The position numbers were made by a program, and so were the translations under genes. This document shows positions 1 to 64,000 of a stretch of DNA of 64,000 bases, one piece after another. The number at the start of each line of letters is the position of its first letter. Position 1 is the stretch's first letter. Below the pieces are notes generated by a model that did not search any database, was not told the origin of the DNA, and saw only the letters and a program-made list of their open reading frames with translations. Source of the stretch: Metallumcola ferriviriculae (lineage in GTDB: Bacteria > Bacillota > JADQBR01); contig NZ_CP121694.1 in the NCBI RefSeq assembly GCF_035573695.1, forward strand, positions 3,356,001-3,420,000, read 5' to 3'.

Positions 1-1751
1 TCTGTAATTTCACTTTCGCTATCCGCAGCACGCATCAGCATGGTTACCATTTCCTCTCTACTAATTGAGGCCGCGGGGCTAAACTTGTTATTATAACCCT
101 TAACCCAGCCTCTCTGGGCAGCAGTTTCTATAAACAAGTAAGCCCAATGTTTTTTAGAGACATCCTGGAAATTTCCTGCTTGATTGCCAACAACCTCTAC
201 ACCCATAATTGTTACCAACAGTTTGGTAAATTCCGCTCTGGTAATTGGTTTATTCGGTGCAAAGCCACCATTGGGATAACCGTTTATTGCCTTGTGGGCA
301 GCAACAACTTCAATAGCGTCTTGGCCCCAATGCCCGTTTAAATCATTGAATGTCTGTTGATAGCTCATTAGTGCAATTGGCGCAAGGCTGTTAATTTCTG
401 CTTTGATGGTCTTTTCCTCCACGTTATGCGTCATAGGAATATAGACCCAAGCACCTTCTGTGTTTCGCTGGTAAAGGCCAATTTTTTGCATATCGGTGTG
501 GATATTATTAAGAGAATAATTCAGCGTCACATTAATGGCGGTAGAAGGTTCTATAGCCCCTGCCACTACTTCAAACTGATATTGCGGCCCGATAGTGGTA
601 TACATTCCCCCAGTGGGATTGTTTGTTTCTTTAATCTGCATGGCAAAATTGCTGCTTAATCTGTTTTTCCCAATTGTAAGGCTGAGTTTGTTATCAGGTG
701 ACTCTAGCTTAATTACGCTGGGCGTTTGTTGATCCTGAGACTTGAGGGAGCCGCTAGTGTCTGAGTGGTCATCCGCCCCATCTTCCGGCGTTTCTTTACG
801 CTCTAAGGCATCACTAACAGGCTCTTGGTCTAGATTGCTGCCGGTAATGTATGTAACCTGACCGTTTTCAAGAATTATTTGATTTGCTGAACCGGTTTTT
901 AAACCAACGGGCTGCTGTACTGAAACAGTAGGATTCTGATTCAAGAAAAGTTTGCCGTCTTCTTCAAGCAAAAGTTTTTCTCCATCAAAGGCAATCGGTT
1001 GATGGTCTTCATCTCCGGCCGTCACCCGGCGATAAATATCGTCATCAGGATTGTAGCTGTAAATCTGATTAGTGTTATTATGTTCTTCCGTCCAAACAAC
1101 TGTACCGCCACCGACCAGCGGCGACATTTCATCCTTGTCTGAATATGTTAATCTGATTTCCTCCTGTTCTATTAAGTCATAGGCATAAATATCTGCGTCT
1201 CCGTTGCGAAAATCAGTCCAGGCAATAATTTGCCCGTCAAATTTTACTCCAAAAGCGGTTGTCCCCTGATAAATTGTTTTTTGACTATTGGTTTCCAAGT
1301 CATATAAGACAATGTCCGTCCTGCCATCCTTATGATTAGTCCATACGATGTTATTTTCAGCAATGATAGGATGCTGGTGGTTACCCTCCGTTTGGGAAAC
1401 CTGTTTGGTTTCACCGGTTTGGAAATTATACAGGTAAATAGCATAAACTCCGCTAGGATCATCTGCATGATTCCTGTTGTCCTGCCAGACAACATAATCA
1501 GACCAAACATCCGGGTAAGCCTGGTGTGCAGGATGGTCCGTCAAATTACCCGTTGTACCCGTATCCAGGTTAAGGTAATAAACATCCCAGTTATCATCTA
1601 GGAATGACATCCAAGTAACATAATCCCCGTCTTTTTTCACCTCTCCTCCCGGTGCGGGTTTTAGTGCTGTCTGTCCAAAGGCTAATACGGTCACTGATAA
1701 AACTAAAACACCGGTTAAAAAAAGCACTTTCCTCCAAAACCTAACCACCAT
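1..1751 (-). CDS. SLH-domain cell-surface protein with beta-propeller repeats (3' end beyond window)
   Basis: The minus-strand frame is open from about 1751 to the left edge, so the C-terminus is missing. The product starts with a basic N-terminus and hydrophobic segment (signal peptide). About six TolB/propeller-like repeats follow (motifs such as VTWMSFLDDNWDVYYLN, VVWQDNRN, IVWTNHKDGRTDIVLYD, IAWTDFRNGDADIYAYD). After a polar linker and an all-beta segment there are two S-layer homology domains (ITRAEFTKLL, SISREEMVTML) that run towards the edge. SLH domains bind secondary cell-wall polymer, so an exported wall-anchored protein is expected. ATG codons at 1760, 1754 and 1751 are possible starts; 1751 gives the best spacing to a GGGG upstream. 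A c-di-GMP-I riboswitch and terminator lie upstream, which suggests control with motility or adhesion. The ligand of the propeller is unknown. Confidence 0.85.
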   Translation of the reverse strand, partial: MVVRFWRKVLFLTGVLVLSVTVLAFGQTALKPAPGGEVKKDGDYVTWMSFLDDNWDVYYLNLDTGTTGNLTDHPAHQAYPDVWSDYVVWQDNRNHADDPSGVYAIYLYNFQTGETKQVSQTEGNHQHPIIAENNIVWTNHKDGRTDIVLYDLETNSQKTIYQGTTAFGVKFDGQIIAWTDFRNGDADIYAYDLIEQEEIRLTYSDKDEMSPLVGGGTVVWTEEHNNTNQIYSYNPDDDIYRRVTAGDEDHQPIAFDGEKLLLEEDGKLFLNQNPTVSVQQPVGLKTGSANQIILENGQVTYITGSNLDQEPVSDALERKETPEDGADDHSDTSGSLKSQDQQTPSVIKLESPDNKLSLTIGKNRLSSNFAMQIKETNNPTGGMYTTIGPQYQFEVVAGAIEPSTAINVTLNYSLNNIHTDMQKIGLYQRNTEGAWVYIPMTHNVEEKTIKAEINSLAPIALMSYQQTFNDLNGHWGQDAIEVVAAHKAINGYPNGGFAPNKPITRAEFTKLLVTIMGVEVVGNQAGNFQDVSKKHWAYLFIETAAQRGWVKGYNNKFSPAASISREEMVTMLMRAADSESEIT

Positions 1752-1795
1752 CATCCTCATCCCCAATCTTCATTATTTTCATTGCTGCCAAAGTA

Positions 1796-1830
1796 AATAA
1801 AAAAACTTGCCCATGGAAGGAGCAAGCTAC
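1796..1830 (-). terminator. Terminator of the c-di-GMP riboswitch expression platform
   Basis: Read on the minus strand, a short hairpin (CTTGCTCC, loop, GGGCAAG) is followed by a run of T. It lies between the riboswitch aptamer and the SLH gene start, the usual position for transcription attenuation. Confidence 0.7.
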
Positions 1831-1840
1831 ACAATTAAAT

Positions 1841-1932
1841 CTCCTTCGGTAGCCCGGCGATCATAGCTGCATGGTTCAGCTTTAGACCCGTGGCTTTGCG
1901 TCCACCGTTTTCACGGAGTTTGCCATTTCGGT
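1841..1932 (-). promoter_or_regulatory. Cyclic di-GMP-I (GEMM-I) riboswitch aptamer
   Basis: On the minus strand the segment contains the hallmark blocks of the class I c-di-GMP aptamer in order: a TGGCAAA start, GGACGCAAAGCCACGGG with the adjoining CTAA, and ATGATCGCCGGGCTACCGA at the end. The middle stem varies in length, as in the family. It sits directly upstream of a terminator and the SLH/propeller gene, so the second messenger probably controls this surface protein. Whether ligand turns expression on or off is not determined here. Confidence 0.88.
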
Positions 1933-2109
1933 AGATTGAAATATCTCACTTTTTTGACTTTAGTTTTATAATTTGAGATAATTTGACAATTTCCTTCTTT
2001 TTACATGGGTTTTTTTGTAAATATCTTAAGAAAACCTTCCTTTCTTCTGTTACTTAGTTTTAGTCCCGCTATCCGTAAACCTTGGGGCAGCATGTCCGGT
2101 GATAAAACA

Positions 2110-2153
2110 GCATAAAAATAACAGCCAGCTTCCCTTGCTGGGAAACCCGCTGT
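2110..2153 (-). terminator. Possible terminator
   Basis: Minus-strand hairpin with nested stems (ACAGC/GCTGT outside, CCAGC/GCTGG inside), followed by TTATTTTTA. It would serve the small reading frame ending at 2177. The stretch 1933-2176 otherwise holds only the presumed riboswitch promoter region; no gene is visible. Confidence 0.4.
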
Positions 2154-2176
2154 GCGTTTATTATCGAACTGATATT

Positions 2177-2401
2177 TTACCTTTTTGCGCTATTCCCTTT
2201 AGGGCTATCCCCTAGTGTTATAATTGCACTTTCTAAACAATCATAATTATCGATAAGTATTGCCTGGTCAAATTTATTTTTATACCAGTTCAACGCAGAC
2301 AGCCAATTTTCGGTTTGCATATAAAATAGAATTGCTAACGGGTTACATGTCACGTCATAATTTTGCCGTAGCGCTTTGTAGCAATCGAGTTCGCGTATCA
2401 C
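2177..2401 (-). CDS. Small hypothetical ORF or gene remnant
   Basis: A 74-codon frame beginning at GTG with no convincing ribosome binding site. The same frame stays open some 24 codons further upstream without a start codon (residues such as FLYAYRTFASTYYK). This suggests the 3' remnant of a longer lost gene rather than a complete small gene. No family is recognised. A terminator-like hairpin follows. It lies at the left edge of the accessory island. Confidence 0.25.
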   Translation of the reverse strand: MIRELDCYKALRQNYDVTCNPLAILFYMQTENWLSALNWYKNKFDQAILIDNYDCLESAIITLGDSPKGNSAKR

Positions 2402-2591
2402 TTTGTAGTATGTTGATGCAAATGTTCTATAAGCATATAAGAAAAAAGTGTATTTATTAAGGGTTATAGCGCGTTAGTCAATTGGATAAAACATTTTGTC
2501 GTGAGTCTGACAAAAGCAATAGAATTTAGTTGCCTTTACCTCAATGCCCATTCGTTCCATTTTAAATTTATTTGTTGCTCCATGAACAACA

Positions 2592-2921
2592 GGCATCAGT
2601 TTAACCGACATTCATAACCGGCTGGAGGAACTGCAAACACAGCTTTTAAAGCTGGCCAGCTCCAAGGCAGACTACGATGATGTCGCCGATGAGATTTACC
2701 ACCTGCGCGAATAGAAGCAGAAGGCTCAGGTGGAAAATGCAGGCCGCGATGAGATTCGAAAACGGATAGCTGATATGAGCGCGTTTCTGAAGGAACAGCC
2801 CACCGCTATTACTGAATATGACGAGCAACTGGTCAGGCGGCTGATTGAAAAGGTCACTGTCTACGAGGACAGGTTCACCGTGGAATTTAAGTCCGGCGTA
2901 ACGGTGGATTTGGAAGGATAG
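2592..2921 (+). pseudogene. C-terminal remnant of a large serine recombinase
   Basis: The plus-strand frame reads a coiled-coil segment (LEELQTQLLKLASSKADYDD) and then the typical C-terminal tail of zinc-ribbon serine recombinases (ITEYDEQLVRRLIEKVTVYE, FKSGVTVDLEG). There is an in-frame TAG at about 2712, and the catalytic, recombinase and zinc-ribbon domains are absent. Large serine recombinases integrate phages and conjugative elements. It resembles the tail of the recombinase remnant at 15.2-16.8 kb, which lies on the opposite strand. Confidence 0.8.
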
Positions 2922-2935
2922 CGATAAAAATAAGT

Positions 2936-2976
2936 AAGGCACTCTACGAGCTTATTAAGCGTAGGGTGCCTTTTTT
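2936..2976. terminator. Bidirectional terminator
   Basis: Near-perfect 13-bp stem (AAGGCACTCTACG with CGTAGGGTGCCTT) followed by T6 on the plus strand. It lies between the recombinase remnant on plus and the end of the AbiH gene on minus, and can serve both. Confidence 0.8.
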
Positions 2977-3008
2977 ATTGCTCTACCAACCATTATGAAT
3001 GCTTGTAA

Positions 3009-3923
3009 TTATAAATCATAAAATTTGTCTGACGGTTGTAATTCAATTCTCTTACTATCTATTCCACAAGAAACCAAACTGTCAAACATTATCTGTCGCT
3101 CTTTATCTCTATGATAATAAACCTTCCATATAGCCTGTTGATGCGTGAATAAATCAATATTCTTGAAGTATGGAATGTCCACCCCGGCAAGCGAATGGCC
3201 TATAACCATTATTTCATTTACATCTTTTTTAATCAAATCAAATAATTTATACATATATCTATTTATGTCCTTATATGTTTGCGAATAGTAATCTTCCACA
3301 ACTTTACATATACTGACTCTTTTTTCATCGAATTCTCTTTCGGCATCCTGAAGTTTTTCTTTGATTTTTTCAATCCTAGCTTTGTTTCCATGTCCTAAAA
3401 TAGGTGCACCATCTCGTTGTCGCAAGGAACCATGAATATGAATAATTTTTCCTTCGCTTATCTTGTAAACTGTTTCTAAAACTGCGGTATAATTAAATGT
3501 TATGTATATTGCATCCTCAATTTCGTTTATTAACGTAGTACGTCTTTCTACATCACGTATTCGTATTGTTCTTGCCCACTGTTTTAGGCATTTTGCCAAA
3601 AATTGTATGTATTTGTATTTATCGGCTAAATACTCATACAATGTATCTTCTATACCAACATCTCCACTTTCCAAGCCCATATCTATACTGACAGCTTGCT
3701 CAATAATCACATCTTCATCGATGTTTGCAAGGTTGGTCTCTAATTCATTCCATAACAATTCCTTCTTAGTATTTTCTTCCATTGATGGATAAATACAATA
3801 ATGTTCCTCGAAAGTATATAAAAAATCAGAATACAGGTTTTTTAAATATGTTCTGAAATCCCAATATGTAGTTGCTAATCCATGTCCTTTATCAAAGCCA
3901 TTTCCGATTATGAATAATTTCAC
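3009..3923 (-). CDS. AbiH-family abortive infection protein
   Basis: The 304-aa product begins with the characteristic AbiH motif (MKLFIIGNGFDKGHGLATTY) and later has ITFNYTAVLETVY, HIHGS and VIGHSLAGVDIPYF, the conserved blocks of the AbiH family. AbiH of lactococci is a single-gene phage abortive-infection factor; its mechanism is not established. The start is GTG with GGAGG nine bases upstream. It is a stand-alone defence gene inside the island, with its own terminator. Length is typical for the family and no damage is visible. Confidence 0.85.
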   Translation of the reverse strand: MKLFIIGNGFDKGHGLATTYWDFRTYLKNLYSDFLYTFEEHYCIYPSMEENTKKELLWNELETNLANIDEDVIIEQAVSIDMGLESGDVGIEDTLYEYLADKYKYIQFLAKCLKQWARTIRIRDVERRTTLINEIEDAIYITFNYTAVLETVYKISEGKIIHIHGSLRQRDGAPILGHGNKARIEKIKEKLQDAEREFDEKRVSICKVVEDYYSQTYKDINRYMYKLFDLIKKDVNEIMVIGHSLAGVDIPYFKNIDLFTHQQAIWKVYYHRDKERQIMFDSLVSCGIDSKRIELQPSDKFYDL

Positions 3924-3941
3924 TTTTTCCTCCTTTACATA

Positions 3942-4550
3942 TCAGATATCAACATTAATGTCATTGCAAAATTTTAGCGCTTTGGAATTTGCAAACTGTA
4001 TGCATTCAGTCGTTAATTGCCTCGATGCCAAGCCGTTTAAGCTCTTCAAGGTGATCCCGCATTTTCTGAAGATCGTCTGGGGAGTGCCCCCCCAGTCCAA
4101 GACTTCGCCAACTACTCGCATTGAGTGTTGAGTTCGGTAGGACCTCGTTGGGTTCCCCGGAAACTTCTTGTCCGTCAGATTGGGGTCATCCTCGATGATG
4201 CCGGTGGGCTCCACACGATAGATCCGACCAGGTTCGTCGCCCACCGCAAGTTCAGCTCCCCATATAGCCGCATCTAGTGTCGCGGTGAGATAGACATAAT
4301 TGGCCTTCTTTCGCTCGCTATAATTAGAGCCATGGCCGGGTTCCAACAAGTCCCCTTGCTTCAACTCGGCTTTAGTGCCGTGGTAGAAAGGCCCGGGGTC
4401 CAATAATCTAGATGGTGTCTGTTCGTTCTTAATATTCAATTCTAATCCCTTCCCTTCATGAGGAACTTGCTGTTCCAACATTCCTTCCATGGGGTTTGAT
4501 AATAATATTTTAGCGGAAGGGAACAAAAATAAACAGTCTAAATCTTCCAT
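3942..4550 (-). CDS. arr: Rifampin ADP-ribosyltransferase (Arr-type) with frameshifted C-terminus
   Basis: The central part matches Arr enzymes, which inactivate rifamycins by ADP-ribosylation using NAD: FYHGTKAELKQGDLLEPG, KKANYVYLTATLDAAIWGAE, GRIYRVEPTGIIEDDPN, DKKFPGNPTRSYR. After VLDWGG the frame departs from the family. Adding one G to the G7 run at 4087-4093 would give HSPDDLQKMRDHLEELK and a stop at 4006, the normal Arr ending. As written, the protein instead has an unrelated tail of about 45 residues. The N-terminus before the FYHGT motif is also about 50 residues longer than usual and lacks a clear binding site, so the true start may be internal. Activity is uncertain. Confidence 0.8.
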   Translation of the reverse strand: MEDLDCLFLFPSAKILLSNPMEGMLEQQVPHEGKGLELNIKNEQTPSRLLDPGPFYHGTKAELKQGDLLEPGHGSNYSERKKANYVYLTATLDAAIWGAELAVGDEPGRIYRVEPTGIIEDDPNLTDKKFPGNPTRSYRTQHSMRVVGEVLDWGGTPQTIFRKCGITLKSLNGLASRQLTTECIQFANSKALKFCNDINVDI

Positions 4551-4682
4551 TAAATGTATGCTATAATTAAAGTAGGGAGAGAGTTCTGCTTAGTCGTTAA
4601 TTGGGCTTCTCTTTTATTTGATAACCTTTTCATGTACTTTTTTGACCGTAAAGCATAATTTAGCAAATGCGTTGGAATTTAT

Positions 4683-4865
4683 CTATTCTTCCAATGCCTT
4701 TTTTATCAATGACGATGCTATATGGAGCGCTTTTATCCTGCGTATGAGCAGCGTGTGCTGAGAAGTACCTTGTTTTAGTTTTGGCAATACTTTCTCACAC
4801 TTGCTAATCGTTGAAGCTATAGCTCGAAGCGCTTCTTCCAATTCCTCCTTTGTGTAACTGTCCAT
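4683..4865 (-). CDS. Small conserved hypothetical protein
   Basis: A 60-aa helical, charged protein starting at MDSYTKEELEE. GGGGTGAGG lies just upstream of this ATG, which favours it over the GTG three codons earlier. The core SKCEKVLPKLKQGTSQHTLL followed by RRIKALHIASSLIKKAL looks like a two-helix hairpin. I recall similar short proteins in Clostridia but no function. It is encoded just downstream of the Imm-5-like gene, 55 bp away, and may be co-transcribed with it. Confidence 0.6.
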   Translation of the reverse strand: MDSYTKEELEEALRAIASTISKCEKVLPKLKQGTSQHTLLIRRIKALHIASSLIKKALEE

Positions 4866-4920
4866 TAACCTCACCCCTGATCATTCAAAGTTATATGTCC
4901 CGCCCTCCGATGGGTCATAA

Positions 4921-5448
4921 TCAGCATTTCCAGTCAATTTTCGCCGGATTTGGCTCATCCTCCACGGCAACAGCGCGAAGTGCGGCTTCCATACGTCCGC
5001 ACTCTTCGGCGGCACATTGCTCGATTTGTTCCCATGGTGCGTCAGTCCCGAGCCGGTCATAAGCGACCGCCAGTGCTCCATAAAAGGCAAGCCCGATGCA
5101 ATGCCGTGCCGAATGGATGGTCGATGTGCATTGACCAATTGCCCTCGCCGCCGCCTGCGCAACAGGATTTCCGTTTGCTTCGCGGGCGGCCGCATGACAC
5201 TCGAGGATTTTCGATTTTGCCTGCGGCAATTTAATTATACCTGACAGCCACTCGCGGGCGGCATTTAAAGCATTTTGCGGGCGCACATCATTCAGATAGT
5301 ACTTGCGCCACAGAGGTAATATTACCTGCTCGGAATAATCAACTGCCCAAATCGCAAGGGTTGCCTTGCTCTGCGTTTCAATTAATTTCATAAGCGATTG
5401 AATATACGGTGTATTCCAGTCACTTAACATCTTTCTTGCTTTTGGCAT
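4921..5448 (-). CDS. Putative Imm-5-like immunity protein
   Basis: The 175-aa product (from MPKARKMLSDWNTPYIQSL) is all-helical. It carries blocks I associate with the putative immunity (Imm-5-like) family: LIETQSKATLAIWAVDYSEQ, ECHAAAREANGNPVAQAAAR, STIHSARHCIGLAFYGALAV and ending EPNPAKIDWKC. The ATG at 5448 has AGGAGA seven bases upstream, whereas the frame open to 5499 has no such site. Family assignment comes from genomic context in polymorphic toxin loci; no partner toxin is encoded nearby, so its role here is unclear. It forms a likely two-gene unit with the 60-aa gene downstream. Confidence 0.7.
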   Translation of the reverse strand: MPKARKMLSDWNTPYIQSLMKLIETQSKATLAIWAVDYSEQVILPLWRKYYLNDVRPQNALNAAREWLSGIIKLPQAKSKILECHAAAREANGNPVAQAAARAIGQCTSTIHSARHCIGLAFYGALAVAYDRLGTDAPWEQIEQCAAEECGRMEAALRAVAVEDEPNPAKIDWKC

Positions 5449-5563
5449 AATCACTCTCCTGTTTTTCATCATTAATTCCACGCCACTTTTGACTATCATT
5501 TGTTCACAGTATAATAATAATTAGACTCAATCCCATGAAATTATATGTATTTTATATTGAAAA

Positions 5564-6235
5564 CTAATTGTCGGGTAGTTGGATGCCACACCAACCGCCT
5601 ACATCGCATTGACCAGATTCATTATCACCTACAGCTACCACCGTGCCGTCCAATTTAAGGCCGATAGTATGAGCGCACCCCGCCGCTACTGCTACAATAT
5701 CGTACCAGTCACTTACATTGCATTGACCATACTCATTCCAGCCAACAGCCATCACAGTACCATCCGATTTAAGGCCGATTGTATGACTACTACCCACCGC
5801 TATCGCCACAATATCACGCCAGCGACTCACGTCGCATTGCCCTGCCTTATTTTCGCTTACATTGCATTGGTTTTCATTATTTCGCCCAACAGCAACCACC
5901 GTGCCATCAGATTTAGCGCCAATGGTACGACGCCAACCCGCCGCAACCGCAACAATATCGTGCCAGTCGTTTACATCGCATTGGCCATGCTTATTCCAAC
6001 CCATAGCCACTACAGTACCGTCAGATTTAAGTCCGATTGTATGAGCATTACCCGTGTTCGTCGCCATATGAACCTTCCCAGCCGCGACTGCCACAATATC
6101 GCACCACCCGCTTACATCACATTGGCCATAATTATTATCACCCACAACCGTCACCGTTCCGTCAGTTTTAAGACCAACGGTATGACGACGGCCTGCCGCT
6201 AATGTACCATAATGTACTCTTGTATATTTGCCCAT
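5564..6235 (-). CDS. RCC1-repeat protein
   Basis: A 223-aa protein made of about five RCC1-type repeats with the core DGTVVAVG, then GQCDVS, then DIVAVAAG, HTIGLKS. Such repeats fold as beta-propeller blades; bacterial members have no single function. No signal peptide is present. GGGGTGA lies seven bases before the ATG. Repeats 1 and 3 carry extra partial copies (KVHMATNTGNAHTIGL and NENQCNVSENKAGQCDVS). These look like unequal recombination between repeats, so the number of blades may be unstable. Five blades are fewer than the seven of classical RCC1 propellers. Confidence 0.75.
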   Translation of the reverse strand: MGKYTRVHYGTLAAGRRHTVGLKTDGTVTVVGDNNYGQCDVSGWCDIVAVAAGKVHMATNTGNAHTIGLKSDGTVVAMGWNKHGQCDVNDWHDIVAVAAGWRRTIGAKSDGTVVAVGRNNENQCNVSENKAGQCDVSRWRDIVAIAVGSSHTIGLKSDGTVMAVGWNEYGQCNVSDWYDIVAVAAGCAHTIGLKLDGTVVAVGDNESGQCDVGGWCGIQLPDN

Positions 6236-6308
6236 AGTATTTCACCCCAAATCCTGATTTGTTGCTGGACACGGACGTTAGTCAATCTTCCGGTTATGCT
6301 CTCATTAA

Positions 6309-6888
6309 TTATACATCCAACCTATACGCGTCCCCGTGAGCGGGGTATATTACTTTCGCACCTTTCTGCTTTAAATCATACCAGCTTTGCTTGCTTTTAC
6401 AGTCGTCTTCCATTACTAAATCCGGGGAATATAAGTCGCCGATAAAAGCAACACCATCTTGAAATACCACTGAAATACTATCATCAGAATGGCCGGTCGT
6501 TTTTATCACCTGTGCGGGAACGTGATGTTCTTTAAAAAATAGCTCTGATTCATCAATGCTCAGGACAAGATTTGAATTCATGTCTAAGTTGATAGGATCG
6601 GTACTTCCTGATCATTTTTTCCATAACCTGAATATAAGGTATTTGATGCTTAAACAAAATTAAACGAGTTCCGGATTTTTTAATATTTTCTACCAGGCCT
6701 GCATGATCAGGGTGAAAGTGTGTTACGATTAGATATTTTATTTTCTGCGGGTTAATATTAAGAGTTTTTAATTTTCCCACATATTCATGGATGCAGCCTG
6801 GCCAACCTGCATCTATTGCAAGGTAAAAATCATCTATTTTTACCAAAAAACATTTTGTATGTTTAATAGGAATATTATAAGTCCGCAT
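6309..6888 (-). pseudogene. Metallo-beta-lactamase-fold hydrolase, frameshifted
   Basis: Two overlapping minus-strand frames together make one MBL-fold protein. The first (6888 to 6553) has the metal-binding motif VTHFHPDHAGL. The second (ending 6309) has TTGHSDDSISV, the metal-bridging region AFIGDLY and a terminal PAHGD. The frames join if about one base is inserted near 6600-6606, giving STDPINLDMNSNLVLS. As written, the first frame stops after CPEH and the second lacks the HxHxDH motif, so no active enzyme is expected. The substrate is unknown. Confidence 0.8.
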
Positions 6889-7017
6889 AGGCTGTACCCT
6901 CTATTTATAATAATCAATTCCAAATGATCGCAGAAATTCCTGTGCCTAATACTTATTTCTAGATAGTCATAAATTAAGATCGGTTTATTGCTTAAAAAGT
7001 AGCCTTTATTATGCCAA

Positions 7018-7100
7018 CATCCAATCTGACCACACGCAAGCGACTGACATCTAATCTGCTCTGTCACCAAGCACTGGCATCTAACCTGACCACTTAACTT
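7018..7100. repeat. 30-bp imperfect tandem repeats (about 2.8 copies)
   Basis: CATCCAATCTG, CATCTAATCTG and CATCTAACCTG start at 7018, 7048 and 7078, an exact 30-bp period, with CAC and AAGC also conserved between them. The rest of 6889-7258 has no convincing gene; a minus-strand frame across it merely reads the repeats. The array could be a transposase-binding multi-repeat left by an IS21-like element. Confidence 0.6.
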
Positions 7101-7351
7101 CAAATCCACTTTCTTGGACATATTCCCACAGAGCAACAAAATCACGATTTTAAAGCTCAGGCTTTCAATCTTGAAATCCCACAAATGGCTTATTTGCTGG
7201 GCTTTTCGCACACTCACTTCTCCACCCTTGACATCAACACCACACACTCAACGTATAATGTACCCATGAATTCAGACAAAATTTTCGACAAACTAAGTGA
7301 ACCTGATATAATAAACGGCAGGAAAACTGTCAGAAAGAAGGTTCATACAAA

Positions 7352-7687
7352 ATGGGAAGACGAAAATTTACAGCCGAATTCAAAACTAAAATCGTACTGG
7401 AGCTACTCAAAGAAGAAAAACAGATAGGCGAACTTGCAGCCGAACATGAGTTAAGCCCCAATCAACTGCGCAACTGGAAAAAAGAGTTTTTAGAGAATGC
7501 ACCACAGGTGTTCTCACAAAGCAAACAAGAAAAAGAGCTTCGTGCCCAAGAAAAAGCACTGGACGAAGAAAGAACCGAATTAATGGCAAAAGTCGGTCAA
7601 CTCACTATTGAGAATGACTGGCTCAAAAAAAAATCTAAAGAAGTTCTTGGGGTCGACTGGGAGACTAAGTCTGGTTTCAAAAAATAA
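7352..7687 (+). CDS. IS3-family transposase OrfA
   Basis: The 111-aa protein starts MGRRKFTAEFKTKIVLELL and has the helix-turn-helix of IS3 OrfA (ELAAEHELSPNQLRNWKKEF), followed by a leucine-zipper-like coiled coil. It binds the terminal repeats. Near its end an A9 run (7625-7633) is a slippery site; a -1 shift there enters orfB and would make the OrfAB transposase. It appears intact. Confidence 0.9.
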   Translation: MGRRKFTAEFKTKIVLELLKEEKQIGELAAEHELSPNQLRNWKKEFLENAPQVFSQSKQEKELRAQEKALDEERTELMAKVGQLTIENDWLKKKSKEVLGVDWETKSGFKK

Positions 7688-8495
7688 CAAACTGCCGGTT
7701 AATCGGCAATGCCAGTTACTTGAGATCAATAGAACCAGTTTTTATTACACACCTAAAGAACCTGACAGAGAGCGCGAAAATATGATTAAAAACAGGCTTG
7801 ATTACTGGCATACCAAGATGCCATATCTAGGGGTTAGGAAGCTTCGCAAAAAGCTACAGAATGAAGACCACATTAAGGTTGGCCGTAAGTTAATTAAACG
7901 CTATATGGACGAAATGGGAATATATGCGGTCTATCCTAAACCCAACCTGTCAAAGCGTAATAAGCAGCACAAAATCTATCCTTACCTGTTAAGAAACCTA
8001 GATATTAATCGGGCAAACCAGGTTTGGGCCATTGACATTACCTACATTAAGATGGGCAGAAGTCATATGTATCTAACAGCCGTCATCGACTGGTATAGTC
8101 GTTACATAGTAGGCTGGGAACTATCAGATACTTTGGACACCGCACCGGTGTTAGCAGCAGTTAAAGAAGCTATCAACAGATACGGCACGCCGGAAATTAT
8201 CAACAGCGATCAGGGGTCTCAGTTCACAAGCGCTGATTACACAGAATATTTAAAGAGCGTGAACATCAGACAAAGCATGGACGGCAAGGCCCGTTGGATT
8301 GATAATGTTATCATAGAGCGATGGTTTAGAAGTCTAAAAACCGAACAAATCTACACACATGAATATCTAACACCTAGAGACCTAAGGATCGGTATTAGAG
8401 AATATATCCAGGAATATAATACAGAACGGCCGCATCAAACCCATGACTACCTAACCCCTCAAGAAGTCTATCAGGGGATAAGCAAAGCAGCCTAA
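7608..8495 (+). CDS. IS3-family transposase OrfB (integrase core)
   Basis: The frame encodes the DDE catalytic domain: VWAIDITYIKMG (first D), IINSDQGSQFTS (second D) and IIERWFRSLKTEQIY (E). An N-terminal HTH_21-like segment (YWHTKMPYLGVRKLRKKL) precedes it. The product probably exists as an OrfAB fusion made by -1 frameshifting on the A9 run at 7625-7633; the ATG at 7608 is unlikely to be used alone. All three catalytic residues are present, so the element may be functional. Confidence 0.9.
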   Translation: MRMTGSKKNLKKFLGSTGRLSLVSKNNKLPVNRQCQLLEINRTSFYYTPKEPDRERENMIKNRLDYWHTKMPYLGVRKLRKKLQNEDHIKVGRKLIKRYMDEMGIYAVYPKPNLSKRNKQHKIYPYLLRNLDINRANQVWAIDITYIKMGRSHMYLTAVIDWYSRYIVGWELSDTLDTAPVLAAVKEAINRYGTPEIINSDQGSQFTSADYTEYLKSVNIRQSMDGKARWIDNVIIERWFRSLKTEQIYTHEYLTPRDLRIGIREYIQEYNTERPHQTHDYLTPQEVYQGISKAA

Positions 8496-8684
8496 TAATA
8501 GCAAGACATATATCAAAGTCAAGTAGTCTGATGGATAGTGCCGCCATGTGGACAACCCTCCGCTACGCTCCAGGTTGACGCACAAGGCTTGGACAACAAA
8601 AACCGTGTTGTCCACACTCTCCACAGCCTCGGCGACTGGTCTAAAGTTTACGATGACGATAAAATCATTTAAATGGGAATATCT
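8496..8684. other. Non-coding 3' segment of the IS3 element with a hairpin
   Basis: About 190 bp separate the orfB stop from the right terminal repeat, long for an IS3 element. It contains a perfect 8-bp hairpin (TGGACAAC at 8590 with GTTGTCCA at 8607) and more GTGGACAA-like copies at about 8548, but no reading frame of note. The purpose is unknown. Confidence 0.5.
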
Positions 8685-8788
8685 GGTTCACTTAGAAAAT
8701 TAAAATTTCTGTCTTGACAAGGGGGACACTTTAACGTGCCTTGGAGTATCTGTATCACTTGATAGAAAACACATGGCACGGACAGCTT

Positions 8789-11700
8789 TTATAGTTGTTC
8801 ATTAATCCTAGCAATAAATTTTATACAAAAATCTTTCCACGTAAAATTTTCACTTTCCTCATTCATTTTAATATACGTTATTGGGAATTTAATATTGCCG
8901 TATCCTGTGATCCAGTTTGAGTGCATCTCTAATATTCTATTTAAGCCTTCAACTTTCTCTTCCTGTGATAATTTACTGTAAAAATTAAAAGAGAAATGAT
9001 TCAAATCATTATGTAAAGCATACAATTTTGAGTCCTCACTATATATGTTATTTTCAAAATAATGATCAATAATATCATTCAGTAAAGCTTTAGTCTGGTC
9101 TTGCGTTAAATAAGGAAATATAATTTCGAAAAGTCTATCAGCACCATCATATTCCCAGTCAGGAGCTTTTCTTTCATGAACTAAAAGATCAATTATCTCT
9201 TGAACATAATCAAGTATATTTTCCGTAGATGTCAGTTCTACCTTTTTAATTAATCCAATTGCGAAATCCCATCTAAATGTGTTCTTTTCATTAACGCACT
9301 TCCATTTTAGTAATTCAAGAGCTTCACTACACGTTTTTTCTCCTACTTCATCGATAAATTTTGCTGCGGTAGTATTTACATCAGACTTACTATACCATCT
9401 CTCTGGAATAATAAGTGCAGTATAAGATATATCACTTCTTTCTTGTGAATACTCTAGTTCTGCTATTTCTTTCATTTTCTCCCCAATATCTACATAACCT
9501 AGTCTACTAGCAGCTAATTCGATTGTCCTCCTTACATCAGAAATATACGCACATCTTATTTCATTCTCGGAATCATAAGGCTTAGGGCTCTTAGAAACGT
9601 AAAATACATCAGTTGCAATTGACCATAAAGACAGGAGTTCCTCTTCTGAGAAGTTATCATGCTCAAGGCTAGCTATTATTCCATCAAAAACCGTTTGTAC
9701 CCAACCCCTATCCCAATACTGATTCGAAAGAGCAAATTCCCAAAGGGATTTTGCACCAAAATGTCCAGCAGAAGCTGCTACCGCTGCATAAATATATACC
9801 GCTGCTCTATTATCACCGGTTTTCGATGCATAATCAGAAATATTTAAAAGTTTTAAGCCTATCGTTTCCCAGTATGGTTTATTTGCAACGTCAAGGCCGT
9901 TATACCATTTTAAAGGTGTGTACAAAGAGTATTCTTTTCGACCAACATATCCAACCAATTTTGTTTCAAGCATACTCTTTATAACATTTGCTTCTTCGGT
10001 CCACCCCATGTCTAATGCCTTCGGTATAAATATTGAAGAAATCCAATGCAATTCATATAATTCTTGATTCCATATTAAACCTTGTTCGCCCATCCAGTGA
10101 TTAAAAACGTCCTTCAAAGCCTCTTCTTGATTATTAACTTTTAGATAATTCCACCAGATATCAATGTTTTTTAGTGTTTCAATGACTCTAACATTTCGTA
10201 TGATCAAATTTACTAACTCTTTTTTTAATGAACTGGTTAATAGATGGTCAATAGAAATAATACCCTTTAGTAGAAACTCCTGAGCAGCGGGTCCACCTAT
10301 TTCGATGTTGCCTACTGGCTCCTTTCTATCAAATATTTGATCTACAAATGCTCTAAAATCATCCTGACCAATAATTCCTTCCTTATTATCAAAAATTGTA
10401 GATACCAAAAATCCAAAGAATCTGCTTGATTCTAATAAGTTAAATGCAGAATAGTATCCTCTATCTTTGTAGGTTAATTTACCTTCACGGAACGATATAA
10501 TCCCCTCATTAACAGTTTTATGCTCTGCCTGTCCATAATAACTTAAAATAAAAGTTATTCTTGCGAAGCTCTCAAATATTTTTTCATTATAACGTTCACT
10601 TTCTTCTATTACTAAGAATTTGAATCTTTGCTCTAATACTTTTCTAATACATTTCTCCGCCATTTTTTCTTTTTTATGTAAAATGGCCCACGAAGAAAGC
10701 TTTACCTGAACATGGCACGACATTTTTTCAATTGGATGCTTTTCCAATATGTTTTCAATGGCCTCAATCTTGTCATTCTCAATCAATTCAATGAAAAATT
10801 CATCAAAGTCTGCTTTAAAATAAACCTCTATATTTTTAAGAGTGTACTCAATTTGGTCATCCGATAAGTATTTTCTACCTTCGTTAAGCCATCCGCTTGT
10901 AAATATAGCTCTGTATTTCCCCGAATTCTCTGTTGCTTCACTTTTGTCAAGTCCAGCAAAATTAATACCAGTTACTCTTGATATCTCACCCCACATCTTC
11001 AATATTTGTTCAATATCCTTATTTCGTTGTGCCTGAATTGGCACACCATCTTCTGGTTTTTCAGTATTATTGTTATTCAATAGCAGAACTAGCTCATCTG
11101 GCGTAAGGTTACCAAACCAGCGAAACAACATACTTTTAGCTCTTTCAACTTCTTTAAATTGAATTAGTGTCTTAGCCTCCAAAAGCACATTGGTAACGAT
11201 ACTTGTATTAAATAACTTCCTATTTAATACTTTCTTTTCATTTCGTAAAGCGACTGGTAACTCCGAATCGTCCTCATGTATCTTGTCTTCCCACTGAAGT
11301 GAGGCTTGATATTGAAATAAAGTATCTACAGCACAACTTAACGAAAGTACAGTTTTAAAGTCCCTCAATTCTCTCATCGATAACAGCGTAATTTTAAGCT
11401 GTTCAAATAATTCAGTCATAGGCCTTTTATATTTTATTGCCTCAACAATATAATTTTCGTCGTAGAATTTAATGAAATCACTTTCTCTTTTTGCGTACTG
11501 CAAAAGTTGAAACCCAATCTCATGTTTCAACTTAATATCGTCACCCCGGGTTAGAAAATAGTCTGCCAGACGGCTAGAAATAGTTACAAAATTATCAGGA
11601 TCTCTTTTAATATAATTATCGAGATATATCCTTACATCGTTATGAAATACTCTATATTCATTATTTTCTCTTATAACAATAGGGTAAAGACGATTTAAAA

Positions 11701-13486
11701 CTGCTTTCCAAGCTAACTCAGGAATATTTTCATCTTTAAATATATCTGTTAATAATATTGGAGTTATCTTCTTATTTATAAGAGCAAGTGTTCCTGCTAA
11801 TAGGGTATCAATATAAAAAATTTCTCCTGGTAACTGTGTTTTAGTTTCTTTCCAAATGTACTCATAATAAGATTGTATGCCACTGGATATTCCTGATTCA
11901 TTAAGTTTAGTTTCTAACTCATCTAAATTTGAGCAATGTGCTACTTCATAAACTGCAAATACCGCCGATAGCGTATTGCCAGATACAGCCTTATTAATGA
12001 TTTTGACTGCAAAATCTATTCCTTCTGGTGGGAAGTTTTGGTTAACGTTTAGGAAGAGTTGTTTTATATCATTTTCATTAATTGGAGGCACTTCTATATG
12101 TAAAACTGTGTCTTTATTTGAAAGCCAATCAGGGTAGGCATCATATTGCATAATAGGTTGTCCAGATATCAAAAAGGTTACGTTTTCAGGAACTCCATTT
12201 GGCGGAACCAGCGTCGTTAAAAATGTATTCGTATTGCCTGAACGGGCAGCATGGTCGATGCCATCAATAGCAATTACAGTGGTATTACCAGTTTCATCTG
12301 CAAGAATTTGAGAAAGCCTTAAGACTTCATTTCTTAAGTCGTCAATACTTTCTAAAAGCTCGTTCGTAACAGGTACATTGTACTTTGAGAGTTTACCGGT
12401 GAATAAATTTCTAAGTTCAACTAAAAAATTGCCCCATAAAGCTCTTGGATCACTTATTCCTTTATCAGCTGATAAATATAAATCATCTGCAGATAATGGT
12501 TTGAAGGCATGAAACCTTAAGGTGATTACAGAATCACTTTTATTGGCCAAGTGACTTACTATATTTGTTTTTCCTGAACCAGGATCACCATACAAAAAAA
12601 TAACCGGGGCTTCTCTATCAACTAACTTGCGCTCTAATTCATTCGTAAAATCAATTCTTGAAGAAAAAAATGGTTCACAAGTCTTTAAGTCATGTTCACC
12701 TTGTATTTTATCACCATATAGCGACAACGCTTCAAATAAATCTTCTCGTGTTATCTCTTGTTTGTCGCGAACAGTTGTCGTCCACTTACGCAAGGCGGCA
12801 CAAAGTTTTTGATCTAACTGTTTTGCAACCCTTATATGTACCTTAAAATATTTAGATAATTTGTCTGAAATCTTATCTATAATTTCATCAAGCTCATCTT
12901 GGTTAGTCTTGATATCGAGCGTCCTTAAAAAATTTAATTTTTTGTCATCAGTATTAAGCGAGTTTATTTCTTCTTTCCAAATTTTCCACGCCGTCTCCCA
13001 TCTAGCTGGAACTTCTATTTCTGACAAAGTGGTTATATCTGTCAACTGAGTATTAATTAATTCCAAGAACCCTTTTAATGGTGGTCTCTCATACTTTACG
13101 TTTTCATTATCAACTCCGCTACTCTTATATACTCCTATTTTTCTATTAGTATATAAAATCGCTTTGCAGCTAACATACCCTTTTTCTTGTGCATTTTGCC
13201 AATCACTACACATTGAATTTAAGAGAGACTTTTTGCTTTCAGTTTTATAAACCATATCTCCAAATGTGATCGAATCTGATTCTCGTGTATGTTTAATTTG
13301 TATGCAACTTGCATCATCGTTGTTGTAGACCACAACAACATCATCTAATCCTTGCAGATCATTTGCTTGGAGAATTACATGTTTAATATTATTATCAGGA
13401 TTTAACATGTCAAGTGCATGTAATAATCCAATAGACCATTCGTACCAATACGGATCTCCGATACCTGCAGTTGAGTTAGTAGCCAT
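8789..13486 (-). CDS. STAND NTPase with N-terminal Cap4-like nuclease and long helical C-terminus (Avs-like)
   Basis: A 1565-aa protein. Residues 1-120 resemble the Cap4/DUF4297 PD-(D/E)xK nuclease: GLDDVVVVY (D48/D49) and CIQIKHT (Q63-x-K65). Around 280-560 lies a P-loop NTPase of STAND type with Walker A YGDPGSGKTN (about 300-308) and Walker B TVIAIDGIDH (about 403-412). The remaining 1000 residues are helical, repeat-like and without motifs I recognise, as expected for a sensor region. Nuclease-STAND-repeat architecture is that of Avs-type antiviral proteins, which sense conserved phage proteins and then degrade DNA. The start at 13486 has AGGAGGGA eight bases upstream; the frame is open to 13609 without such a site. 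It is the last gene of a four-gene operon, 43 bp after the glycosylase gene. The nuclease and Avs labels are inferred from motifs. Confidence 0.78.
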   Translation of the reverse strand: MATNSTAGIGDPYWYEWSIGLLHALDMLNPDNNIKHVILQANDLQGLDDVVVVYNNDDASCIQIKHTRESDSITFGDMVYKTESKKSLLNSMCSDWQNAQEKGYVSCKAILYTNRKIGVYKSSGVDNENVKYERPPLKGFLELINTQLTDITTLSEIEVPARWETAWKIWKEEINSLNTDDKKLNFLRTLDIKTNQDELDEIIDKISDKLSKYFKVHIRVAKQLDQKLCAALRKWTTTVRDKQEITREDLFEALSLYGDKIQGEHDLKTCEPFFSSRIDFTNELERKLVDREAPVIFLYGDPGSGKTNIVSHLANKSDSVITLRFHAFKPLSADDLYLSADKGISDPRALWGNFLVELRNLFTGKLSKYNVPVTNELLESIDDLRNEVLRLSQILADETGNTTVIAIDGIDHAARSGNTNTFLTTLVPPNGVPENVTFLISGQPIMQYDAYPDWLSNKDTVLHIEVPPINENDIKQLFLNVNQNFPPEGIDFAVKIINKAVSGNTLSAVFAVYEVAHCSNLDELETKLNESGISSGIQSYYEYIWKETKTQLPGEIFYIDTLLAGTLALINKKITPILLTDIFKDENIPELAWKAVLNRLYPIVIRENNEYRVFHNDVRIYLDNYIKRDPDNFVTISSRLADYFLTRGDDIKLKHEIGFQLLQYAKRESDFIKFYDENYIVEAIKYKRPMTELFEQLKITLLSMRELRDFKTVLSLSCAVDTLFQYQASLQWEDKIHEDDSELPVALRNEKKVLNRKLFNTSIVTNVLLEAKTLIQFKEVERAKSMLFRWFGNLTPDELVLLLNNNNTEKPEDGVPIQAQRNKDIEQILKMWGEISRVTGINFAGLDKSEATENSGKYRAIFTSGWLNEGRKYLSDDQIEYTLKNIEVYFKADFDEFFIELIENDKIEAIENILEKHPIEKMSCHVQVKLSSWAILHKKEKMAEKCIRKVLEQRFKFLVIEESERYNEKIFESFARITFILSYYGQAEHKTVNEGIISFREGKLTYKDRGYYSAFNLLESSRFFGFLVSTIFDNKEGIIGQDDFRAFVDQIFDRKEPVGNIEIGGPAAQEFLLKGIISIDHLLTSSLKKELVNLIIRNVRVIETLKNIDIWWNYLKVNNQEEALKDVFNHWMGEQGLIWNQELYELHWISSIFIPKALDMGWTEEANVIKSMLETKLVGYVGRKEYSLYTPLKWYNGLDVANKPYWETIGLKLLNISDYASKTGDNRAAVYIYAAVAASAGHFGAKSLWEFALSNQYWDRGWVQTVFDGIIASLEHDNFSEEELLSLWSIATDVFYVSKSPKPYDSENEIRCAYISDVRRTIELAASRLGYVDIGEKMKEIAELEYSQERSDISYTALIIPERWYSKSDVNTTAAKFIDEVGEKTCSEALELLKWKCVNEKNTFRWDFAIGLIKKVELTSTENILDYVQEIIDLLVHERKAPDWEYDGADRLFEIIFPYLTQDQTKALLNDIIDHYFENNIYSEDSKLYALHNDLNHFSFNFYSKLSQEEKVEGLNRILEMHSNWITGYGNIKFPITYIKMNEESENFTWKDFCIKFIARINEQL

Positions 13487-13529
13487 ATATGATCCCTCCT
13501 CCTTAATTATAGGATTCATCTTACTTGCT

Positions 13530-14257
13530 CTATAAAATCTTTTTACAGTCATTACAAATAATACATTCTTCACAATTTGAATGATTAGGCCTACACCACG
13601 TTCTTCCAATTTCCCAACAGGAGAAATCGATAATCCCTGGAAACTCCGGATTCAGCTCCCTTGCCCTATAAATAACTGAATCAAGATCAGCATCGTAACT
13701 CACCAGGCCTGTCCGCCTCATTACCCTTAAAATATGTACATCGGGAGATATGTCTATTGAATAGTAATCAGAAAAAGGGACCTTAAACTGCCGGGCCAGA
13801 ATATTTGCAGCCATAGTAGCAATTTTCTTCCCGCTACCTTTAAACTGTAGAAAATCGTAGGCGACCTTTGCACTACTTGAATTGTTGCTCCAAATACGGG
13901 ATGCATCCCCATTATACTTTGCTTTTATATCATGAACAGCCTCGTAAAAGACAGAGGCCATTGTGTCATTGAATCTATGCAGCGTATTGTTATTAAATAT
14001 TTCTTTATAACTATCCAAAGAAACGGATGCTAAATCATCTATATCAAAGCTACCAATTATGCTTTTTATTCTATATGGGATTGACCATGCACGTTCCGCT
14101 TTCATCTGTCTGTCCATTAAGCAGGCTAAAACATATGCATGTGGAATACATTAAGAAAATCATTTTGTACTTTATCATCCACCAAATGGACTGAATGCCT
14201 TTCCGGGTCTTTAAAACGCTCTTTTCCAATGGTCACCAGTAGATGTTCTCCCACCAT
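13530..14257 (-). pseudogene. Iron-sulfur HhH-GPD DNA glycosylase, frameshifted near its N-terminus
   Basis: The main frame (to 14117 and open to about 14146) reads PHAYVLACLMDRQMKAERAW, then the helix-hairpin-helix FKGSGKKIATMAANIL with a lysine where Nth has its catalytic lysine. SIDISPDVHILRVMRRTGL follows with the catalytic aspartate, then a C-x6-C-x2-C-x5-C cluster motif near the end. This is an endonuclease III-like base-excision enzyme. The upstream frame starts at ATG 14257 with GGAGG six bases before it and reads IGKERFKDPERHSVHLVDD. That frame hits TAG after about 44 codons. The two join if one base is added near 14145. The gene is thus damaged, or a sequencing error or programmed shift is present. 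It lies between the 101-aa gene and the STAND nuclease gene, same strand, so it probably belongs to that defence operon. Confidence 0.75.
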
Positions 14258-14284
14258 ATCCCTCCTCTCAATAAAACTACACCA

Positions 14285-14590
14285 TCAAATTTCATAGCCG
14301 AATTCTCTAAGTCTCTTTATACAAATATCCCTCTCAGCATTTGTAAACAGCTCTGCAAACTCATCCTTTAAAACAAGAGCTTCCACGGATAAGTCCAATC
14401 TTTTATTTTCCCACAAAACCTCAAAACCGTATGTTCCACCTTCTTTTGAAATCAGTTGTTTTGCAGCTAGAAGTCCACCCTTTTGTGCTACCAGTTGCAT
14501 AAATCTTGCCGCATTATACCCGAGTTCCTTCTTGGCGGTAAAATATATGTTTTTCATTTCTTCATTGAATTTGTTCTCCAAAAGTGTCAT
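14285..14590 (-). CDS. Conserved hypothetical protein of the defence operon
   Basis: A 101-aa soluble protein with ARFMQLVAQKGGLLAAKQLI, YGFEVLWENKRLDLSVEALV and ERDICIKRLREFGYEI. The pattern (KGG...AAK.LI, GF..LWE..RLDLSVE, ...R.RL...GY) is one I have seen in scattered bacterial proteins without a known function. The ATG has GGGAGGG seven bases upstream. It lies 36 bp after the regulator gene and 27 bp before the glycosylase start, supporting co-transcription. It could be an adaptor or DNA-associated partner; that is a guess. Confidence 0.65.
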   Translation of the reverse strand: MTLLENKFNEEMKNIYFTAKKELGYNAARFMQLVAQKGGLLAAKQLISKEGGTYGFEVLWENKRLDLSVEALVLKDEFAELFTNAERDICIKRLREFGYEI

Positions 14591-14626
14591 GACTAGCCCT
14601 CCCCTTTTTTGAAATCTAACTTAACT

Positions 14627-15031
14627 CTAAACCATTTTCAATTTAATCATGTTCCCCGGCAAGGCTTCAAACATCTCCGGATAATGACCGCATCTTGCCC
14701 GGATCTGGTTATATTGTGCTTTTCCTCCATTTTTCTGTCTGTATAGCCCTCTATTAAAAATCTCATCTGCCAGGGCAGCAGCATGCATTGTACTATCCAC
14801 CGCTTCTAAAAGCACAATTTTCATCGCTTCTTGCAATGTATATTTTGGTGTCTCTATATTAGCTTCTTGTTCAATCGCGCCCATATTAGCATCGTATTTC
14901 AGGATAATGTAAACCGGTTGGTTGTCCTTAAGTAGAACCACCTTCCCGTTCTTTTCAACTGTCTGAAATACAGAATCAGCATCCACTTTGATTCGGTCAA
15001 AAGCTACAAGGCTATCTAGCTTAATTTCCAT
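14627..15031 (-). CDS. Phd/YefM-like N-terminus fused to a HARE-type winged helix; likely operon regulator
   Basis: A 134-aa protein. Residues 1-50 resemble Phd/YefM antitoxin DNA-binding domains (VVLLKDNQPVYIILKYD). Residues 65-134 (YTLQEAMKIVLLEAVDSTMH, ADEIFNRGLYRQKNGGKA, YNQIRARCGHYPEMFEAL) look like a HARE-HTH domain, seen in restriction and transcription factors. No toxin is encoded beside it. It is the first gene of the four-gene operon and sits behind a promoter with inverted and direct repeats, so an autoregulatory role is likely. The ATG has GAGGTG upstream. Confidence 0.7.
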   Translation of the reverse strand: MEIKLDSLVAFDRIKVDADSVFQTVEKNGKVVLLKDNQPVYIILKYDANMGAIEQEANIETPKYTLQEAMKIVLLEAVDSTMHAAALADEIFNRGLYRQKNGGKAQYNQIRARCGHYPEMFEALPGNMIKLKMV

Positions 15032-15050
15032 AATTTATCACCTCGAATAA

Positions 15051-15119
15051 AGAGTATCAATTGTAAAACAATTTGTCAATACAATTGTATGAACAAAATA
15101 GTTATTTGTATGAACAAAA
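15051..15119 (-). promoter_or_regulatory. Promoter and repeat-rich operator of the defence operon
   Basis: On the minus strand TTGACA (15074-15079) and TACTCT (15051-15056) are separated by 17 bp. Between them lies the inverted repeat AATTGTTTTACAATT. Upstream are two direct copies of TTTTGTTCATACAA (plus-strand positions 15085-15098 and 15106-15119, 21 bp apart). These are probable binding sites for the Phd-like regulator encoded immediately downstream. Confidence 0.6.
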
Positions 15120-15158
15120 GCACCGATGAGTCTTACTTCAAGGCTCTACCGGTGCTTT
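15117..15158 (-). terminator. Terminator of the recombinase remnant
   Basis: Minus-strand hairpin with stem AAAGCACCG / CGGTGCTTTT just downstream of the recombinase stop at 15175. It insulates the defence operon promoter from transcription reading in from the right. Confidence 0.65.
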
Positions 15159-16312
15159 AATGTTCTTATATTGCTCACCCTAATATCTCTTTCAGCTCAA
15201 TTCCACTTCTAAAAATAAAGGTTGCTTCAACCAATGAATGAATCACTACCTTTTCAACCAGTCGTCTAAATAAAGCTGCATCAAATTTTGTGATCGGAGT
15301 TTCGCCCGAGTTTAGGAATTCCTCCATCTCATCAATTCTTTTCTGTCTCATGACTTCTGAAAGCTCTGCTTCCTCTATCGCAGCCTTACGCTCTCGGATT
15401 TTATCCATTTCTTCTGATACCCTTATATATTCAGCTTCATAAGCTGCAGTCCCGGTTCCAGCTCGTGCATTCAACCTTACTAGTCACCTCCTGCCCCAAT
15501 TCTTCTAGCCGGTCATTTAACTCCCAATCGTAAACTCCTGCTCCACCTGCTCTATCCCAGTTTTAATATTTTCAAGCAATTGCTGCAGGAATGCCCGCTC
15601 CCCACCAATAGCTCTGTTCATGGCTCGAATAAAAGCCTTTTCAAGGTCTTTTTCCTTTACATCCTTTGCCGAGCAAGCATCCAATCCGTTCAAAGCCTTA
15701 TTGGTGCATTTCCAAATGTAGCTTTTAGTTTTACCAGTTCCCCAGCAAGAACGCTGGAGTTTTGCACCGCAGTTGTAGCAAAATAGCATCCCGGAAAAAG
15801 GATACTTGCAGCCATATTGATTTTTACCAGTGCTAGAATAGCCTCGAATGAAAGACCTTCTTCTAAACTCAGCCTGGACAGCCGCAAAATCATCGCTTGA
15901 TGATCGGTTCATGGCTTTCAGATACATAATAGTTTTGAACAATCCCGTTTATTTCTTACACGCTTTTTGGTAAGGAAATCAACAGTATAGTCTTTTGAAG
16001 CCTTGCATCTCCCTTATATTTTTCATTTTTAAGAATCTTTATGATGTTACTTTCATGCCATTTGGTATCCCCTGCACCATTTCCCAAACCATCAAGGGTC
16101 AGCCCTTTAGCGATTTACCTGGTGCTTTTCCCCTCTAAAAACTCCCTGTATATTCGCTTCACAATTTCAGCCTGCTCCGGAACAATAACAAGATCTCCAT
16201 TTTCATTCTTTGTATATCCCAAAAATCTCTTGTGATTCACAAACACTTTTCCACTCTGAAATCTATGCACTATGCCCACCTAGTATTATGACTGAGGGCG
16301 AAAGACTCCTCT

Positions 16313-16715
16313 TGAATAATATTTTAGGATAGAGCCACTAGTGTACTCAAACAGAGCCACCTTGGTCATGGTGGGAGCCATCGTCTCAACCAATGGTTTT
16401 GCACTTTGGAGCCGCATTTATTCCACGGTCCTCTTGACAACGAGCCTCTGCCGGCATGGCGTGAGGCATCAACGGCATCACCCCTTTGGGGTCGGGCTAC
16501 GGGGGCGGGTGATGCCTGGCCTTCAGCCTAGCATGCCGGCCCTCATTATCAAGAGGCTTTCGCGGCATAAACGCTCAAGTTCATCGGGTGCGTATGCATC
16601 GGGCACGGAACAATAATGTTTGAGTGGCTCTCATAGAAGAACAGACTGGCTCTGTTAGATGCACATGGTGGCTCTAAAACATCGCACTGCTGGCTCTATC
16701 GGATGGCAATAAACA
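16313..16715. mobile_element. 403-bp IS21-like non-autonomous element (MITE-like)
   Basis: The ends are TG...CA and, compared end to end, share TGNNTA, then GATAGAGCCA and AGTG in the same register over 31 bp. Further AGAGCCA copies follow inside each end (left 16331, 16353, 16375; right, inverted, 16625, 16647, 16669, 16691), spaced about 22 bp, a pattern typical of IS21-family ends. CCTCT is duplicated on both sides (16308-16312, 16716-16720). Removing the element with one CCTCT copy joins the recombinase frame as SSLTQEESFA. It contains no transposase gene, so it must move with help from elsewhere. Confidence 0.85.
16430..16556. repeat. Long imperfect hairpin inside the MITE-like element
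   Basis: CCTCTTGACAACGAG pairs with CTCATTATCAAGAGG, CCGGCATG with CATGCCGG, and GGCATCACCC with GGGTGATGCC, giving a 127-bp GC-rich foldback. It is far richer in GC than its surroundings. A plus-strand frame across it is not a credible gene. Confidence 0.75.
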
Positions 16716-16913
16716 CCTCTTGGGTGAGTGATGAAATGATTACTAAAAGGACTTCCCCTTTTGCATCCAGAGTATTAATATTCTCCTTCTCAAAGATAAC
16801 ACCAATACTAAACGAGTCCCCAGGATTAATTTAGATAATCTTGTAAACGTTTCTAGGCTGGTAGTTCATACACTTCTGCAAAGTGGGTCTCCTTCCCTTA
16901 CTTACTTCCTAAA

Positions 16914-16977
16914 CCTTTGCGCGGAACTCTATTTATTTGCGCATATTTGTATATTTCCGCGTAAAGGTACAACCCCC
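16914..16977. repeat. Inverted repeat, 13-bp arms
   Basis: CCTTTGCGCGGAA and TTCCGCGTAAAGG pair with one wobble around a 38-base AT-rich loop. There is no T tract. The stretch 16813-17068 holds no gene; it may include the decayed 5' part of the recombinase. Confidence 0.6.
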
Positions 16978-16980
16978 TAA

Positions 16981-17024
16981 ATAGCAATATTCCCCAAACC
17001 ATCAGTCTGAGGGAACATAGCTAT
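16981..17024 (-). terminator. Possible terminator of rlmD
   Basis: Hairpin of ATAGC-AT-TTCCC type arms around a short loop, 45 bp past the rlmD stop. A good T run is missing, so termination by it is uncertain. Confidence 0.4.
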
Positions 17025-17068
17025 ACTTATCAAATTAGTCCCAAGCGCTTAAACCCTTTACCGCCAAC

Positions 17069-18358
17069 CTATTTCTTCTCTATCAACACGACGCACTCCA
17101 CGTGCCCCGTCTGCGGAAACATATCCACCGGCTGGACCTTTTTTATCTGATATGCATCGGATAGTGTCTTCAAGTCACGGGCCAGGGTTGCTGGGTTACA
17201 GGATATGTAGATAATTTTTTCTGGTCCCAGTTCTAGTAGCTGGTGCAGCAGTCTTTGGTCACAGCCCTGACGGGGCGGGTCTAGGATAACCACGTTGGCG
17301 TCATCGGCCTGCCAAAGATCCTTTAATCTTTCTTCCGCTTTACCGTGGCGGAAGCTGGCATTTTTAACACCGTTTAAGCGGGCATTTAGTTTGGCGTCCT
17401 GCACCGCTGCCTTGTTCAGTTCGATACCCACCAGTCTACGGCACTTTTCTGACATAAAGATGCCGACGGTTCCGGTACCACAGTATAAATCCCAGAGGGT
17501 CTCTTGCCCCGTAAGATTGGCCCAGTTTCGGGCAGTTTCATAAAGCACCTCGGCCTGGACAGTGTTTACCTGAAAAAAGGCCCGGGGCGAGAGAACAAAA
17601 TCATATTTGCCAATCTGTTCTTTTAACCTCGGCTTACCCACTACGGACATTTTAGCGTTGCTATCATTAATGACCGCGACAGTTACTAATGGATCATGAT
17701 GCTTAAGTAAAGCTTCTGCTTCGGTAAAGGGTTCCCCATTAGTAAACACCACTGCCATTATTTCGCCGTTAGCAAAACTCTTTCTGAGCCATACCTGTTT
17801 CATGGGAATACCTTTATCCAACAATAGATTAAAATTCTTCACCAGCCCGGAAAATTCTTCCGGCAAAAGGTGGCATGTCTCCACGGGCACCAATTGATGG
17901 CTGCCCGGGGCGTATAGGCCCAGTCTCTTATTGCCGTCTACCAAGCCGACCTGAAACTGTACCTTATTCCGATACTGCCATGGTTGTTGCATACCCAGCA
18001 CCGGCAAGACCTCAGTCTCTATTTTACCAATGCGGCTTAGTGCATTTTCAACCACCGATTGCTTCCAGGCTAACTGCTGAGGATACTGAAAATGCTGCAA
18101 GGTGCAGCCGCCGCAATATTCAAAATGGTTACAGCGTGGAGCGATACGCTGCTCTGAAGCGGTTAGTACTTCCAACAGCTTTGCCCGACTGTATTTCTTT
18201 TTCACCTCTGTTATTTGCGCAATAACTTCTTCGCCTGGCAGTGCATCACCGACAAAAACCGCCAGTCCATGATACCGACCGACGCCGTTACCTTCTGAAG
18301 TAAGGTCCTCAATGTTTAATTGTACTGTTTGACCCTGTCTAACAGGAAAATCAGCCAT
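17069..18358 (-). CDS. rlmD: 23S rRNA (uracil-C5)-methyltransferase, RlmD/TrmA family
   Basis: A 429-aa enzyme that methylates a uracil at C5 using SAM. It has an N-terminal TRAM domain, an iron-sulfur cluster motif (CNHFEYCGGC, C76/C82/C85), the SAM-binding LYCGTGTVGIF, VILDPPRQG and the catalytic-cysteine motif YISCNPATLARDL near the end. The start at 18358 has a G-rich site eight bases upstream and overlaps the last 8 bases of the mscS gene, implying translational coupling. Bacillota often carry several paralogues of this family, so the exact target (U747 or U1939 equivalent) is not certain. Confidence 0.9.
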   Translation of the reverse strand: MADFPVRQGQTVQLNIEDLTSEGNGVGRYHGLAVFVGDALPGEEVIAQITEVKKKYSRAKLLEVLTASEQRIAPRCNHFEYCGGCTLQHFQYPQQLAWKQSVVENALSRIGKIETEVLPVLGMQQPWQYRNKVQFQVGLVDGNKRLGLYAPGSHQLVPVETCHLLPEEFSGLVKNFNLLLDKGIPMKQVWLRKSFANGEIMAVVFTNGEPFTEAEALLKHHDPLVTVAVINDSNAKMSVVGKPRLKEQIGKYDFVLSPRAFFQVNTVQAEVLYETARNWANLTGQETLWDLYCGTGTVGIFMSEKCRRLVGIELNKAAVQDAKLNARLNGVKNASFRHGKAEERLKDLWQADDANVVILDPPRQGCDQRLLHQLLELGPEKIIYISCNPATLARDLKTLSDAYQIKKVQPVDMFPQTGHVECVVLIEKK

Positions 18359-19151
18359 TATTATCCCCCCAAAGTACCGGGTAATCTGGGTAAATCCCTT
18401 GGTAATTTTGTAGTTCTTTTTTTGCGTTGGTTGTGACGTCCGCTCTGAACTGTTGGCCTCTCCGCACATCAGCAGTGTATGCCTTGACAGAGAAATGCGT
18501 CAGCCACCTTTCCTCTTCCACAAGAATTACCACTCTTTCCCCAGGGTAAAAATATTTGGAGGTTACTGTTGCTTCCCACAACACCTTCCTCGCCAACTCC
18601 AAGTCTACCTTATGGTGGAAGTAAAAGTCAATTACTACCATCGCGGGCACTTTGCCGGCGTTTTCACTACGTACCCCTTCCCGAATCATGGTACTATTGG
18701 GTACGGTAATGAAGCTGTCTTCCAAGGTTTTTAACCGAGTGCTGCGTAAATTAATACCCACTACATCGCCGTAGTAATGCCCTACTTTGATACGGTCGCC
18801 TACATAAATTGGTCTTTCAAACAGCAGAATAATTCCTGCAATAATATTCTCCAGGAAATTCTTGGCCCCAAAACCGATAGCAACCGCAGTACCGCCAGCC
18901 ATTGCCAGTACTGCTTCTCGGGACGGACTAAAGATCACAACTACTATAATATAAAGAGTTACCGCATAAATAAAAAATTTGGCCAGCACTGCGGTTTTTT
19001 CCCAAAAATGACCGCGCCTGCCCCAATGTTCTGCCGCGTAATCACGTAAAAGGCCCACAAACTTTGCCAAGATGCTAGCAACAACAAGGGCCACCGCGCT
19101 ATAAGCAAAATTACTAACTGTAAGTATATCCAATAAGAACTTGCCGTCCAC
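18351..19151 (-). CDS. MscS-family mechanosensitive ion channel
   Basis: A 266-aa protein with three N-terminal membrane helices. The third is the pore-lining glycine/alanine-rich helix (AMAGGTAVAIGFGAKNFLEN), followed by the MscS beta domain (ERPIYVGDRIKVGHYYGDVV, LEDSFITVPNST) and a cytosolic C-terminus. It would release ions or osmolytes on membrane tension. The start is GTG after AGAGGTGA. It overlaps rlmD downstream and follows the ATPase gene by 12 bp, so the three form one transcript. Confidence 0.88.
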   Translation of the reverse strand: MDGKFLLDILTVSNFAYSAVALVVASILAKFVGLLRDYAAEHWGRRGHFWEKTAVLAKFFIYAVTLYIIVVVIFSPSREAVLAMAGGTAVAIGFGAKNFLENIIAGIILLFERPIYVGDRIKVGHYYGDVVGINLRSTRLKTLEDSFITVPNSTMIREGVRSENAGKVPAMVVIDFYFHHKVDLELARKVLWEATVTSKYFYPGERVVILVEEERWLTHFSVKAYTADVRRGQQFRADVTTNAKKELQNYQGIYPDYPVLWGDNNG

Positions 19152-19163
19152 TGATAATCACCT

Positions 19164-20216
19164 CTAAATAGGTAGATATAAAAAACGCTGCTGTTCCAAA
19201 AAGTTAAGCATTTGGGGTAACAGCGCGGCATTTAATTGGTAAATTCGATCCTGATTTAGACATAACCCCAGACGGTTAAGCTTAGCCAATACCTGCTCGC
19301 TAATAATCTCGCTCTCATTGATAACCAGCGCCATCTGCGATGCTGTGAGACAGTCGTTTTGTAGCAATCCGGCCAAGGCATATATTTCTCGTTCATTGAG
19401 TTTCGTTAAACCTTCTACCTGAAAATCAGGCAGCTCTAAGGTTATTTCATTTTGTCCGGATAAAAATGCGCCCTCCAATAACCAGTAGCCGGCGGCGGTT
19501 ATCAAACCACGTGTTTCCTTGATAAGTTGGGGGAAATATTCATCGGCAAATTGTATGTCATAAGCGTTATCCTCCCCAAAAGAAATGAGCATGTCTCGCA
19601 TTTCTTTTGACTCAACCGGTTTTAAGTATACTATTGAGGTAAAAAACTTTCCTAATTTCATAATTTGGTCTAAATATAACCACGAGGTCCTTTCCCAAGC
19701 GGTAACCCAAAATATCCTGTCCCAGGTCTTACTCATCAGTCTTAAAAAGGAGTTGAGAGCAGTAAAGCCATCAACATTACGCAAGAAAAGATTCTGACAG
19801 TCATCCACCACAACTATCCGTCGCCCGACTTCCAACCTGTCAACCTTTAATTCAGGATAAAGTTGGGCGAACATTTGATTTAAATCTTGTTCGCTGGTAA
19901 TTTTAGGCCAACAGCGAACAGATAGTACATCTCTGTCAGCTATCAGCCGCTCTAGCGCCAAGCTTTTACCCTGTCCTTTGAAGGCAACAAGGGCGAGGCT
20001 GCTTTGTCTTGCTGACTGCCAGTTATTGAAAGCGACATCATATGCCTTGATAACATCCTTAATATGCATATCCACCCAGATGCTTTTAAGCTCTGATATA
20101 TCCATGCCTCGAATCACTTGCTGCGGAAGGCTTTTTCTGATATCTTCCCTTTCCTCCAATTTTTCCTGGGGTTGGGGCTGCCCCATTATTTTCTGTAATA
20201 AATTAAGAAAGTTCAT
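19164..20216 (-). CDS. AAA/ORC-like ATPase of unknown role
   Basis: A 350-aa protein (start at 20216, MNFLNLLQKIMGQ, with AGGCAGGTG upstream). Walker A is ALVAFKGQGKSLAL and Walker B is RIVVVDDCQNLF, with a sensor-like FWVTAWERTSW. The C-terminal 90 residues (LNEREIYALAGLLQNDCLTA, ALVINESEIISEQVLAKLNR) read as a winged helix. No family name is recognised; it recalls ORC1/TniB-type ATPases. It is transcribed with the MscS channel and divergent from two unknown genes at 20.3-22.1 kb. It may regulate or remodel a membrane partner. Confidence 0.6.
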   Translation of the reverse strand: MNFLNLLQKIMGQPQPQEKLEEREDIRKSLPQQVIRGMDISELKSIWVDMHIKDVIKAYDVAFNNWQSARQSSLALVAFKGQGKSLALERLIADRDVLSVRCWPKITSEQDLNQMFAQLYPELKVDRLEVGRRIVVVDDCQNLFLRNVDGFTALNSFLRLMSKTWDRIFWVTAWERTSWLYLDQIMKLGKFFTSIVYLKPVESKEMRDMLISFGEDNAYDIQFADEYFPQLIKETRGLITAAGYWLLEGAFLSGQNEITLELPDFQVEGLTKLNEREIYALAGLLQNDCLTASQMALVINESEIISEQVLAKLNRLGLCLNQDRIYQLNAALLPQMLNFLEQQRFLYLPI

Positions 20217-20317
20217 AATCATACACCTGCCTAACATTATCATGCCTTAGATTAATGCTGGGTATAACTTACGCTTGAGCAGGAAAACTAAAAACTGTTA
20301 CATAGGAAGGTGATATA

Positions 20318-20929
20318 ATGACTCCTTTGGCTGAATTGATACTGCAAATAAGGTCCATCATGGACCTTGATCCGGACAATCTGACCGACCCCTATGATAA
20401 ATATCTGGACCTGGGTAAAATTGAAAGGGTTGATAGGGAGACCTTGGAAACGCATCGCCAACTCCCCGAACACGACCCTTTTCTTGAACTGTCCTCATTG
20501 CTCCAACAGTATATACGTCTTCACCGTTTAGAGCACCTGTATGTAGGATTAAATGAGTTATTTAAAATCTATCTTCTTTTAATAACTCCGCGCAATCAGG
20601 AGTACCTGACCCGACAGGTCTGGCAGGTTATTGAAACTTTAGTCCATTATTCATTAAAGACGGAATATCCTTATACCGCCAGGTTTTGGAATTACTTAAG
20701 CAACTGTGCGGAACCGGTGCTGGTATTCATCATAGACCAATCTTACCTCAAGGCTGCAAAAAACACTTTAAAGTGTCTCATGGAACTCAGCCACATGGCA
20801 GTTCGGGCAGGATTACACACCAGTAAACTACAGCACACACTGCGGGTGGTAGAATTAAAATGCAGCGAGTATTCCCATTCTGAGCTGCTGGCAATCGCTG
20901 AAGAATATAGACAGAATATGGAGGTCTGA
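20318..20929 (+). CDS. Hypothetical helical protein
   Basis: A 203-aa soluble, helix-rich protein with no signal peptide or membrane segment and no motif I recognise. GGAAGGTGAT precedes the ATG. It is followed after 9 bp by the membrane protein gene and is divergent from the ATPase gene with about 100 bp between the starts, so the two units may be co-regulated. It is complete and has codon use like its neighbours. Confidence 0.6.
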   Translation: MTPLAELILQIRSIMDLDPDNLTDPYDKYLDLGKIERVDRETLETHRQLPEHDPFLELSSLLQQYIRLHRLEHLYVGLNELFKIYLLLITPRNQEYLTRQVWQVIETLVHYSLKTEYPYTARFWNYLSNCAEPVLVFIIDQSYLKAAKNTLKCLMELSHMAVRAGLHTSKLQHTLRVVELKCSEYSHSELLAIAEEYRQNMEV

Positions 20930-20938
20930 CAATCAAAA

Positions 20939-22054
20939 ATGTTTACTCATACTTCTTATATTTTTATCCTCTTAAGCATAACGGCCGGTCTGCTGACACT
21001 CCTGAGTTCAGTGGGTATTTTTGTTTCTTTAATCATTCAAAGAAGGGTGGAAAGGCTGCAGGATATTTTAGAGGAACTCACTGACCAATCCTACCAGGAA
21101 GACTTAAACCTTTCCGGTAAAATATACAACCTGATCGAAAAATATCAAATGCAGTACCTTCTACCAGACAAGCCAAGTAAAACTATAGTTAACTATATGG
21201 ATTTAACTATCAGCGTCGTCATCACTTTCTGGGCAGCCACATTAGTATTATCTTACCAACCGCCCTGGCACTGGCAATCGCTGGTCTCTCTATTTCCTAT
21301 GATTGTCGCGTTTGTGTTAATGTTTTTCTTTCGCCAGCTGCTAAAGAATGCCATAAATCCGCTAAATAATCAGCTGTTAAACGCTATCATTCCGCCCCCG
21401 GTCAAGCTGCGCAGCGTTTCGTTCTTGTCCCATTATGTCAATGTTTCGGTAAAATCCATTCTCAAGCAGGCACGGCTAAATTTAGTGGTACGAAAACAAT
21501 CATCTCTGAAAGCGGATTGTGATACCTTAGGAGCAGTGGTACTAAAAGAAGAGCTGTCCTTTGACGATTTTCTATACTACTGCCGCCTTCATACCGGTAA
21601 CCACAATCTCTTCCTTGGCTTTGGGCAGATAGCAATTACCTTTCCCAAAGATGACATCACCAATAAACCGGTACCAATCCAAAGAAATGTTAATATCCCT
21701 TTGGGAAGAACCTACTGGCATATACTGCCGCATAAAGATTTTCTTTCGGTACAATTACTAGTTTTTCCGCGGGGTGAAAAATACCCAATTGAATATAATT
21801 TTGACCTACGGGAAGAGAATGACTACTTTGTATCGTGGGAAGAGCCTATGGCCCGGATAAACCGCAGTATAATTTACCAGGTCACGGAACAGGGAAAGGT
21901 TATTCTTCGGGATGGACTAGATGAAGCTCCATATTTGAAACACATTCAAGATAGTCTCGCTTTTGATGGGAAACGCCGTTTTGTGGTTAATCCGGGGGCA
22001 GAGTTGGAGCCCGATGAAGTAAAACACTGTGACGAAACTGTTTTTGTCCATTAA
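20939..22054 (+). CDS. Membrane protein of unknown function
   Basis: A 371-aa protein with one N-terminal membrane helix (LLSITAGLLTLLSSVGIFVS), a short basic/coiled segment, two more helices around residues 90-140 (WQSLVSLFPMIVAFVLMFFF) and a soluble C-terminal domain of about 230 residues with mixed beta content. No known family is recognised. It is translated just after the 203-aa gene and ends 2 bp from the convergent CPBP gene. With the 203-aa protein it may work with the divergently encoded ATPase and MscS channel. Confidence 0.6.
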   Translation: MFTHTSYIFILLSITAGLLTLLSSVGIFVSLIIQRRVERLQDILEELTDQSYQEDLNLSGKIYNLIEKYQMQYLLPDKPSKTIVNYMDLTISVVITFWAATLVLSYQPPWHWQSLVSLFPMIVAFVLMFFFRQLLKNAINPLNNQLLNAIIPPPVKLRSVSFLSHYVNVSVKSILKQARLNLVVRKQSSLKADCDTLGAVVLKEELSFDDFLYYCRLHTGNHNLFLGFGQIAITFPKDDITNKPVPIQRNVNIPLGRTYWHILPHKDFLSVQLLVFPRGEKYPIEYNFDLREENDYFVSWEEPMARINRSIIYQVTEQGKVILRDGLDEAPYLKHIQDSLAFDGKRRFVVNPGAELEPDEVKHCDETVFVH

Positions 22055-22055
22055 G

Positions 22056-22715
22056 CTAATAGCTAAAATAGACCATTAGTAATCTCATTCCGTTTACCAC
22101 GGCGTGTGCAATCACACCCGGTATCAATGAGCCGGTAAATTCATAAATTAGCGCCAAAGCTACGGCGACTAAGACGATCTCCGTCACCCAGACGGCATTA
22201 AAATGAAAAACAGCAAAAAATAGCCCATGTATTATTAATCCTACAATTAGACCCCAGTGTTTCTTGAATACCGGGTAAGCCAAACCGCGGTAGTAAAGTT
22301 CTTCAGATACCGGAACAAGTACAGCACCAATAAAGAATGGGACTAAGAATTCCCGAAAAGACTTTGCCTGGGCTGTAAGACTCACCAATGGGTGCGTAGA
22401 ACTGTCTGATGCAAAAAAGAAACCGAGCAACCTTTCAAGTCCCTGCGAAAACGCAAACAATGCCGCTCCTGCTGCCAAACCAATCACAGAAAGACGCAGC
22501 AGCCTGCTAAAATTTAATTTTATAGGATAGGACATAAATGAACCGCTTACTACCACAACTAAAAATATTAACCAGAGCCGGTCAAAAATATTTACCCAGT
22601 TTGAAGAAATCCCCAAGCTTCCGGACAACTTGTTGAAAATGAAAACCCCGGCAAACCTGGCAATCAATACGCCAAAAACGGTGCCTAATGTCCAGGACGG
22701 AATTTTTACTTTAAT
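22056..22715 (-). CDS. CPBP-family intramembrane glutamic protease, probable ATT start
   Basis: A polytopic membrane protein with the CPBP (Abi/Rce1-like) motifs VSEELYYRGLAYPVF and FFAVFHFNAVW. The EExxxR and FxxxH residues form the glutamate active site of intramembrane proteases. The first standard start codon in frame is TTG at 22667, with no ribosome binding site. The frame continues upstream with family-like sequence (KVKIPSWTLGTVFGVL) to ATT at 22715, seven bases after GGAGGG; an in-frame TGA lies shortly before. I therefore favour the ATT start (219 aa). Substrate unknown. It follows a paralogue by 36 bp. Confidence 0.75.
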   Translation of the reverse strand: MKVKIPSWTLGTVFGVLIARFAGVFIFNKLSGSLGISSNWVNIFDRLWLIFLVVVVSGSFMSYPIKLNFSRLLRLSVIGLAAGAALFAFSQGLERLLGFFFASDSSTHPLVSLTAQAKSFREFLVPFFIGAVLVPVSEELYYRGLAYPVFKKHWGLIVGLIIHGLFFAVFHFNAVWVTEIVLVAVALALIYEFTGSLIPGVIAHAVVNGMRLLMVYFSY

Positions 22716-22751
22716 AAAAGATCCCTCCGTTCCAAGTAAATAATATCAATG

Positions 22752-23441
22752 TCAAGCGCTGTTGGCAGTTGCAAAGAGCATCATCACCATCACGCCGTTC
22801 CACAGTCCATGAGCCAAAATTGGCGCATAAATAGTCTCAGCCTTTTCATATAACCAAATCAAACCCATCCCCCCCAAAGCAAGCGGTAGAAACCTCACTA
22901 TATCAAAGTGCATTAAGCCGAAGATTGACCCCGCGACTATAACTCCGGGCAAGAGACCGATTTTTTGTTTAAGCGCCGGATATAAAAACCCCCGGAAAAA
23001 CGCTTCTTCACCCAACGGCGCCACTATCACTGCCAAAAAAAGAGGCAGCAACAAATCCCAGCCATTATCCGCTTCCAACACCAACTTGGCAAATGGCTGC
23101 AGCTGAGGCTGCCCCGGCAGAAAATGGTCTATCACTGTACCTGACACTATAACAACCAAAAAGATTCCAATCCCCCAACTCATAGCTCTCAATATAGTGC
23201 TAAAGAATGGCCTGGTGCGAAAACCAATATTTTGAAAGGTTACACGGTGTTTTAGGTTTAAATAGTAGTACAACACCACAAAAATAAACACCGTCTGTAA
23301 AGTGCCGGCAAGCAAAAACTGGGTCCCAGTGTCAGTTAAAAATGGCAGAACTAAGCTGCCAACTAAAAAACTCAACACTGATATTATCATCAAGGCCAGC
23401 AGTGCCTCCCCTACAGACCAAGGTACATTTGTCTCCTTCAT
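22752..23441 (-). CDS. CPBP-family intramembrane glutamic protease
   Basis: A 229-aa membrane protein, paralogous to its downstream neighbour, with LGEEAFFRGFLYPAL and GLMHFDIVR matching the CPBP active-site motifs. About seven hydrophobic helices are visible. The start at 23441 has GGGGGAGG upstream, while the frame open to 23513 has none. Such proteins process prenylated or signal peptides, bacteriocin-linked peptides or anti-sigma factors; nothing nearby identifies a target. Confidence 0.82.
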   Translation of the reverse strand: MKETNVPWSVGEALLALMIISVLSFLVGSLVLPFLTDTGTQFLLAGTLQTVFIFVVLYYYLNLKHRVTFQNIGFRTRPFFSTILRAMSWGIGIFLVVIVSGTVIDHFLPGQPQLQPFAKLVLEADNGWDLLLPLFLAVIVAPLGEEAFFRGFLYPALKQKIGLLPGVIVAGSIFGLMHFDIVRFLPLALGGMGLIWLYEKAETIYAPILAHGLWNGVMVMMLFATANSA

Positions 23442-23624
23442 AATAAACAGCCTCCCCCCATCAGTATATCCTATTGCGAGGCAAGAACAAAAGCATTTCA
23501 TGCCTTCCGGCACTTAAAGGTAATGCTTTTGTTCTTACCCAGGGAACCCCTGGTTCCCTAGGTCGCTTCGCTATGACCCTCCTAAAATTAATATAAGGGG
23601 GCACACCCCCTTAATAACCCCCAT

Positions 23625-23661
23625 GTATAGGAAATTATCCACAACCCATAATTTCCTATAC
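23625..23661. repeat. Perfect 14-bp inverted repeat
   Basis: GTATAGGAAATTAT and ATAATTTCCTATAC flank a 9-base loop between the GH15 stop and the CPBP gene. There is no T tract on the minus strand, so it is a possible but not clear terminator for GH15. The rest of 23442-23683 has short G/C runs but no gene. Confidence 0.6.
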
Positions 23662-23683
23662 ATTAAAAAAGATTACGAAGCAA

Positions 23684-25738
23684 TCAACAGCGTTTCGTAA
23701 ATTCATTGAATTTCTCTAAATAGCGATTCACCGTGAGTATATATGTAGAGTGAGACCATGTTAGTGGTGCCACGGATTGTGGGTCACCTTTAAAGGGGTG
23801 CAATTGTTCCGACAGCATTCCAGCTTTCATAGAATAATCCACCGCCCATGATATCAGAGTTTTCGCCGGTTCCAAATCTTCCATCGATCCCGCCTTGGAA
23901 ATATACCACTCCGCTAACCATAATGTGCAGATAAACCACGGATTACCGGGAACTTTATCAATATCATCACTGTTGCGAAAATAGTAGTCATTACGATAAC
24001 GCGCAATACCGCCCACATCTGTTTTCACCCAGAGATGCTCCCGTATTTGCTCCATGGTGCTAATTACTCGTGTATCATCGGCTGGTAATACTCCAAAGGC
24101 ATAGACCCCATAGACACTGCTTTCAGGCGTATCATCAGGTCTATAATTGTTATCTTGGTCGACATAAACCCCGCGGAGAAAGCGCCCCAAGTCTTCACTG
24201 TAAAGGTGTTTGATGATGCCTGCCTTTACTTCATCGGCAGCCTTCTGGTAGCGTTCCACTAGGTATTGGTCCCCATAAAGATTGGCGATAGAGGCCGCGG
24301 CCATCAAACCGCCATAAACAGAGGAAGCGGTAAAGGTAAAGACACCCCTTCGTTCCTCCCATAAGTCATAACTTGGCAGGGGAAGTCCGGTTGCCTCATC
24401 CCTATATTCGACCATAAAATTCGCAGCTTTTCTGATTAGTGGTTTATATAAGGATTCAACAAATTCAAAGTCTTTTTCCTTCAAATAATGATGCCAAAGT
24501 GCAAAGAGTACCAAGGCAGTTTCATCTTCCTGAATAGGCAGCTGAGTTACCCCGTTAGCAACCCATGGGTGCCAACTAGAACCTACAGACCCATCAGGGT
24601 TGTATTTATGCAGTAAATATCCCGATTTAGTAAGCACCCGTTCACACAGTTTGAAAAAATTCCGGGTCAGTTCGGGGTAACCTGCCTCATCTAAGCTCAA
24701 TGCCACTAAAGCCCCATCCCGGGGCCACATATAACTATAATGATCTCTCGCATAATGCAGAATATCGGTGTCGTTTGCCGCGATAATGGCTCCACCGTCA
24801 TCCACTTGAGTGCGGGTCACCAATAAGCTTAACTTATAAATTTTTTGTACTGCTTCCGATAAATCGCCAAAATCTCGCTGATGTTTATTAACCCATGTGT
24901 GCCAATAACTCCCTGTCTTTCTCAGCAGTAACTGTGGTGTATTCTTCAATACATACTGATTACCACTGCGAACCGTCTCATAGCTATGACCGACTGCAAT
25001 CCAATAGTACAAATCTTCCTCTTGACGAGGTGCCAATATAACCCGAAAACTCACGGTGCTGTCCACAGACCCCTGGGCGATAGGGTTTTGTTCCAGTACA
25101 CCGTCTTCTGCGTCACGCCAAGTCCCTTCAGCACCTCCAAAACGCTTTGTGCCGATAGCAAATTGATATAAACCCTGCTGGCCCACCTGCCCGTTAACCA
25201 GGAAATAGCGATTGCGTTTATAGTGGTAGACAGCCTGTAGTGTAGGGTCATATAGCGCCGTATCACCCACTTCACTTCCATCAATGGAAAAATCATGTGT
25301 ATAAAATACTCTCACCTCTTTTTCCTTATCAGTGGGATTTATTAGACGCATACGCTGTAAGAAAATATTGTTACGGAAATGCACTGCGGAATTTAGGCTA
25401 AACTTTAGACCCAGTCTTTCATTGACTCCGTGGCAGTCCGTAACCAAAGTTTCCGGCAGATAACCTAAGGTAAGGTTCCAGCCATCATCGTCAATCCAAG
25501 AAAACTTCCCATCTACCCAAAAACCAATGGCATTTTTATGGCCAGATATATGATTTTCCCAGCCAACATGAGGATAATACAGATCACGCATAATTAAATC
25601 TTTATCGAAATTTACCAGCATACCGCCGTTTCCCAAGACTATTTCTCGTGGCAATAGTTTCACTCCCATATCTAATAATTGTTTTTTGGAAATGCTGTCA
25701 GAAATCATATATCGGCTCAATCTGGTTATAATAAACAT
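23684..25738 (-). CDS. Glycoside hydrolase family 15 (glucoamylase/glucodextranase-like)
   Basis: A 684-aa enzyme with an N-terminal beta-sandwich (residues 20-300) and the (alpha/alpha)6 barrel of GH15. Motifs include YMWPRDGALVALSLD, QEDETALVLFALWHHY, YDLWEERRGVFTFTAS and the terminal EQLHPFKGDPQSVAPLTWSH with a catalytic glutamate. It would release glucose from alpha-glucans. No signal peptide is visible, so it probably acts on intracellular glycogen. Starts at 25738 or at the ATG at 25708 are both possible; neither has a strong site. It is divergent from the DUF4912-GH57 pair. Confidence 0.85.
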   Translation of the reverse strand: MFIITRLSRYMISDSISKKQLLDMGVKLLPREIVLGNGGMLVNFDKDLIMRDLYYPHVGWENHISGHKNAIGFWVDGKFSWIDDDGWNLTLGYLPETLVTDCHGVNERLGLKFSLNSAVHFRNNIFLQRMRLINPTDKEKEVRVFYTHDFSIDGSEVGDTALYDPTLQAVYHYKRNRYFLVNGQVGQQGLYQFAIGTKRFGGAEGTWRDAEDGVLEQNPIAQGSVDSTVSFRVILAPRQEEDLYYWIAVGHSYETVRSGNQYVLKNTPQLLLRKTGSYWHTWVNKHQRDFGDLSEAVQKIYKLSLLVTRTQVDDGGAIIAANDTDILHYARDHYSYMWPRDGALVALSLDEAGYPELTRNFFKLCERVLTKSGYLLHKYNPDGSVGSSWHPWVANGVTQLPIQEDETALVLFALWHHYLKEKDFEFVESLYKPLIRKAANFMVEYRDEATGLPLPSYDLWEERRGVFTFTASSVYGGLMAAASIANLYGDQYLVERYQKAADEVKAGIIKHLYSEDLGRFLRGVYVDQDNNYRPDDTPESSVYGVYAFGVLPADDTRVISTMEQIREHLWVKTDVGGIARYRNDYYFRNSDDIDKVPGNPWFICTLWLAEWYISKAGSMEDLEPAKTLISWAVDYSMKAGMLSEQLHPFKGDPQSVAPLTWSHSTYILTVNRYLEKFNEFTKRC

Positions 25739-25797
25739 TAGACATTATTCCATAAAGCAGTCGGTTTTATTAAAAGTAAAAGGAGAGTTGAACGATA

Positions 25798-26325
25798 ATG
25801 ATATTGTTTTGGACTATAGTCGGCGTCTTGTTTTTGATATTACTTTTTGGCTATTTAGCTTATTATGTAAGGACCCAGCCTCAGCTAAAACCCGGCTTAG
25901 GAAAAGAAGCATCCCGCGAACACCTGACCGTCATGGCCAGAGACCCACATTGGCTTTATGCCTACTGGGATTTACCCGAAAATGTTTTGGAGCAAAGCGT
26001 GGAACAATTGATTCTTCGGGTTTATCATCTTACTGATACTTCCCAGTTTGACCCGAAACACACCTCTTTCGACGACATCAGGTTGAGACGGGAAACGGAT
26101 AACTATCATATCAAAGATCTTCAGGCAGGCGAAAGTTACGTATTAGAAATTGGTACACTTAGTCCTGATGGTACATTCCAAGCTTTGGCTCGTTCAAGAC
26201 GAGTCTCCACTCCCCATGCAGGGAAAGGATATATGGACCCTCAATGGCAGCCCATTGACGAAGCTTGGCAGACTGACGGATCTTTTGGAAAAGCCTCAGA
26301 GTATATGCAGGAAAGGAATGATTAA
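25798..26325 (+). CDS. DUF4912 domain membrane-anchored protein
   Basis: A 175-aa protein with one N-terminal membrane helix (WTIVGVLFLILLFGYLAYYV) and a cytosolic-type DUF4912 domain (LTVMARDPHWLYAYWDLPE, LRVYHLTD, YHIKDLQAGESYVLEIG). DUF4912 proteins are often found with alpha-glucan genes. AAAGGAGAG lies before the ATG and the stop directly abuts the GH57 start, so the pair is translationally linked. It may tether glycogen enzymes to the membrane; that is inference. Confidence 0.8.
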   Translation: MILFWTIVGVLFLILLFGYLAYYVRTQPQLKPGLGKEASREHLTVMARDPHWLYAYWDLPENVLEQSVEQLILRVYHLTDTSQFDPKHTSFDDIRLRRETDNYHIKDLQAGESYVLEIGTLSPDGTFQALARSRRVSTPHAGKGYMDPQWQPIDEAWQTDGSFGKASEYMQERND

Positions 26326-27900
26326 ATGCCCGCTGGTTACTTAAGCCTGGTGCTTCATGCTCATTTACCCTTTTTGAGGCATCGGGAGAAAAAATACTTT
26401 TTGCAGGAGCGCTGGTTTTTTGAGGCCCTTACCGAATGCTACATCCCGTTGATCAAGATGATGGATCAGTTGGACGGTGACGGGCTCTTTTTCCGTTTCA
26501 CCTTATCCATCAGTCCCCCGTTGCTCCATATGTTTAAGGACCCCTTATTGAGCGAAAGATACTTAGGCTATTTGCTGAATCTGCAGAAGCTTGCCGAAGA
26601 AGAAGTTAAACGTACTAAAGGCGACCAAACCTTTAATCGGTTGGCCCGGATGTACCGTGATCGTTTTCAGGAAACGGAAATAATTTATGAATACTATGAC
26701 CGGGACCCGGCAATGGCCTTTAAGAGGTTTAAGGATGCCGGCAAGCTAGAGTTAATTACCTCGGGCGCGACCCATGGTTATCTACCCCTTTTGGCCGAGC
26801 AGCCCCAAGCCGTTAAAGCACAAATAAAGTACGCCGTGGAATGTTACCGAGAAGCCTTTGGCGAAACCCCGCCTGGGTTTTGGCTGCCGGAGTGTGGCTA
26901 TTACCCTGGTGTGGACCAATACCTGGCGGATGAAGGGATAAAATATTTCTTTGTAGACAGTCATGGTCTGTTATTCGCTCGTCCCCAACCCCGCTTCGGT
27001 ACTTATGCGCCAATAACCACGTCTCGAGGGGTAAATGCTTTTGCCCGTGATGAGGAAACATCCAAACAGGTTTGGAGCGCCGAGGAAGGGTATCCGGGAG
27101 ACTTTGATTACCGAGAGTATTATCGGGACATTGGTTATGATCTAGAATGGAATTATATTAAAAATTACATCCCACATCATGATAAGACCCATACGGGTAT
27201 TAAATATTATCGAATTACCGGGAAAGGCCAATATAAAGAACCCTATAATCCTGACTGGGCGCGGGAAAAAGCCGCAATTCACGCCGGCAACTTTATCTTT
27301 AACCGCTCGCTCCAAGCCAAGCACCTTATCGGTCATATGGAGCGGCCGCCAATGATGATAGCGCCGTATGATGCCGAGCTGTTCGGGCACTGGTGGTATG
27401 AAGGCCCCCAATGGTTGGAATACCTGCTGCGAAAAGTGGCCTGTGACCAGGAAGATTTAGCAATGATTACCCCCAGTGACTACCTTGATTTATTTGCCGA
27501 CAATCAGCCCGCAGAACCCTGTCAATCAAGCTGGGGAAATGAGGGATACAGTGCTGTCTGGTTGGAAAGCAGCAATGATTGGATATACCGGCATCTTCAC
27601 CGAGCAGCGAGAATGATGTCAGAGATGGCCAATGCCCTTCCCAACGCCCGGGGAATAAAAAAACGGGCTCTGGAACAAGCAGCACGGGAACTGCTGTTAG
27701 CCCAAAGCAGCGATTGGGCTTTCATAATGAAAACAGGCACCCTGGTAGATTACGCACGGGAGCGTACTAATAAGCATCTGGAGCGCTTTAACCGCATCTA
27801 TCAAAGCCTGGCATCGGGAAAAATCGATAAGCGCTGGCTCTTTGAAATAGCTGCAGAGGATAATATTTTCCCTCGCATCGATTACCGAGTTTATCAGTGA
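26326..27900 (+). CDS. GH57 family 1,4-alpha-glucan branching enzyme
   Basis: A 524-aa protein starting GYLSLVLHAHLPFLRH, the GH57/DUF1957 signature. WLPECGYYPGVD carries the likely nucleophile glutamate and MMIAPYDAELFGHWWYEGP the acid/base aspartate. The C-terminal helical region (ARMMSEMANALP, ELLLAQSSDWAFIMKTGT) is typical of the branching-enzyme subfamily and its length fits. It makes alpha-1,6 branches in glycogen-like polymers and is coupled to the DUF4912 gene. A terminator follows at 27981. Confidence 0.88.
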   Translation: MPAGYLSLVLHAHLPFLRHREKKYFLQERWFFEALTECYIPLIKMMDQLDGDGLFFRFTLSISPPLLHMFKDPLLSERYLGYLLNLQKLAEEEVKRTKGDQTFNRLARMYRDRFQETEIIYEYYDRDPAMAFKRFKDAGKLELITSGATHGYLPLLAEQPQAVKAQIKYAVECYREAFGETPPGFWLPECGYYPGVDQYLADEGIKYFFVDSHGLLFARPQPRFGTYAPITTSRGVNAFARDEETSKQVWSAEEGYPGDFDYREYYRDIGYDLEWNYIKNYIPHHDKTHTGIKYYRITGKGQYKEPYNPDWAREKAAIHAGNFIFNRSLQAKHLIGHMERPPMMIAPYDAELFGHWWYEGPQWLEYLLRKVACDQEDLAMITPSDYLDLFADNQPAEPCQSSWGNEGYSAVWLESSNDWIYRHLHRAARMMSEMANALPNARGIKKRALEQAARELLLAQSSDWAFIMKTGTLVDYARERTNKHLERFNRIYQSLASGKIDKRWLFEIAAEDNIFPRIDYRVYQ

Positions 27901-27980
27901 AGTAGGCTAAAATGCGCCAGAGGCTATCAACCTGGCGGTTACGGTGTCGGCTCGGTTATGCTGAACGCCGGAAAATTATA

Positions 27981-28010
27981 AAGACCGTGTGCCCGATGCA
28001 CACGGTCTTT
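27981..28010. terminator. Bidirectional terminator
   Basis: AAGACCGTGTGC pairs with GCACACGGTCTT around CCGAT-type loop bases. It lies between the convergent GH57 and nucleotidyltransferase genes; the latter's stop codon overlaps its last bases. Confidence 0.8.
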
Positions 28011-30393
28011 AACTACCCTGAGATAGTATGTAGCTAATTTTTTCTTTTAATTCCCCGGTAAGTGTACGTGCTGCTTCCATATCGTCCCCTTCACCCACTA
28101 TTCTGTATTCCGCCCGGGTAACATGAGGAATGGCCAATGCCCAGCCTTGGGGATAATTCACCTTGACTCCGTCAGTAGTATCAGTCACGTGAGAAGGATA
28201 CAGCTCCAAAAGGCGCCGAAACACCTGTCCCCTAGCCTCCCATGGACATGGTAACATCTTCTCGTCCACAGGTCTTGCCGGAAGCTGTCTGATGAGCTCC
28301 ACCGCAGTCATTCCCGTTTTACTAAGATAATCACAGATATATAACAGTTGAGTATATGCGTCCTCCCAAAGATAGTACTGTTTCAAATTGGGCTGCCTGT
28401 CAGTAATATCCTGCGCCATCAGACGATGCCAATATGATGCTGGGCTGGCCTTTGTCTGGACCACCTCGGCACCTCGCCTTGCAGCCATCTTTTCCGTGTT
28501 ATTAGCGATCTCTACCGGCACCGCTACGACACCGCCATCATTATATTCAATCATGATTTTACTGAGCAGCAGCTGCAGTAGGCGCATTTTTATCGGCTCC
28601 GCATTATCACTGATAAATAACGTAATGTTCTCCCCATTAAGAGAAACTTCAGCCCCAATTTCTGCGTCCCCTGCTGCCAGTGCCTCATTTGCTCCTGCCA
28701 CAGTCTCCCGAAAAACTATTCGATGTCCTAACTCGCTAAAGCGCTGCTGCCAATAGGGAAGCTGCAAACCTGCCACTGCTATAGTTTTACCCTCTTTATA
28801 AATTCCACAAAAATCGCTAACTTTTTCCAGATAAGAATTCACCCCCGGGGCCTTAATTTCTATTGCGGGCCACATATTAACCGGGAAAAGGACAAACTCT
28901 TGGCGTTGGAGCAATTGATTTAATTTGCGCTGCCTATTGTTGCCCATTAGTGCACCATCAGCTTCAAAATAAATTGGTTCCGGCTCTGCATTGCTTCCTA
29001 AAGCCAGATGGCATCCCGGTATACCTTGCTGCTTAATATTAAAACGTGCCAGAGGTACAGTGATATTATCGGTCTTGAATACCATAATTCCCGAAGCTTG
29101 CAGTCCTGCCGCCACAGCATTTGCTAACATCTGAAAGTAAGGGAGATCTGAGCCGGTAGACAAATACAGCGCATCAGTATCCGAGTGCCACAAACCAGCT
29201 AAGGCCCTTCCCAGGGCCACGCCCTGCTCCGGTGTCCCCAAGTCACTCCTGGTCACGGGATTCCCCCACACCATATTTACACTTATCGTTTGTTCTTCCA
29301 TCACTTCCTTGCCCGGCCAAATCAGCACCCCGGGTTTCACTGTGCTTCTAGCACCCACCCGGGCCTCATTACCTACCGCAGCTCCTTCAAAAACCCTGGC
29401 ACCGGGCATTATTTCCGCGCCCCTGCCTATAACTGCCCCACGAATGGCAGCCCCCCCCTTGACCACTGTTTCCGGCCAGATTATTGAGTGTTTCACGGAT
29501 GCGCTGCCATCGATGTTGGTGCGGCTGCCAATCACCGTCAAAGGTCCGATCTCAGCACCGGCGGAGATAAACACATCATCACCAATAACCACTGGGGGTA
29601 TTAATTTGGCTTGGGGGTCAATGCGGCTATTTCTTCCCATAATTACCCCAGGAGACTGCTGGCTACCCTTGCCTATTGCCCACTTGGTATCGCCTGATAA
29701 TAAGCGATATTGGGCTTCCCGATACTGATTTAAATCGCCAATATCACACCAATAGCCGTCTAGGCTAAAGCCGTACATACCCAAACCGTTTTCCAACAAC
29801 ATGGGAAACAAGTCCTTACTAAAATCAAAGAATTTTTCTTTTGGTATGTAACTCAATACTTCCGGTTCTAAAATATAAATACCTGTATTGATATTATCAC
29901 TAAAGACATCACTCCAGCCGGGCTTTTCATAAAATTTTCTTACACGCCCTTTATTATCCGTAATTACGACCCCATACTCCAGGGGAACTGATACTCGAGT
30001 TAATACAAGTGTGGCCAATGCTTTCTTCTCTCGGTGAAATCTTATGGCCGGCCGCAGGTCAAAGTCTGTCAGAGCGTCACCACTGATTACAACAAATGTA
30101 TCCTGCAAAAAATCTTCAGCGTTTTTCACACTTCCTGCCGTACCAAGGGGAGTTTCCTCAACAAAATAATGCATGTTTAATCCTAGTCCATCACCGCTGC
30201 CATAATAGTATCTAATCTTATCGGGCAGGTATTGTAAAGTCACTCCCACGTCTTTAATACCCAGCTCCCTCAACAAATCCAGCGCGTAACTCATTACCGG
30301 CCGGTTGACCAGGGGGACCAAAGGCTTGGGTAAGTCACAGGTCAGCGGTCTTAATCGGCTGCCCGCCCCTCCGGCCATAACTATTCCCTGCAA
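28009..30393 (-). CDS. NDP-sugar pyrophosphorylase fused to a degenerate phosphohexomutase
   Basis: A 794-aa protein. Residues 1-235 are a nucleotidyltransferase (MAGGAGSRLRPLTCDLPKPL, GDALTDFD). Residues 245-365 are left-handed beta-helix hexapeptide repeats. From about 370 a phosphoglucomutase/phosphomannomutase-like region follows, but the usual TASHNP phospho-serine loop reads LALGSNAEPEPIYF and no DGDxDR metal loop is present. The second half is probably catalytically dead or regulatory. The architecture matches mannose-1-phosphate guanylyltransferase-type fusions, but the sugar is not determined. The start ATG abuts the GT4 stop, so the two genes are coupled and may supply and use a nucleotide sugar. 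Confidence 0.8.
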   Translation of the reverse strand: MQGIVMAGGAGSRLRPLTCDLPKPLVPLVNRPVMSYALDLLRELGIKDVGVTLQYLPDKIRYYYGSGDGLGLNMHYFVEETPLGTAGSVKNAEDFLQDTFVVISGDALTDFDLRPAIRFHREKKALATLVLTRVSVPLEYGVVITDNKGRVRKFYEKPGWSDVFSDNINTGIYILEPEVLSYIPKEKFFDFSKDLFPMLLENGLGMYGFSLDGYWCDIGDLNQYREAQYRLLSGDTKWAIGKGSQQSPGVIMGRNSRIDPQAKLIPPVVIGDDVFISAGAEIGPLTVIGSRTNIDGSASVKHSIIWPETVVKGGAAIRGAVIGRGAEIMPGARVFEGAAVGNEARVGARSTVKPGVLIWPGKEVMEEQTISVNMVWGNPVTRSDLGTPEQGVALGRALAGLWHSDTDALYLSTGSDLPYFQMLANAVAAGLQASGIMVFKTDNITVPLARFNIKQQGIPGCHLALGSNAEPEPIYFEADGALMGNNRQRKLNQLLQRQEFVLFPVNMWPAIEIKAPGVNSYLEKVSDFCGIYKEGKTIAVAGLQLPYWQQRFSELGHRIVFRETVAGANEALAAGDAEIGAEVSLNGENITLFISDNAEPIKMRLLQLLLSKIMIEYNDGGVVAVPVEIANNTEKMAARRGAEVVQTKASPASYWHRLMAQDITDRQPNLKQYYLWEDAYTQLLYICDYLSKTGMTAVELIRQLPARPVDEKMLPCPWEARGQVFRRLLELYPSHVTDTTDGVKVNYPQGWALAIPHVTRAEYRIVGEGDDMEAARTLTGELKEKISYILSQGS

Positions 30394-31668
30394 TTATCCT
30401 TCCCCCTTTCGAAAATTTAGACGTTGTGCCATCAAGGAACTGCGCAATTGATAAGCACCTGCTTTATCAGTATCTCCGTCCGGAAGATGTGCTGCTATCT
30501 TTGATGGAAGTCTATCATTCTGGACACTCAAAATCTGCCGGTAGACAGCCGCTGTATCTCGGGCAATTACCCGCCAATCATATCTTTCCCGGATTAGTCG
30601 GGATGCATTGTCAACTAATTTTTCGGCCAAGTCCCGATTATTTAGCAGCATAACTATATTTGCGGCCAAAGAATCTGGATTACCCGGCAGCGCCTTGAGG
30701 CCATTGACGCCGTGGATGACAATCTCGCCAAGCCCGCCTGTATCACTTACCACCACCGGAGTCTCCCCAGCCATTCCTTCCAAAGCGACGATGCCAAAAG
30801 GCTCGTAAAGACTGGGAAAGACCGCAGCTGCCGCTTGACGGTAAAAACGGTTACGGGTTTCGTCATCAATAAAACCGGGAAAATCCACTTTATCTGCTAG
30901 GCCCATTTGATAAGCACGAGACACCAATTCATCCCGCATGGGCCCTTTACCAGCTATAACCAGCCGTGCACCAGGAACTTCCGTTAATATTTGGGGCATA
31001 GCCTCCAACAAAATTTGCGAGCCCTTCTCTCGTACTAGACGCCCCACAAAAAAGATTAAGGCTTCGTCAGTATTTGTCACATCTCCCTGTGCGGTAAGTT
31101 GAAATCCCGTCGCGTCAATACCGTTAGGAATAATATTAATCTTATCCTCGGGCAGCTGGAATTGGTTTTTCACTTCATGGAACATATGATTACTGCAGAC
31201 AATTACCCGCCATGCTTCATAAGTCAGCCACCATTCCACGCTATTGATGTAATGCTGCAAATCATTATGTAATCCCTGATTTCTACCCGCTTCAGTGGCA
31301 TGAATCGTTGCCACCAACGGTAAACTTTTGACCACTTTAACCATTCTTGCGGCATAGGCTACCAGCCAGTCATGCGCATGAATAATGGAGTAACTTCGCT
31401 GGCCCGCTAAGTCAATAGCTTTCTCAGCCAGCGCCATATTTAACTGCATCACCCAGGTGGCAAAATCCGGCATCCGAATCGGATATTCAGTTGCTCTATA
31501 GATGGTAACGCGGCCGTCCTGTTCTTTAGCAGGTGCTTTTCCGTTTCCGATAGTAACTATGTCAATATCTATATCTTGGCTAAGGAATTTACTTAGGCAG
31601 TAGACATGGTTGCCCAAGCCTCCCACACTCACCGGCGGATATTCCCAAGTCAGCATCAATACTCTCAC
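30394..31668 (-). CDS. GT4-family glycosyltransferase (glycogen synthase-like)
   Basis: A 424-aa GT-B enzyme with MLTWEYPPVSVGGLGNHVYC at the N-terminus (glycine-rich acceptor loop of GT4/GT5 enzymes), IIHAHDWL, VATIHATE, IIPNGID and the donor-site EX7E region FPSLYEPFGIVALEGMAG. Gene context among GH57, GH15 and CBM25 genes suggests an alpha-glucan synthase using a nucleotide sugar, although GT4 enzymes are diverse. The start is GTG with AGGGG about 11 bases upstream. It sits directly before the nucleotidyltransferase gene. Confidence 0.82.
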   Translation of the reverse strand: MRVLMLTWEYPPVSVGGLGNHVYCLSKFLSQDIDIDIVTIGNGKAPAKEQDGRVTIYRATEYPIRMPDFATWVMQLNMALAEKAIDLAGQRSYSIIHAHDWLVAYAARMVKVVKSLPLVATIHATEAGRNQGLHNDLQHYINSVEWWLTYEAWRVIVCSNHMFHEVKNQFQLPEDKINIIPNGIDATGFQLTAQGDVTNTDEALIFFVGRLVREKGSQILLEAMPQILTEVPGARLVIAGKGPMRDELVSRAYQMGLADKVDFPGFIDDETRNRFYRQAAAAVFPSLYEPFGIVALEGMAGETPVVVSDTGGLGEIVIHGVNGLKALPGNPDSLAANIVMLLNNRDLAEKLVDNASRLIRERYDWRVIARDTAAVYRQILSVQNDRLPSKIAAHLPDGDTDKAGAYQLRSSLMAQRLNFRKGEG

Positions 31669-31705
31669 GCATTCTCAGCCCCTAGTCAGAATTACTCCCT
31701 TACAG

Positions 31706-31742
31706 TTAAAAAAAGGCCCCTCATGTGAAATAAAGGGCCCTT
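31706..31742 (-). terminator. Terminator after the CBM25 gene
   Basis: On the minus strand AAGGGCCC and GGGGCCTT form a hairpin with one mismatch, followed by T7, immediately after the CBM25 stop at 31750. It separates this gene from the GT4 gene. Confidence 0.7.
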
Positions 31743-31749
31743 ACCAGCC

Positions 31750-32124
31750 CTACGGCAGGTCACCGCGATGTATCTCAACACTCCAATCCAGTCCCTTGTT
31801 ATTATCCCAGTTATTATTTTCGTCACGAAAGCAAAAATTAAGACGGCTGGGATCACTTAGTTGTAAATTTTTAACCCAGCCACGGTCAGTTCGCTCCATC
31901 CTCATATCAGTGACCTTCTGCCAGGAGTCACTTTTACCATAACCACAGTGCAAAAACATTTGGTTGGCTCTGTCTGACATGGTGCCGTAGTATAATACCG
32001 TCACCTCATCCCCAGAAGTAACCGGGATTGGGTCAACCGCCACACCATCAGGGTTATTTGCCTGCCGCATTGATTTAAGTTTCATTTCCTTGTCGCCATA
32101 GCGCGAATCCTTATTACCGCTCAT
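31750..32124 (-). CDS. Stand-alone CBM25-like starch/glycogen-binding protein
   Basis: A 124-aa protein with one carbohydrate-binding module of CBM25 type: VTVLYYGTMSD, MFLHCGYGKSDSWQKV, LNFCFRDENNNWDNNKGLDW. CBM25 modules bind alpha-glucans. No catalytic domain or signal peptide is present. The start at 32124 has AAGGAGGG upstream; the frame open to 32142 has none. It lies upstream of the GT4/nucleotidyltransferase operon with its own terminator and may target enzymes to glycogen granules. Confidence 0.8.
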   Translation of the reverse strand: MSGNKDSRYGDKEMKLKSMRQANNPDGVAVDPIPVTSGDEVTVLYYGTMSDRANQMFLHCGYGKSDSWQKVTDMRMERTDRGWVKNLQLSDPSRLNFCFRDENNNWDNNKGLDWSVEIHRGDLP

Positions 32125-32247
32125 TATTTGCCCTCCTTGCATTTTTGTCTTTAATATTATGAGGCAATAGCGGTATTTCTATGTAAATAAAAAACATCAC
32201 GCTGGGAAAAATGATAATGATAACTAACCAAAATGAGGTGACTAGCT

Positions 32248-32373
32248 TTGGAATCTAAAACTACTGATTGGAGTACTGCCTTTAAATACGGCGCGTACAT
32301 CATCGGTTTGATTGCTGTGCTCTATTTCCTGGCAAAGTATATTGTACCTTTGATGTGGCATTTGGCAGGATGA
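32248..32373 (+). CDS. 41-aa single-span membrane peptide
   Basis: A short frame starting at TTG with GAGGTGA upstream. It encodes a soluble N-terminus (ESKTTDWSTAFKYG), one membrane helix (AYIIGLIAVLYFLAKYIVPL) and a short tail. The well-placed binding site and helix support a real gene. Function unknown. A palindromic repeat follows directly and could act as its terminator. Confidence 0.55.
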   Translation: MESKTTDWSTAFKYGAYIIGLIAVLYFLAKYIVPLMWHLAG

Positions 32374-32376
32374 GGA

Positions 32377-32420
32377 ATAACTTGACAAAAAGGTGCCTGA
32401 CACCATTTTGTCAAGTTATT
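32377..32420. repeat. Palindromic REP-like repeat, copy 1
   Basis: TAACTTGACAAAA, AGGTGCCTGACACC, ATTTTGTCAAGTTA: a 44-bp near-perfect palindrome found again at 37541-37584 with one change (GGTGCCTGGCACC). The core GGTGCCTGRCACC recalls REP sequences moved by RAYT (Y1) transposases; no such gene is in the window. Confidence 0.8.
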
Positions 32421-32432
32421 GAAAATAATGAA

Positions 32433-32456
32433 AGGACAGGATCTAAACCCTGCCCT
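32433..32456 (-). terminator. Terminator of nifV
   Basis: Minus-strand AGGGCAGG pairs with CCTGTCCT (one wobble) and is followed by TTTCATTATTTT, 50 bp after the nifV stop. Confidence 0.6.
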
Positions 32457-32505
32457 AACCCTTATGTTCTTATTTAGTGTGTCTGGATTTTTCTGTTGGT
32501 ATTAC

Positions 32506-33651
32506 CTATAGGGCTTTTTTCTCTAGATGTGCTACATAATCCTCATAAATATAGACCACTTCTTTGTCAAACAAGGAACGCTTCAGGTCCACAGCGGCCG
32601 CCCGCACCCGTGCCAATATCTCGGCAGCCTCTTGTTCATCCAACTGAATGCCATATTCGCGGAACTTAGCGATAATGGACTTACCTCCGGAGTGTTTGCC
32701 AATGACAATCTGGCGCTCCAGACCTACTTCTTCGGGAGTGAATACCTCGTAGGTGAGCGGATTTTTCATAGCACCGTCGACATGAATTCCGGATTCATGG
32801 GCAAACATATTGGTGCCTACAATGGCTTTCCAAGCAGGTAATTCCCGACCGGAAGCCCTAGATACATACTCAGCCAGCTCCCGGAAACGATGGGTGTTAA
32901 ATTCTAAATCTGTGTCATCAAGATATTTTAGAGCCATCACTACTTCCTCCATTGCCGCATTACCTGCACGCTCACCCAAACCAACAACCGTCACGCCTGC
33001 ATGAGTAGCACCGGCCTGGATGCCGGCAAAAGTGTTTGCGGTAGCCATACCGAAGTCGTTATGCATGTGCATCTCCAGGTCTATTTGTACTTGCTCAATA
33101 ATATGCTTAACTCGCTGATAAGTTTCAAACGGTGTCATGATACCTACTGTATCACAATAGCGCAGTCTATCAGCACCGGCTTCTTTTGCCTCCCTAGCGA
33201 AACGCAGCAAAAAATCCATGTTGCTTCGAGAAGCATCTTCAGCGTTCACTGACACATATAATCCCTTTTTCTTGGCAAATTCCGTCGCTGCCACCATGCT
33301 TTTTAGTACAGCTTCTTTGGTGCTTTGTAGTTTATGCTGAATATGAATGTCTGATGTAGAGATAGATACGGCGACAGCATCTACACCACAATCCACCGAA
33401 TGTTTAACATCAGTAACTACAGCCCGATTCCAGCCCATGATACTTGCATCGAGACCCAACCCAACTATCTTTTTAATAACGTCCTTTTCATCGCCGCCCA
33501 TCACCGGAATACCGGCCTCAATCTGATGTACTCCAATTTCATCCATCAGCTTGGCAATGCGCAGTTTTTCTTTGTTGGCAAACACCACTCCTGCAGTCTG
33601 TTCCCCATCACGAAGCGTTGTATCAACTATTACAACATGTTTACGTTCCAT
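32506..33651 (-). CDS. nifV: Homocitrate synthase (NifV type)
   Basis: A 381-aa HMGL/DRE-TIM family enzyme that condenses acetyl-CoA with 2-oxoglutarate to homocitrate. It has VDTTLRDGEQTAGVVF, the metal-binding HMHNDFGMATAN, GLGERAGNAAMEEV and TNMFAHESGIHVDG. Length and the lack of a long LeuA dimerisation domain fit NifV. Homocitrate serves nitrogenase cofactor in diazotrophs; no nif structural genes are in the window, so another use is possible. AAGGAGGT precedes the ATG. A structured leader with a 23-codon ORF lies upstream. Confidence 0.88.
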   Translation of the reverse strand: MERKHVVIVDTTLRDGEQTAGVVFANKEKLRIAKLMDEIGVHQIEAGIPVMGGDEKDVIKKIVGLGLDASIMGWNRAVVTDVKHSVDCGVDAVAVSISTSDIHIQHKLQSTKEAVLKSMVAATEFAKKKGLYVSVNAEDASRSNMDFLLRFAREAKEAGADRLRYCDTVGIMTPFETYQRVKHIIEQVQIDLEMHMHNDFGMATANTFAGIQAGATHAGVTVVGLGERAGNAAMEEVVMALKYLDDTDLEFNTHRFRELAEYVSRASGRELPAWKAIVGTNMFAHESGIHVDGAMKNPLTYEVFTPEEVGLERQIVIGKHSGGKSIIAKFREYGIQLDEQEAAEILARVRAAAVDLKRSLFDKEVVYIYEDYVAHLEKKAL

Positions 33652-33681
33652 TATTTTCTACCTCCTTAATTATTTTTATAT

Positions 33682-33753
33682 TTATACACAGATAACTTGT
33701 GCCTGCAAATCGTAAAAGCTCTCTTTTAAGTAATCGCTAATTTGGAAAAACAT
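33682..33753 (-). CDS. 23-aa leader peptide candidate
   Basis: ATG at 33753 is preceded by GGAGGTG eight bases upstream. The frame reads MFFQISDYLKESFYDLQAQV and ends ICV, stopping 30 bp before the nifV start. No run of one amino acid is evident. The excellent binding site supports translation; a regulatory or coupling role is inference. Confidence 0.45.
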   Translation of the reverse strand: MFFQISDYLKESFYDLQAQVICV

Positions 33754-33905
33754 AAAAAAACACCTCCGCACGGAAAGGAAGTCTCCTTTAACCGGCAGCA
33801 ATGTCTTCACTGGACAAAACCTGGATAAAATTTTCCGGCTTAACCGCGGATTGCCTCCTAAAAGGTGGAACTTCCTCCTGCTCTATTTTAATACTATTCA
33901 GCATG
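33754..33905 (-). promoter_or_regulatory. Structured nifV leader RNA, class not recognised
   Basis: On the minus strand TTAAGCCGG (33835-33843) can pair with CCGGTTAA (33788-33795), enclosing about 40 bases. The upstream AGGAAGT (33870-33876) can pair with ACTTCCT (33776-33782), competing with a terminal hairpin CCTTTCCG/CGGAGG that is followed by T7. The same GGAGG is the binding site of the 23-codon ORF. This looks like an attenuator or riboswitch but I match it to no known class; T-box, SAM, FMN and TPP signatures are absent. The stretch 33906-34110 shows no gene. Confidence 0.4.
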
Positions 33906-34110
33906 CCTTTTAAAAATTCCTGCTAATTAGGCCAAATTTAATTAAATTTTTCTACCTGCCATAATTCCAAATAAACTATCCTTGGAATCTTGTCACATCG
34001 TTGTATATCTCACTTTTTCTTATCATATCTAAAAAAACTTATAACCAGGTTGCATCATTTTAACATAATTTTACATATTTTCTTTAAGCGAAGTACCGTT
34101 TTTAGCCATT

Positions 34111-34136
34111 AAAAAACGCCGGTTTTCACCGGCGTT
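34111..34136 (-). terminator. Terminator of gatB
   Basis: Minus-strand AACGCCGGT, loop GAAA, ACCGGCGTT and T6, 18 bp past the gatB stop. A classic intrinsic terminator. Confidence 0.9.
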
Positions 34137-34153
34137 ACCATCAGTTTATCTTT

Positions 34154-35596
34154 TTAAAGTTTCTTTTGCAGTAGTTCATTAACCAATTTGGGATTTGCCT
34201 TACCTCTGGTGGCCTTCATTACCTGCCCCACCATAAAACCTGCTGCCTGTTTCTTTCCACCACGATAATCCGCCACACTTTGGGGGTTATCTGTTATGAC
34301 CTTTTCAACTATTTTCTCCAGTTCACTCTGGTCACTGATTTGTTCTAAACCCTTTGCCGCTACGATTTCCGCTGCACTCTTACCGGTGTTAAACATTTCT
34401 TCAAATACCTGTTTGGCTATTGTACCGCTGATTGTGCCTTTATCCATTAATTTCAACAGTTCAGCCATTTCTTTAGGCTCAACGGGCGCCTCGGCTGGTT
34501 CCATATTACTGTTATTTAGTAAGCGCAATAGCTCACCCATAATCCAATTACTCACCTTTTTGGCATCAGGGTAGTATTCCAAGCAGCGGTCTAAGTAATC
34601 AGCCAAGTCCTTTGAACCGGTTATTACCGCTGCGTCATACTCAGGCAGCCCCAATTCGTTCACTAGGCGTTGCTTCCGGTCGTCGGGAAGTTCCGGTAGT
34701 GTGGCACGGATGCGCTCTACCCATTGTTTATCGATTACCAGCGGTACAAGGTCCGGCTCAGGGAAGTAACGGTAGTCATGGGCTTCCTCTTTACTGCGCA
34801 AGCTGACAGAAATACCTTTATTTTCATCCCAGGAGCGAGTCTCCTGCACCACTTTTTCACCATCTTCAATCAGTTCAATTTGTCTGGCTATCTCATATTC
34901 AATTGCTTTTTGCAATGCCTTGAAAGAGTTCATGTTTTTTAATTCTGCTTTTGTGCCCAGCTTCTCAGTACCTTTGGGCCGAACAGAAATATTTGCGTCG
35001 CAGCGTAAAGACCCCTCCTGCATCTTACAGTCGGATACTTCTGTATACTGCAAGATGGCTTTTACCTTTTCCAAATAAGCTTTTGCCTCTTCGGCGGAAC
35101 GCATATCCGGCTCTGATACAATCTCCACTAGTGGTACGCCGGTACGATTATAGTCAACTAGAGAAGAATTGGACTCCACAATAGCGGTTCCCTGATGCAC
35201 CAGCTTTCCGGCATCTTCTTCCATATGTAGACGGGTAATACCAATACGTTTAGTCTTCCCATCCACCTCTATATCCAGGTAACCATGTTCGCAGATAGGT
35301 AAATCGTATTGGCTTACCTGATAAGCTTTCGGTAGATCAGGATAGAAATAGTTTTTACGGTCAAATTTGCTATACTCTGCTATCTGGCAATTTAAAGCCA
35401 GTCCCGCTTTGAGAGCATAATCTACTACTTCTTTATTCAATACCGGCAGCACCCCGGGTAAGCCAAGACACACCGGGCAAACATGGGTGTTAGGATCACC
35501 ACCAAATTCAGTGGAACAAGCGCAGAATATCTTAGAATTGGTTTTAAGCTCAGCATGTACCTCCAAACCGATTACTGCTTCATACTCTATAATCAT
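34154..35596 (-). CDS. gatB: Asp-tRNA(Asn)/Glu-tRNA(Gln) amidotransferase subunit B
   Basis: A 480-aa subunit that binds the misacylated tRNA and phosphorylates the glutamate or aspartate side chain. It starts [20 protein letters not shown] and has the zinc/CxxC segment ([20 protein letters not shown]), [17 protein letters not shown] and a C-terminal YqeY-like helical tail ([17 protein letters not shown]). The gatA stop directly abuts its ATG. Transcription order is gatC-gatA-gatB, and a terminator follows. Confidence 0.97.
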
Positions 35597-37063
35597 TTAT
35601 TCCACCTCCAGCTGTGGCCGCTGCTGATGATAAGGCGTACTTTGTTCGTAGTTATACGCTAGCTTTAATACTGTGGACTCATCAAATGGCTTGCCGATAA
35701 TCTGCATCCCTACCGGCATCCCTTGGTCAAATCCGCAGGGAATGGAAATGGCCGGCAGTCCTGCCATATTCACCGGAATGGTAAACAAGTCAGATAGGTA
35801 CATGGAAAGCGGATCATCGGATTTCTCACCAATTTTAAAAGCAACCGTAGGCGATGTAGGTGCCACAATGGCATCATACCGTTCGAATGCCCGGTCAAAA
35901 TCATGGCGAATTAAGGTGCGCACCCTTAACGCCTTTAGATAATACGCGTCATAATATCCAGAACTCAATGCATAGGTTCCCAGCATTATTCTGCGTTTTA
36001 CTTCGGTACCAAATCCTTCACTACGTGTCTTCTTAAACATTGAGATGACGTCTTCAGCTTCCTCCGCCCGATAACCATAGCGCACTCCGTCGTACCTGGC
36101 AAGATTCGAGCTCGCTTCCGCCGTCGCCACCAGATAGTAGGCAGGTAAAGCATACTCCGTATGGGGTAAAGACATCTCCTCGCAAACCGCACCCAAGCTT
36201 TCCAATTGCTTGATGGCTGCATCCACAGCCGCTTTAACTCCTTGCTCCAAACCCGAAGCAAAATATTCTTTCGGGATACCCAAACGCATCCCTTTAATGT
36301 CTTGTTTAAGCGACTGTCTATAATCGGGAACTTCAACAGCCGCCGAAGTAGAGTCTTTCTCATCATGTCCGGCAATCGCTTGCAGTACCATGGCAGAGTC
36401 CTCTACATTCTTTGTTACGGGACCAATTTGGTCTAAGGATGACGCAAAGGCAATAAGCCCATAGCGGGATACCCTTCCATAAGTGGGTTTCAATCCTACA
36501 ACTCCGCAGAAGGAAGCCGGTTGGCGGATGGAGCCACCTGTATCACTTCCTAAGGTAAATAATGCTTCGTCTGCCGCAACGGAAGCTGTAGCCCCACCGC
36601 TGGAACCACCTGGTGCCCGAGCCAAATCCCAGGGATTACGCACCGGGTAGTAAGCTGAGTTTTCGTTGGAAGAGCCCATAGCGAATTCATCCATGTTCAG
36701 TTTTCCGAGCAGCACAGTCCCTTCCCGGTCTAACTTTTCGGCAACTGTGGCACTGTACGGTGGTATAAAGTTATGCAAAATCTTTGATGCACAGGTAGTT
36801 TTTATCCCTTCGGTACACATATTATCCTTAAGCGCCATGGGGATTCCGGTCAGCGGCTTTAATTCCTCGCCGGCGGCAATTCTCTTATCTACCTCATTAG
36901 CTTTTTCCAAGGCTTCCTCACCGGTGACAGTTAGAAAGGCCTGAACTTTAGGATCTACCTTCTTAACATTGGCCAACATAGCTTCAGTCAGTTCCAAGGC
37001 GCTGATTTCTTTTGCTTTCAGTTTATCATGCAGTTGATGTATAGTTAGTGTATGAATTGACAT
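35597..37063 (-). CDS. gatA: Asp-tRNA(Asn)/Glu-tRNA(Gln) amidotransferase subunit A
   Basis: A 488-aa amidase-signature enzyme that releases ammonia from glutamine for the GatB reaction. The Ser-cisSer-Lys triad is visible in MALKDNMC (Lys), [20 protein letters not shown] (cis-Ser) and [16 protein letters not shown] (nucleophile Ser). The start ATG has AAGGGGGG upstream. It sits 77 bp after gatC and abuts gatB. Confidence 0.97.
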
Positions 37064-37140
37064 TGTTACCCCCCCTTATCAACAAACCAAGATAGTGCCG
37101 GATTGCGTCGTTGCCCGACGCCTACAGACGCTTAGAAACA

Positions 37141-37428
37141 TTAAACTATCTTAGGAACCTTGAACATACCGTCTTCTTTATCCGGGGCATTTTTCAAGGC
37201 CGTCTTGTTATCAAAATACTTCCGGGTAATATCTTCACGCATAACATTATCTATCCCCAGCACATGGGCAGTAGGTTCTACACCACTGATGTCAAGCTGA
37301 TTTAACTTGTCCATATAGCCTAAGATATCATTTAACTGTTTAGTGAATTCCTCTACTTCCTCGGCAGAAAACTCTAACCGAGCCAGCATGGCCACGTGTT
37401 CTACATCTTTCCCGCTAACATTACTCAC
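37141..37428 (-). CDS. gatC: Asp-tRNA(Asn)/Glu-tRNA(Gln) amidotransferase subunit C
   Basis: A 95-aa subunit that stabilises GatA. It has VEHVAMLARLEFSAEEVEEF, LNDILGYMDKLNQLD and the ending DKEDGMFKVPKIV typical of GatC. The start is GTG after GGAGGTG. It leads the gatCAB transcript; between it and ligA upstream lies a palindromic repeat. Confidence 0.95.
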   Translation of the reverse strand: MSNVSGKDVEHVAMLARLEFSAEEVEEFTKQLNDILGYMDKLNQLDISGVEPTAHVLGIDNVMREDITRKYFDNKTALKNAPDKEDGMFKVPKIV

Positions 37429-37540
37429 TGTTACACCTCCAATAATATGTATCTTTTACTCTTAAAAGAAATTATTAGAACTCTCATTTAAAACTGAGCT
37501 AATTATAGCAAATATTGTCTTAATATGGCAAACTGCGCCA

Positions 37541-41778
<4,238 letters not shown>

Positions 41779-41968
41779 AACTTTTCCCCCTTATTTACTA
41801 CTATTCCCCTATTATTTCGAAACAGTCACAATCGTTTCCTGCCGCTTAAAGAAGAAAAGCTGCTTCATTTCTTAAAATCCAGACGGGGCTAAATACCCCC
41901 ACCCTCGTAAAGGGTCAAATTCTTAACTAAACCCTTATTACAACAGGAGCTCCGTTTACTTGACTAAG

Positions 41969-41998
41969 AAAAAGTATTCCCCGGAATGGGGAATACTT
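41969..41998 (-). terminator. Terminator of the two-component operon
   Basis: AAGTATTCCCC and GGGGAATACTT form an 11-bp stem, followed on the minus strand by TTTTTC. It touches the response regulator stop. The 190 bp between it and the pcrA start show no other feature. Confidence 0.85.
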
Positions 41999-42615
41999 CA
42001 CTTATTATAGTATCGGTTTTTCGGCCTTCCTACCTTCCCATAATCTGCTTGGACCAATATATCCCCCCGGTCCACAAGATACATTAAATATCTGTGCACC
42101 GTAGGATACGCCAAACAAACCCCATCAGTTATTTCCTCAATTGAGGCACCGTTACTGCAGGTCTTAAGATAATCCACAACCAGCTTCAATGTAGCTTTAC
42201 TAATTCCCTTAACAGTATAAACATCATCATCTTCCACTTGTCCCTGGGTACTTTTAAGGATACTTAGATGCACCTTTAACCTGCTGATAAGATCAGGCGC
42301 CTTGATCGGCTTTAAAGCAAAATCGCTGGCCCCGGCATCGAGGAATGTATCGGCAACCTGCTGCCGTTCATCCACAGTTAAGACAATTATAGGCACCTCC
42401 GTGGATAATTTGCGCAGCGCCTTAACGGTAGCCAGTCCGTCTAATTCAGGCATATGGTAATCCACTAATACCAAATCCGGCCGTTCTTTTTTAAACAGCT
42501 TCAGGCCCATGTTGCCGTTAACCGCCTCACAAGTATTCCAACCGGAAAGAGAACATATCTCCTTAAGGGTATAGCGAATGTCTTCCTCGTCATCGATAAT
42601 CAAAATCTTAGTCAT
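41998..42615 (-). CDS. Response regulator with CitB/DcuR-like winged-helix output
   Basis: A 205-aa protein. Residues 1-120 are a receiver domain (ILIIDDEEDIRYTLKEICSL, phospho-acceptor D in LVLVDYHMPELDG, VDERQQ, lysine in ALKPIKAPDL). The C-terminal 70 residues (LVVDYLKTCSNGASIEEIT, YPTVHRYLMYLVDRGDI, GRPKNRYYNK) resemble the DNA-binding part of CitB/DcuR regulators. The ATG at 42615 has GGGGTGAT upstream and overlaps the kinase gene by 8 bp. It is last in a lipoprotein-kinase-regulator operon. Confidence 0.85.
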   Translation of the reverse strand: MTKILIIDDEEDIRYTLKEICSLSGWNTCEAVNGNMGLKLFKKERPDLVLVDYHMPELDGLATVKALRKLSTEVPIIVLTVDERQQVADTFLDAGASDFALKPIKAPDLISRLKVHLSILKSTQGQVEDDDVYTVKGISKATLKLVVDYLKTCSNGASIEEITDGVCLAYPTVHRYLMYLVDRGDILVQADYGKVGRPKNRYYNK

Positions 42616-43972
42616 GCCCATCACCCCTGCCATCGGGAATTGTAATCCGTACCACAGTGCCCTTATCCGGTTGACTGTCAATCTCTATACTACCGCCATG
42701 GTTCTCTACCACTTTACGAACAAATGTCAGCCCCAGACCGGATGAATTTCGCGAACTGTAGCCGGGCTGCCAAATCATATCAAGCTCTTTCTCCGACATG
42801 CCATCACCGTTATCCTTGATGCTGAATTCCACCCCACCGTTATTTCTTACCGCTAAGATATCCACTCTGCCGGCAACATTCTGACGGGTGGCCCTGACGG
42901 CATTATCAATCACGTTAACCAATGCCCTAGCCAATCGTACTTTATTAACGCTAATTTTAGGCATATCCTGCCCCACATCAAAGTGAAAGCGCTGCTCCAA
43001 TTCTTCAGGGATAATCTGTGCCCGGACATAGTTTATCAATGAATGTATAGTAATGGGTTCCCGTACATCCTCATATAATATTTCCGAAATCATTCCATTC
43101 ATGTTTTCGGCAGCTATTTCAATCCTACCGGCATATTCTGCCTGTTTATCATTGGCTGCGGTCATTTCTATCAATGAATTCAGCCCCCTGATAGTGGTTA
43201 GGGGCGTTTTTAAATCATGTACCAAGGCATGCATTTCTTGGAGTACCCTCGCTTCAGCAGCAGCCAGCTGTACCCGCTGCATTTGATTTTCCCTCTTTTT
43301 ACGTTCATTAATCTGTTGAATTATTTTTTGATAATTGTCAATCAGTCCTGTAGTTACTATGGCGATAGTTATCAGCGGTAGAAAGAAGGCAACACTGACA
43401 AAGTTCAACGTACTCTCAGCATTTAAAAACTGTCCCGCCAACTTAATCCCTGTCGACAATTCCCCCGCTCCAAAGCCAACGGGCGTTAGCACCGGGGCAA
43501 TAGCTAACCAATAAGAACCCAATAAAAGCTGACCAATGATAATCACCTTATGCCAAAATTTTAGCACTCCACGGCCCCATAGCAGAAATAGACCTGAAGC
43601 ACCAAGAAAAACTGCCAGAGGCACACCCCATTCCCACTGCCCCTGCTCCAGCAAATACAGTAAAGTAAAGGTTAGAGAAATAATGCTCCCGGCTACCAGT
43701 ATGGCCATTGGTTTCTGCTTGCTGTCTACGCCTTCAACAGCCCTAAAAGCACCTACATACACAGGCAGAGCACGCAGAGCATTAAGCCCCACCATGAAAG
43801 ATGCAGCTATAATTAGACGTCCGCTGTCTCCCCTAGTGATGCTTTCATCTAGTTTGGTAAGTACCTGCCAATAGGGCTGCTCCAGGAAGCGCTGCAGCAG
43901 GATGGCAAACCCCGCAATCAAAATACCTTGAATTAGTTTGTCCCTATCCACCAATGTGGTCACAATAATCAC
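42608..43972 (-). CDS. Membrane-bound sensor histidine kinase
   Basis: A 454-aa kinase with about six membrane helices in residues 1-220, no obvious extracellular sensor domain, a coiled segment, then a HisKA domain with H in HALVHDLKTPLTTIRGL. The ATPase domain shows the N box (ARALVNVIDNAVRATRQ), DNGDGMSEKEL, SGLGLTFVRKVVENHGG. It phosphorylates the overlapping response regulator. The start is GTG, 6 bp after the lipoprotein gene. The lipoprotein may be its ligand-binding partner, since the kinase itself has little outside the membrane. Confidence 0.85.
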   Translation of the reverse strand: MIIVTTLVDRDKLIQGILIAGFAILLQRFLEQPYWQVLTKLDESITRGDSGRLIIAASFMVGLNALRALPVYVGAFRAVEGVDSKQKPMAILVAGSIISLTFTLLYLLEQGQWEWGVPLAVFLGASGLFLLWGRGVLKFWHKVIIIGQLLLGSYWLAIAPVLTPVGFGAGELSTGIKLAGQFLNAESTLNFVSVAFFLPLITIAIVTTGLIDNYQKIIQQINERKKRENQMQRVQLAAAEARVLQEMHALVHDLKTPLTTIRGLNSLIEMTAANDKQAEYAGRIEIAAENMNGMISEILYEDVREPITIHSLINYVRAQIIPEELEQRFHFDVGQDMPKISVNKVRLARALVNVIDNAVRATRQNVAGRVDILAVRNNGGVEFSIKDNGDGMSEKELDMIWQPGYSSRNSSGLGLTFVRKVVENHGGSIEIDSQPDKGTVVRITIPDGRGDGHD

Positions 43973-43978
43973 GCCCCG

Positions 43979-44557
43979 CTAACGGAAAATAGAGTTTATC
44001 GGGGTTTTGGCCCTGTCAAAGTCCTTCACCACGGTAATGGGCACTCCCCCAGCGGCAGCTAACCTGCTAAAAAAATTATCATGGTTTGCATCGCCAATAA
44101 TTAAATAGTAGTCTATGAATGGGGCAATGGCCTTGGCTATTTCATCCGTCCCCTGATACCGCCGCTGCCTGCTCATGCTTACTACCACAACCGCCATGCC
44201 CCTTTTTTGAGCATCAGCGGCCAAAGAAACCAGCCGTTCTTTTTCTTCCGGCAGAGTGACACCCAATCGGTCCATACCACGGTGGGACATTCCTAAGCTA
44301 ATGATAATGCAGTCATAGCGGTCACTTAAGTCCTGACCTCGCACCTTACGCCAAAATCGGTTGCTAATATAAAGTTTTGAAGCCAGTTCGGAAATGATTA
44401 AACCTTCGGATCCCTGCCCCGCCGGGGTAATAATTGCCCTCTCGTGTGCAATTGGCTGGGGCAAATGCGGCATCAAAAAAGGCTTTTCGACAGATTTACC
44501 GCAACCGCTTATGAGCAGAGCCATAATAAGTAGTATCATAAAAGTAGTTTTTCTCAT
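43979..44557 (-). CDS. Lipoprotein of the DUF6305 type
   Basis: A 192-aa protein with a lipoprotein signal (MRKTTFMILLIMALLISGCG, lipobox ISGC). The mature part (AIITPAGQGSEGLIISELAS, DCIIISLGMSHRGMDRLG, MAVVVVSMSRQRRYQGTDEI, YYLIIGDANHDNFFSRLA) resembles the DUF6305 family as I recall it, of unknown function, with a Rossmann-like beta-alpha pattern. The start at 44557 has GAGGGAT upstream. It is first in the operon with the kinase and regulator and may be an extracytoplasmic sensor component. Confidence 0.65.
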   Translation of the reverse strand: MRKTTFMILLIMALLISGCGKSVEKPFLMPHLPQPIAHERAIITPAGQGSEGLIISELASKLYISNRFWRKVRGQDLSDRYDCIIISLGMSHRGMDRLGVTLPEEKERLVSLAADAQKRGMAVVVVSMSRQRRYQGTDEIAKAIAPFIDYYLIIGDANHDNFFSRLAAAGGVPITVVKDFDRAKTPINSIFR

Positions 44558-44762
44558 TTTTATCCCTCGCACTTGTACCACTTATTCGCCATTAAATCAC
44601 TAAAGTCCTACAAATATTTATACCCAGCTTCCTTTTCTTTAACAAGGCACCTCGTAAAACACGAAAAGCGATTTCGTTGCCACCCATAATTTCCAGTCCT
44701 GAAAATACCCATTTTCATTTAATTGATGGTGCCGCACCAGCGGCATGGAAGTCTATACATTA

Positions 44763-44803
44763 AAAAAGCTAACGCCGGTGGTGTAAGACATCACCGGCGT
44801 TAA
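44763..44803 (-). terminator. Terminator of folD-fchA
   Basis: Minus-strand TTAACGCCGGTGATG and CACCACCGGCGTTAG form a long stem followed by T6, 30 bp past the fchA stop. The rest of 44582-44762 holds no visible gene; the lipoprotein operon promoter must lie there. Confidence 0.9.
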
Positions 44804-44833
44804 CTTATTGGCGCACTTCTTATATTTTAAAGA

Positions 44834-45463
44834 TTACATTCTCTCTTGGACTACTTTGATTGTTTTTTCCCTTAACGTCTCCGCCTCAGAGATAAGCATT
44901 TCCTTCTCTTTCACGGCCTTAGCAGTATAATCCTGGTCTTTTATACCAGGGAGATTAATATCCACACTTAACAATACACTTTTCAATGCTGCCTCACCTA
45001 CATAGGCAGCTACCCCGACATCACTGATAGCGCCCTTATTGCCAATGGGGGAAAGTTTGTCAGCCAGTTTTAGTGCTTCCAGGCAGGTCTTAGCGATTTC
45101 CAATGGCGTATCCGTGGCATAAATATATGCCTTTTGCATTTCTGCAGAGCGAATTTTTTTCTCTTCATCGTTTCCCTTAGGCATTTTCAAGACCCGCATG
45201 AATTCGCCGAAGGCGGCAATGTCCTTGGTAACAAGTTCTTCAAGTTTTTCCAGCAATTGATAGGTTTCATCCTTGATTTCCTTAACCTCATCTTGAACGT
45301 CGGCGTACTTTTCTTTTCCCACTGTTAAATTACTAACCATAGCTACCATAGCTGTTCCGAGACTAGCCACCAGGGCGGAGACACTGCCGCCGCCTGGGGT
45401 TGGCGCATCTGATGCTGATTCGTCAATTAGCTTACGAAAGGTCCACTGATAAACTTCACTCAT
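44834..45463 (-). CDS. fchA: Methenyltetrahydrofolate cyclohydrolase (FchA/FTCD-C family)
   Basis: A 209-aa all-helical protein of the formiminotransferase-cyclodeaminase C-terminal family, with ASDAPTPGGGSVSALVASLG, MVAMVSNLTVGKEKY and NKGAISDVGVAAYVGEAALK. In acetogenic and amino-acid-fermenting Bacillota such proteins convert methenyl-THF to formyl-THF. It lies 16 bp after folD, whose product is also a cyclohydrolase. AAGGGAGGGG precedes the ATG. Confidence 0.88.
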   Translation of the reverse strand: MSEVYQWTFRKLIDESASDAPTPGGGSVSALVASLGTAMVAMVSNLTVGKEKYADVQDEVKEIKDETYQLLEKLEELVTKDIAAFGEFMRVLKMPKGNDEEKKIRSAEMQKAYIYATDTPLEIAKTCLEALKLADKLSPIGNKGAISDVGVAAYVGEAALKSVLLSVDINLPGIKDQDYTAKAVKEKEMLISEAETLREKTIKVVQERM

Positions 45464-45479
45464 TTTTACCCCTCCCTTT

Positions 45480-46328
45480 TTATCCCTGCTGCTTTTTTAT
45501 AGCTTTCAGCACATTCTTTAAAATCAGTGCGGTGGTCATCGAACCTACTCCGCCGGGAACAGGTGTAATCTTACCTGCCACTTCTTTAGCACTGTCAAAA
45601 TCCACATCGCCGCAAAGGCCGCCGTCTTCAGCTTGATTAATTCCCGCATCAATCACAACAGCGCCGGGCTTAAGCATATCGCCGGTAATCATCTTGGCAC
45701 GTCCCACTGCAGCAATAACTATGTCAGCTTGCTTGGTAAAACTTGCTAGATCTTTGGTTCTTGAATGGCAGACAGTCATGGTAGGGTTATGCTTGAGCAG
45801 CATGAAGAACAAAGGCTTGCCCACTGTTTCACCACGCCCGACAAGTACAGCATGTTTGCCCTGCAGCTCTACACCGCTTCTTAACAGTATCTCAACACAG
45901 GATTGAGGCGTAGCCGGGAAAAGACCTTCCTGTCCACTCATTATGTACCCACGGTTGATAGGATGCACACCGTCAACATCCTTATTGGGGTCAACTGCTT
46001 CCATAACCTTTTCTTTATCGATATGCTTCGGCAGGGGTAATTCTACCAAGATACCATGTACCGTTTCATCCCCGTTAAGGCGTTCTATTAGCTGCAATAC
46101 ATCCGCTTCAGGAGTGTCCGTCGGCAATGTGTGTAGTTCATAGGCCACCCCTAACTTATCGCTTACTTTACCCTTTGAGCGAGCGTAAGATATTGAAGCA
46201 GGGTCATCCCCAACCAAGACAACATCAAGTTTAGGGGTTATTCCCTGCTGTTTATACTGTTCAACCTCGGCTTTAACCTCTTCCTTAATTTCGTTAGCGA
46301 TCGCTCTGCCATCAATAATTTCACCCAT
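45480..46328 (-). CDS. folD: Methylene-THF dehydrogenase / methenyl-THF cyclohydrolase
   Basis: A 282-aa bifunctional enzyme. It has the substrate-binding SYARSKGKVSDKLGVAY with the catalytic lysine, GILVELPLPKHIDKE, DVDGVHPINRG, the NADP-binding VLVGRGETVGKPLFFMLL and the terminal signature TPVPGGVGSMTTALILKN. It interconverts methylene-, methenyl- and formyl-THF, feeding purine synthesis or the methyl branch of acetogenesis. On the minus strand AAGACA and TATCAT, 17 bp apart at about 46377-46405, may be its promoter. Confidence 0.96.
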   Translation of the reverse strand: MGEIIDGRAIANEIKEEVKAEVEQYKQQGITPKLDVVLVGDDPASISYARSKGKVSDKLGVAYELHTLPTDTPEADVLQLIERLNGDETVHGILVELPLPKHIDKEKVMEAVDPNKDVDGVHPINRGYIMSGQEGLFPATPQSCVEILLRSGVELQGKHAVLVGRGETVGKPLFFMLLKHNPTMTVCHSRTKDLASFTKQADIVIAAVGRAKMITGDMLKPGAVVIDAGINQAEDGGLCGDVDFDSAKEVAGKITPVPGGVGSMTTALILKNVLKAIKKQQG

Positions 46329-46449
46329 GCATAGTCACTCCTTATTATTTTTAAATATTTTGTTCCCTTTAACATATTCATGATACCAAATATTTACCAA
46401 AATGTCTTGACTTACCTGTTAATTTTCCCCGAAGAGGGACGGCCGCTGC

Positions 46450-46857
46450 TCAGATTTCCAGTTTTTGCAGGCGTTCCCACCATTGAGGCGCCTTTTTCTT
46501 GATGTTTAGTGGACTACCCCCTTCATTGGCAAAGGCATGATATGTTGCGGCCTCAGCCAGCAGAGAACCATCCTCTTTTCTGATAATCTGGTAGTGGAAG
46601 TCTAACCTAACCCCGGTAATCCTCACAATCGATGCTTTGACAATGACTTCATCATCATAGACTGCAGGAAATTTATAACGGCAGTTTGCCTCCACAACAG
46701 GCAGATAAATTCCGTCTTCTTCCATGGCCCTGTAGGTCATGCCGGTACCGCGCAGCAGCTCGGTTCTGGCCATTTCACACCATATCAGGTAATTGGTGTG
46801 ATATACCACTCCCATTTGGTCCGTCTCTTGATAACGGACTCTTAATTCTACTGTCAT
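46450..46857 (-). CDS. Acyl-CoA thioesterase, YbgC/4HBT family
   Basis: A 135-aa hotdog-fold protein with VRYQETDQMGVVYHTNYLIW (catalytic aspartate region), RCNYKF-like ANCRYKFPAVYDDEVIVKA and FHYQIIRKEDGSLLAEAATY. It hydrolyses acyl-CoA thioesters; the physiological substrate is unknown. It is 3 bp after the lipid kinase gene in the same direction, which suggests a shared role in lipid metabolism. Confidence 0.88.
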   Translation of the reverse strand: MTVELRVRYQETDQMGVVYHTNYLIWCEMARTELLRGTGMTYRAMEEDGIYLPVVEANCRYKFPAVYDDEVIVKASIVRITGVRLDFHYQIIRKEDGSLLAEAATYHAFANEGGSPLNIKKKAPQWWERLQKLEI

Positions 46858-46860
46858 AAG

Positions 46861-47757
46861 TCACCTCCCTTTTGGAACAAAAATCTGCAATGCTTTTGGC
46901 ATACTCTTCACCGACAAAGGTAAGCTTGGCCCCAATTCCCCGTCTAAATCAGTATGCACAGTCTGGCTGCTTTCTATGGTTAATTCCTTTGTTTGGAAGA
47001 AGACCACATGCGGACTATTAAGATGCTGCCCGCGCAGGATGCGTAAAAAAAGCGGCAGCAGCTCAGCAAACGGGCACTCTTTAATTAACAAAACGTCCAA
47101 CAGCCCGTCCTGAATAGATGCTTTTGGCGCCAGACGCTTAAAACCCCCGGCAGAAGTACTGTTTAGCACTAAAAAGAGCAGAAACTTGTCATCCCATCTG
47201 CCGTGTTGTGCCATAACTCGAAGAGGTATTGGGCGAAACTTGGGCAGGCTTTCCAAACCCTTGGCATAATAAGCTAAACGACCCAGCATATTCTTTAAGC
47301 GTGCCGGTGTATTATGCGGTACATCGGTCAATAATCCACCGCTGGCCACATTAAGAAAGTATCTATCGTTTATGTGCCCGGCATCAATATCCGTCAGGTT
47401 TTCTTGAAGAATAACCCGACAGCACTCGCCAATACCATCGGGAATACCTAGAAAAGTAGCTAAATCATTAACCGTCCCTACCGGAAGTATCCCTAAAGGT
47501 AAGTTTATATTATGCTTAAGCATCGCGTTTACCGTCTGATGCAGCGTTCCATCTCCACCGGCCGCAAAAATGGCATCAAACTTATCTTCGTCAGCCCCAG
47601 TAAACATCGCTTCCACAGGTACATCCGGCAGCGTACGCAAAAGCGACAGCTGCCAACCACCTGTCTGAAATTCTCTTATGACATTATCCAAATTACGAGC
47701 AAAGCTGCCCTCCCCGGAAACAGGATTGTACACCAACTTGGCATATTTCTTCCCCAC
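46861..47757 (-). CDS. Diacylglycerol/lipid kinase family protein (YegS/BmrU type)
   Basis: A 299-aa protein with YNPVSGEGSFARNLDNVI, the catalytic-domain AAGGDGTLHQTVNAML, LGILPVGTVNDLATFLGIP and HTDLDGELG near the end. It would phosphorylate diacylglycerol or a related lipid at the membrane. The start is GTG at 47757 with TAGGAGAG upstream; the frame open to 47784 lacks a good site. It is followed by the thioesterase gene. Confidence 0.9.
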   Translation of the reverse strand: MGKKYAKLVYNPVSGEGSFARNLDNVIREFQTGGWQLSLLRTLPDVPVEAMFTGADEDKFDAIFAAGGDGTLHQTVNAMLKHNINLPLGILPVGTVNDLATFLGIPDGIGECCRVILQENLTDIDAGHINDRYFLNVASGGLLTDVPHNTPARLKNMLGRLAYYAKGLESLPKFRPIPLRVMAQHGRWDDKFLLFLVLNSTSAGGFKRLAPKASIQDGLLDVLLIKECPFAELLPLFLRILRGQHLNSPHVVFFQTKELTIESSQTVHTDLDGELGPSLPLSVKSMPKALQIFVPKGR

Positions 47758-47855
47758 AACTCTCCTACCCCCCTGAATGAACAACTAACCGCCTTAATAA
47801 AAAAAACCCTACAAAGAATGTTATACCCGGACAAGGAATTTTCCTTCTTTAAGTA

Positions 47856-47884
47856 CAAAAAACACGCTGTTTCATACAGCGTGC
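47856..47884 (-). terminator. Terminator of the peptide transporter operon
   Basis: Minus-strand GCACGCTGT, loop, ACAGCGTG and T6, about 57 bp past the dppC stop. It ends the five-gene transporter transcript. Confidence 0.9.
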
Positions 47885-47940
47885 TCAACCACAAGTCTTA
47901 AATTGGAAATTCTCTCTCTGATGTTTTAAAAATACCTTCA

Positions 47941-48834
47941 TTATTCTTTCAGGCGTGGATCTAAAGCATCCCTAAGTCCATCACCTAACAGGTTAAAGCC
48001 CAACACTACCAAAAGAATAGCCAATCCCGGAAACATCACAGTCCACGGAGCGGTCTGCAACGAATCTTTTCCCTGATTGAGCATCAGGCCCCATTCCGGC
48101 TTAGGCGGTTTTGCTCCTAAACCCAAAAAGCTTAGGCCGGCAGCGTCTAGGATTGCAGTCCCTACGCCCAGTGTGGCCTGCACAATTATAGGCGCAATAC
48201 AATTGGGCAGTACGTGCCGCCAAATTATCCGCCCATCAGAACACCCGGCTGCTCTAGCTGCTTCCACATACTCTTGTTCCTTCACTGACAAAACAGCACC
48301 TCTGACCACCCTGGCATAAATAGGTATGCCTACAATACCAATAGCAATCATTGCATTGACCAGACTAGGCCCAAGCACTGCGGTAATGGCGATTGCCAAC
48401 AAAATATATGGGAAAGCCATCATCATGTCTATAAAGCGCATTACCAACATATCTAAAACACCGCCATAATAACCGGAAACAGCCCCCAAAAAAGTACCTA
48501 TTACCAGAGAAATACCCACAGTAATCATTCCTACTTGAATAGAAATGCGTGAACCGAAAATAACTCTGCTGAGAATATCCCTTCCTTGAGCATCAGTACC
48601 CAGCCAGTTTGCCCCCGATGGTGCTTGCAGCCGCTGTACCAGTTCGCCCTTTTCCGGATTATACGGCGCAATGGCAGGCGCAAAAAGTGCTGCTAAAATC
48701 AATACCAAAACGATAATCAACCCTACCACGGCGGACTTCTGTCGGAGGAGCCGAGCAAAAGCGTCTCCCCAAATGCCTCGGGACTGACGTTCTTCAAGTT
48801 CTACTTCCTTTGCTGCTAATTGAGTGCTCATCAT
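47941..48834 (-). CDS. dppC: Peptide ABC transporter permease, DppC/OppC family
   Basis: A 297-aa permease with an OppC N-terminal segment (RLLRQKSAVVGLIIVLVLIL), the periplasmic GTDAQGRDILSRVIFG signature, about six membrane helices and the EAA loop (EYVEAARAAGCSDGRIIWRH). It pairs with the DppB-type permease encoded 8 bp upstream to form the channel for di/oligopeptides or nickel-like cargo; the substrate is not identified. Last gene of the operon. Confidence 0.92.
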   Translation of the reverse strand: MMSTQLAAKEVELEERQSRGIWGDAFARLLRQKSAVVGLIIVLVLILAALFAPAIAPYNPEKGELVQRLQAPSGANWLGTDAQGRDILSRVIFGSRISIQVGMITVGISLVIGTFLGAVSGYYGGVLDMLVMRFIDMMMAFPYILLAIAITAVLGPSLVNAMIAIGIVGIPIYARVVRGAVLSVKEQEYVEAARAAGCSDGRIIWRHVLPNCIAPIIVQATLGVGTAILDAAGLSFLGLGAKPPKPEWGLMLNQGKDSLQTAPWTVMFPGLAILLVVLGFNLLGDGLRDALDPRLKE

Positions 48835-48842
48835 ATCCCTCC

Positions 48843-49847
48843 CTAATCGAAGCGTATCCTGGGGTCGACTAACGTGTATAACACGTCCACCAGTAGGTTA
48901 ACAATCACAAATACTGTCGCTATCAGCAAGATTCCTCCCTGTACGATGGGGAAGTCCCGTGCGCCAATAGCCAAGAAAATCCAACGCCCAATCCCCGGCC
49001 AGGAGAAAATCCATTCAGTCATTACCGCACCACCGAGGAGATAGCCGAATTGAAGCCCTATTACCGTCAGTACAGGTAAAAATGCATTTTTCAGGGCATG
49101 CCTTAGAATGATTATTTTTTCAGCCAAACCTTTGGCTCGGGCAGTACGGATATAATCCTGCCGCATAACTTCCAGCATACTGGATCTGGTCATCCTGGCG
49201 ATCATAGCCATGGGAATAGTACCTAATGCCACAGCCGGCATTACCAAGTGCAGCAGAGCGTCTTTAAAAGCTACCCAGTTACCAGTAATGATAGCGTCCA
49301 GTACATAAAAATTCGTGACCCGTTCCAAGGTAATGGCTACGTCCAACCGCCCTGACGGCGGCAGTATCTTCAATTGCACTCCAAATAAATAAATCATCAT
49401 CAATCCTAGCCAAAATATGGGCATGGAAACGCCTACCAACGCCGTTCCCATGGAAATATGGTCGAAAATAGAATTGGGTTTTACGGCGGAAATGATACCC
49501 GCTCCCATACCCACCACTACAGCAACAAACATGGCCGCCATAGTTAATTCTATAGTAGCGGGAAAACGTACTCCCATCTCCCATAGCACTGAGCTATTGG
49601 AATGTATAGAACGCCCGAAGTCACCATGTAATATTCGCCCCATGAATCGACCGTACTGAACATAAATAGGATCATTTAACCCTAATGCTTCTTCCAGGTG
49701 TGCGATTTGCTCCGGCGTTGCTCGTTCGCCCAACATAGCTACAGCCGGGTTGCCGGGGATAAGATGAATTAATAAAAAGGCCAGGATAGACACACCCACC
49801 AGTACGGGGATAATCATAACCAGTCTTCTGATAATGTATTTAATCAT
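48843..49847 (-). CDS. dppB: Peptide ABC transporter permease, DppB/OppB family
   Basis: A 334-aa permease that begins MIKYIIRRLVMIIPVLVGVS, has LIPGNPAVAMLGERATPEQI, about six membrane helices and the EAA loop (DYIRTARAKGLAEKIIILRH). It forms the channel with DppC. A G-less but GAGGTGA site precedes the ATG. Two hairpins lie between it and the binding-protein gene upstream and may reduce its expression relative to that gene. Confidence 0.92.
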   Translation of the reverse strand: MIKYIIRRLVMIIPVLVGVSILAFLLIHLIPGNPAVAMLGERATPEQIAHLEEALGLNDPIYVQYGRFMGRILHGDFGRSIHSNSSVLWEMGVRFPATIELTMAAMFVAVVVGMGAGIISAVKPNSIFDHISMGTALVGVSMPIFWLGLMMIYLFGVQLKILPPSGRLDVAITLERVTNFYVLDAIITGNWVAFKDALLHLVMPAVALGTIPMAMIARMTRSSMLEVMRQDYIRTARAKGLAEKIIILRHALKNAFLPVLTVIGLQFGYLLGGAVMTEWIFSWPGIGRWIFLAIGARDFPIVQGGILLIATVFVIVNLLVDVLYTLVDPRIRFD

Positions 49848-49942
49848 TTACTGTCACCTCAAGTTTAAGGGGCTAGTCATTTAGAAAAACTTGGCTTGCG
49901 CCATGCCTTTGACGCAGCCGGAAGGCTACTTGCACTTATACA

Positions 49943-49965
49943 GTCAGAAAGTTATACTTTCTGAC
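49943..49965. repeat. 10-bp inverted repeat in the transporter operon
   Basis: GTCAGAAAGT and ACTTTCTGAC around TAT form a perfect hairpin between the binding-protein and dppB genes. No T run follows; it may protect the upstream mRNA from exonucleases. Confidence 0.6.
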
Positions 49966-49976
49966 GTAGATAAATA

Positions 49977-50013
49977 AAGGGCAGCGCAGTATCTCAAACA
50001 CTGCCCTTTACAA
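49977..50013 (-). terminator. Intra-operon hairpin/attenuator after the binding-protein gene
   Basis: Minus-strand AAAGGGCAG and CTGCCCTTT pair around an 18-base loop and lead into TATTTATC, 18 bp after the binding-protein stop. It is likely a partial terminator or mRNA-stabilising stem that lets the binding protein be made in excess. Confidence 0.65.
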
Positions 50014-50030
50014 CTAGTAACTATTCCTTA

Positions 50031-51665
50031 TTAATTCTTATCAACAGTAACAAGACTCTCTACACCGGTAGGATGAGGTACATAACCGGAAACACCTTTT
50101 TTGGCCGCGATAGGCGGTGTTGAGTGGCTCATGGGAACCCATGGAGCGTCATCGTGAATGATCTCTTGTGCCTGCTTATAGAGATCAGCACGTACTTCCT
50201 GATCCATTTCCTGCTGAGCTTTAATTAACAGATCATGGACTTCGTCGTTCTTATAAAAAGCAATATTTCCTGCACTGCCTTTTACAGCATTGTCTTTGTC
50301 TAACAGGACATACAGGAAGTTATCCGGGTCACCGTTATCACCTGTCCAACCCAGCATAGCCATATCATGTTCGCCACTCTCGGTCTTTTTGAGGTAGGTA
50401 GTCCAGTCGTGGCTCACGATTTCTGCATCAATACCCACTTCTATCAGGTCTGCCTGCATAGCCTCAGCAATTTTCTGGGGCTGCGGGAAGTAAGGGCGCG
50501 GCACAGGCATAGCCCAAAGGGTTGTCTTGAAACCGTTTGGATATCCTGCTTCAGCTAATAAAGCTTTTGCCTGCTCGGCATTATATTCATAGTCTTCAAC
50601 TGCATCATTGTAGCCCCACAGAGAAGGCGGCAGTGGGTTTTTAGCCGGTTTAGCCAGCCCGGCAAAGAAGGCATCAATAATGGGCTTCTTGTTGATAGCC
50701 ATATTTACTGCCCGGCGTACTTTCACATCATCAAAGGGTTCTTTCTCTACATTCATAGCCAAGTAGCCAACATTCATACTTGGTCTCAGTATCAACTGAA
50801 ATTGGTCATCGCTCTTAATAGTTGCTACATCATCAGGTGTAATTCCGTCCATTATATCAATGCTTCCTGCCTGTAATTCCATCAAACGAGCGGAGTTATC
50901 CGGGATAGAACGGAAAACAAGCTTGTCAACCTTAGCTGAATCTCCCCAATAACCATCAAATTTCTTCAGTACAATCTTACTATCGGGTACCCATTCAACG
51001 AATTCAAACGGACCGGTACCTACCGGATTTTTGAAGTAATCTTCGCCGAATTCTTTAACGGCCTCAGGGCTGGCAATACCAAACGGGAACATAGCCACAT
51101 TAGCCAAGAAAGTAGCCATGGGCTTGTTCAGAGTAAACTCAACAGTATATTGGTCTGTTGCTTTTACTGATTCAACAACCCCGGGATAACCGCCAAACAT
51201 ATATCCCCAATATTCAAATTCTCCACCGATATGATACTCGTGACCTTCATTCATCCAACGTTCAAAATTAAATACTACGTCCTCGGCATCGAAATCAGTG
51301 CCGTCGTGGAATTTAACGCCTTCACGCAGGAAGAAGCTCCAAGTCTTACCGTCTTCGGAAACTTTCCAATCTTTTGCTAACGCAGGAATAACTTCAGTGC
51401 TGTCCTGCTTATAAGCAACCAGACCTTCATACATATTGATAGTTACCTTTGCCGACTCACCGTCAGTAACATTAGACGGATCAAGTCCGGAAGCATCTCC
51501 ACCGCGACCCCATACCAATACCTTTTCTTTGGCAGCTTGCGGTTGGTCGTTTCCTGCTTGGTCTTGGTCAGGAGCGGCACCATTGCCACCACAACCGGCA
51601 ACCGCTAGACTCATGGCCAGCAGCAGCGCTAGTAAAAGAATAAGCTTGCTATTAATTTTTTTCAT
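50031..51665 (-). CDS. dppA: Peptide-binding lipoprotein of ABC transporter (SBP family 5)
   Basis: A 544-aa lipoprotein with signal MKKINSKLILLLALLLAMSL and lipobox AVAGC. The family 5 solute-binding fold is shown by GLDPSNVTDGESAKVTINMY, EGVKFHDGTDFDAEDVVFNF, YFKNPVGTGPFEFVEW and MAMLGWTGDNGDPDNFLYVL. It captures peptides outside the membrane. The start at 51665 has AAGGAGG eight bases upstream. It lies third in the operon, after the two ATPase genes. Confidence 0.93.
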   Translation of the reverse strand: MKKINSKLILLLALLLAMSLAVAGCGGNGAAPDQDQAGNDQPQAAKEKVLVWGRGGDASGLDPSNVTDGESAKVTINMYEGLVAYKQDSTEVIPALAKDWKVSEDGKTWSFFLREGVKFHDGTDFDAEDVVFNFERWMNEGHEYHIGGEFEYWGYMFGGYPGVVESVKATDQYTVEFTLNKPMATFLANVAMFPFGIASPEAVKEFGEDYFKNPVGTGPFEFVEWVPDSKIVLKKFDGYWGDSAKVDKLVFRSIPDNSARLMELQAGSIDIMDGITPDDVATIKSDDQFQLILRPSMNVGYLAMNVEKEPFDDVKVRRAVNMAINKKPIIDAFFAGLAKPAKNPLPPSLWGYNDAVEDYEYNAEQAKALLAEAGYPNGFKTTLWAMPVPRPYFPQPQKIAEAMQADLIEVGIDAEIVSHDWTTYLKKTESGEHDMAMLGWTGDNGDPDNFLYVLLDKDNAVKGSAGNIAFYKNDEVHDLLIKAQQEMDQEVRADLYKQAQEIIHDDAPWVPMSHSTPPIAAKKGVSGYVPHPTGVESLVTVDKN

Positions 51666-51747
51666 TTCTAAAAACCTCCTTATATTTTCTTTGGTCAAAC
51701 TTCCCTAATTATACCGACTGGTGCACCACCTCCTTGGGAACCAATAG

Positions 51748-52731
51748 TTAGGCACTTTTAACTGCACTGGTCAAATGACAGGCCGAAAAATGTCCATTCT
51801 CGCAATCTCTTAGCACAGGTATCTCTTGACGGCATTTTTCCTTAGCATGACAGCACCGGTTATGAAAATGGCACCCCCTAGGCGGGTTGCCCGGACTGGG
51901 TACATCGCCGCTTAAAATGATACGCTCCTTCTTGTGCTTAGGATCAGGTACAGGAATTGCTGATAGTAATGCTTGCGTATACGGGTGCATGGGCATTTTA
52001 TAGAGTTTCTCCCATTCCGCCAGCTCAACTATTCTACCTAAATACATCACTGCCACACGATCACTGATGTGTTTCACAACACTTAAATCGTGAGCGATAA
52101 AGATAAAAGTCAAGCCGAATTCCTTTTGCAAATCTTCCATCAGATTAATAACCTGCGCCTGAATCGATACATCAAGCGCGGAGACAGGTTCGTCAAAAAT
52201 AATCATACGGGGATTAACAGCCAGAGCTCTAGCAATACCAATCCTTTGACGCTGCCCGCCGCTGAACTCGTGAGGATATCGACGAGCATGGTACCCTGCT
52301 AACCCCACCACGTCTAATAATTCATGAATCTTTTTGCTGCGGCTTTTCTTGTTACCAAGTCCATGTACCAGCATCGGTTCGGAAATAATCTCTTCAACGG
52401 TCATTCGCGGGTTTAACGATGCATAAGGATCTTGGAATACCATTTGTATTTCCCGGCGAATGGGTCGAAGTTCTTTTGCATTCAAATGAGTAATGTCTTT
52501 ACCTTGAAAAATAATTTTTCCCGCAGTCGGCTCAAGCAGCCGAAGAATGGTACGGCCGGTGGTAGACTTGCCGCAGCCACTTTCTCCTACCAACCCTAGT
52601 GTTTCCCCTTCCCTGACAGTAAAAGAAACACCGTCAACGGCTTTTATTGCTCCTACCTGCCGAGACACAATACCGGCGTGAATGGGAAAGTATTTTTTTA
52701 AATAATGAACTTCCAAGATATTTCCTGCCAT
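51748..52731 (-). CDS. dppF: Peptide ABC transporter ATP-binding protein, DppF/OppF family
   Basis: A 327-aa ATPase with Walker [19 protein letters not shown] loop [16 protein letters not shown], signature [17 protein letters not shown] and Walker [15 protein letters not shown]. The C-terminal oligopeptide extension carries cysteines ([15 protein letters not shown]) that may hold an iron-sulfur cluster as in DppD/DppF. The ATG at 52731 has AAGGAGTG upstream. It pairs with the DppD-type ATPase encoded 65 bp upstream. Confidence 0.94.
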
Positions 52732-52796
52732 GATAACACTCCTTGAAATGCGTGTTCTATAAGCTCTTAAAATAAGTGTTCGAATAACCTTTAATC

Positions 52797-53765
52797 TTAT
52801 AAACAGTGACAACTAACCCAATGACCCGGTTCCACCTCTTTTACCCGGGGCTCAGATTTAAGACAAATCTCCTCCGCCCGATCACACCTCGGTGCGAAGT
52901 TACAGCCATCGGGCAGGGAACTTAAGTTAGGTGGGTTTCCTTCAATAGGCCTTAACCTTTCCCTTTGTTCTTCACCCAACTTCGGTAAAGAATGTAATAA
53001 TCCCAAAGTATATGGATGCCTAGGCTTTTCAAAGATACTTTCCACATCCGCTTTCTCTACCGGATTACCGGCGTACATTACCAGCACTTGGTGACAGCTT
53101 TCCGCTACTACACCTAAGTCGTGGGTAATCAGCAAAATTGAAGTACCTAAATCCGACTGCAGCTTTTGCATCAGTTCCAATATCTGCGCCTGGATGGTAA
53201 CATCCAGAGCCGTTGTCGGTTCATCAGCGATTAGCAGTTCGGGATTGCAGGCCAAGGCCATAGCAATCATAGCGCGCTGTCGCATACCGCCGCTAAATTG
53301 GTGTGGGTAGTCATCCACCCGTTGGCTTGGTTCCGGTATCCCCACTAGGCCTAACGCCTCAATAGCCTTTTTCCGGGCCTTTTTCTTAGTAACCTTTTGA
53401 TGATAGGTCACGGCCTCGATAATCTGTTGACCCACTGTCATCACAGGGTTTAAGGAAGTCATCGGGTCTTGGAAAATCATTGATATTTCATTTCCTCGAA
53501 TTTTCCGCATCTGTTTCTCTGTCTTTTTTAGCAAATCCTCCCCTTTAAACAGCACTTCCCCGTCAACAATCTTACCCGGAGGCTGCGGGATTAACCTTAA
53601 TAAAGACATTACCGTAATTGTCTTGCCCGAACCGGATTCCCCAACAATACCAAGGGTCTGACCTTTTTCCACATCGAAGTCTACTCCGTCTACAGCCTTG
53701 ACTACGCCCTCTTTCGTAAAGAAATGCGTTTTTAAGTTCTTAACCTGCAGTAATTTTTCTGCCAA
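52797..53765 (-). CDS. dppD: Peptide ABC transporter ATP-binding protein, DppD/OppD family
   Basis: A 322-aa ATPase with Walker [35 protein letters not shown], signature [17 protein letters not shown] and Walker [15 protein letters not shown]. The C-terminus has the cysteine-rich extension ([16 protein letters not shown]). The start is TTG at 53765, seven bases after GGAGGG; the frame to 53849 lacks a site. It is the first gene of the operon dppD-F-A-B-C. Confidence 0.93.
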
Positions 53766-53960
53766 AACCAAACCCTCCAGGGAAAAAATATAATATTCTG
53801 TGAAATATGCCGTGTGAAACATTCTCTCATCGATACAAATTACCCACATAACTTGGGGTATTCCCCTAAGGTTACGACAACCATACCTTGCTCACCTATT
53901 TATTCTCTTTTTTATCTGAAATTTATCTAAAAAAACAATTTGCCGGCTTAAAAAAGGTCA

Positions 53961-53983
53961 AAAAAAATTCCCTTGCGGGAATG
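53961..53983 (-). terminator. Terminator after the 97-aa gene
   Basis: Minus-strand ATTCCC GCAA GGGAAT followed by T7, 11 bp past the stop at 53994. The dppD promoter must lie in 53766-53960, which has no gene. Confidence 0.85.
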
Positions 53984-53993
53984 ATTAAAGTGC

Positions 53994-54287
53994 TTATTTC
54001 TTTTTACCTTGATAATCCACATCGATATCTGCCAGTCTTTTCAAGTTCGGGACAAAATCTTGGTCTTTTTCAGTGAGCAATGTCTTTTGCCGGTCATGTT
54101 TCGGCTTTAATTCTTTCGCGGTTTCCATATCATGCTTTTTGTCCAGAGGACGGTTATCGGGCCCGAAGATCTTCACTTCTTGGTCTTTGCCGCTTTTATC
54201 TTGACGGCTGCCGCTAGATTCCTCATGGAGTTTGCTGGGAAAACTTTCTGCAGTATCCCGCAGACTTTTGTTGGATTTTTCCGTCAT
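53994..54287 (-). CDS. Small charged, probably disordered protein
   Basis: A 97-aa protein extremely rich in K, E, D, S and Q, with no hydrophobic core, cysteines or membrane segment (for example HEESSGSRQDKSGKDQEVK). GGAGGTG precedes the ATG and a terminator follows, so it is a real gene. It recalls small acid-soluble or stress-type disordered proteins but I assign no family. It lies 71 bp downstream of hisIE. Confidence 0.65.
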   Translation of the reverse strand: MTEKSNKSLRDTAESFPSKLHEESSGSRQDKSGKDQEVKIFGPDNRPLDKKHDMETAKELKPKHDRQKTLLTEKDQDFVPNLKRLADIDVDYQGKKK

Positions 54288-54358
54288 ATTTGCACCTCCG
54301 TATTATTAGTATTAAATTTACGGAGATTTATATGCGCTTTGGCTTTCCCATAATTTTT

Positions 54359-54994
54359 TTACCTTCTTGAAGCCAATTCTTGTTGTATGCTGCTCAATTT
54401 AACCTTTTTTTCTTCGAGCAGAACAAGCAAATGATAGATCAAGTCCGATGTTTCGTAAATAATTTCGTCATTGTTCGGGTTCTTAGCGGCTATAATGACT
54501 TCTGCCGTTTCCTCACCGACTTTTTTTAAAATTTTGTCAAGCCCTTTATCAAATAAATACGTCGTATAAGAACCTTCCGGCCGTTCTTTTTTACGCTGCT
54601 TAATTACTGCCGCCAGTTCATCCAGTATTCCACCGCCTGCTGATTGCTCATCACCATCAATAGTGCGGTAAAAGCAGCTCATCTTACCAGTATGACACGC
54701 AGGTCCCCGGGGCACCACCTGCAACAGCAGCGTATCCCCATCACAATCATAAAATATTTCTTTCACTTCCTGGGTATTTCCTGAGGTTTCCCCCTTATGC
54801 CACAGACTGCGGCGACTGCGACTGTAAAAGTGAGCCTCGCCTTTATTGATAGTAAGTTTTAATGCCTCCCGATTCATATATGCTACCATCAGTACCTGTC
54901 CGGAATTAAAATCTTGGACAACTGCCGGAATTAAACCCTGATCGTCAAATTTAAGAAGATTGTCAGTTTCTCGAGATATGGCCGTCTTTGTCAT
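54359..54994 (-). CDS. hisI: Bifunctional phosphoribosyl-AMP cyclohydrolase / phosphoribosyl-ATP pyrophosphatase
   Basis: A 211-aa HisIE fusion catalysing steps 2 and 3 of histidine synthesis. The N-terminal HisI part has [52 protein letters not shown] with metal ligands; the C-terminal HisE part has [20 protein letters not shown] and [11 protein letters not shown]. It overlaps hisF by 4 bases (ATGA) and is the last gene of the his operon. Confidence 0.95.
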
Positions 54995-55749
54995 ATCCTT
55001 ACCGCCACTCCTTCCCGCCGAAGATATTCCTTGGCCTCATTGATAGAGTATTGTTTAAAATGAAAGATGGACGCAGCCAGGACGGCATCTGCCTTCCCTT
55101 TTAATGCTCCCTCTGCTAAATGTTCTAAATTACCGGCACCACCGGAAGCAATCACCGGAATAGCCACCGCTTCACTGACCGCCCGGGTCAATGCTAGATC
55201 ATAGCCGTCCTTGGTACCATCCCGATCCATACTGGTAAGCAGTATCTCTCCCGCGCCTAATTCCTCCACCTGCTTCACCCAGGTCAATACATCCTTCCCC
55301 GTGGATGTCCTACCGCCATGAACGTATACTTCCCACTGCCCCGGGCCCGTCTGGCGTGCATCTATCGCTACCACTGTACATTGACTGCCGAAACGCCGGG
55401 CACTTTGAAATACCAATTCAGGGTTTTGCACCGCTGCGGTGTTAAGTGATATTTTATCGGCTCCCGCCGCCAGCATCCTGCGAATATCCTCCAGCGAACG
55501 CAAACCACCGCCCACTGTAAAAGGAATAAATACCTCTTCGGCGGTACGCCGGGCCACATCAAGCATGATATCTCTTTTTTCATGAGACGCGGTTATATCT
55601 AAGAAAATAAGTTCATCAGCGCCGGCCTTATCGTATAAACTGGCAAGTTCCACCGGGTCACCGGCATCTCTCAGGTTTATAAAATTAGTCCCCTTTACCA
55701 CTCTACCCCCGTCTACATCCAGACAAGGTATAATACGTTTGCAAAGCAC
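54991..55749 (-). CDS. hisF: Imidazole glycerol phosphate synthase subunit HisF
   Basis: A 252-aa beta/alpha barrel ([76 protein letters not shown]). The two catalytic aspartates (CLDVD and SMDRDG) are present. It closes the imidazole ring using ammonia supplied by HisH. It is 2 bp after hisA and overlaps hisIE. Confidence 0.96.
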
Positions 55750-55751
55750 CC

Positions 55752-56477
55752 TTATCCCTCCGCTTCCGCCAGCGCTTCCGGCAAAGTTATCGCCCCGCTG
55801 TAAAGAGCTTTACCCAGAATAACACCTTCAATATCCACGCCGGTGTTTTTTAGATTTTTGATATCAGCGGCTGAGGCAACTCCCCCTGAAGCAATCACTT
55901 TTAAGCCTGTTTTCTGCGCTAGGTCAGCGGTGGCCTTTACGTCAACACCGGACAAAGTCCCATCCAAGCTGGTATTGGTATAAACCACCCTGGTGATGCC
56001 TTTCTTTTGGATTTCATGAGCCAAAGTTAATGCTTCCTTCTCCACAGTAGTGGCCCATCCTTCCACCGCAACCAGCCCATCTTTACTATCAATACCCACT
56101 ACGATTCTTTCGCTGCCGAATTGACGACACGCATCCGCAACCATGTCAGGGTTATTAATGGCCGCAGTACCAAAGATCACCCGGTCAACTCCCAGCTTTA
56201 GCAGCCGTTCCACGGTTGACAGCGTTCGAATACCGCCGCCCAATTGTACGGGGATGTTTATCGCTTCAATAATTCTTTGAACAGTTTCCATGTTTTTTGG
56301 TTCGCCGGCAAAAGCGCCATCCAAATCTACCAGGTGAAGGTATTTAGCCCCTTGTTCCTGCCAGGTCAATGCCACTTCAGCAGGATCGTGGGAATATGTA
56401 GTTTCCTGGTCCAGTTTCCCTTGAAATAATCGAACACAGCGGCCTTCCCGTAAATCAATCGCCGGTATCACTAACAT
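55752..56477 (-). CDS. hisA: ProFAR isomerase HisA
   Basis: A 241-aa beta/alpha barrel that isomerises phosphoribosylformimino-AICAR-P. It has [18 protein letters not shown] with the catalytic Asp, [36 protein letters not shown] with the second Asp, and [13 protein letters not shown]. It overlaps hisH by 7 bases. Confidence 0.96.
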
Positions 56478-57088
56478 TGATTCACCATCTCCCCAAAATT
56501 CTTTAATATTTGTAAACCCAGGTTGCTGCTCTTTTCCGGATGAAACTGGATGCCCATGAGATTGTCCCGCCCAACCAGCGCGGGGAATTCAAAACCATAA
56601 TCACTGGCAGCTATAATCACATCATCGTCTTCCGGTTGAACATAATAGGAATGTACAAAGTAAAAATAATCACCGTCGTTAACACCTTTTAGCATCGGTT
56701 CTTCCTTACGAATAACCAATTGATTCCAGCCCATATGCGGCACCTTTAACCCTGGGGGCAGTCGTTTGACAGTACCGGGCAGCAAGTTCAAACCCTGATG
56801 CAAACCATTTTCCTCGCTTGTGCTAAAAAGAAGCTGCATGCCCAGGCAAATCCCCAAGAACGGGGTGCCCTTAGCTACCACTTCTCTGATAATAGGTATA
56901 AGCCCGGTCCTGGTAAGGTTAGCCATCGCATCCTCAAAGGCACCAACACCCGGTAATATTACTGCCGGTGCCGTGGAAATTATCTTTTCATTGCTGGTGA
57001 CTTCCCCCGCTAGTCCAACGCTTTCCAACGCTTTTTGCACACTGCGCAAGTTACCCATGCCATAATCAATTATAGCCAATGTCTTCAC
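56471..57088 (-). CDS. hisH: Imidazole glycerol phosphate synthase glutaminase subunit HisH
   Basis: A 205-aa class I glutamine amidotransferase (IIDYGMGNLRSVQKALE, PGVGAFEDAM, the nucleophile cysteine in FLGICLGMQLLF, and GIQFHPEKSS with His-Glu). It supplies ammonia to HisF. The start is GTG at 57088 after AAGGGGTG, one base past the hisB stop; the frame open to 57211 runs inside hisB and is not used. Confidence 0.95.
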   Translation of the reverse strand: MKTLAIIDYGMGNLRSVQKALESVGLAGEVTSNEKIISTAPAVILPGVGAFEDAMANLTRTGLIPIIREVVAKGTPFLGICLGMQLLFSTSEENGLHQGLNLLPGTVKRLPPGLKVPHMGWNQLVIRKEEPMLKGVNDGDYFYFVHSYYVQPEDDDVIIAASDYGFEFPALVGRDNLMGIQFHPEKSSNLGLQILKNFGEMVNQC

Positions 57089-57089
57089 G

Positions 57090-57674
57090 CTAAAGCACCC
57101 CTTTGGATGAAGGTATCCCACCTTCTCTTGGGTCCGCAGCCACTGCTTCAGCAAGAGCACGAGCACAGGCCTTAAACATCGCTTCAACCTTATGATGATT
57201 GTTGCCGCCATAACAAAGCTTTAGATGTAAGGTTAACCGCGCTTCCTGGGTAAATGCACGAAAGAATTCCGATACAAGCTCTAGATCAAATTCGCCCAAT
57301 CTGCTGCCGGTAAGTAAGGCATCATAAAGAAAATAGGCCCGTCCACTGATATCCGCTACTGCCCGGGCTAAAGATTCATCCATAGGCACAAACGCACTGC
57401 CGAAACGATAAATACCTCTCTTGTCTCCTAATGCCTCGAAAAATGCTTGGCCCAAACAAAGACCCACATCCTCCACTGTATGGTGCCCATCCACTTCTAA
57501 ATCGCCGTGTACGTTTAAATCCACATCGAACTTACTGTGTCTGCACCATGCGGTCAGCATATGGTCGAAAAAACCAATACCGCTGGTTCCCCGGAAATTT
57601 CCCATTCCATCCAATATTAATGTCAGGGTTATATCGGTCTCTGCGGTTTTACGCTTGATTACAGCGGTACGCAT
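57090..57674 (-). CDS. hisB: Imidazoleglycerol-phosphate dehydratase
   Basis: A 194-aa monofunctional dehydratase with FFDHMLTAWCRHSKFD, DGHHTVEDVGLCLGQAF and LCYGGNNHHKVEAMFKACAR, the metal-binding HHxxE motifs. The histidinol phosphatase domain of enteric HisB is absent. It abuts hisD directly. Confidence 0.96.
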   Translation of the reverse strand: MRTAVIKRKTAETDITLTLILDGMGNFRGTSGIGFFDHMLTAWCRHSKFDVDLNVHGDLEVDGHHTVEDVGLCLGQAFFEALGDKRGIYRFGSAFVPMDESLARAVADISGRAYFLYDALLTGSRLGEFDLELVSEFFRAFTQEARLTLHLKLCYGGNNHHKVEAMFKACARALAEAVAADPREGGIPSSKGVL

Positions 57675-58955
57675 CTAATCTTCCTCCAAACGCGCCTGTA
57701 CCGCTCGGGCATGTGCATCTAAACCTTCCACCCGAGCCAGGCTAATAATATTCTCCGCCTCTTTGACAAGGTCTTTCTTTGAAAAAGAAATAACACTGCT
57801 CTTTTTGATAAAAGTATCAACATTTAAAGGGGAATAAAATCTTGCTGTGCCTCCCGTAGGCAATACATGATTAGGACCGGCCACATAATCGCCCACCGGT
57901 TCCGGTGAATATGGCCCTAAAAACACCGCCCCGGCATGGCGAACTCTGCCAAGCATCTTCATTGGATTAACTACAAGAAGTTCTAGGTGTTCCGGCGCAA
58001 TAGCATTTACCAGCTGCCAAATATTTTCCCAATCATTTTCAACAAAAATCACACCATGGTTATCAATGGACTGACGGGCAATATCCTGTCGTGAAAGTCT
58101 CTTCAGCTGCCGCTCTATTTCTTCTCGAACCGCCGCCGCTAAAATAGCACTATCAGTAACCATTAAAGGTCTCGCTAATACATCGTGCTCTGCCTGAGAA
58201 AGTAAATCTGCAGCAGCAAAGCGAGCATTAGCATTACCGTCAGCCACCACCAATATTTCACTGGGCCCTGCCAGCATGTCGATACCCACCTGACCATAAA
58301 CCTGCTTTTTGGCTAAAGTAACATAAGCATTTCCGGGGCCGGTAATTTTGTCCACCGGTTTTATGCTTCTGGTCCCGTATGCCAAAGCCGCTATAGCATG
58401 AGCACCACCAACACGGTAAATTTCTGTGATCCCTACTTCAGCAGCAGCCACCAAAGTTGGAGCCGGAACATTACCATCCCTATCCGGTGGAGTAACCATG
58501 GCAATTTCTTTGACACCCGCTACCCGGGCGGGAATTGCATTCATCAGCACCGAGGAAGGATAAGTCGCTGTACCTCCGGGCACATATATTCCTACCCGGT
58601 CAATAGGGCGGATTAATTGACCTAGGGACGGGCCTGATTCTTCGGTTGAAAACCAGGTTTTCCTCTCCTGCTTACGATGAAAACGATAGATGTTTTCCTT
58701 AGCCTGCTGTAAAGCTCGCCGAAAGGAGTCATCGACCATTTGATATGCCTGATTGATTTCCTCCGCCTGTACCCTCAATGGCCGAGCAGATGGTACTCCA
58801 TCAAATCTCTGCCTTAATTCCAGCAGTCCATCTTCTCCTTCTTCACGAACTTTATTTATAATGGAACGAACAGCTCTTTCCACTTCAACTAAACCTGTTT
58901 GTGAAGATTGAATATACTTATTAAAGTCACTGGAATTGGTAACAATTTTAATCAT
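57675..58955 (-). CDS. hisD: Histidinol dehydrogenase
   Basis: A 426-aa zinc enzyme that oxidises histidinol to histidine. It has YVPGGTATYPSSVLMNAIPA, RVGGAHAIAALAYGT, DMLAGPSEILVVAD, AAADLLSQAEHD and VGDYVAGPNHVLPTGGTARF. It overlaps hisG by 8 bases at the start. Confidence 0.96.
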   Translation of the reverse strand: MIKIVTNSSDFNKYIQSSQTGLVEVERAVRSIINKVREEGEDGLLELRQRFDGVPSARPLRVQAEEINQAYQMVDDSFRRALQQAKENIYRFHRKQERKTWFSTEESGPSLGQLIRPIDRVGIYVPGGTATYPSSVLMNAIPARVAGVKEIAMVTPPDRDGNVPAPTLVAAAEVGITEIYRVGGAHAIAALAYGTRSIKPVDKITGPGNAYVTLAKKQVYGQVGIDMLAGPSEILVVADGNANARFAAADLLSQAEHDVLARPLMVTDSAILAAAVREEIERQLKRLSRQDIARQSIDNHGVIFVENDWENIWQLVNAIAPEHLELLVVNPMKMLGRVRHAGAVFLGPYSPEPVGDYVAGPNHVLPTGGTARFYSPLNVDTFIKKSSVISFSKKDLVKEAENIISLARVEGLDAHARAVQARLEED

Positions 58956-59622
58956 TTACTACACCTCTCTTTTCAAGCACTCGGCGTAGTTCTTCCATAA
59001 TATCTTTTACCCGTTGATACTGCATCCGATAGCTGACCCTATTGGCAATCAGCCGTGCTGTGGCGTAAAAGATATCTCCTACCGCTGCCAACTGGTTTTC
59101 CTTTAAAGTGCGCCCGGTAGAAACAATATCAACAATGGCATCTGCCAAGCCAACTCTGGGCGCCAATTCAATATTCCCATGGAGCTTAATGACCTCTACC
59201 TGTAGGCCCTGGCGGTGAAAATATTGTTGAGCCACATTGGGAAATTTACTTGCCACTCTGCCGTGATTTAGTGAGCTCAGGTCAAAATTACCTTGGGCAT
59301 CTAATTTTTCCTCCGGTACGGCAACTACAAATTTGCAGCCGCCAAAGCGCAAATCCACAAGTTCAAATACATTGGCACCCGCCTCTACCAAAGTATCCTT
59401 TCCCACAATACCCATATCGGCAGCACCGTAATCCACATATACGGGGATATCCGTCGGTCTAGAGATAATGAAGCGAATGCGCTGGTCCGGGAATTCCCAA
59501 AGCAATTTGCGGGAATCCAACTTGATATCATTGGTAGGTAGCCCGGTATCGTTTGTCAATGCCAATGCTTCTTCACCCAGCTTACCCTTAGGCAGGGCGA
59601 CTGTCAGCCAATTTTCCTTCAC
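58948..59622 (-). CDS. hisG: ATP phosphoribosyltransferase, short form
   Basis: A 224-aa catalytic subunit for the first step of histidine synthesis. It has VALPKGKLGEEALAL, RPTDIPVYVDYGAADMGIVG and the PRPP-binding LADAIVDIVSTGRTLKEN. The C-terminal regulatory domain of long HisG is missing, which fits the presence of HisZ upstream. Its start overlaps the hisZ stop. Confidence 0.96.
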   Translation of the reverse strand: MKENWLTVALPKGKLGEEALALTNDTGLPTNDIKLDSRKLLWEFPDQRIRFIISRPTDIPVYVDYGAADMGIVGKDTLVEAGANVFELVDLRFGGCKFVVAVPEEKLDAQGNFDLSSLNHGRVASKFPNVAQQYFHRQGLQVEVIKLHGNIELAPRVGLADAIVDIVSTGRTLKENQLAAVGDIFYATARLIANRVSYRMQYQRVKDIMEELRRVLEKRGVVND

Positions 59623-60782
59623 TATTCCCCACCCCCGTATATCAAAGTTAAGCCCTTTTCTTTGGCCATTGTTTCAGCTTCCTTCCTGGACAGTTCCTCA
59701 AATGCAGTTACCACTCTTTTCCCTTCCGCCCGCAGTTCCCGAGCCCGGGTCAACACTTGGGGGTATGGCGCCACCAGCAAGTAGCCAGCGACCTCTTTGG
59801 TGTCATTATTGTTTAATGCTAGCATTATTCTTTCTAAACCCAACGCAAAACCGGTAGCGGCAGCTGGATGACCAAAGTTACCCAACAGATTGTCGTAACG
59901 ACCACCGCCGCATACCGGAAAACCTAACTGGGGTACATAACCTTCAAAAACTATCCCAGTGTAGTAATCAAAATCACGGAAAATACCTAAGTCAAAAAAT
60001 ATCTTATCGGCAAAACCTTGATACTCCAACAGGCGAAATACTTCTACCAGTTCCGTTAAGGCATTGTGCGCCGTTTCCTCTTCAATCAGCTCCAATAATC
60101 TTTCCATATCTTTTAGGCCGCCTTGAGACATGGTCACCTCAAGCAGCACATCTCGTTGGCGACCTGGAATGTTATGACCCTTTAGCAGAGACTCCAACTC
60201 CACCATATCTTTCCTGGCCATGGCCTGTCGCACACTAGCTGCAGCTTCAGGATTTAGCTGACCCAATAATGCTTTCGTTACTTCCACCTGACCGATGCCT
60301 ATGCGAAAATTATCCAGCTGCATCGCCTCCAGCGCAGAAATTGCCAAGCTCAATACCTCAACATCAGCCTTTGCACCTGTTGCGCCGATTAGTTCCACCC
60401 CTGCTTGGAAAAATTCCCGCTGCCTGCCGGCATGGGTTTTCTCGTAGCGAAAGACATTTGCTGTATAAAACAATCTTAGAGGCTGCAGGTAATCGGTCAT
60501 TCTGCCCGATACCAGCCGGGCAATCGGCGTTGTCATATCCGGGCGCAAAACAAGGATTTTGCCCTCGCGGTCAATGAATTTATATAACAGATCTTCATCA
60601 AGACCTTCACCCTGGGTGGTTAGCGCCTGATAATATTCAAAGGTGGGCGTAACCACCTCATCATAACCCCAATAAGAAAAAATGTGCGCTAGCTTCTCTT
60701 CTGTCTCCCTTTTCCAGCGTGATTGCCGAGGCAGCAAATCCTTCACCCCAGGCGGTATTCTAAAAACAGACACTGGTTTCAC
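59622..60782 (-). CDS. hisZ: ATP phosphoribosyltransferase regulatory subunit HisZ
   Basis: A 386-aa paralogue of histidyl-tRNA synthetase without an anticodon-binding domain: PPGVKDLLPRQSRWKRETEE, VVTPTFEYYQAL, VLRPDMTTPIARLVSG, FQAGVELIGATGAKADVEVL, YYTGIVFEGYVPQLGFPVCG. It binds short HisG and confers histidine feedback control. GTG at 60782 or GTG three codons later (60773, better spaced from AGAGGTG) is the start. First gene of the his operon. Confidence 0.93.
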   Translation of the reverse strand: MKPVSVFRIPPGVKDLLPRQSRWKRETEEKLAHIFSYWGYDEVVTPTFEYYQALTTQGEGLDEDLLYKFIDREGKILVLRPDMTTPIARLVSGRMTDYLQPLRLFYTANVFRYEKTHAGRQREFFQAGVELIGATGAKADVEVLSLAISALEAMQLDNFRIGIGQVEVTKALLGQLNPEAAASVRQAMARKDMVELESLLKGHNIPGRQRDVLLEVTMSQGGLKDMERLLELIEEETAHNALTELVEVFRLLEYQGFADKIFFDLGIFRDFDYYTGIVFEGYVPQLGFPVCGGGRYDNLLGNFGHPAAATGFALGLERIMLALNNNDTKEVAGYLLVAPYPQVLTRARELRAEGKRVVTAFEELSRKEAETMAKEKGLTLIYGGGE

Positions 60783-60792
60783 CTCTTTTACT

Positions 60793-60845
60793 TTAATACG
60801 TTAATGCGTTACCGTAATATTAACATAAAGTGTATTGTTGGTCAA
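60793..60845 (-). promoter_or_regulatory. his operon promoter with candidate HisR/YerC operator
   Basis: On the minus strand TTGACC (60840-60845) and TAATAT (60817-60822) are 17 bp apart, a near-consensus sigma-A promoter. Just downstream, TAACGCATTAACGTATTAA (60793-60811) contains repeated TAACGYAT units and overlaps the expected transcript start, the position of a repressor site. The neighbouring YerC/TrpR-type gene is the natural candidate for the binder. Confidence 0.6.
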
Positions 60846-60862
60846 TAAGTTTTTAAAAATGG

Positions 60863-60897
60863 AAAAACCCTCGCCACCAGTTTCTCTGGGCGGGGCT
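60863..60897 (-). terminator. Terminator of the yerC gene
   Basis: Minus-strand GCCCCGCC and GGCGAGGG arms around a short loop, followed by T5. It separates the regulator gene from the his promoter. Confidence 0.7.
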
Positions 60898-60906
60898 TCT
60901 TAAACT

Positions 60907-61215
60907 TTATTTTTCCCGTTCCCGACCATCCATACGGTCTAAGACTATTTTGTAACCGTCCGCTCCGTAGTTAAGGCTTCGCTTCACTCTGCTGATGGTA
61001 GCCGTGCTGGCACCGGTTTGCTCTGCGATATCGGTATAAGTTCGGTTACCCTGCAGCATCTTTGCCACTGCTAACCGCTGGGCAATAGCTTTTAATTCGG
61101 CGATAGTGCAGATATCCTCAAAAAAGCGGTAGCAGTCTTCTTCAGTTTTTAATGTAAGAATAGCTCGAAAAAGCTCGTCTACAAATGGGTCTTTCAGCTT
61201 GCTATCATATGCCAT
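60907..61215 (-). CDS. YerC/YecD family TrpR-like regulator (HisR candidate)
   Basis: A 102-aa protein of the TrpR-related YerC family: LFRAILTLKTEEDCYRFFED, CTIAELKAIAQRLAVAKML and the helix-turn-helix YTDIAEQTGASTATISRVKR. Members of this family have been proposed as histidine-biosynthesis repressors (HisR) in Bacillota. It sits directly upstream of the his operon on the same strand, separated by a terminator and promoter, which supports that role. GGAGGTGG precedes the ATG. Confidence 0.82.
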   Translation of the reverse strand: MAYDSKLKDPFVDELFRAILTLKTEEDCYRFFEDICTIAELKAIAQRLAVAKMLQGNRTYTDIAEQTGASTATISRVKRSLNYGADGYKIVLDRMDGREREK

Positions 61216-61316
61216 ATTATCCCACCTCCACTCATAAGCAATTTCGCCATATATCTAAACAATCCTTTTTTTGCGGCCTGATAATCCCTCCGGCTGCAGG
61301 CGGGTTTAAAAAATCC

Positions 61317-61346
61317 TTGACCAAACATTTAGCGTTATGTTAGTAT
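61317..61346 (+). promoter_or_regulatory. Promoter of the met operon
   Basis: TTGACC (61317-61322) and TAGTAT (61341-61346) with an 18-bp spacer lie 25 bp before the SAM riboswitch. The region 61216-61316 also must hold the divergent yerC promoter. Confidence 0.6.
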
Positions 61347-61371
61347 TATTGCAAATCAATCGAATATTACT

Positions 61372-61482
61372 CTTATCCAGAGCAGGTGGAGGGACTGGCC
61401 CGATGAAACCCGGCAACCGGCCTTATTTTTTAGGTAGCGGTGCCAATTCCTGTAGATGTACGCATCTTACAGATGAGAGTCT
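61372..61482 (+). promoter_or_regulatory. SAM-I (S-box) riboswitch
   Basis: The highly conserved blocks are present in order: TTATCCAGAGCAGGTGGAGG, GACTGGCCCGATGAAACCCG, GCAACC, the variable stems, GGTGCCAATTCCTG and the closing GATGAGAG. It binds S-adenosylmethionine and usually terminates transcription when SAM is abundant. It controls the metNIQ methionine transporter. Confidence 0.97.
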
Positions 61483-61488
61483 AGGCCT

Positions 61489-61524
61489 TATTCTCTCTGT
61501 CTGTGCGTGGAGAGAATTTTTTAT
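61489..61524 (+). terminator. Terminator of the SAM riboswitch
   Basis: ATTCTCTC and GAGAGAAT form a stem around TGTCTGTGCGTG, followed by T6, between the aptamer and metN. Confidence 0.92.
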
Positions 61525-61545
61525 TGCAGAAAGGAACCTGCTATT

Positions 61546-62580
61546 ATGATTACACTTAAGAACATCCATAAAGTCTTTGACACCGGGAAAGCCAAAATTG
61601 AGGCATTAAAAGGTGTCGACCTCACTATAGATGCCGGTGAAGTATACGGCATTATCGGTCTCAGCGGCGCCGGTAAGAGTACCTTGGTTCGCTGCATCAA
61701 TATGCTGGAACAACCTACCACCGGAGAGGTCATTGTAGACGAGCAGGATTTCACTAAACTAGACGCTAAAGAACTGCGTATGGCCCGTCGAAAAATCGGT
61801 ATGATTTTTCAACACTTTAACTTGCTCTGGTCCAGGACGGTGTATGGTAACATCGCTTTCCCGCTGGAAATAGCCGGTGTACCCAATGACAAGATTAGAC
61901 CTAAAGTTCTGGAACTGCTGCGTTTAGTCGCTCTTGAAGATAAGGTAGACAGCTATCCCGCCCAACTGAGCGGCGGTCAAAAACAGCGGGTAGGAATAGC
62001 CCGGGCTCTAGCAAATGACCCCACGGTGCTGCTGTGTGATGAAGCCACCTCTGCCTTGGATCCGGATACCACCGCTGCCATTCTTCGGCTGTTGCAGGAC
62101 ATTAATCAGAAATTAAACCTTACTATCGTTGTCATCACCCACGAGATGCATGTAATTAAGCAAATCTGCGACCGGGTGGCGGTGATCGATGATGGCAAGG
62201 TGATAGAGGAAGGCCCGGTCATTGATATTTTTACCAATCCCGTTTCGGCTGTTACTAGGCGTTTCATCAACAGTGTCGTCAAAACAGAGGTACCTCAAGT
62301 TATCAAAGACCGCCAAATAGAACTACAATCTTCCGGCGACCCAGCAAAAATAATACGTATCTCCTTTATCGGTCAGGCGGCGGGAGAGCCGGTAATTTCC
62401 CAGCTCGTTAAAGACTTTCACGTTAGAGCAAACGTCCTTTATGGTAATATTGACCACATTAAAGAAACCATTTACGGAACTCTGACCCTTGAATTAACGG
62501 GGGAAAGCGAAGCTTTGGAACAGGCCCTTAGCTTTCTCCAGCAGCAAAACTTACAAACCGAGGTGCTGCATCATGTTTAG
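61546..62580 (+). CDS. metN: Methionine ABC transporter ATP-binding protein
   Basis: A 344-aa ATPase: Walker A IIGLSGAGKSTLVRCINML, signature LSGGQKQRVGIARALAN, Walker B VLLCDEATSALDPDT, and a C-terminal NIL/ACT-like domain (IIRISFIGQAAGEPVISQLV) that senses methionine in MetN proteins. The ATG at 61546 has AAAGGAA upstream. It lies behind a SAM-I riboswitch and overlaps metI by 8 bases. Confidence 0.96.
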   Translation: MITLKNIHKVFDTGKAKIEALKGVDLTIDAGEVYGIIGLSGAGKSTLVRCINMLEQPTTGEVIVDEQDFTKLDAKELRMARRKIGMIFQHFNLLWSRTVYGNIAFPLEIAGVPNDKIRPKVLELLRLVALEDKVDSYPAQLSGGQKQRVGIARALANDPTVLLCDEATSALDPDTTAAILRLLQDINQKLNLTIVVITHEMHVIKQICDRVAVIDDGKVIEEGPVIDIFTNPVSAVTRRFINSVVKTEVPQVIKDRQIELQSSGDPAKIIRISFIGQAAGEPVISQLVKDFHVRANVLYGNIDHIKETIYGTLTLELTGESEALEQALSFLQQQNLQTEVLHHV

Positions 62581-63241
62581 CGGAGAAGAACTACAACAAA
62601 CAATCAAGCTGCTTTCTGAGGGACTCCTGGACACCACTTACATGGTGGGCCTGTCGGTATTTTTGTCCCACTTTCTTGGTATTCCTTTGGGCATAATTCT
62701 GGTTACCACCGAAGAGGGGCATGTCTGGGAAAATCACCTAATCAACATGGTGCTTGGGGCGATAGTGAATGCCACCCGTTCGATACCTTTTATCATTTTA
62801 TTGGTGTTTATTATGCCTTTTACCGATAAAGTAGCGGGAACCACCATTGGCCCTACAGCAGCTGCAGTACCGCTGACAGTGGGGGCCATCCCGTTTGTAG
62901 CGCGGATGGTAGAAACAGCCTTTAAGGAAATTGAATGGGGAATTATTGAAGCGGCGCTGGCTATGGGCGCTAGTCCCGGGCAGATAGTACGCAAGGTACT
63001 GATACGTGAAGCGCTTCCCTCCATAATTCTAGGCGCGGCTATTACTACCATCACCTTGGTCAGTTTCTCAGCTATGGCCGGTGTTGTGGGGGGAGGTGGT
63101 CTGGGCGACTTGGCCGTTCGCTACGGATACTATCGGTACGAAAAGCCACTGATGTTTATCATAGTCGTACTGTTAATCATCATCGTTCAATTAATACAAA
63201 TGACGGGAGATGTTGTCTCAGCCCGGCTCAACAAAAAATAA
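62573..63241 (+). CDS. metI: Methionine ABC transporter permease
   Basis: A 222-aa permease with five to six membrane helices (NATRSIPFIILLVFIMPFTD), the EAA loop (IEAALAMGASPGQIVRKVLI) and MAGVVGGGGLGDLAVRYGYY, all typical of MetI. It overlaps metN and is followed after 15 bp by metQ. Confidence 0.95.
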   Translation: MFSGEELQQTIKLLSEGLLDTTYMVGLSVFLSHFLGIPLGIILVTTEEGHVWENHLINMVLGAIVNATRSIPFIILLVFIMPFTDKVAGTTIGPTAAAVPLTVGAIPFVARMVETAFKEIEWGIIEAALAMGASPGQIVRKVLIREALPSIILGAAITTITLVSFSAMAGVVGGGGLGDLAVRYGYYRYEKPLMFIIVVLLIIIVQLIQMTGDVVSARLNKK

Positions 63242-63256
63242 GGAGGAATTTTTAAA

Positions 63257-64000
63257 ATGCAAATTAAAAAAGTACTTATCTTATTGTTAGTTTTAGGCTT
63301 GACTACAGGTCTTGCCGTCGGTTGTGGCGGACAGGACAACGAAAAAACTCCAGGAGAGGACCAGCAGGGCGCTGCCAAAGAAGAAGTGACAAAATTACTA
63401 GTAGGCGCCACCCCTGTACCCCATGCGGAAATACTTCAGGAAGCTAAAAAACTGCTGGTAGATAAGGGTATCGAGCTGGAAATCATTGAATTCACCGATT
63501 ATGTCACGCCCAACAAGGCTTTGGCCAACGGAGACCTGGATGCAAACTACTTCCAGCATGTACCATACCTGGATGATTTCAAGGAGAAGAATAATTTAGA
63601 CCTGACACATACCGTAGCAGTGCATTTTGAACCCATGGGAATATATTCGCAAAGCATTGATAGCCTTGACAACTTGAAAGACGGTGATAAGGTGGCAGTA
63701 CCCAATGACCCCACTAATGAAGCTAGGGCATTACTATTGCTGCAGGATAACGGCCTCATTACCCTGAAAGAAGGCGTCGGGATGGAAGCGACCAAACAAG
63801 ATATCGAGAGTAAGAAAATAGATGTGGAGATAGTCGAACTGGAAGCGGCACAAATCCCCCGTTCCTTAGGCGATGTAGGTGCTGCAGTGATTAACGGTAA
63901 CTACGCCATTGATGCCGGCCTTAACCCCGCCACTGATGCCATTACCGCTGAAACCAAAGATTCTCTCGCAGCCCAGACCTATGGTAACGTGGTAGCGATT
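63257..64000 (+). CDS. metQ: Methionine-binding lipoprotein MetQ (3' end beyond window)
   Basis: The frame starts at ATG 63257 with AGGAGG upstream and runs off the right edge, giving 248 residues. It has a lipoprotein signal (KKVLILLLVLGLTTGLAVGC) and the NlpA/MetQ fold: LLVGATPVPHAEILQEAKKL, ALANGDLDANYFQHVPYLDD, VAVPNDPTNEARALLLLQDN, VINGNYAIDAGLNPATDAI. It delivers methionine to MetNI. Confidence 0.95.
   Translation, partial: MQIKKVLILLLVLGLTTGLAVGCGGQDNEKTPGEDQQGAAKEEVTKLLVGATPVPHAEILQEAKKLLVDKGIELEIIEFTDYVTPNKALANGDLDANYFQHVPYLDDFKEKNNLDLTHTVAVHFEPMGIYSQSIDSLDNLKDGDKVAVPNDPTNEARALLLLQDNGLITLKEGVGMEATKQDIESKKIDVEIVELEAAQIPRSLGDVGAAVINGNYAIDAGLNPATDAITAETKDSLAAQTYGNVVAI

Follow-up and report, generated by a model that had tools for sequence, protein, structure and literature searches.

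The window analysed here, the whole stretch of 64,000 nucleotides, contains a run of four minus-strand genes (8789-15031) that have good ribosome-binding sites and are separated, in the order of transcription, by gaps of 36, 27 and 43 nt. These genes encode a 134-aa Phd/HARE protein (14627-15031), a 101-aa protein with no assigned fold (14285-14590), an Endonuclease III (EndoIII)-like HhH-GPD Fe-S glycosylase (13530-14257) and a 1565-aa protein that combines a Cap4-type nuclease, a STAND NTPase and a helical sensor (8789-13486). A previous, sequence-only reading of this DNA took the four genes to be members of one operon; the gene order, spacing and binding sites were described correctly, but the third gene is broken near position 14130. 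Its frame opens with an ATG at 14257 and, after 43 codons, reaches a TAG at about 14127; the conserved part of the protein (...HAYVLACLMDRQ) resumes in another frame, and the open ORF (13530-14117, 195 aa) starts from an internal ATG at 14117 that lacks a ribosome-binding site. In a distant homologue (L127), the corresponding N-terminal stretch is in frame. The identification of the glycosylase itself holds: the catalytic K and D and the four cysteines of the Fe-S cluster expected of a complete EndoIII-type ORF are all present in the broken frame, and the TIGR03252 model is matched at 2.9e-15 (56 bits, below the model cut-off of 136). Searches of phages, plasmids and viral contigs retrieved no close relatives of this protein, and 398 genomes contained just two weak ones. 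The best reading is that the glycosylase is a broken passenger that the effector does not need.

The proposal of one common leader for the four genes was borne out by inspection of the sequence, which reveals both direct repeats and a terminator-like hairpin. The hairpin (AGCACCGgt...atCGGTGCTTTT; 15117-15158, minus strand) is located 3' of a recombinase remnant; it was not picked up by the automatic terminator scan, and a G+C-rich hairpin with a T-run occurs at the equivalent position in related leaders. The promoter and repeat array follow (15051-15112, minus strand), with the repeats CATACAAAT (15112-15104), CATACAATT (15091-15083) and TTGACAAAT (15079-15071), the last of which overlaps the -35 box, and the -10 box TACTCT (15056-15051). 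The 9-mer repeat (TATACAAAT type) occurs 20 times in 11 Phd/HARE leaders compared to 1.5 in shuffled sequences, an enrichment that is an upper bound on the significance because the leaders are related sequences. The spacing of the repeats is 12 bp in several leaders, and two leaders (L133 and L137) lack the exact motif.

Folds and conserved residues both support the Avs-like composition suggested for the 1565-aa protein, in which a Cap4-like nuclease is followed by a STAND NTPase and a long sensor. Among Pfam domains, the protein matches an AAA/NACHT-type NTPase, with a Cap4 nuclease match below threshold. It matches no curated Avs model in PADLOC, scores 30.6 bits against the NCBIfam Avs1b model (cut-off 1500) and has no sequence match to the Avs3 structure in the PDB. 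The AlphaFold2 model of the N-terminal nuclease (pLDDT 86), however, retrieves Cap4 (7yia, 3.1e-8) and Avs3 (8dgc, 5.1e-7) in Foldseek searches, followed by Hachiman HamA and Lamassu LmuA. For the model of residues 286-1485 (pLDDT 81), which comprises the NTPase and the helical sensor, the best match is again Avs3 (8dgc, 3.6e-9), with eukaryotic STAND ATPases next; the whole-model TM-scores against Avs3 are low, 0.2. The D48/D49-Q63-K65 motif and the Walker motifs noticed earlier are real, and the former residues, together with E16, are invariant in the alignment of 32 to 34 homologues. Thus, a single chain carries an N-terminal effector with both the fold and the conserved catalytic residues of a Cap4-type PD-(D/E)xK nuclease, a STAND NTPase and a C-terminal helical sensor, which is the Avs architecture. 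On these predicted structures, the protein is best read as a solitary Avs-like effector, and by analogy it would possess nuclease activity, sense a phage protein and oligomerise.

The family includes two length classes, of about 1550 and about 1980 residues. Because relatives of the Leptospira and Paenibacillus type are about 2000 aa long, we considered whether the gene had been truncated by the IS3-family insertion sequence next to it (7274-8714, plus strand; rve and HTH_Tnp_1 domains, 36-nt terminal inverted repeats). This was ruled out by the phylogenetic tree, in which the protein belongs to a supported clade (0.996) of six members that share the short length (1529-1565 aa), so that the 1565 residues represent the full length typical of the clade.

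Immediately upstream of the leader, on the same strand, lie the remains of a large serine recombinase (15175-16300), recognized by translated, frame-broken remnants with a Zn-ribbon recombinase domain (2.9e-13), which are also matched by the recombinase profile, and with weak N-terminal traces extending to about 16800. The next gene is rlmD/rumA (17069-18469, minus strand), which codes for a 23S rRNA uracil methyltransferase, ends in ...VDMFPQTGHVECVVLIEKK and provides the insertion target with its 3' end. A codon-level pattern for this 3' end has exactly two matches in the 64 kb, both on one strand, with 0 expected in shuffled sequences: an attL-side copy (HVECVVLI; 17081-17104, minus strand) and an attR-side remnant (YVECVVLMSRVEK followed by a stop codon; 7232-7255, minus strand). 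The two copies bracket the recombinase, the four genes and the insertion sequence, which separates the STAND gene from the right-hand copy. The element thus has a serine recombinase beside the rlmD 3'-end junction and a second 3'-end copy at its far end. A search for exact 13-mers shared as direct repeats by the rlmD end and the island found none because silent changes separate the two 3' ends, to which the codon-level pattern was tolerant. Homologues of rlmD are present in both family relatives; the RlmD proteins are 50-54% identical, and the flanks are too distant for a comparison of the empty-site join.

The sequence-only reading had placed the genes in an island with AbiH and recombinase remnants; the mobile, defence-rich setting is confirmed, and the recombinase remnant is the immediate upstream neighbour rather than background. 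We consider it likely that a decayed serine-recombinase element sits in the rlmD 3' end and that the locus represents its right-hand, cargo end, and we hold the same confidence in the entire explanation that includes the solitary Avs-like effector. Comparison with related sequences suggests that this element is probably a prophage; the label rests on the relatives because no phage body remains, and the reading of the ORFs beside the element identified no phage structural genes. An alternative in which the cargo would be host DNA downstream of the attachment site was rejected, because the cargo is followed, on its own strand, by the rlmD 3' end, and because the identity between two related loci (L114 and L115) ends at the rlmD 3' end.

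Several other genes and gene fragments were noted near this element. An AbiH-like protein, assigned by the sequence-only reading and by our own inspection with no profile behind the assignment, is encoded at 3009-3923 (minus strand) and adjoins the C-terminal fragment of a serine recombinase (2730-2921, plus strand). It is followed by a rifampin ADP-ribosyltransferase (Arr)-like protein (3942-4550, minus strand), the C-terminal part of which is apparently disrupted; a relative occurs in L124 near a homologue of the 101-aa gene. Further decay of the island is apparent at 5564-6888 (minus strand), where an RCC1-repeat-like ORF is accompanied by two pieces of one metallo-beta-lactamase-fold gene that lie in different frames. 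Just beyond the low end of the window, L011 encodes an Rhs/YD-repeat protein of 1941 aa (13879-19704), which is accompanied by a partial duplicate and by many transposases.

The locus could be dead, part of a decayed island in which the STAND gene is no longer expressed or selected. The recombinase and the glycosylase are both broken, and the IS3 element is inserted 75 bp past the STAND stop codon, but the STAND gene has an uninterrupted frame of 1565 codons that retains every catalytic and Walker residue, the length of the protein is typical of its clade, and a ribosome-binding site and the leader are present, so we consider a dead locus unlikely.

The preferred reading of the locus as the cargo end of an element draws on a common plan of relatives that are mostly phage-borne: tandem serine recombinases, a terminator, a repeat-bearing promoter, Phd/HARE, variable cargo and the rlmD 3' end. 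With the profile search, Phd/HARE was found 30-222 bp downstream of a serine recombinase in 14 loci, and this recombinase most often closes a tandem series of two or three; the window and L112, the latter identified by reading, are two further loci, with recombinase remnants. The cargo behind Phd/HARE includes PsyrTA in L112 (PsyrT, 4e-274; PsyrA, 6e-98), HEC-05 in L141 (1.8e-232), GmrSD/HEC-06-like proteins in L130 and L114, and Schlafen/AlbA proteins in L133. Elsewhere behind recombinases, the Phd/HARE position is taken by an RHH-like or DUF1413 gene and the defence cargo is different, such as MzaB (L241). After the cargo, a conserved 141-bp stretch in L114, L115, L130, L138 and L140 encodes the end of RlmD (VDMFP...HVExVVLM), and an RlmD ending on the cargo strand is also present in L014, L141, L167, L178 (twice) and L224, which makes about ten loci in all. 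The loci compared are often contig fragments, and some viral contigs are redundant pairs (L131/L132, L137/L148, L141/L142, L130/L168 and L140/L184). A search of the literature outside subscription papers found rumA-targeted serine integrases and no description of a cargo slot between recombinase and rlmD.

STAND homologues occur in the same setting. A Clostridium polynesiense prophage (L047) contains tail genes, holin, endolysin, two serine recombinases and a STAND gene, the product of which is 63% identical to that of the window; the contig ends inside this gene. In L014, a recombinase, a small HTH gene and the STAND gene are followed by the rlmD 3' end 110 bp past the STAND gene, and in G024, the end of a recombinase is about 300 bp upstream of the STAND gene. 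No STAND homologue was detected in GenBank phages. The 101-aa gene is found with other cargo, both behind recombinases and in phage tail regions (L152 and L153); in an annotated phage genome, endolysin, holin and two recombinases precede the region with the 101-aa gene. In six loci (L139 and L143-L147), Phd/HARE lies between the phage tail-chaperone and tape-measure genes, so this family is not tied to recombinases alone. Together with L153, these loci define a second cargo place, between the same two phage genes, that is occupied by Phd/HARE or the 101-aa gene. In L178, two rlmD 3' ends in series (15911 and 19982) flank a gene for a 1037-aa protein, which gives the impression of two cassettes stacked at a single site. 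Recurrent unnamed proteins that start with MLSIEEYI..KKEDKLNEFD (and MLTVEQYISQMKKKEKLDEF) are encoded near serine recombinases or STAND genes (L178, 13172-14008; L199; L131; L021, 3976-5634; L248, 7223-8860); the one tested has no Pfam or PADLOC match.

Comparison of closely similar loci locates the breakpoints of cargo exchange. In L136 and L140, 8983 bp are shared at 94% identity up to the final bases of the Phd/HARE gene, where the two sequences part; L115 and L138 (93% identity) also part at the end of this gene. L114 and L115 share 98% identity over the stretch that opens with the Phd/HARE start codon and closes with the rlmD 3' end, and the upstream DNA is unrelated. Between L112 and the window, homology is restricted to the recombinase end, the leader and Phd/HARE, after which PsyrTA is present in the former and STAND in the latter.

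Phd/HARE is the fixed first gene after the recombinase and, judging by synteny and a weak match to the HARE-HTH domain (PF05066, E = 0.09), is a probable autoregulator. Its relatives match PF05066 at 3e-4 to 9e-8, one of them above the Pfam cut-off, and another matches Phd_YefM (1.1e-4). Because the 9-mer repeat overlaps the -35 box and is enriched in the leaders, the protein is probably an autorepressor that binds the repeats. It might, instead of acting as a transcription regulator alone, restrain the effector by contact, in the manner of a type II antitoxin, given that the gene heads the operon, that relatives have a Phd_YefM-like N-terminus and that PsyrTA, one of the cargoes, was itself earlier described as toxin-antitoxin-like. 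This alternative appears improbable, even more so than a dead locus: a single Phd/HARE family precedes effectors that have no structural relationship to one another and come with partners of their own (PsyrA, GmrS/D), STAND is present at other loci without Phd/HARE, and RHH-like, DUF1413 and HTH regulators take the equivalent position elsewhere. No small toxin gene of the kind paired with Phd-like genes recurs after Phd/HARE; the downstream genes are diverse defence effectors.

The claim of an undescribed, dedicated four-gene defence system, and of a glycosylase that feeds the nuclease, is not supported by the collection of homologues that the sequence-only reading had itself proposed, and the occurrence of STAND genes without the other three, which that reading had named as a refutation, was observed. 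A scan of 84,980 genomes for the STAND protein yielded 59 loci. Neither Phd/HARE nor the 101-aa gene nor the glycosylase is adjacent to the STAND gene in any of 48 homologous loci, 40 of which extend 1.8 kb or more upstream. No constant partner was detected across these loci, with only AbiEii-like pieces recurring, in three of them. The genomes sampled for Phd/HARE and for the 101-aa gene do not overlap, except for the window's own genome. Despite the co-directional genes, short gaps, single promoter and retained EndoIII-type K, D and Fe-S motifs, it is thus very improbable that the glycosylase excises modified phage bases and activates the STAND nuclease through abasic sites or a signal, because Phd/HARE and the 101-aa gene accompany other cargo in other genomes and the glycosylase, which has hardly any counterpart outside this genome, is frame-broken and absent beside all 48 STAND homologues.

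The best reading is, instead, that the locus is what a prophage-like element has left behind, a cassette with changeable content and not a single purpose-built defence machine. In serine-recombinase elements, the space from the last recombinase gene to the attachment site would serve as a cargo slot, and that of the Phd/HARE lineage would consist of a terminator, a promoter with the repeat array overlapping the -35 box, the Phd/HARE gene and an exchangeable defence module, which in the window would comprise the 101-aa accessory gene, the broken glycosylase gene and the solitary Avs-like effector. The Phd/HARE protein would bind the repeats and repress its own operon. Upon infection by a second phage, by analogy with Avs3, the STAND sensor would bind a conserved phage protein, the protein would oligomerise with ATP, and the Cap4-type nuclease would cut DNA and stop the infection; the glycosylase would be dispensable. 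An attractive but unsupported glycosylase-nuclease story thereby gives way to a testable one, with a clade of Avs-like nucleases that lacks a PADLOC Avs model and a recurrent place, after serine recombinases and before the rlmD 3' end, that holds PsyrTA, HEC-05, GmrSD-like, Mza and unnamed genes behind a fixed regulator. More tentatively, as a serious possibility rather than the expected outcome, phages and prophages that use serine recombinases in Clostridia and related Bacillota may carry a standardised anti-phage docking site, composed of recombinase, terminator, regulated promoter, small autoregulator (Phd/HARE, RHH-like, DUF1413 or HTH type), swappable effector and rlmD-type attachment site, with stackable cassettes and with effectors exchanged by recombination at the regulator and the attachment site. 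This slot could be a general source of unknown defence systems that might be mined, and it raises the question of whether one type of regulator controls unrelated defence effectors.

Among known systems, Avs3 (AVAST type III; PDB 8dgc, phage-terminase-bound) has the same order of domains, that is, a Cap4-type PD-(D/E)xK nuclease, a STAND NTPase and a long helical sensor, and its fold ranks first among the matches to the NTPase-sensor part and near the top for the nuclease. Nevertheless, the window protein has no sequence match to Avs3 in the PDB or to the PADLOC Avs models, and Avs3, as well as most relatives of the window clade, is about 450 residues longer than the members of that clade. Cap4, DUF4297, LmuA and HamA share the nuclease fold and the E...DD...QxK site, but in the window protein, the nuclease is fused to a STAND switch rather than combined with SAVED, HerA or SMC partners. 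The glycosylase has the catalytic K and D and the Fe-S spacing C-x6-C-x2-C-x5-C in common with Endonuclease III and TIGR03252 glycosylases, and differs from them in the score below the TIGR03252 cut-off and the out-of-frame N-terminal part. Exchangeable defence genes occupy a fixed place in the hotspots of P2 and P4 prophages. Tn7-like transposons also carry such genes at a fixed place (PMC8649781). In contrast to both, here a fixed first regulator with its own repeat array precedes the exchangeable part, and the breakpoints are at the regulator. The streptococcal ICEs that insert in rumA (PMC4701971) are similar in having a serine integrase, the 3' part of rumA/rlmD as the target and short junction repeats, but they encode a single integrase and have the attachment site within the integrase gene, whereas the elements described here are phage-like, with tandem recombinases and the cargo located between the recombinase and the attachment site.
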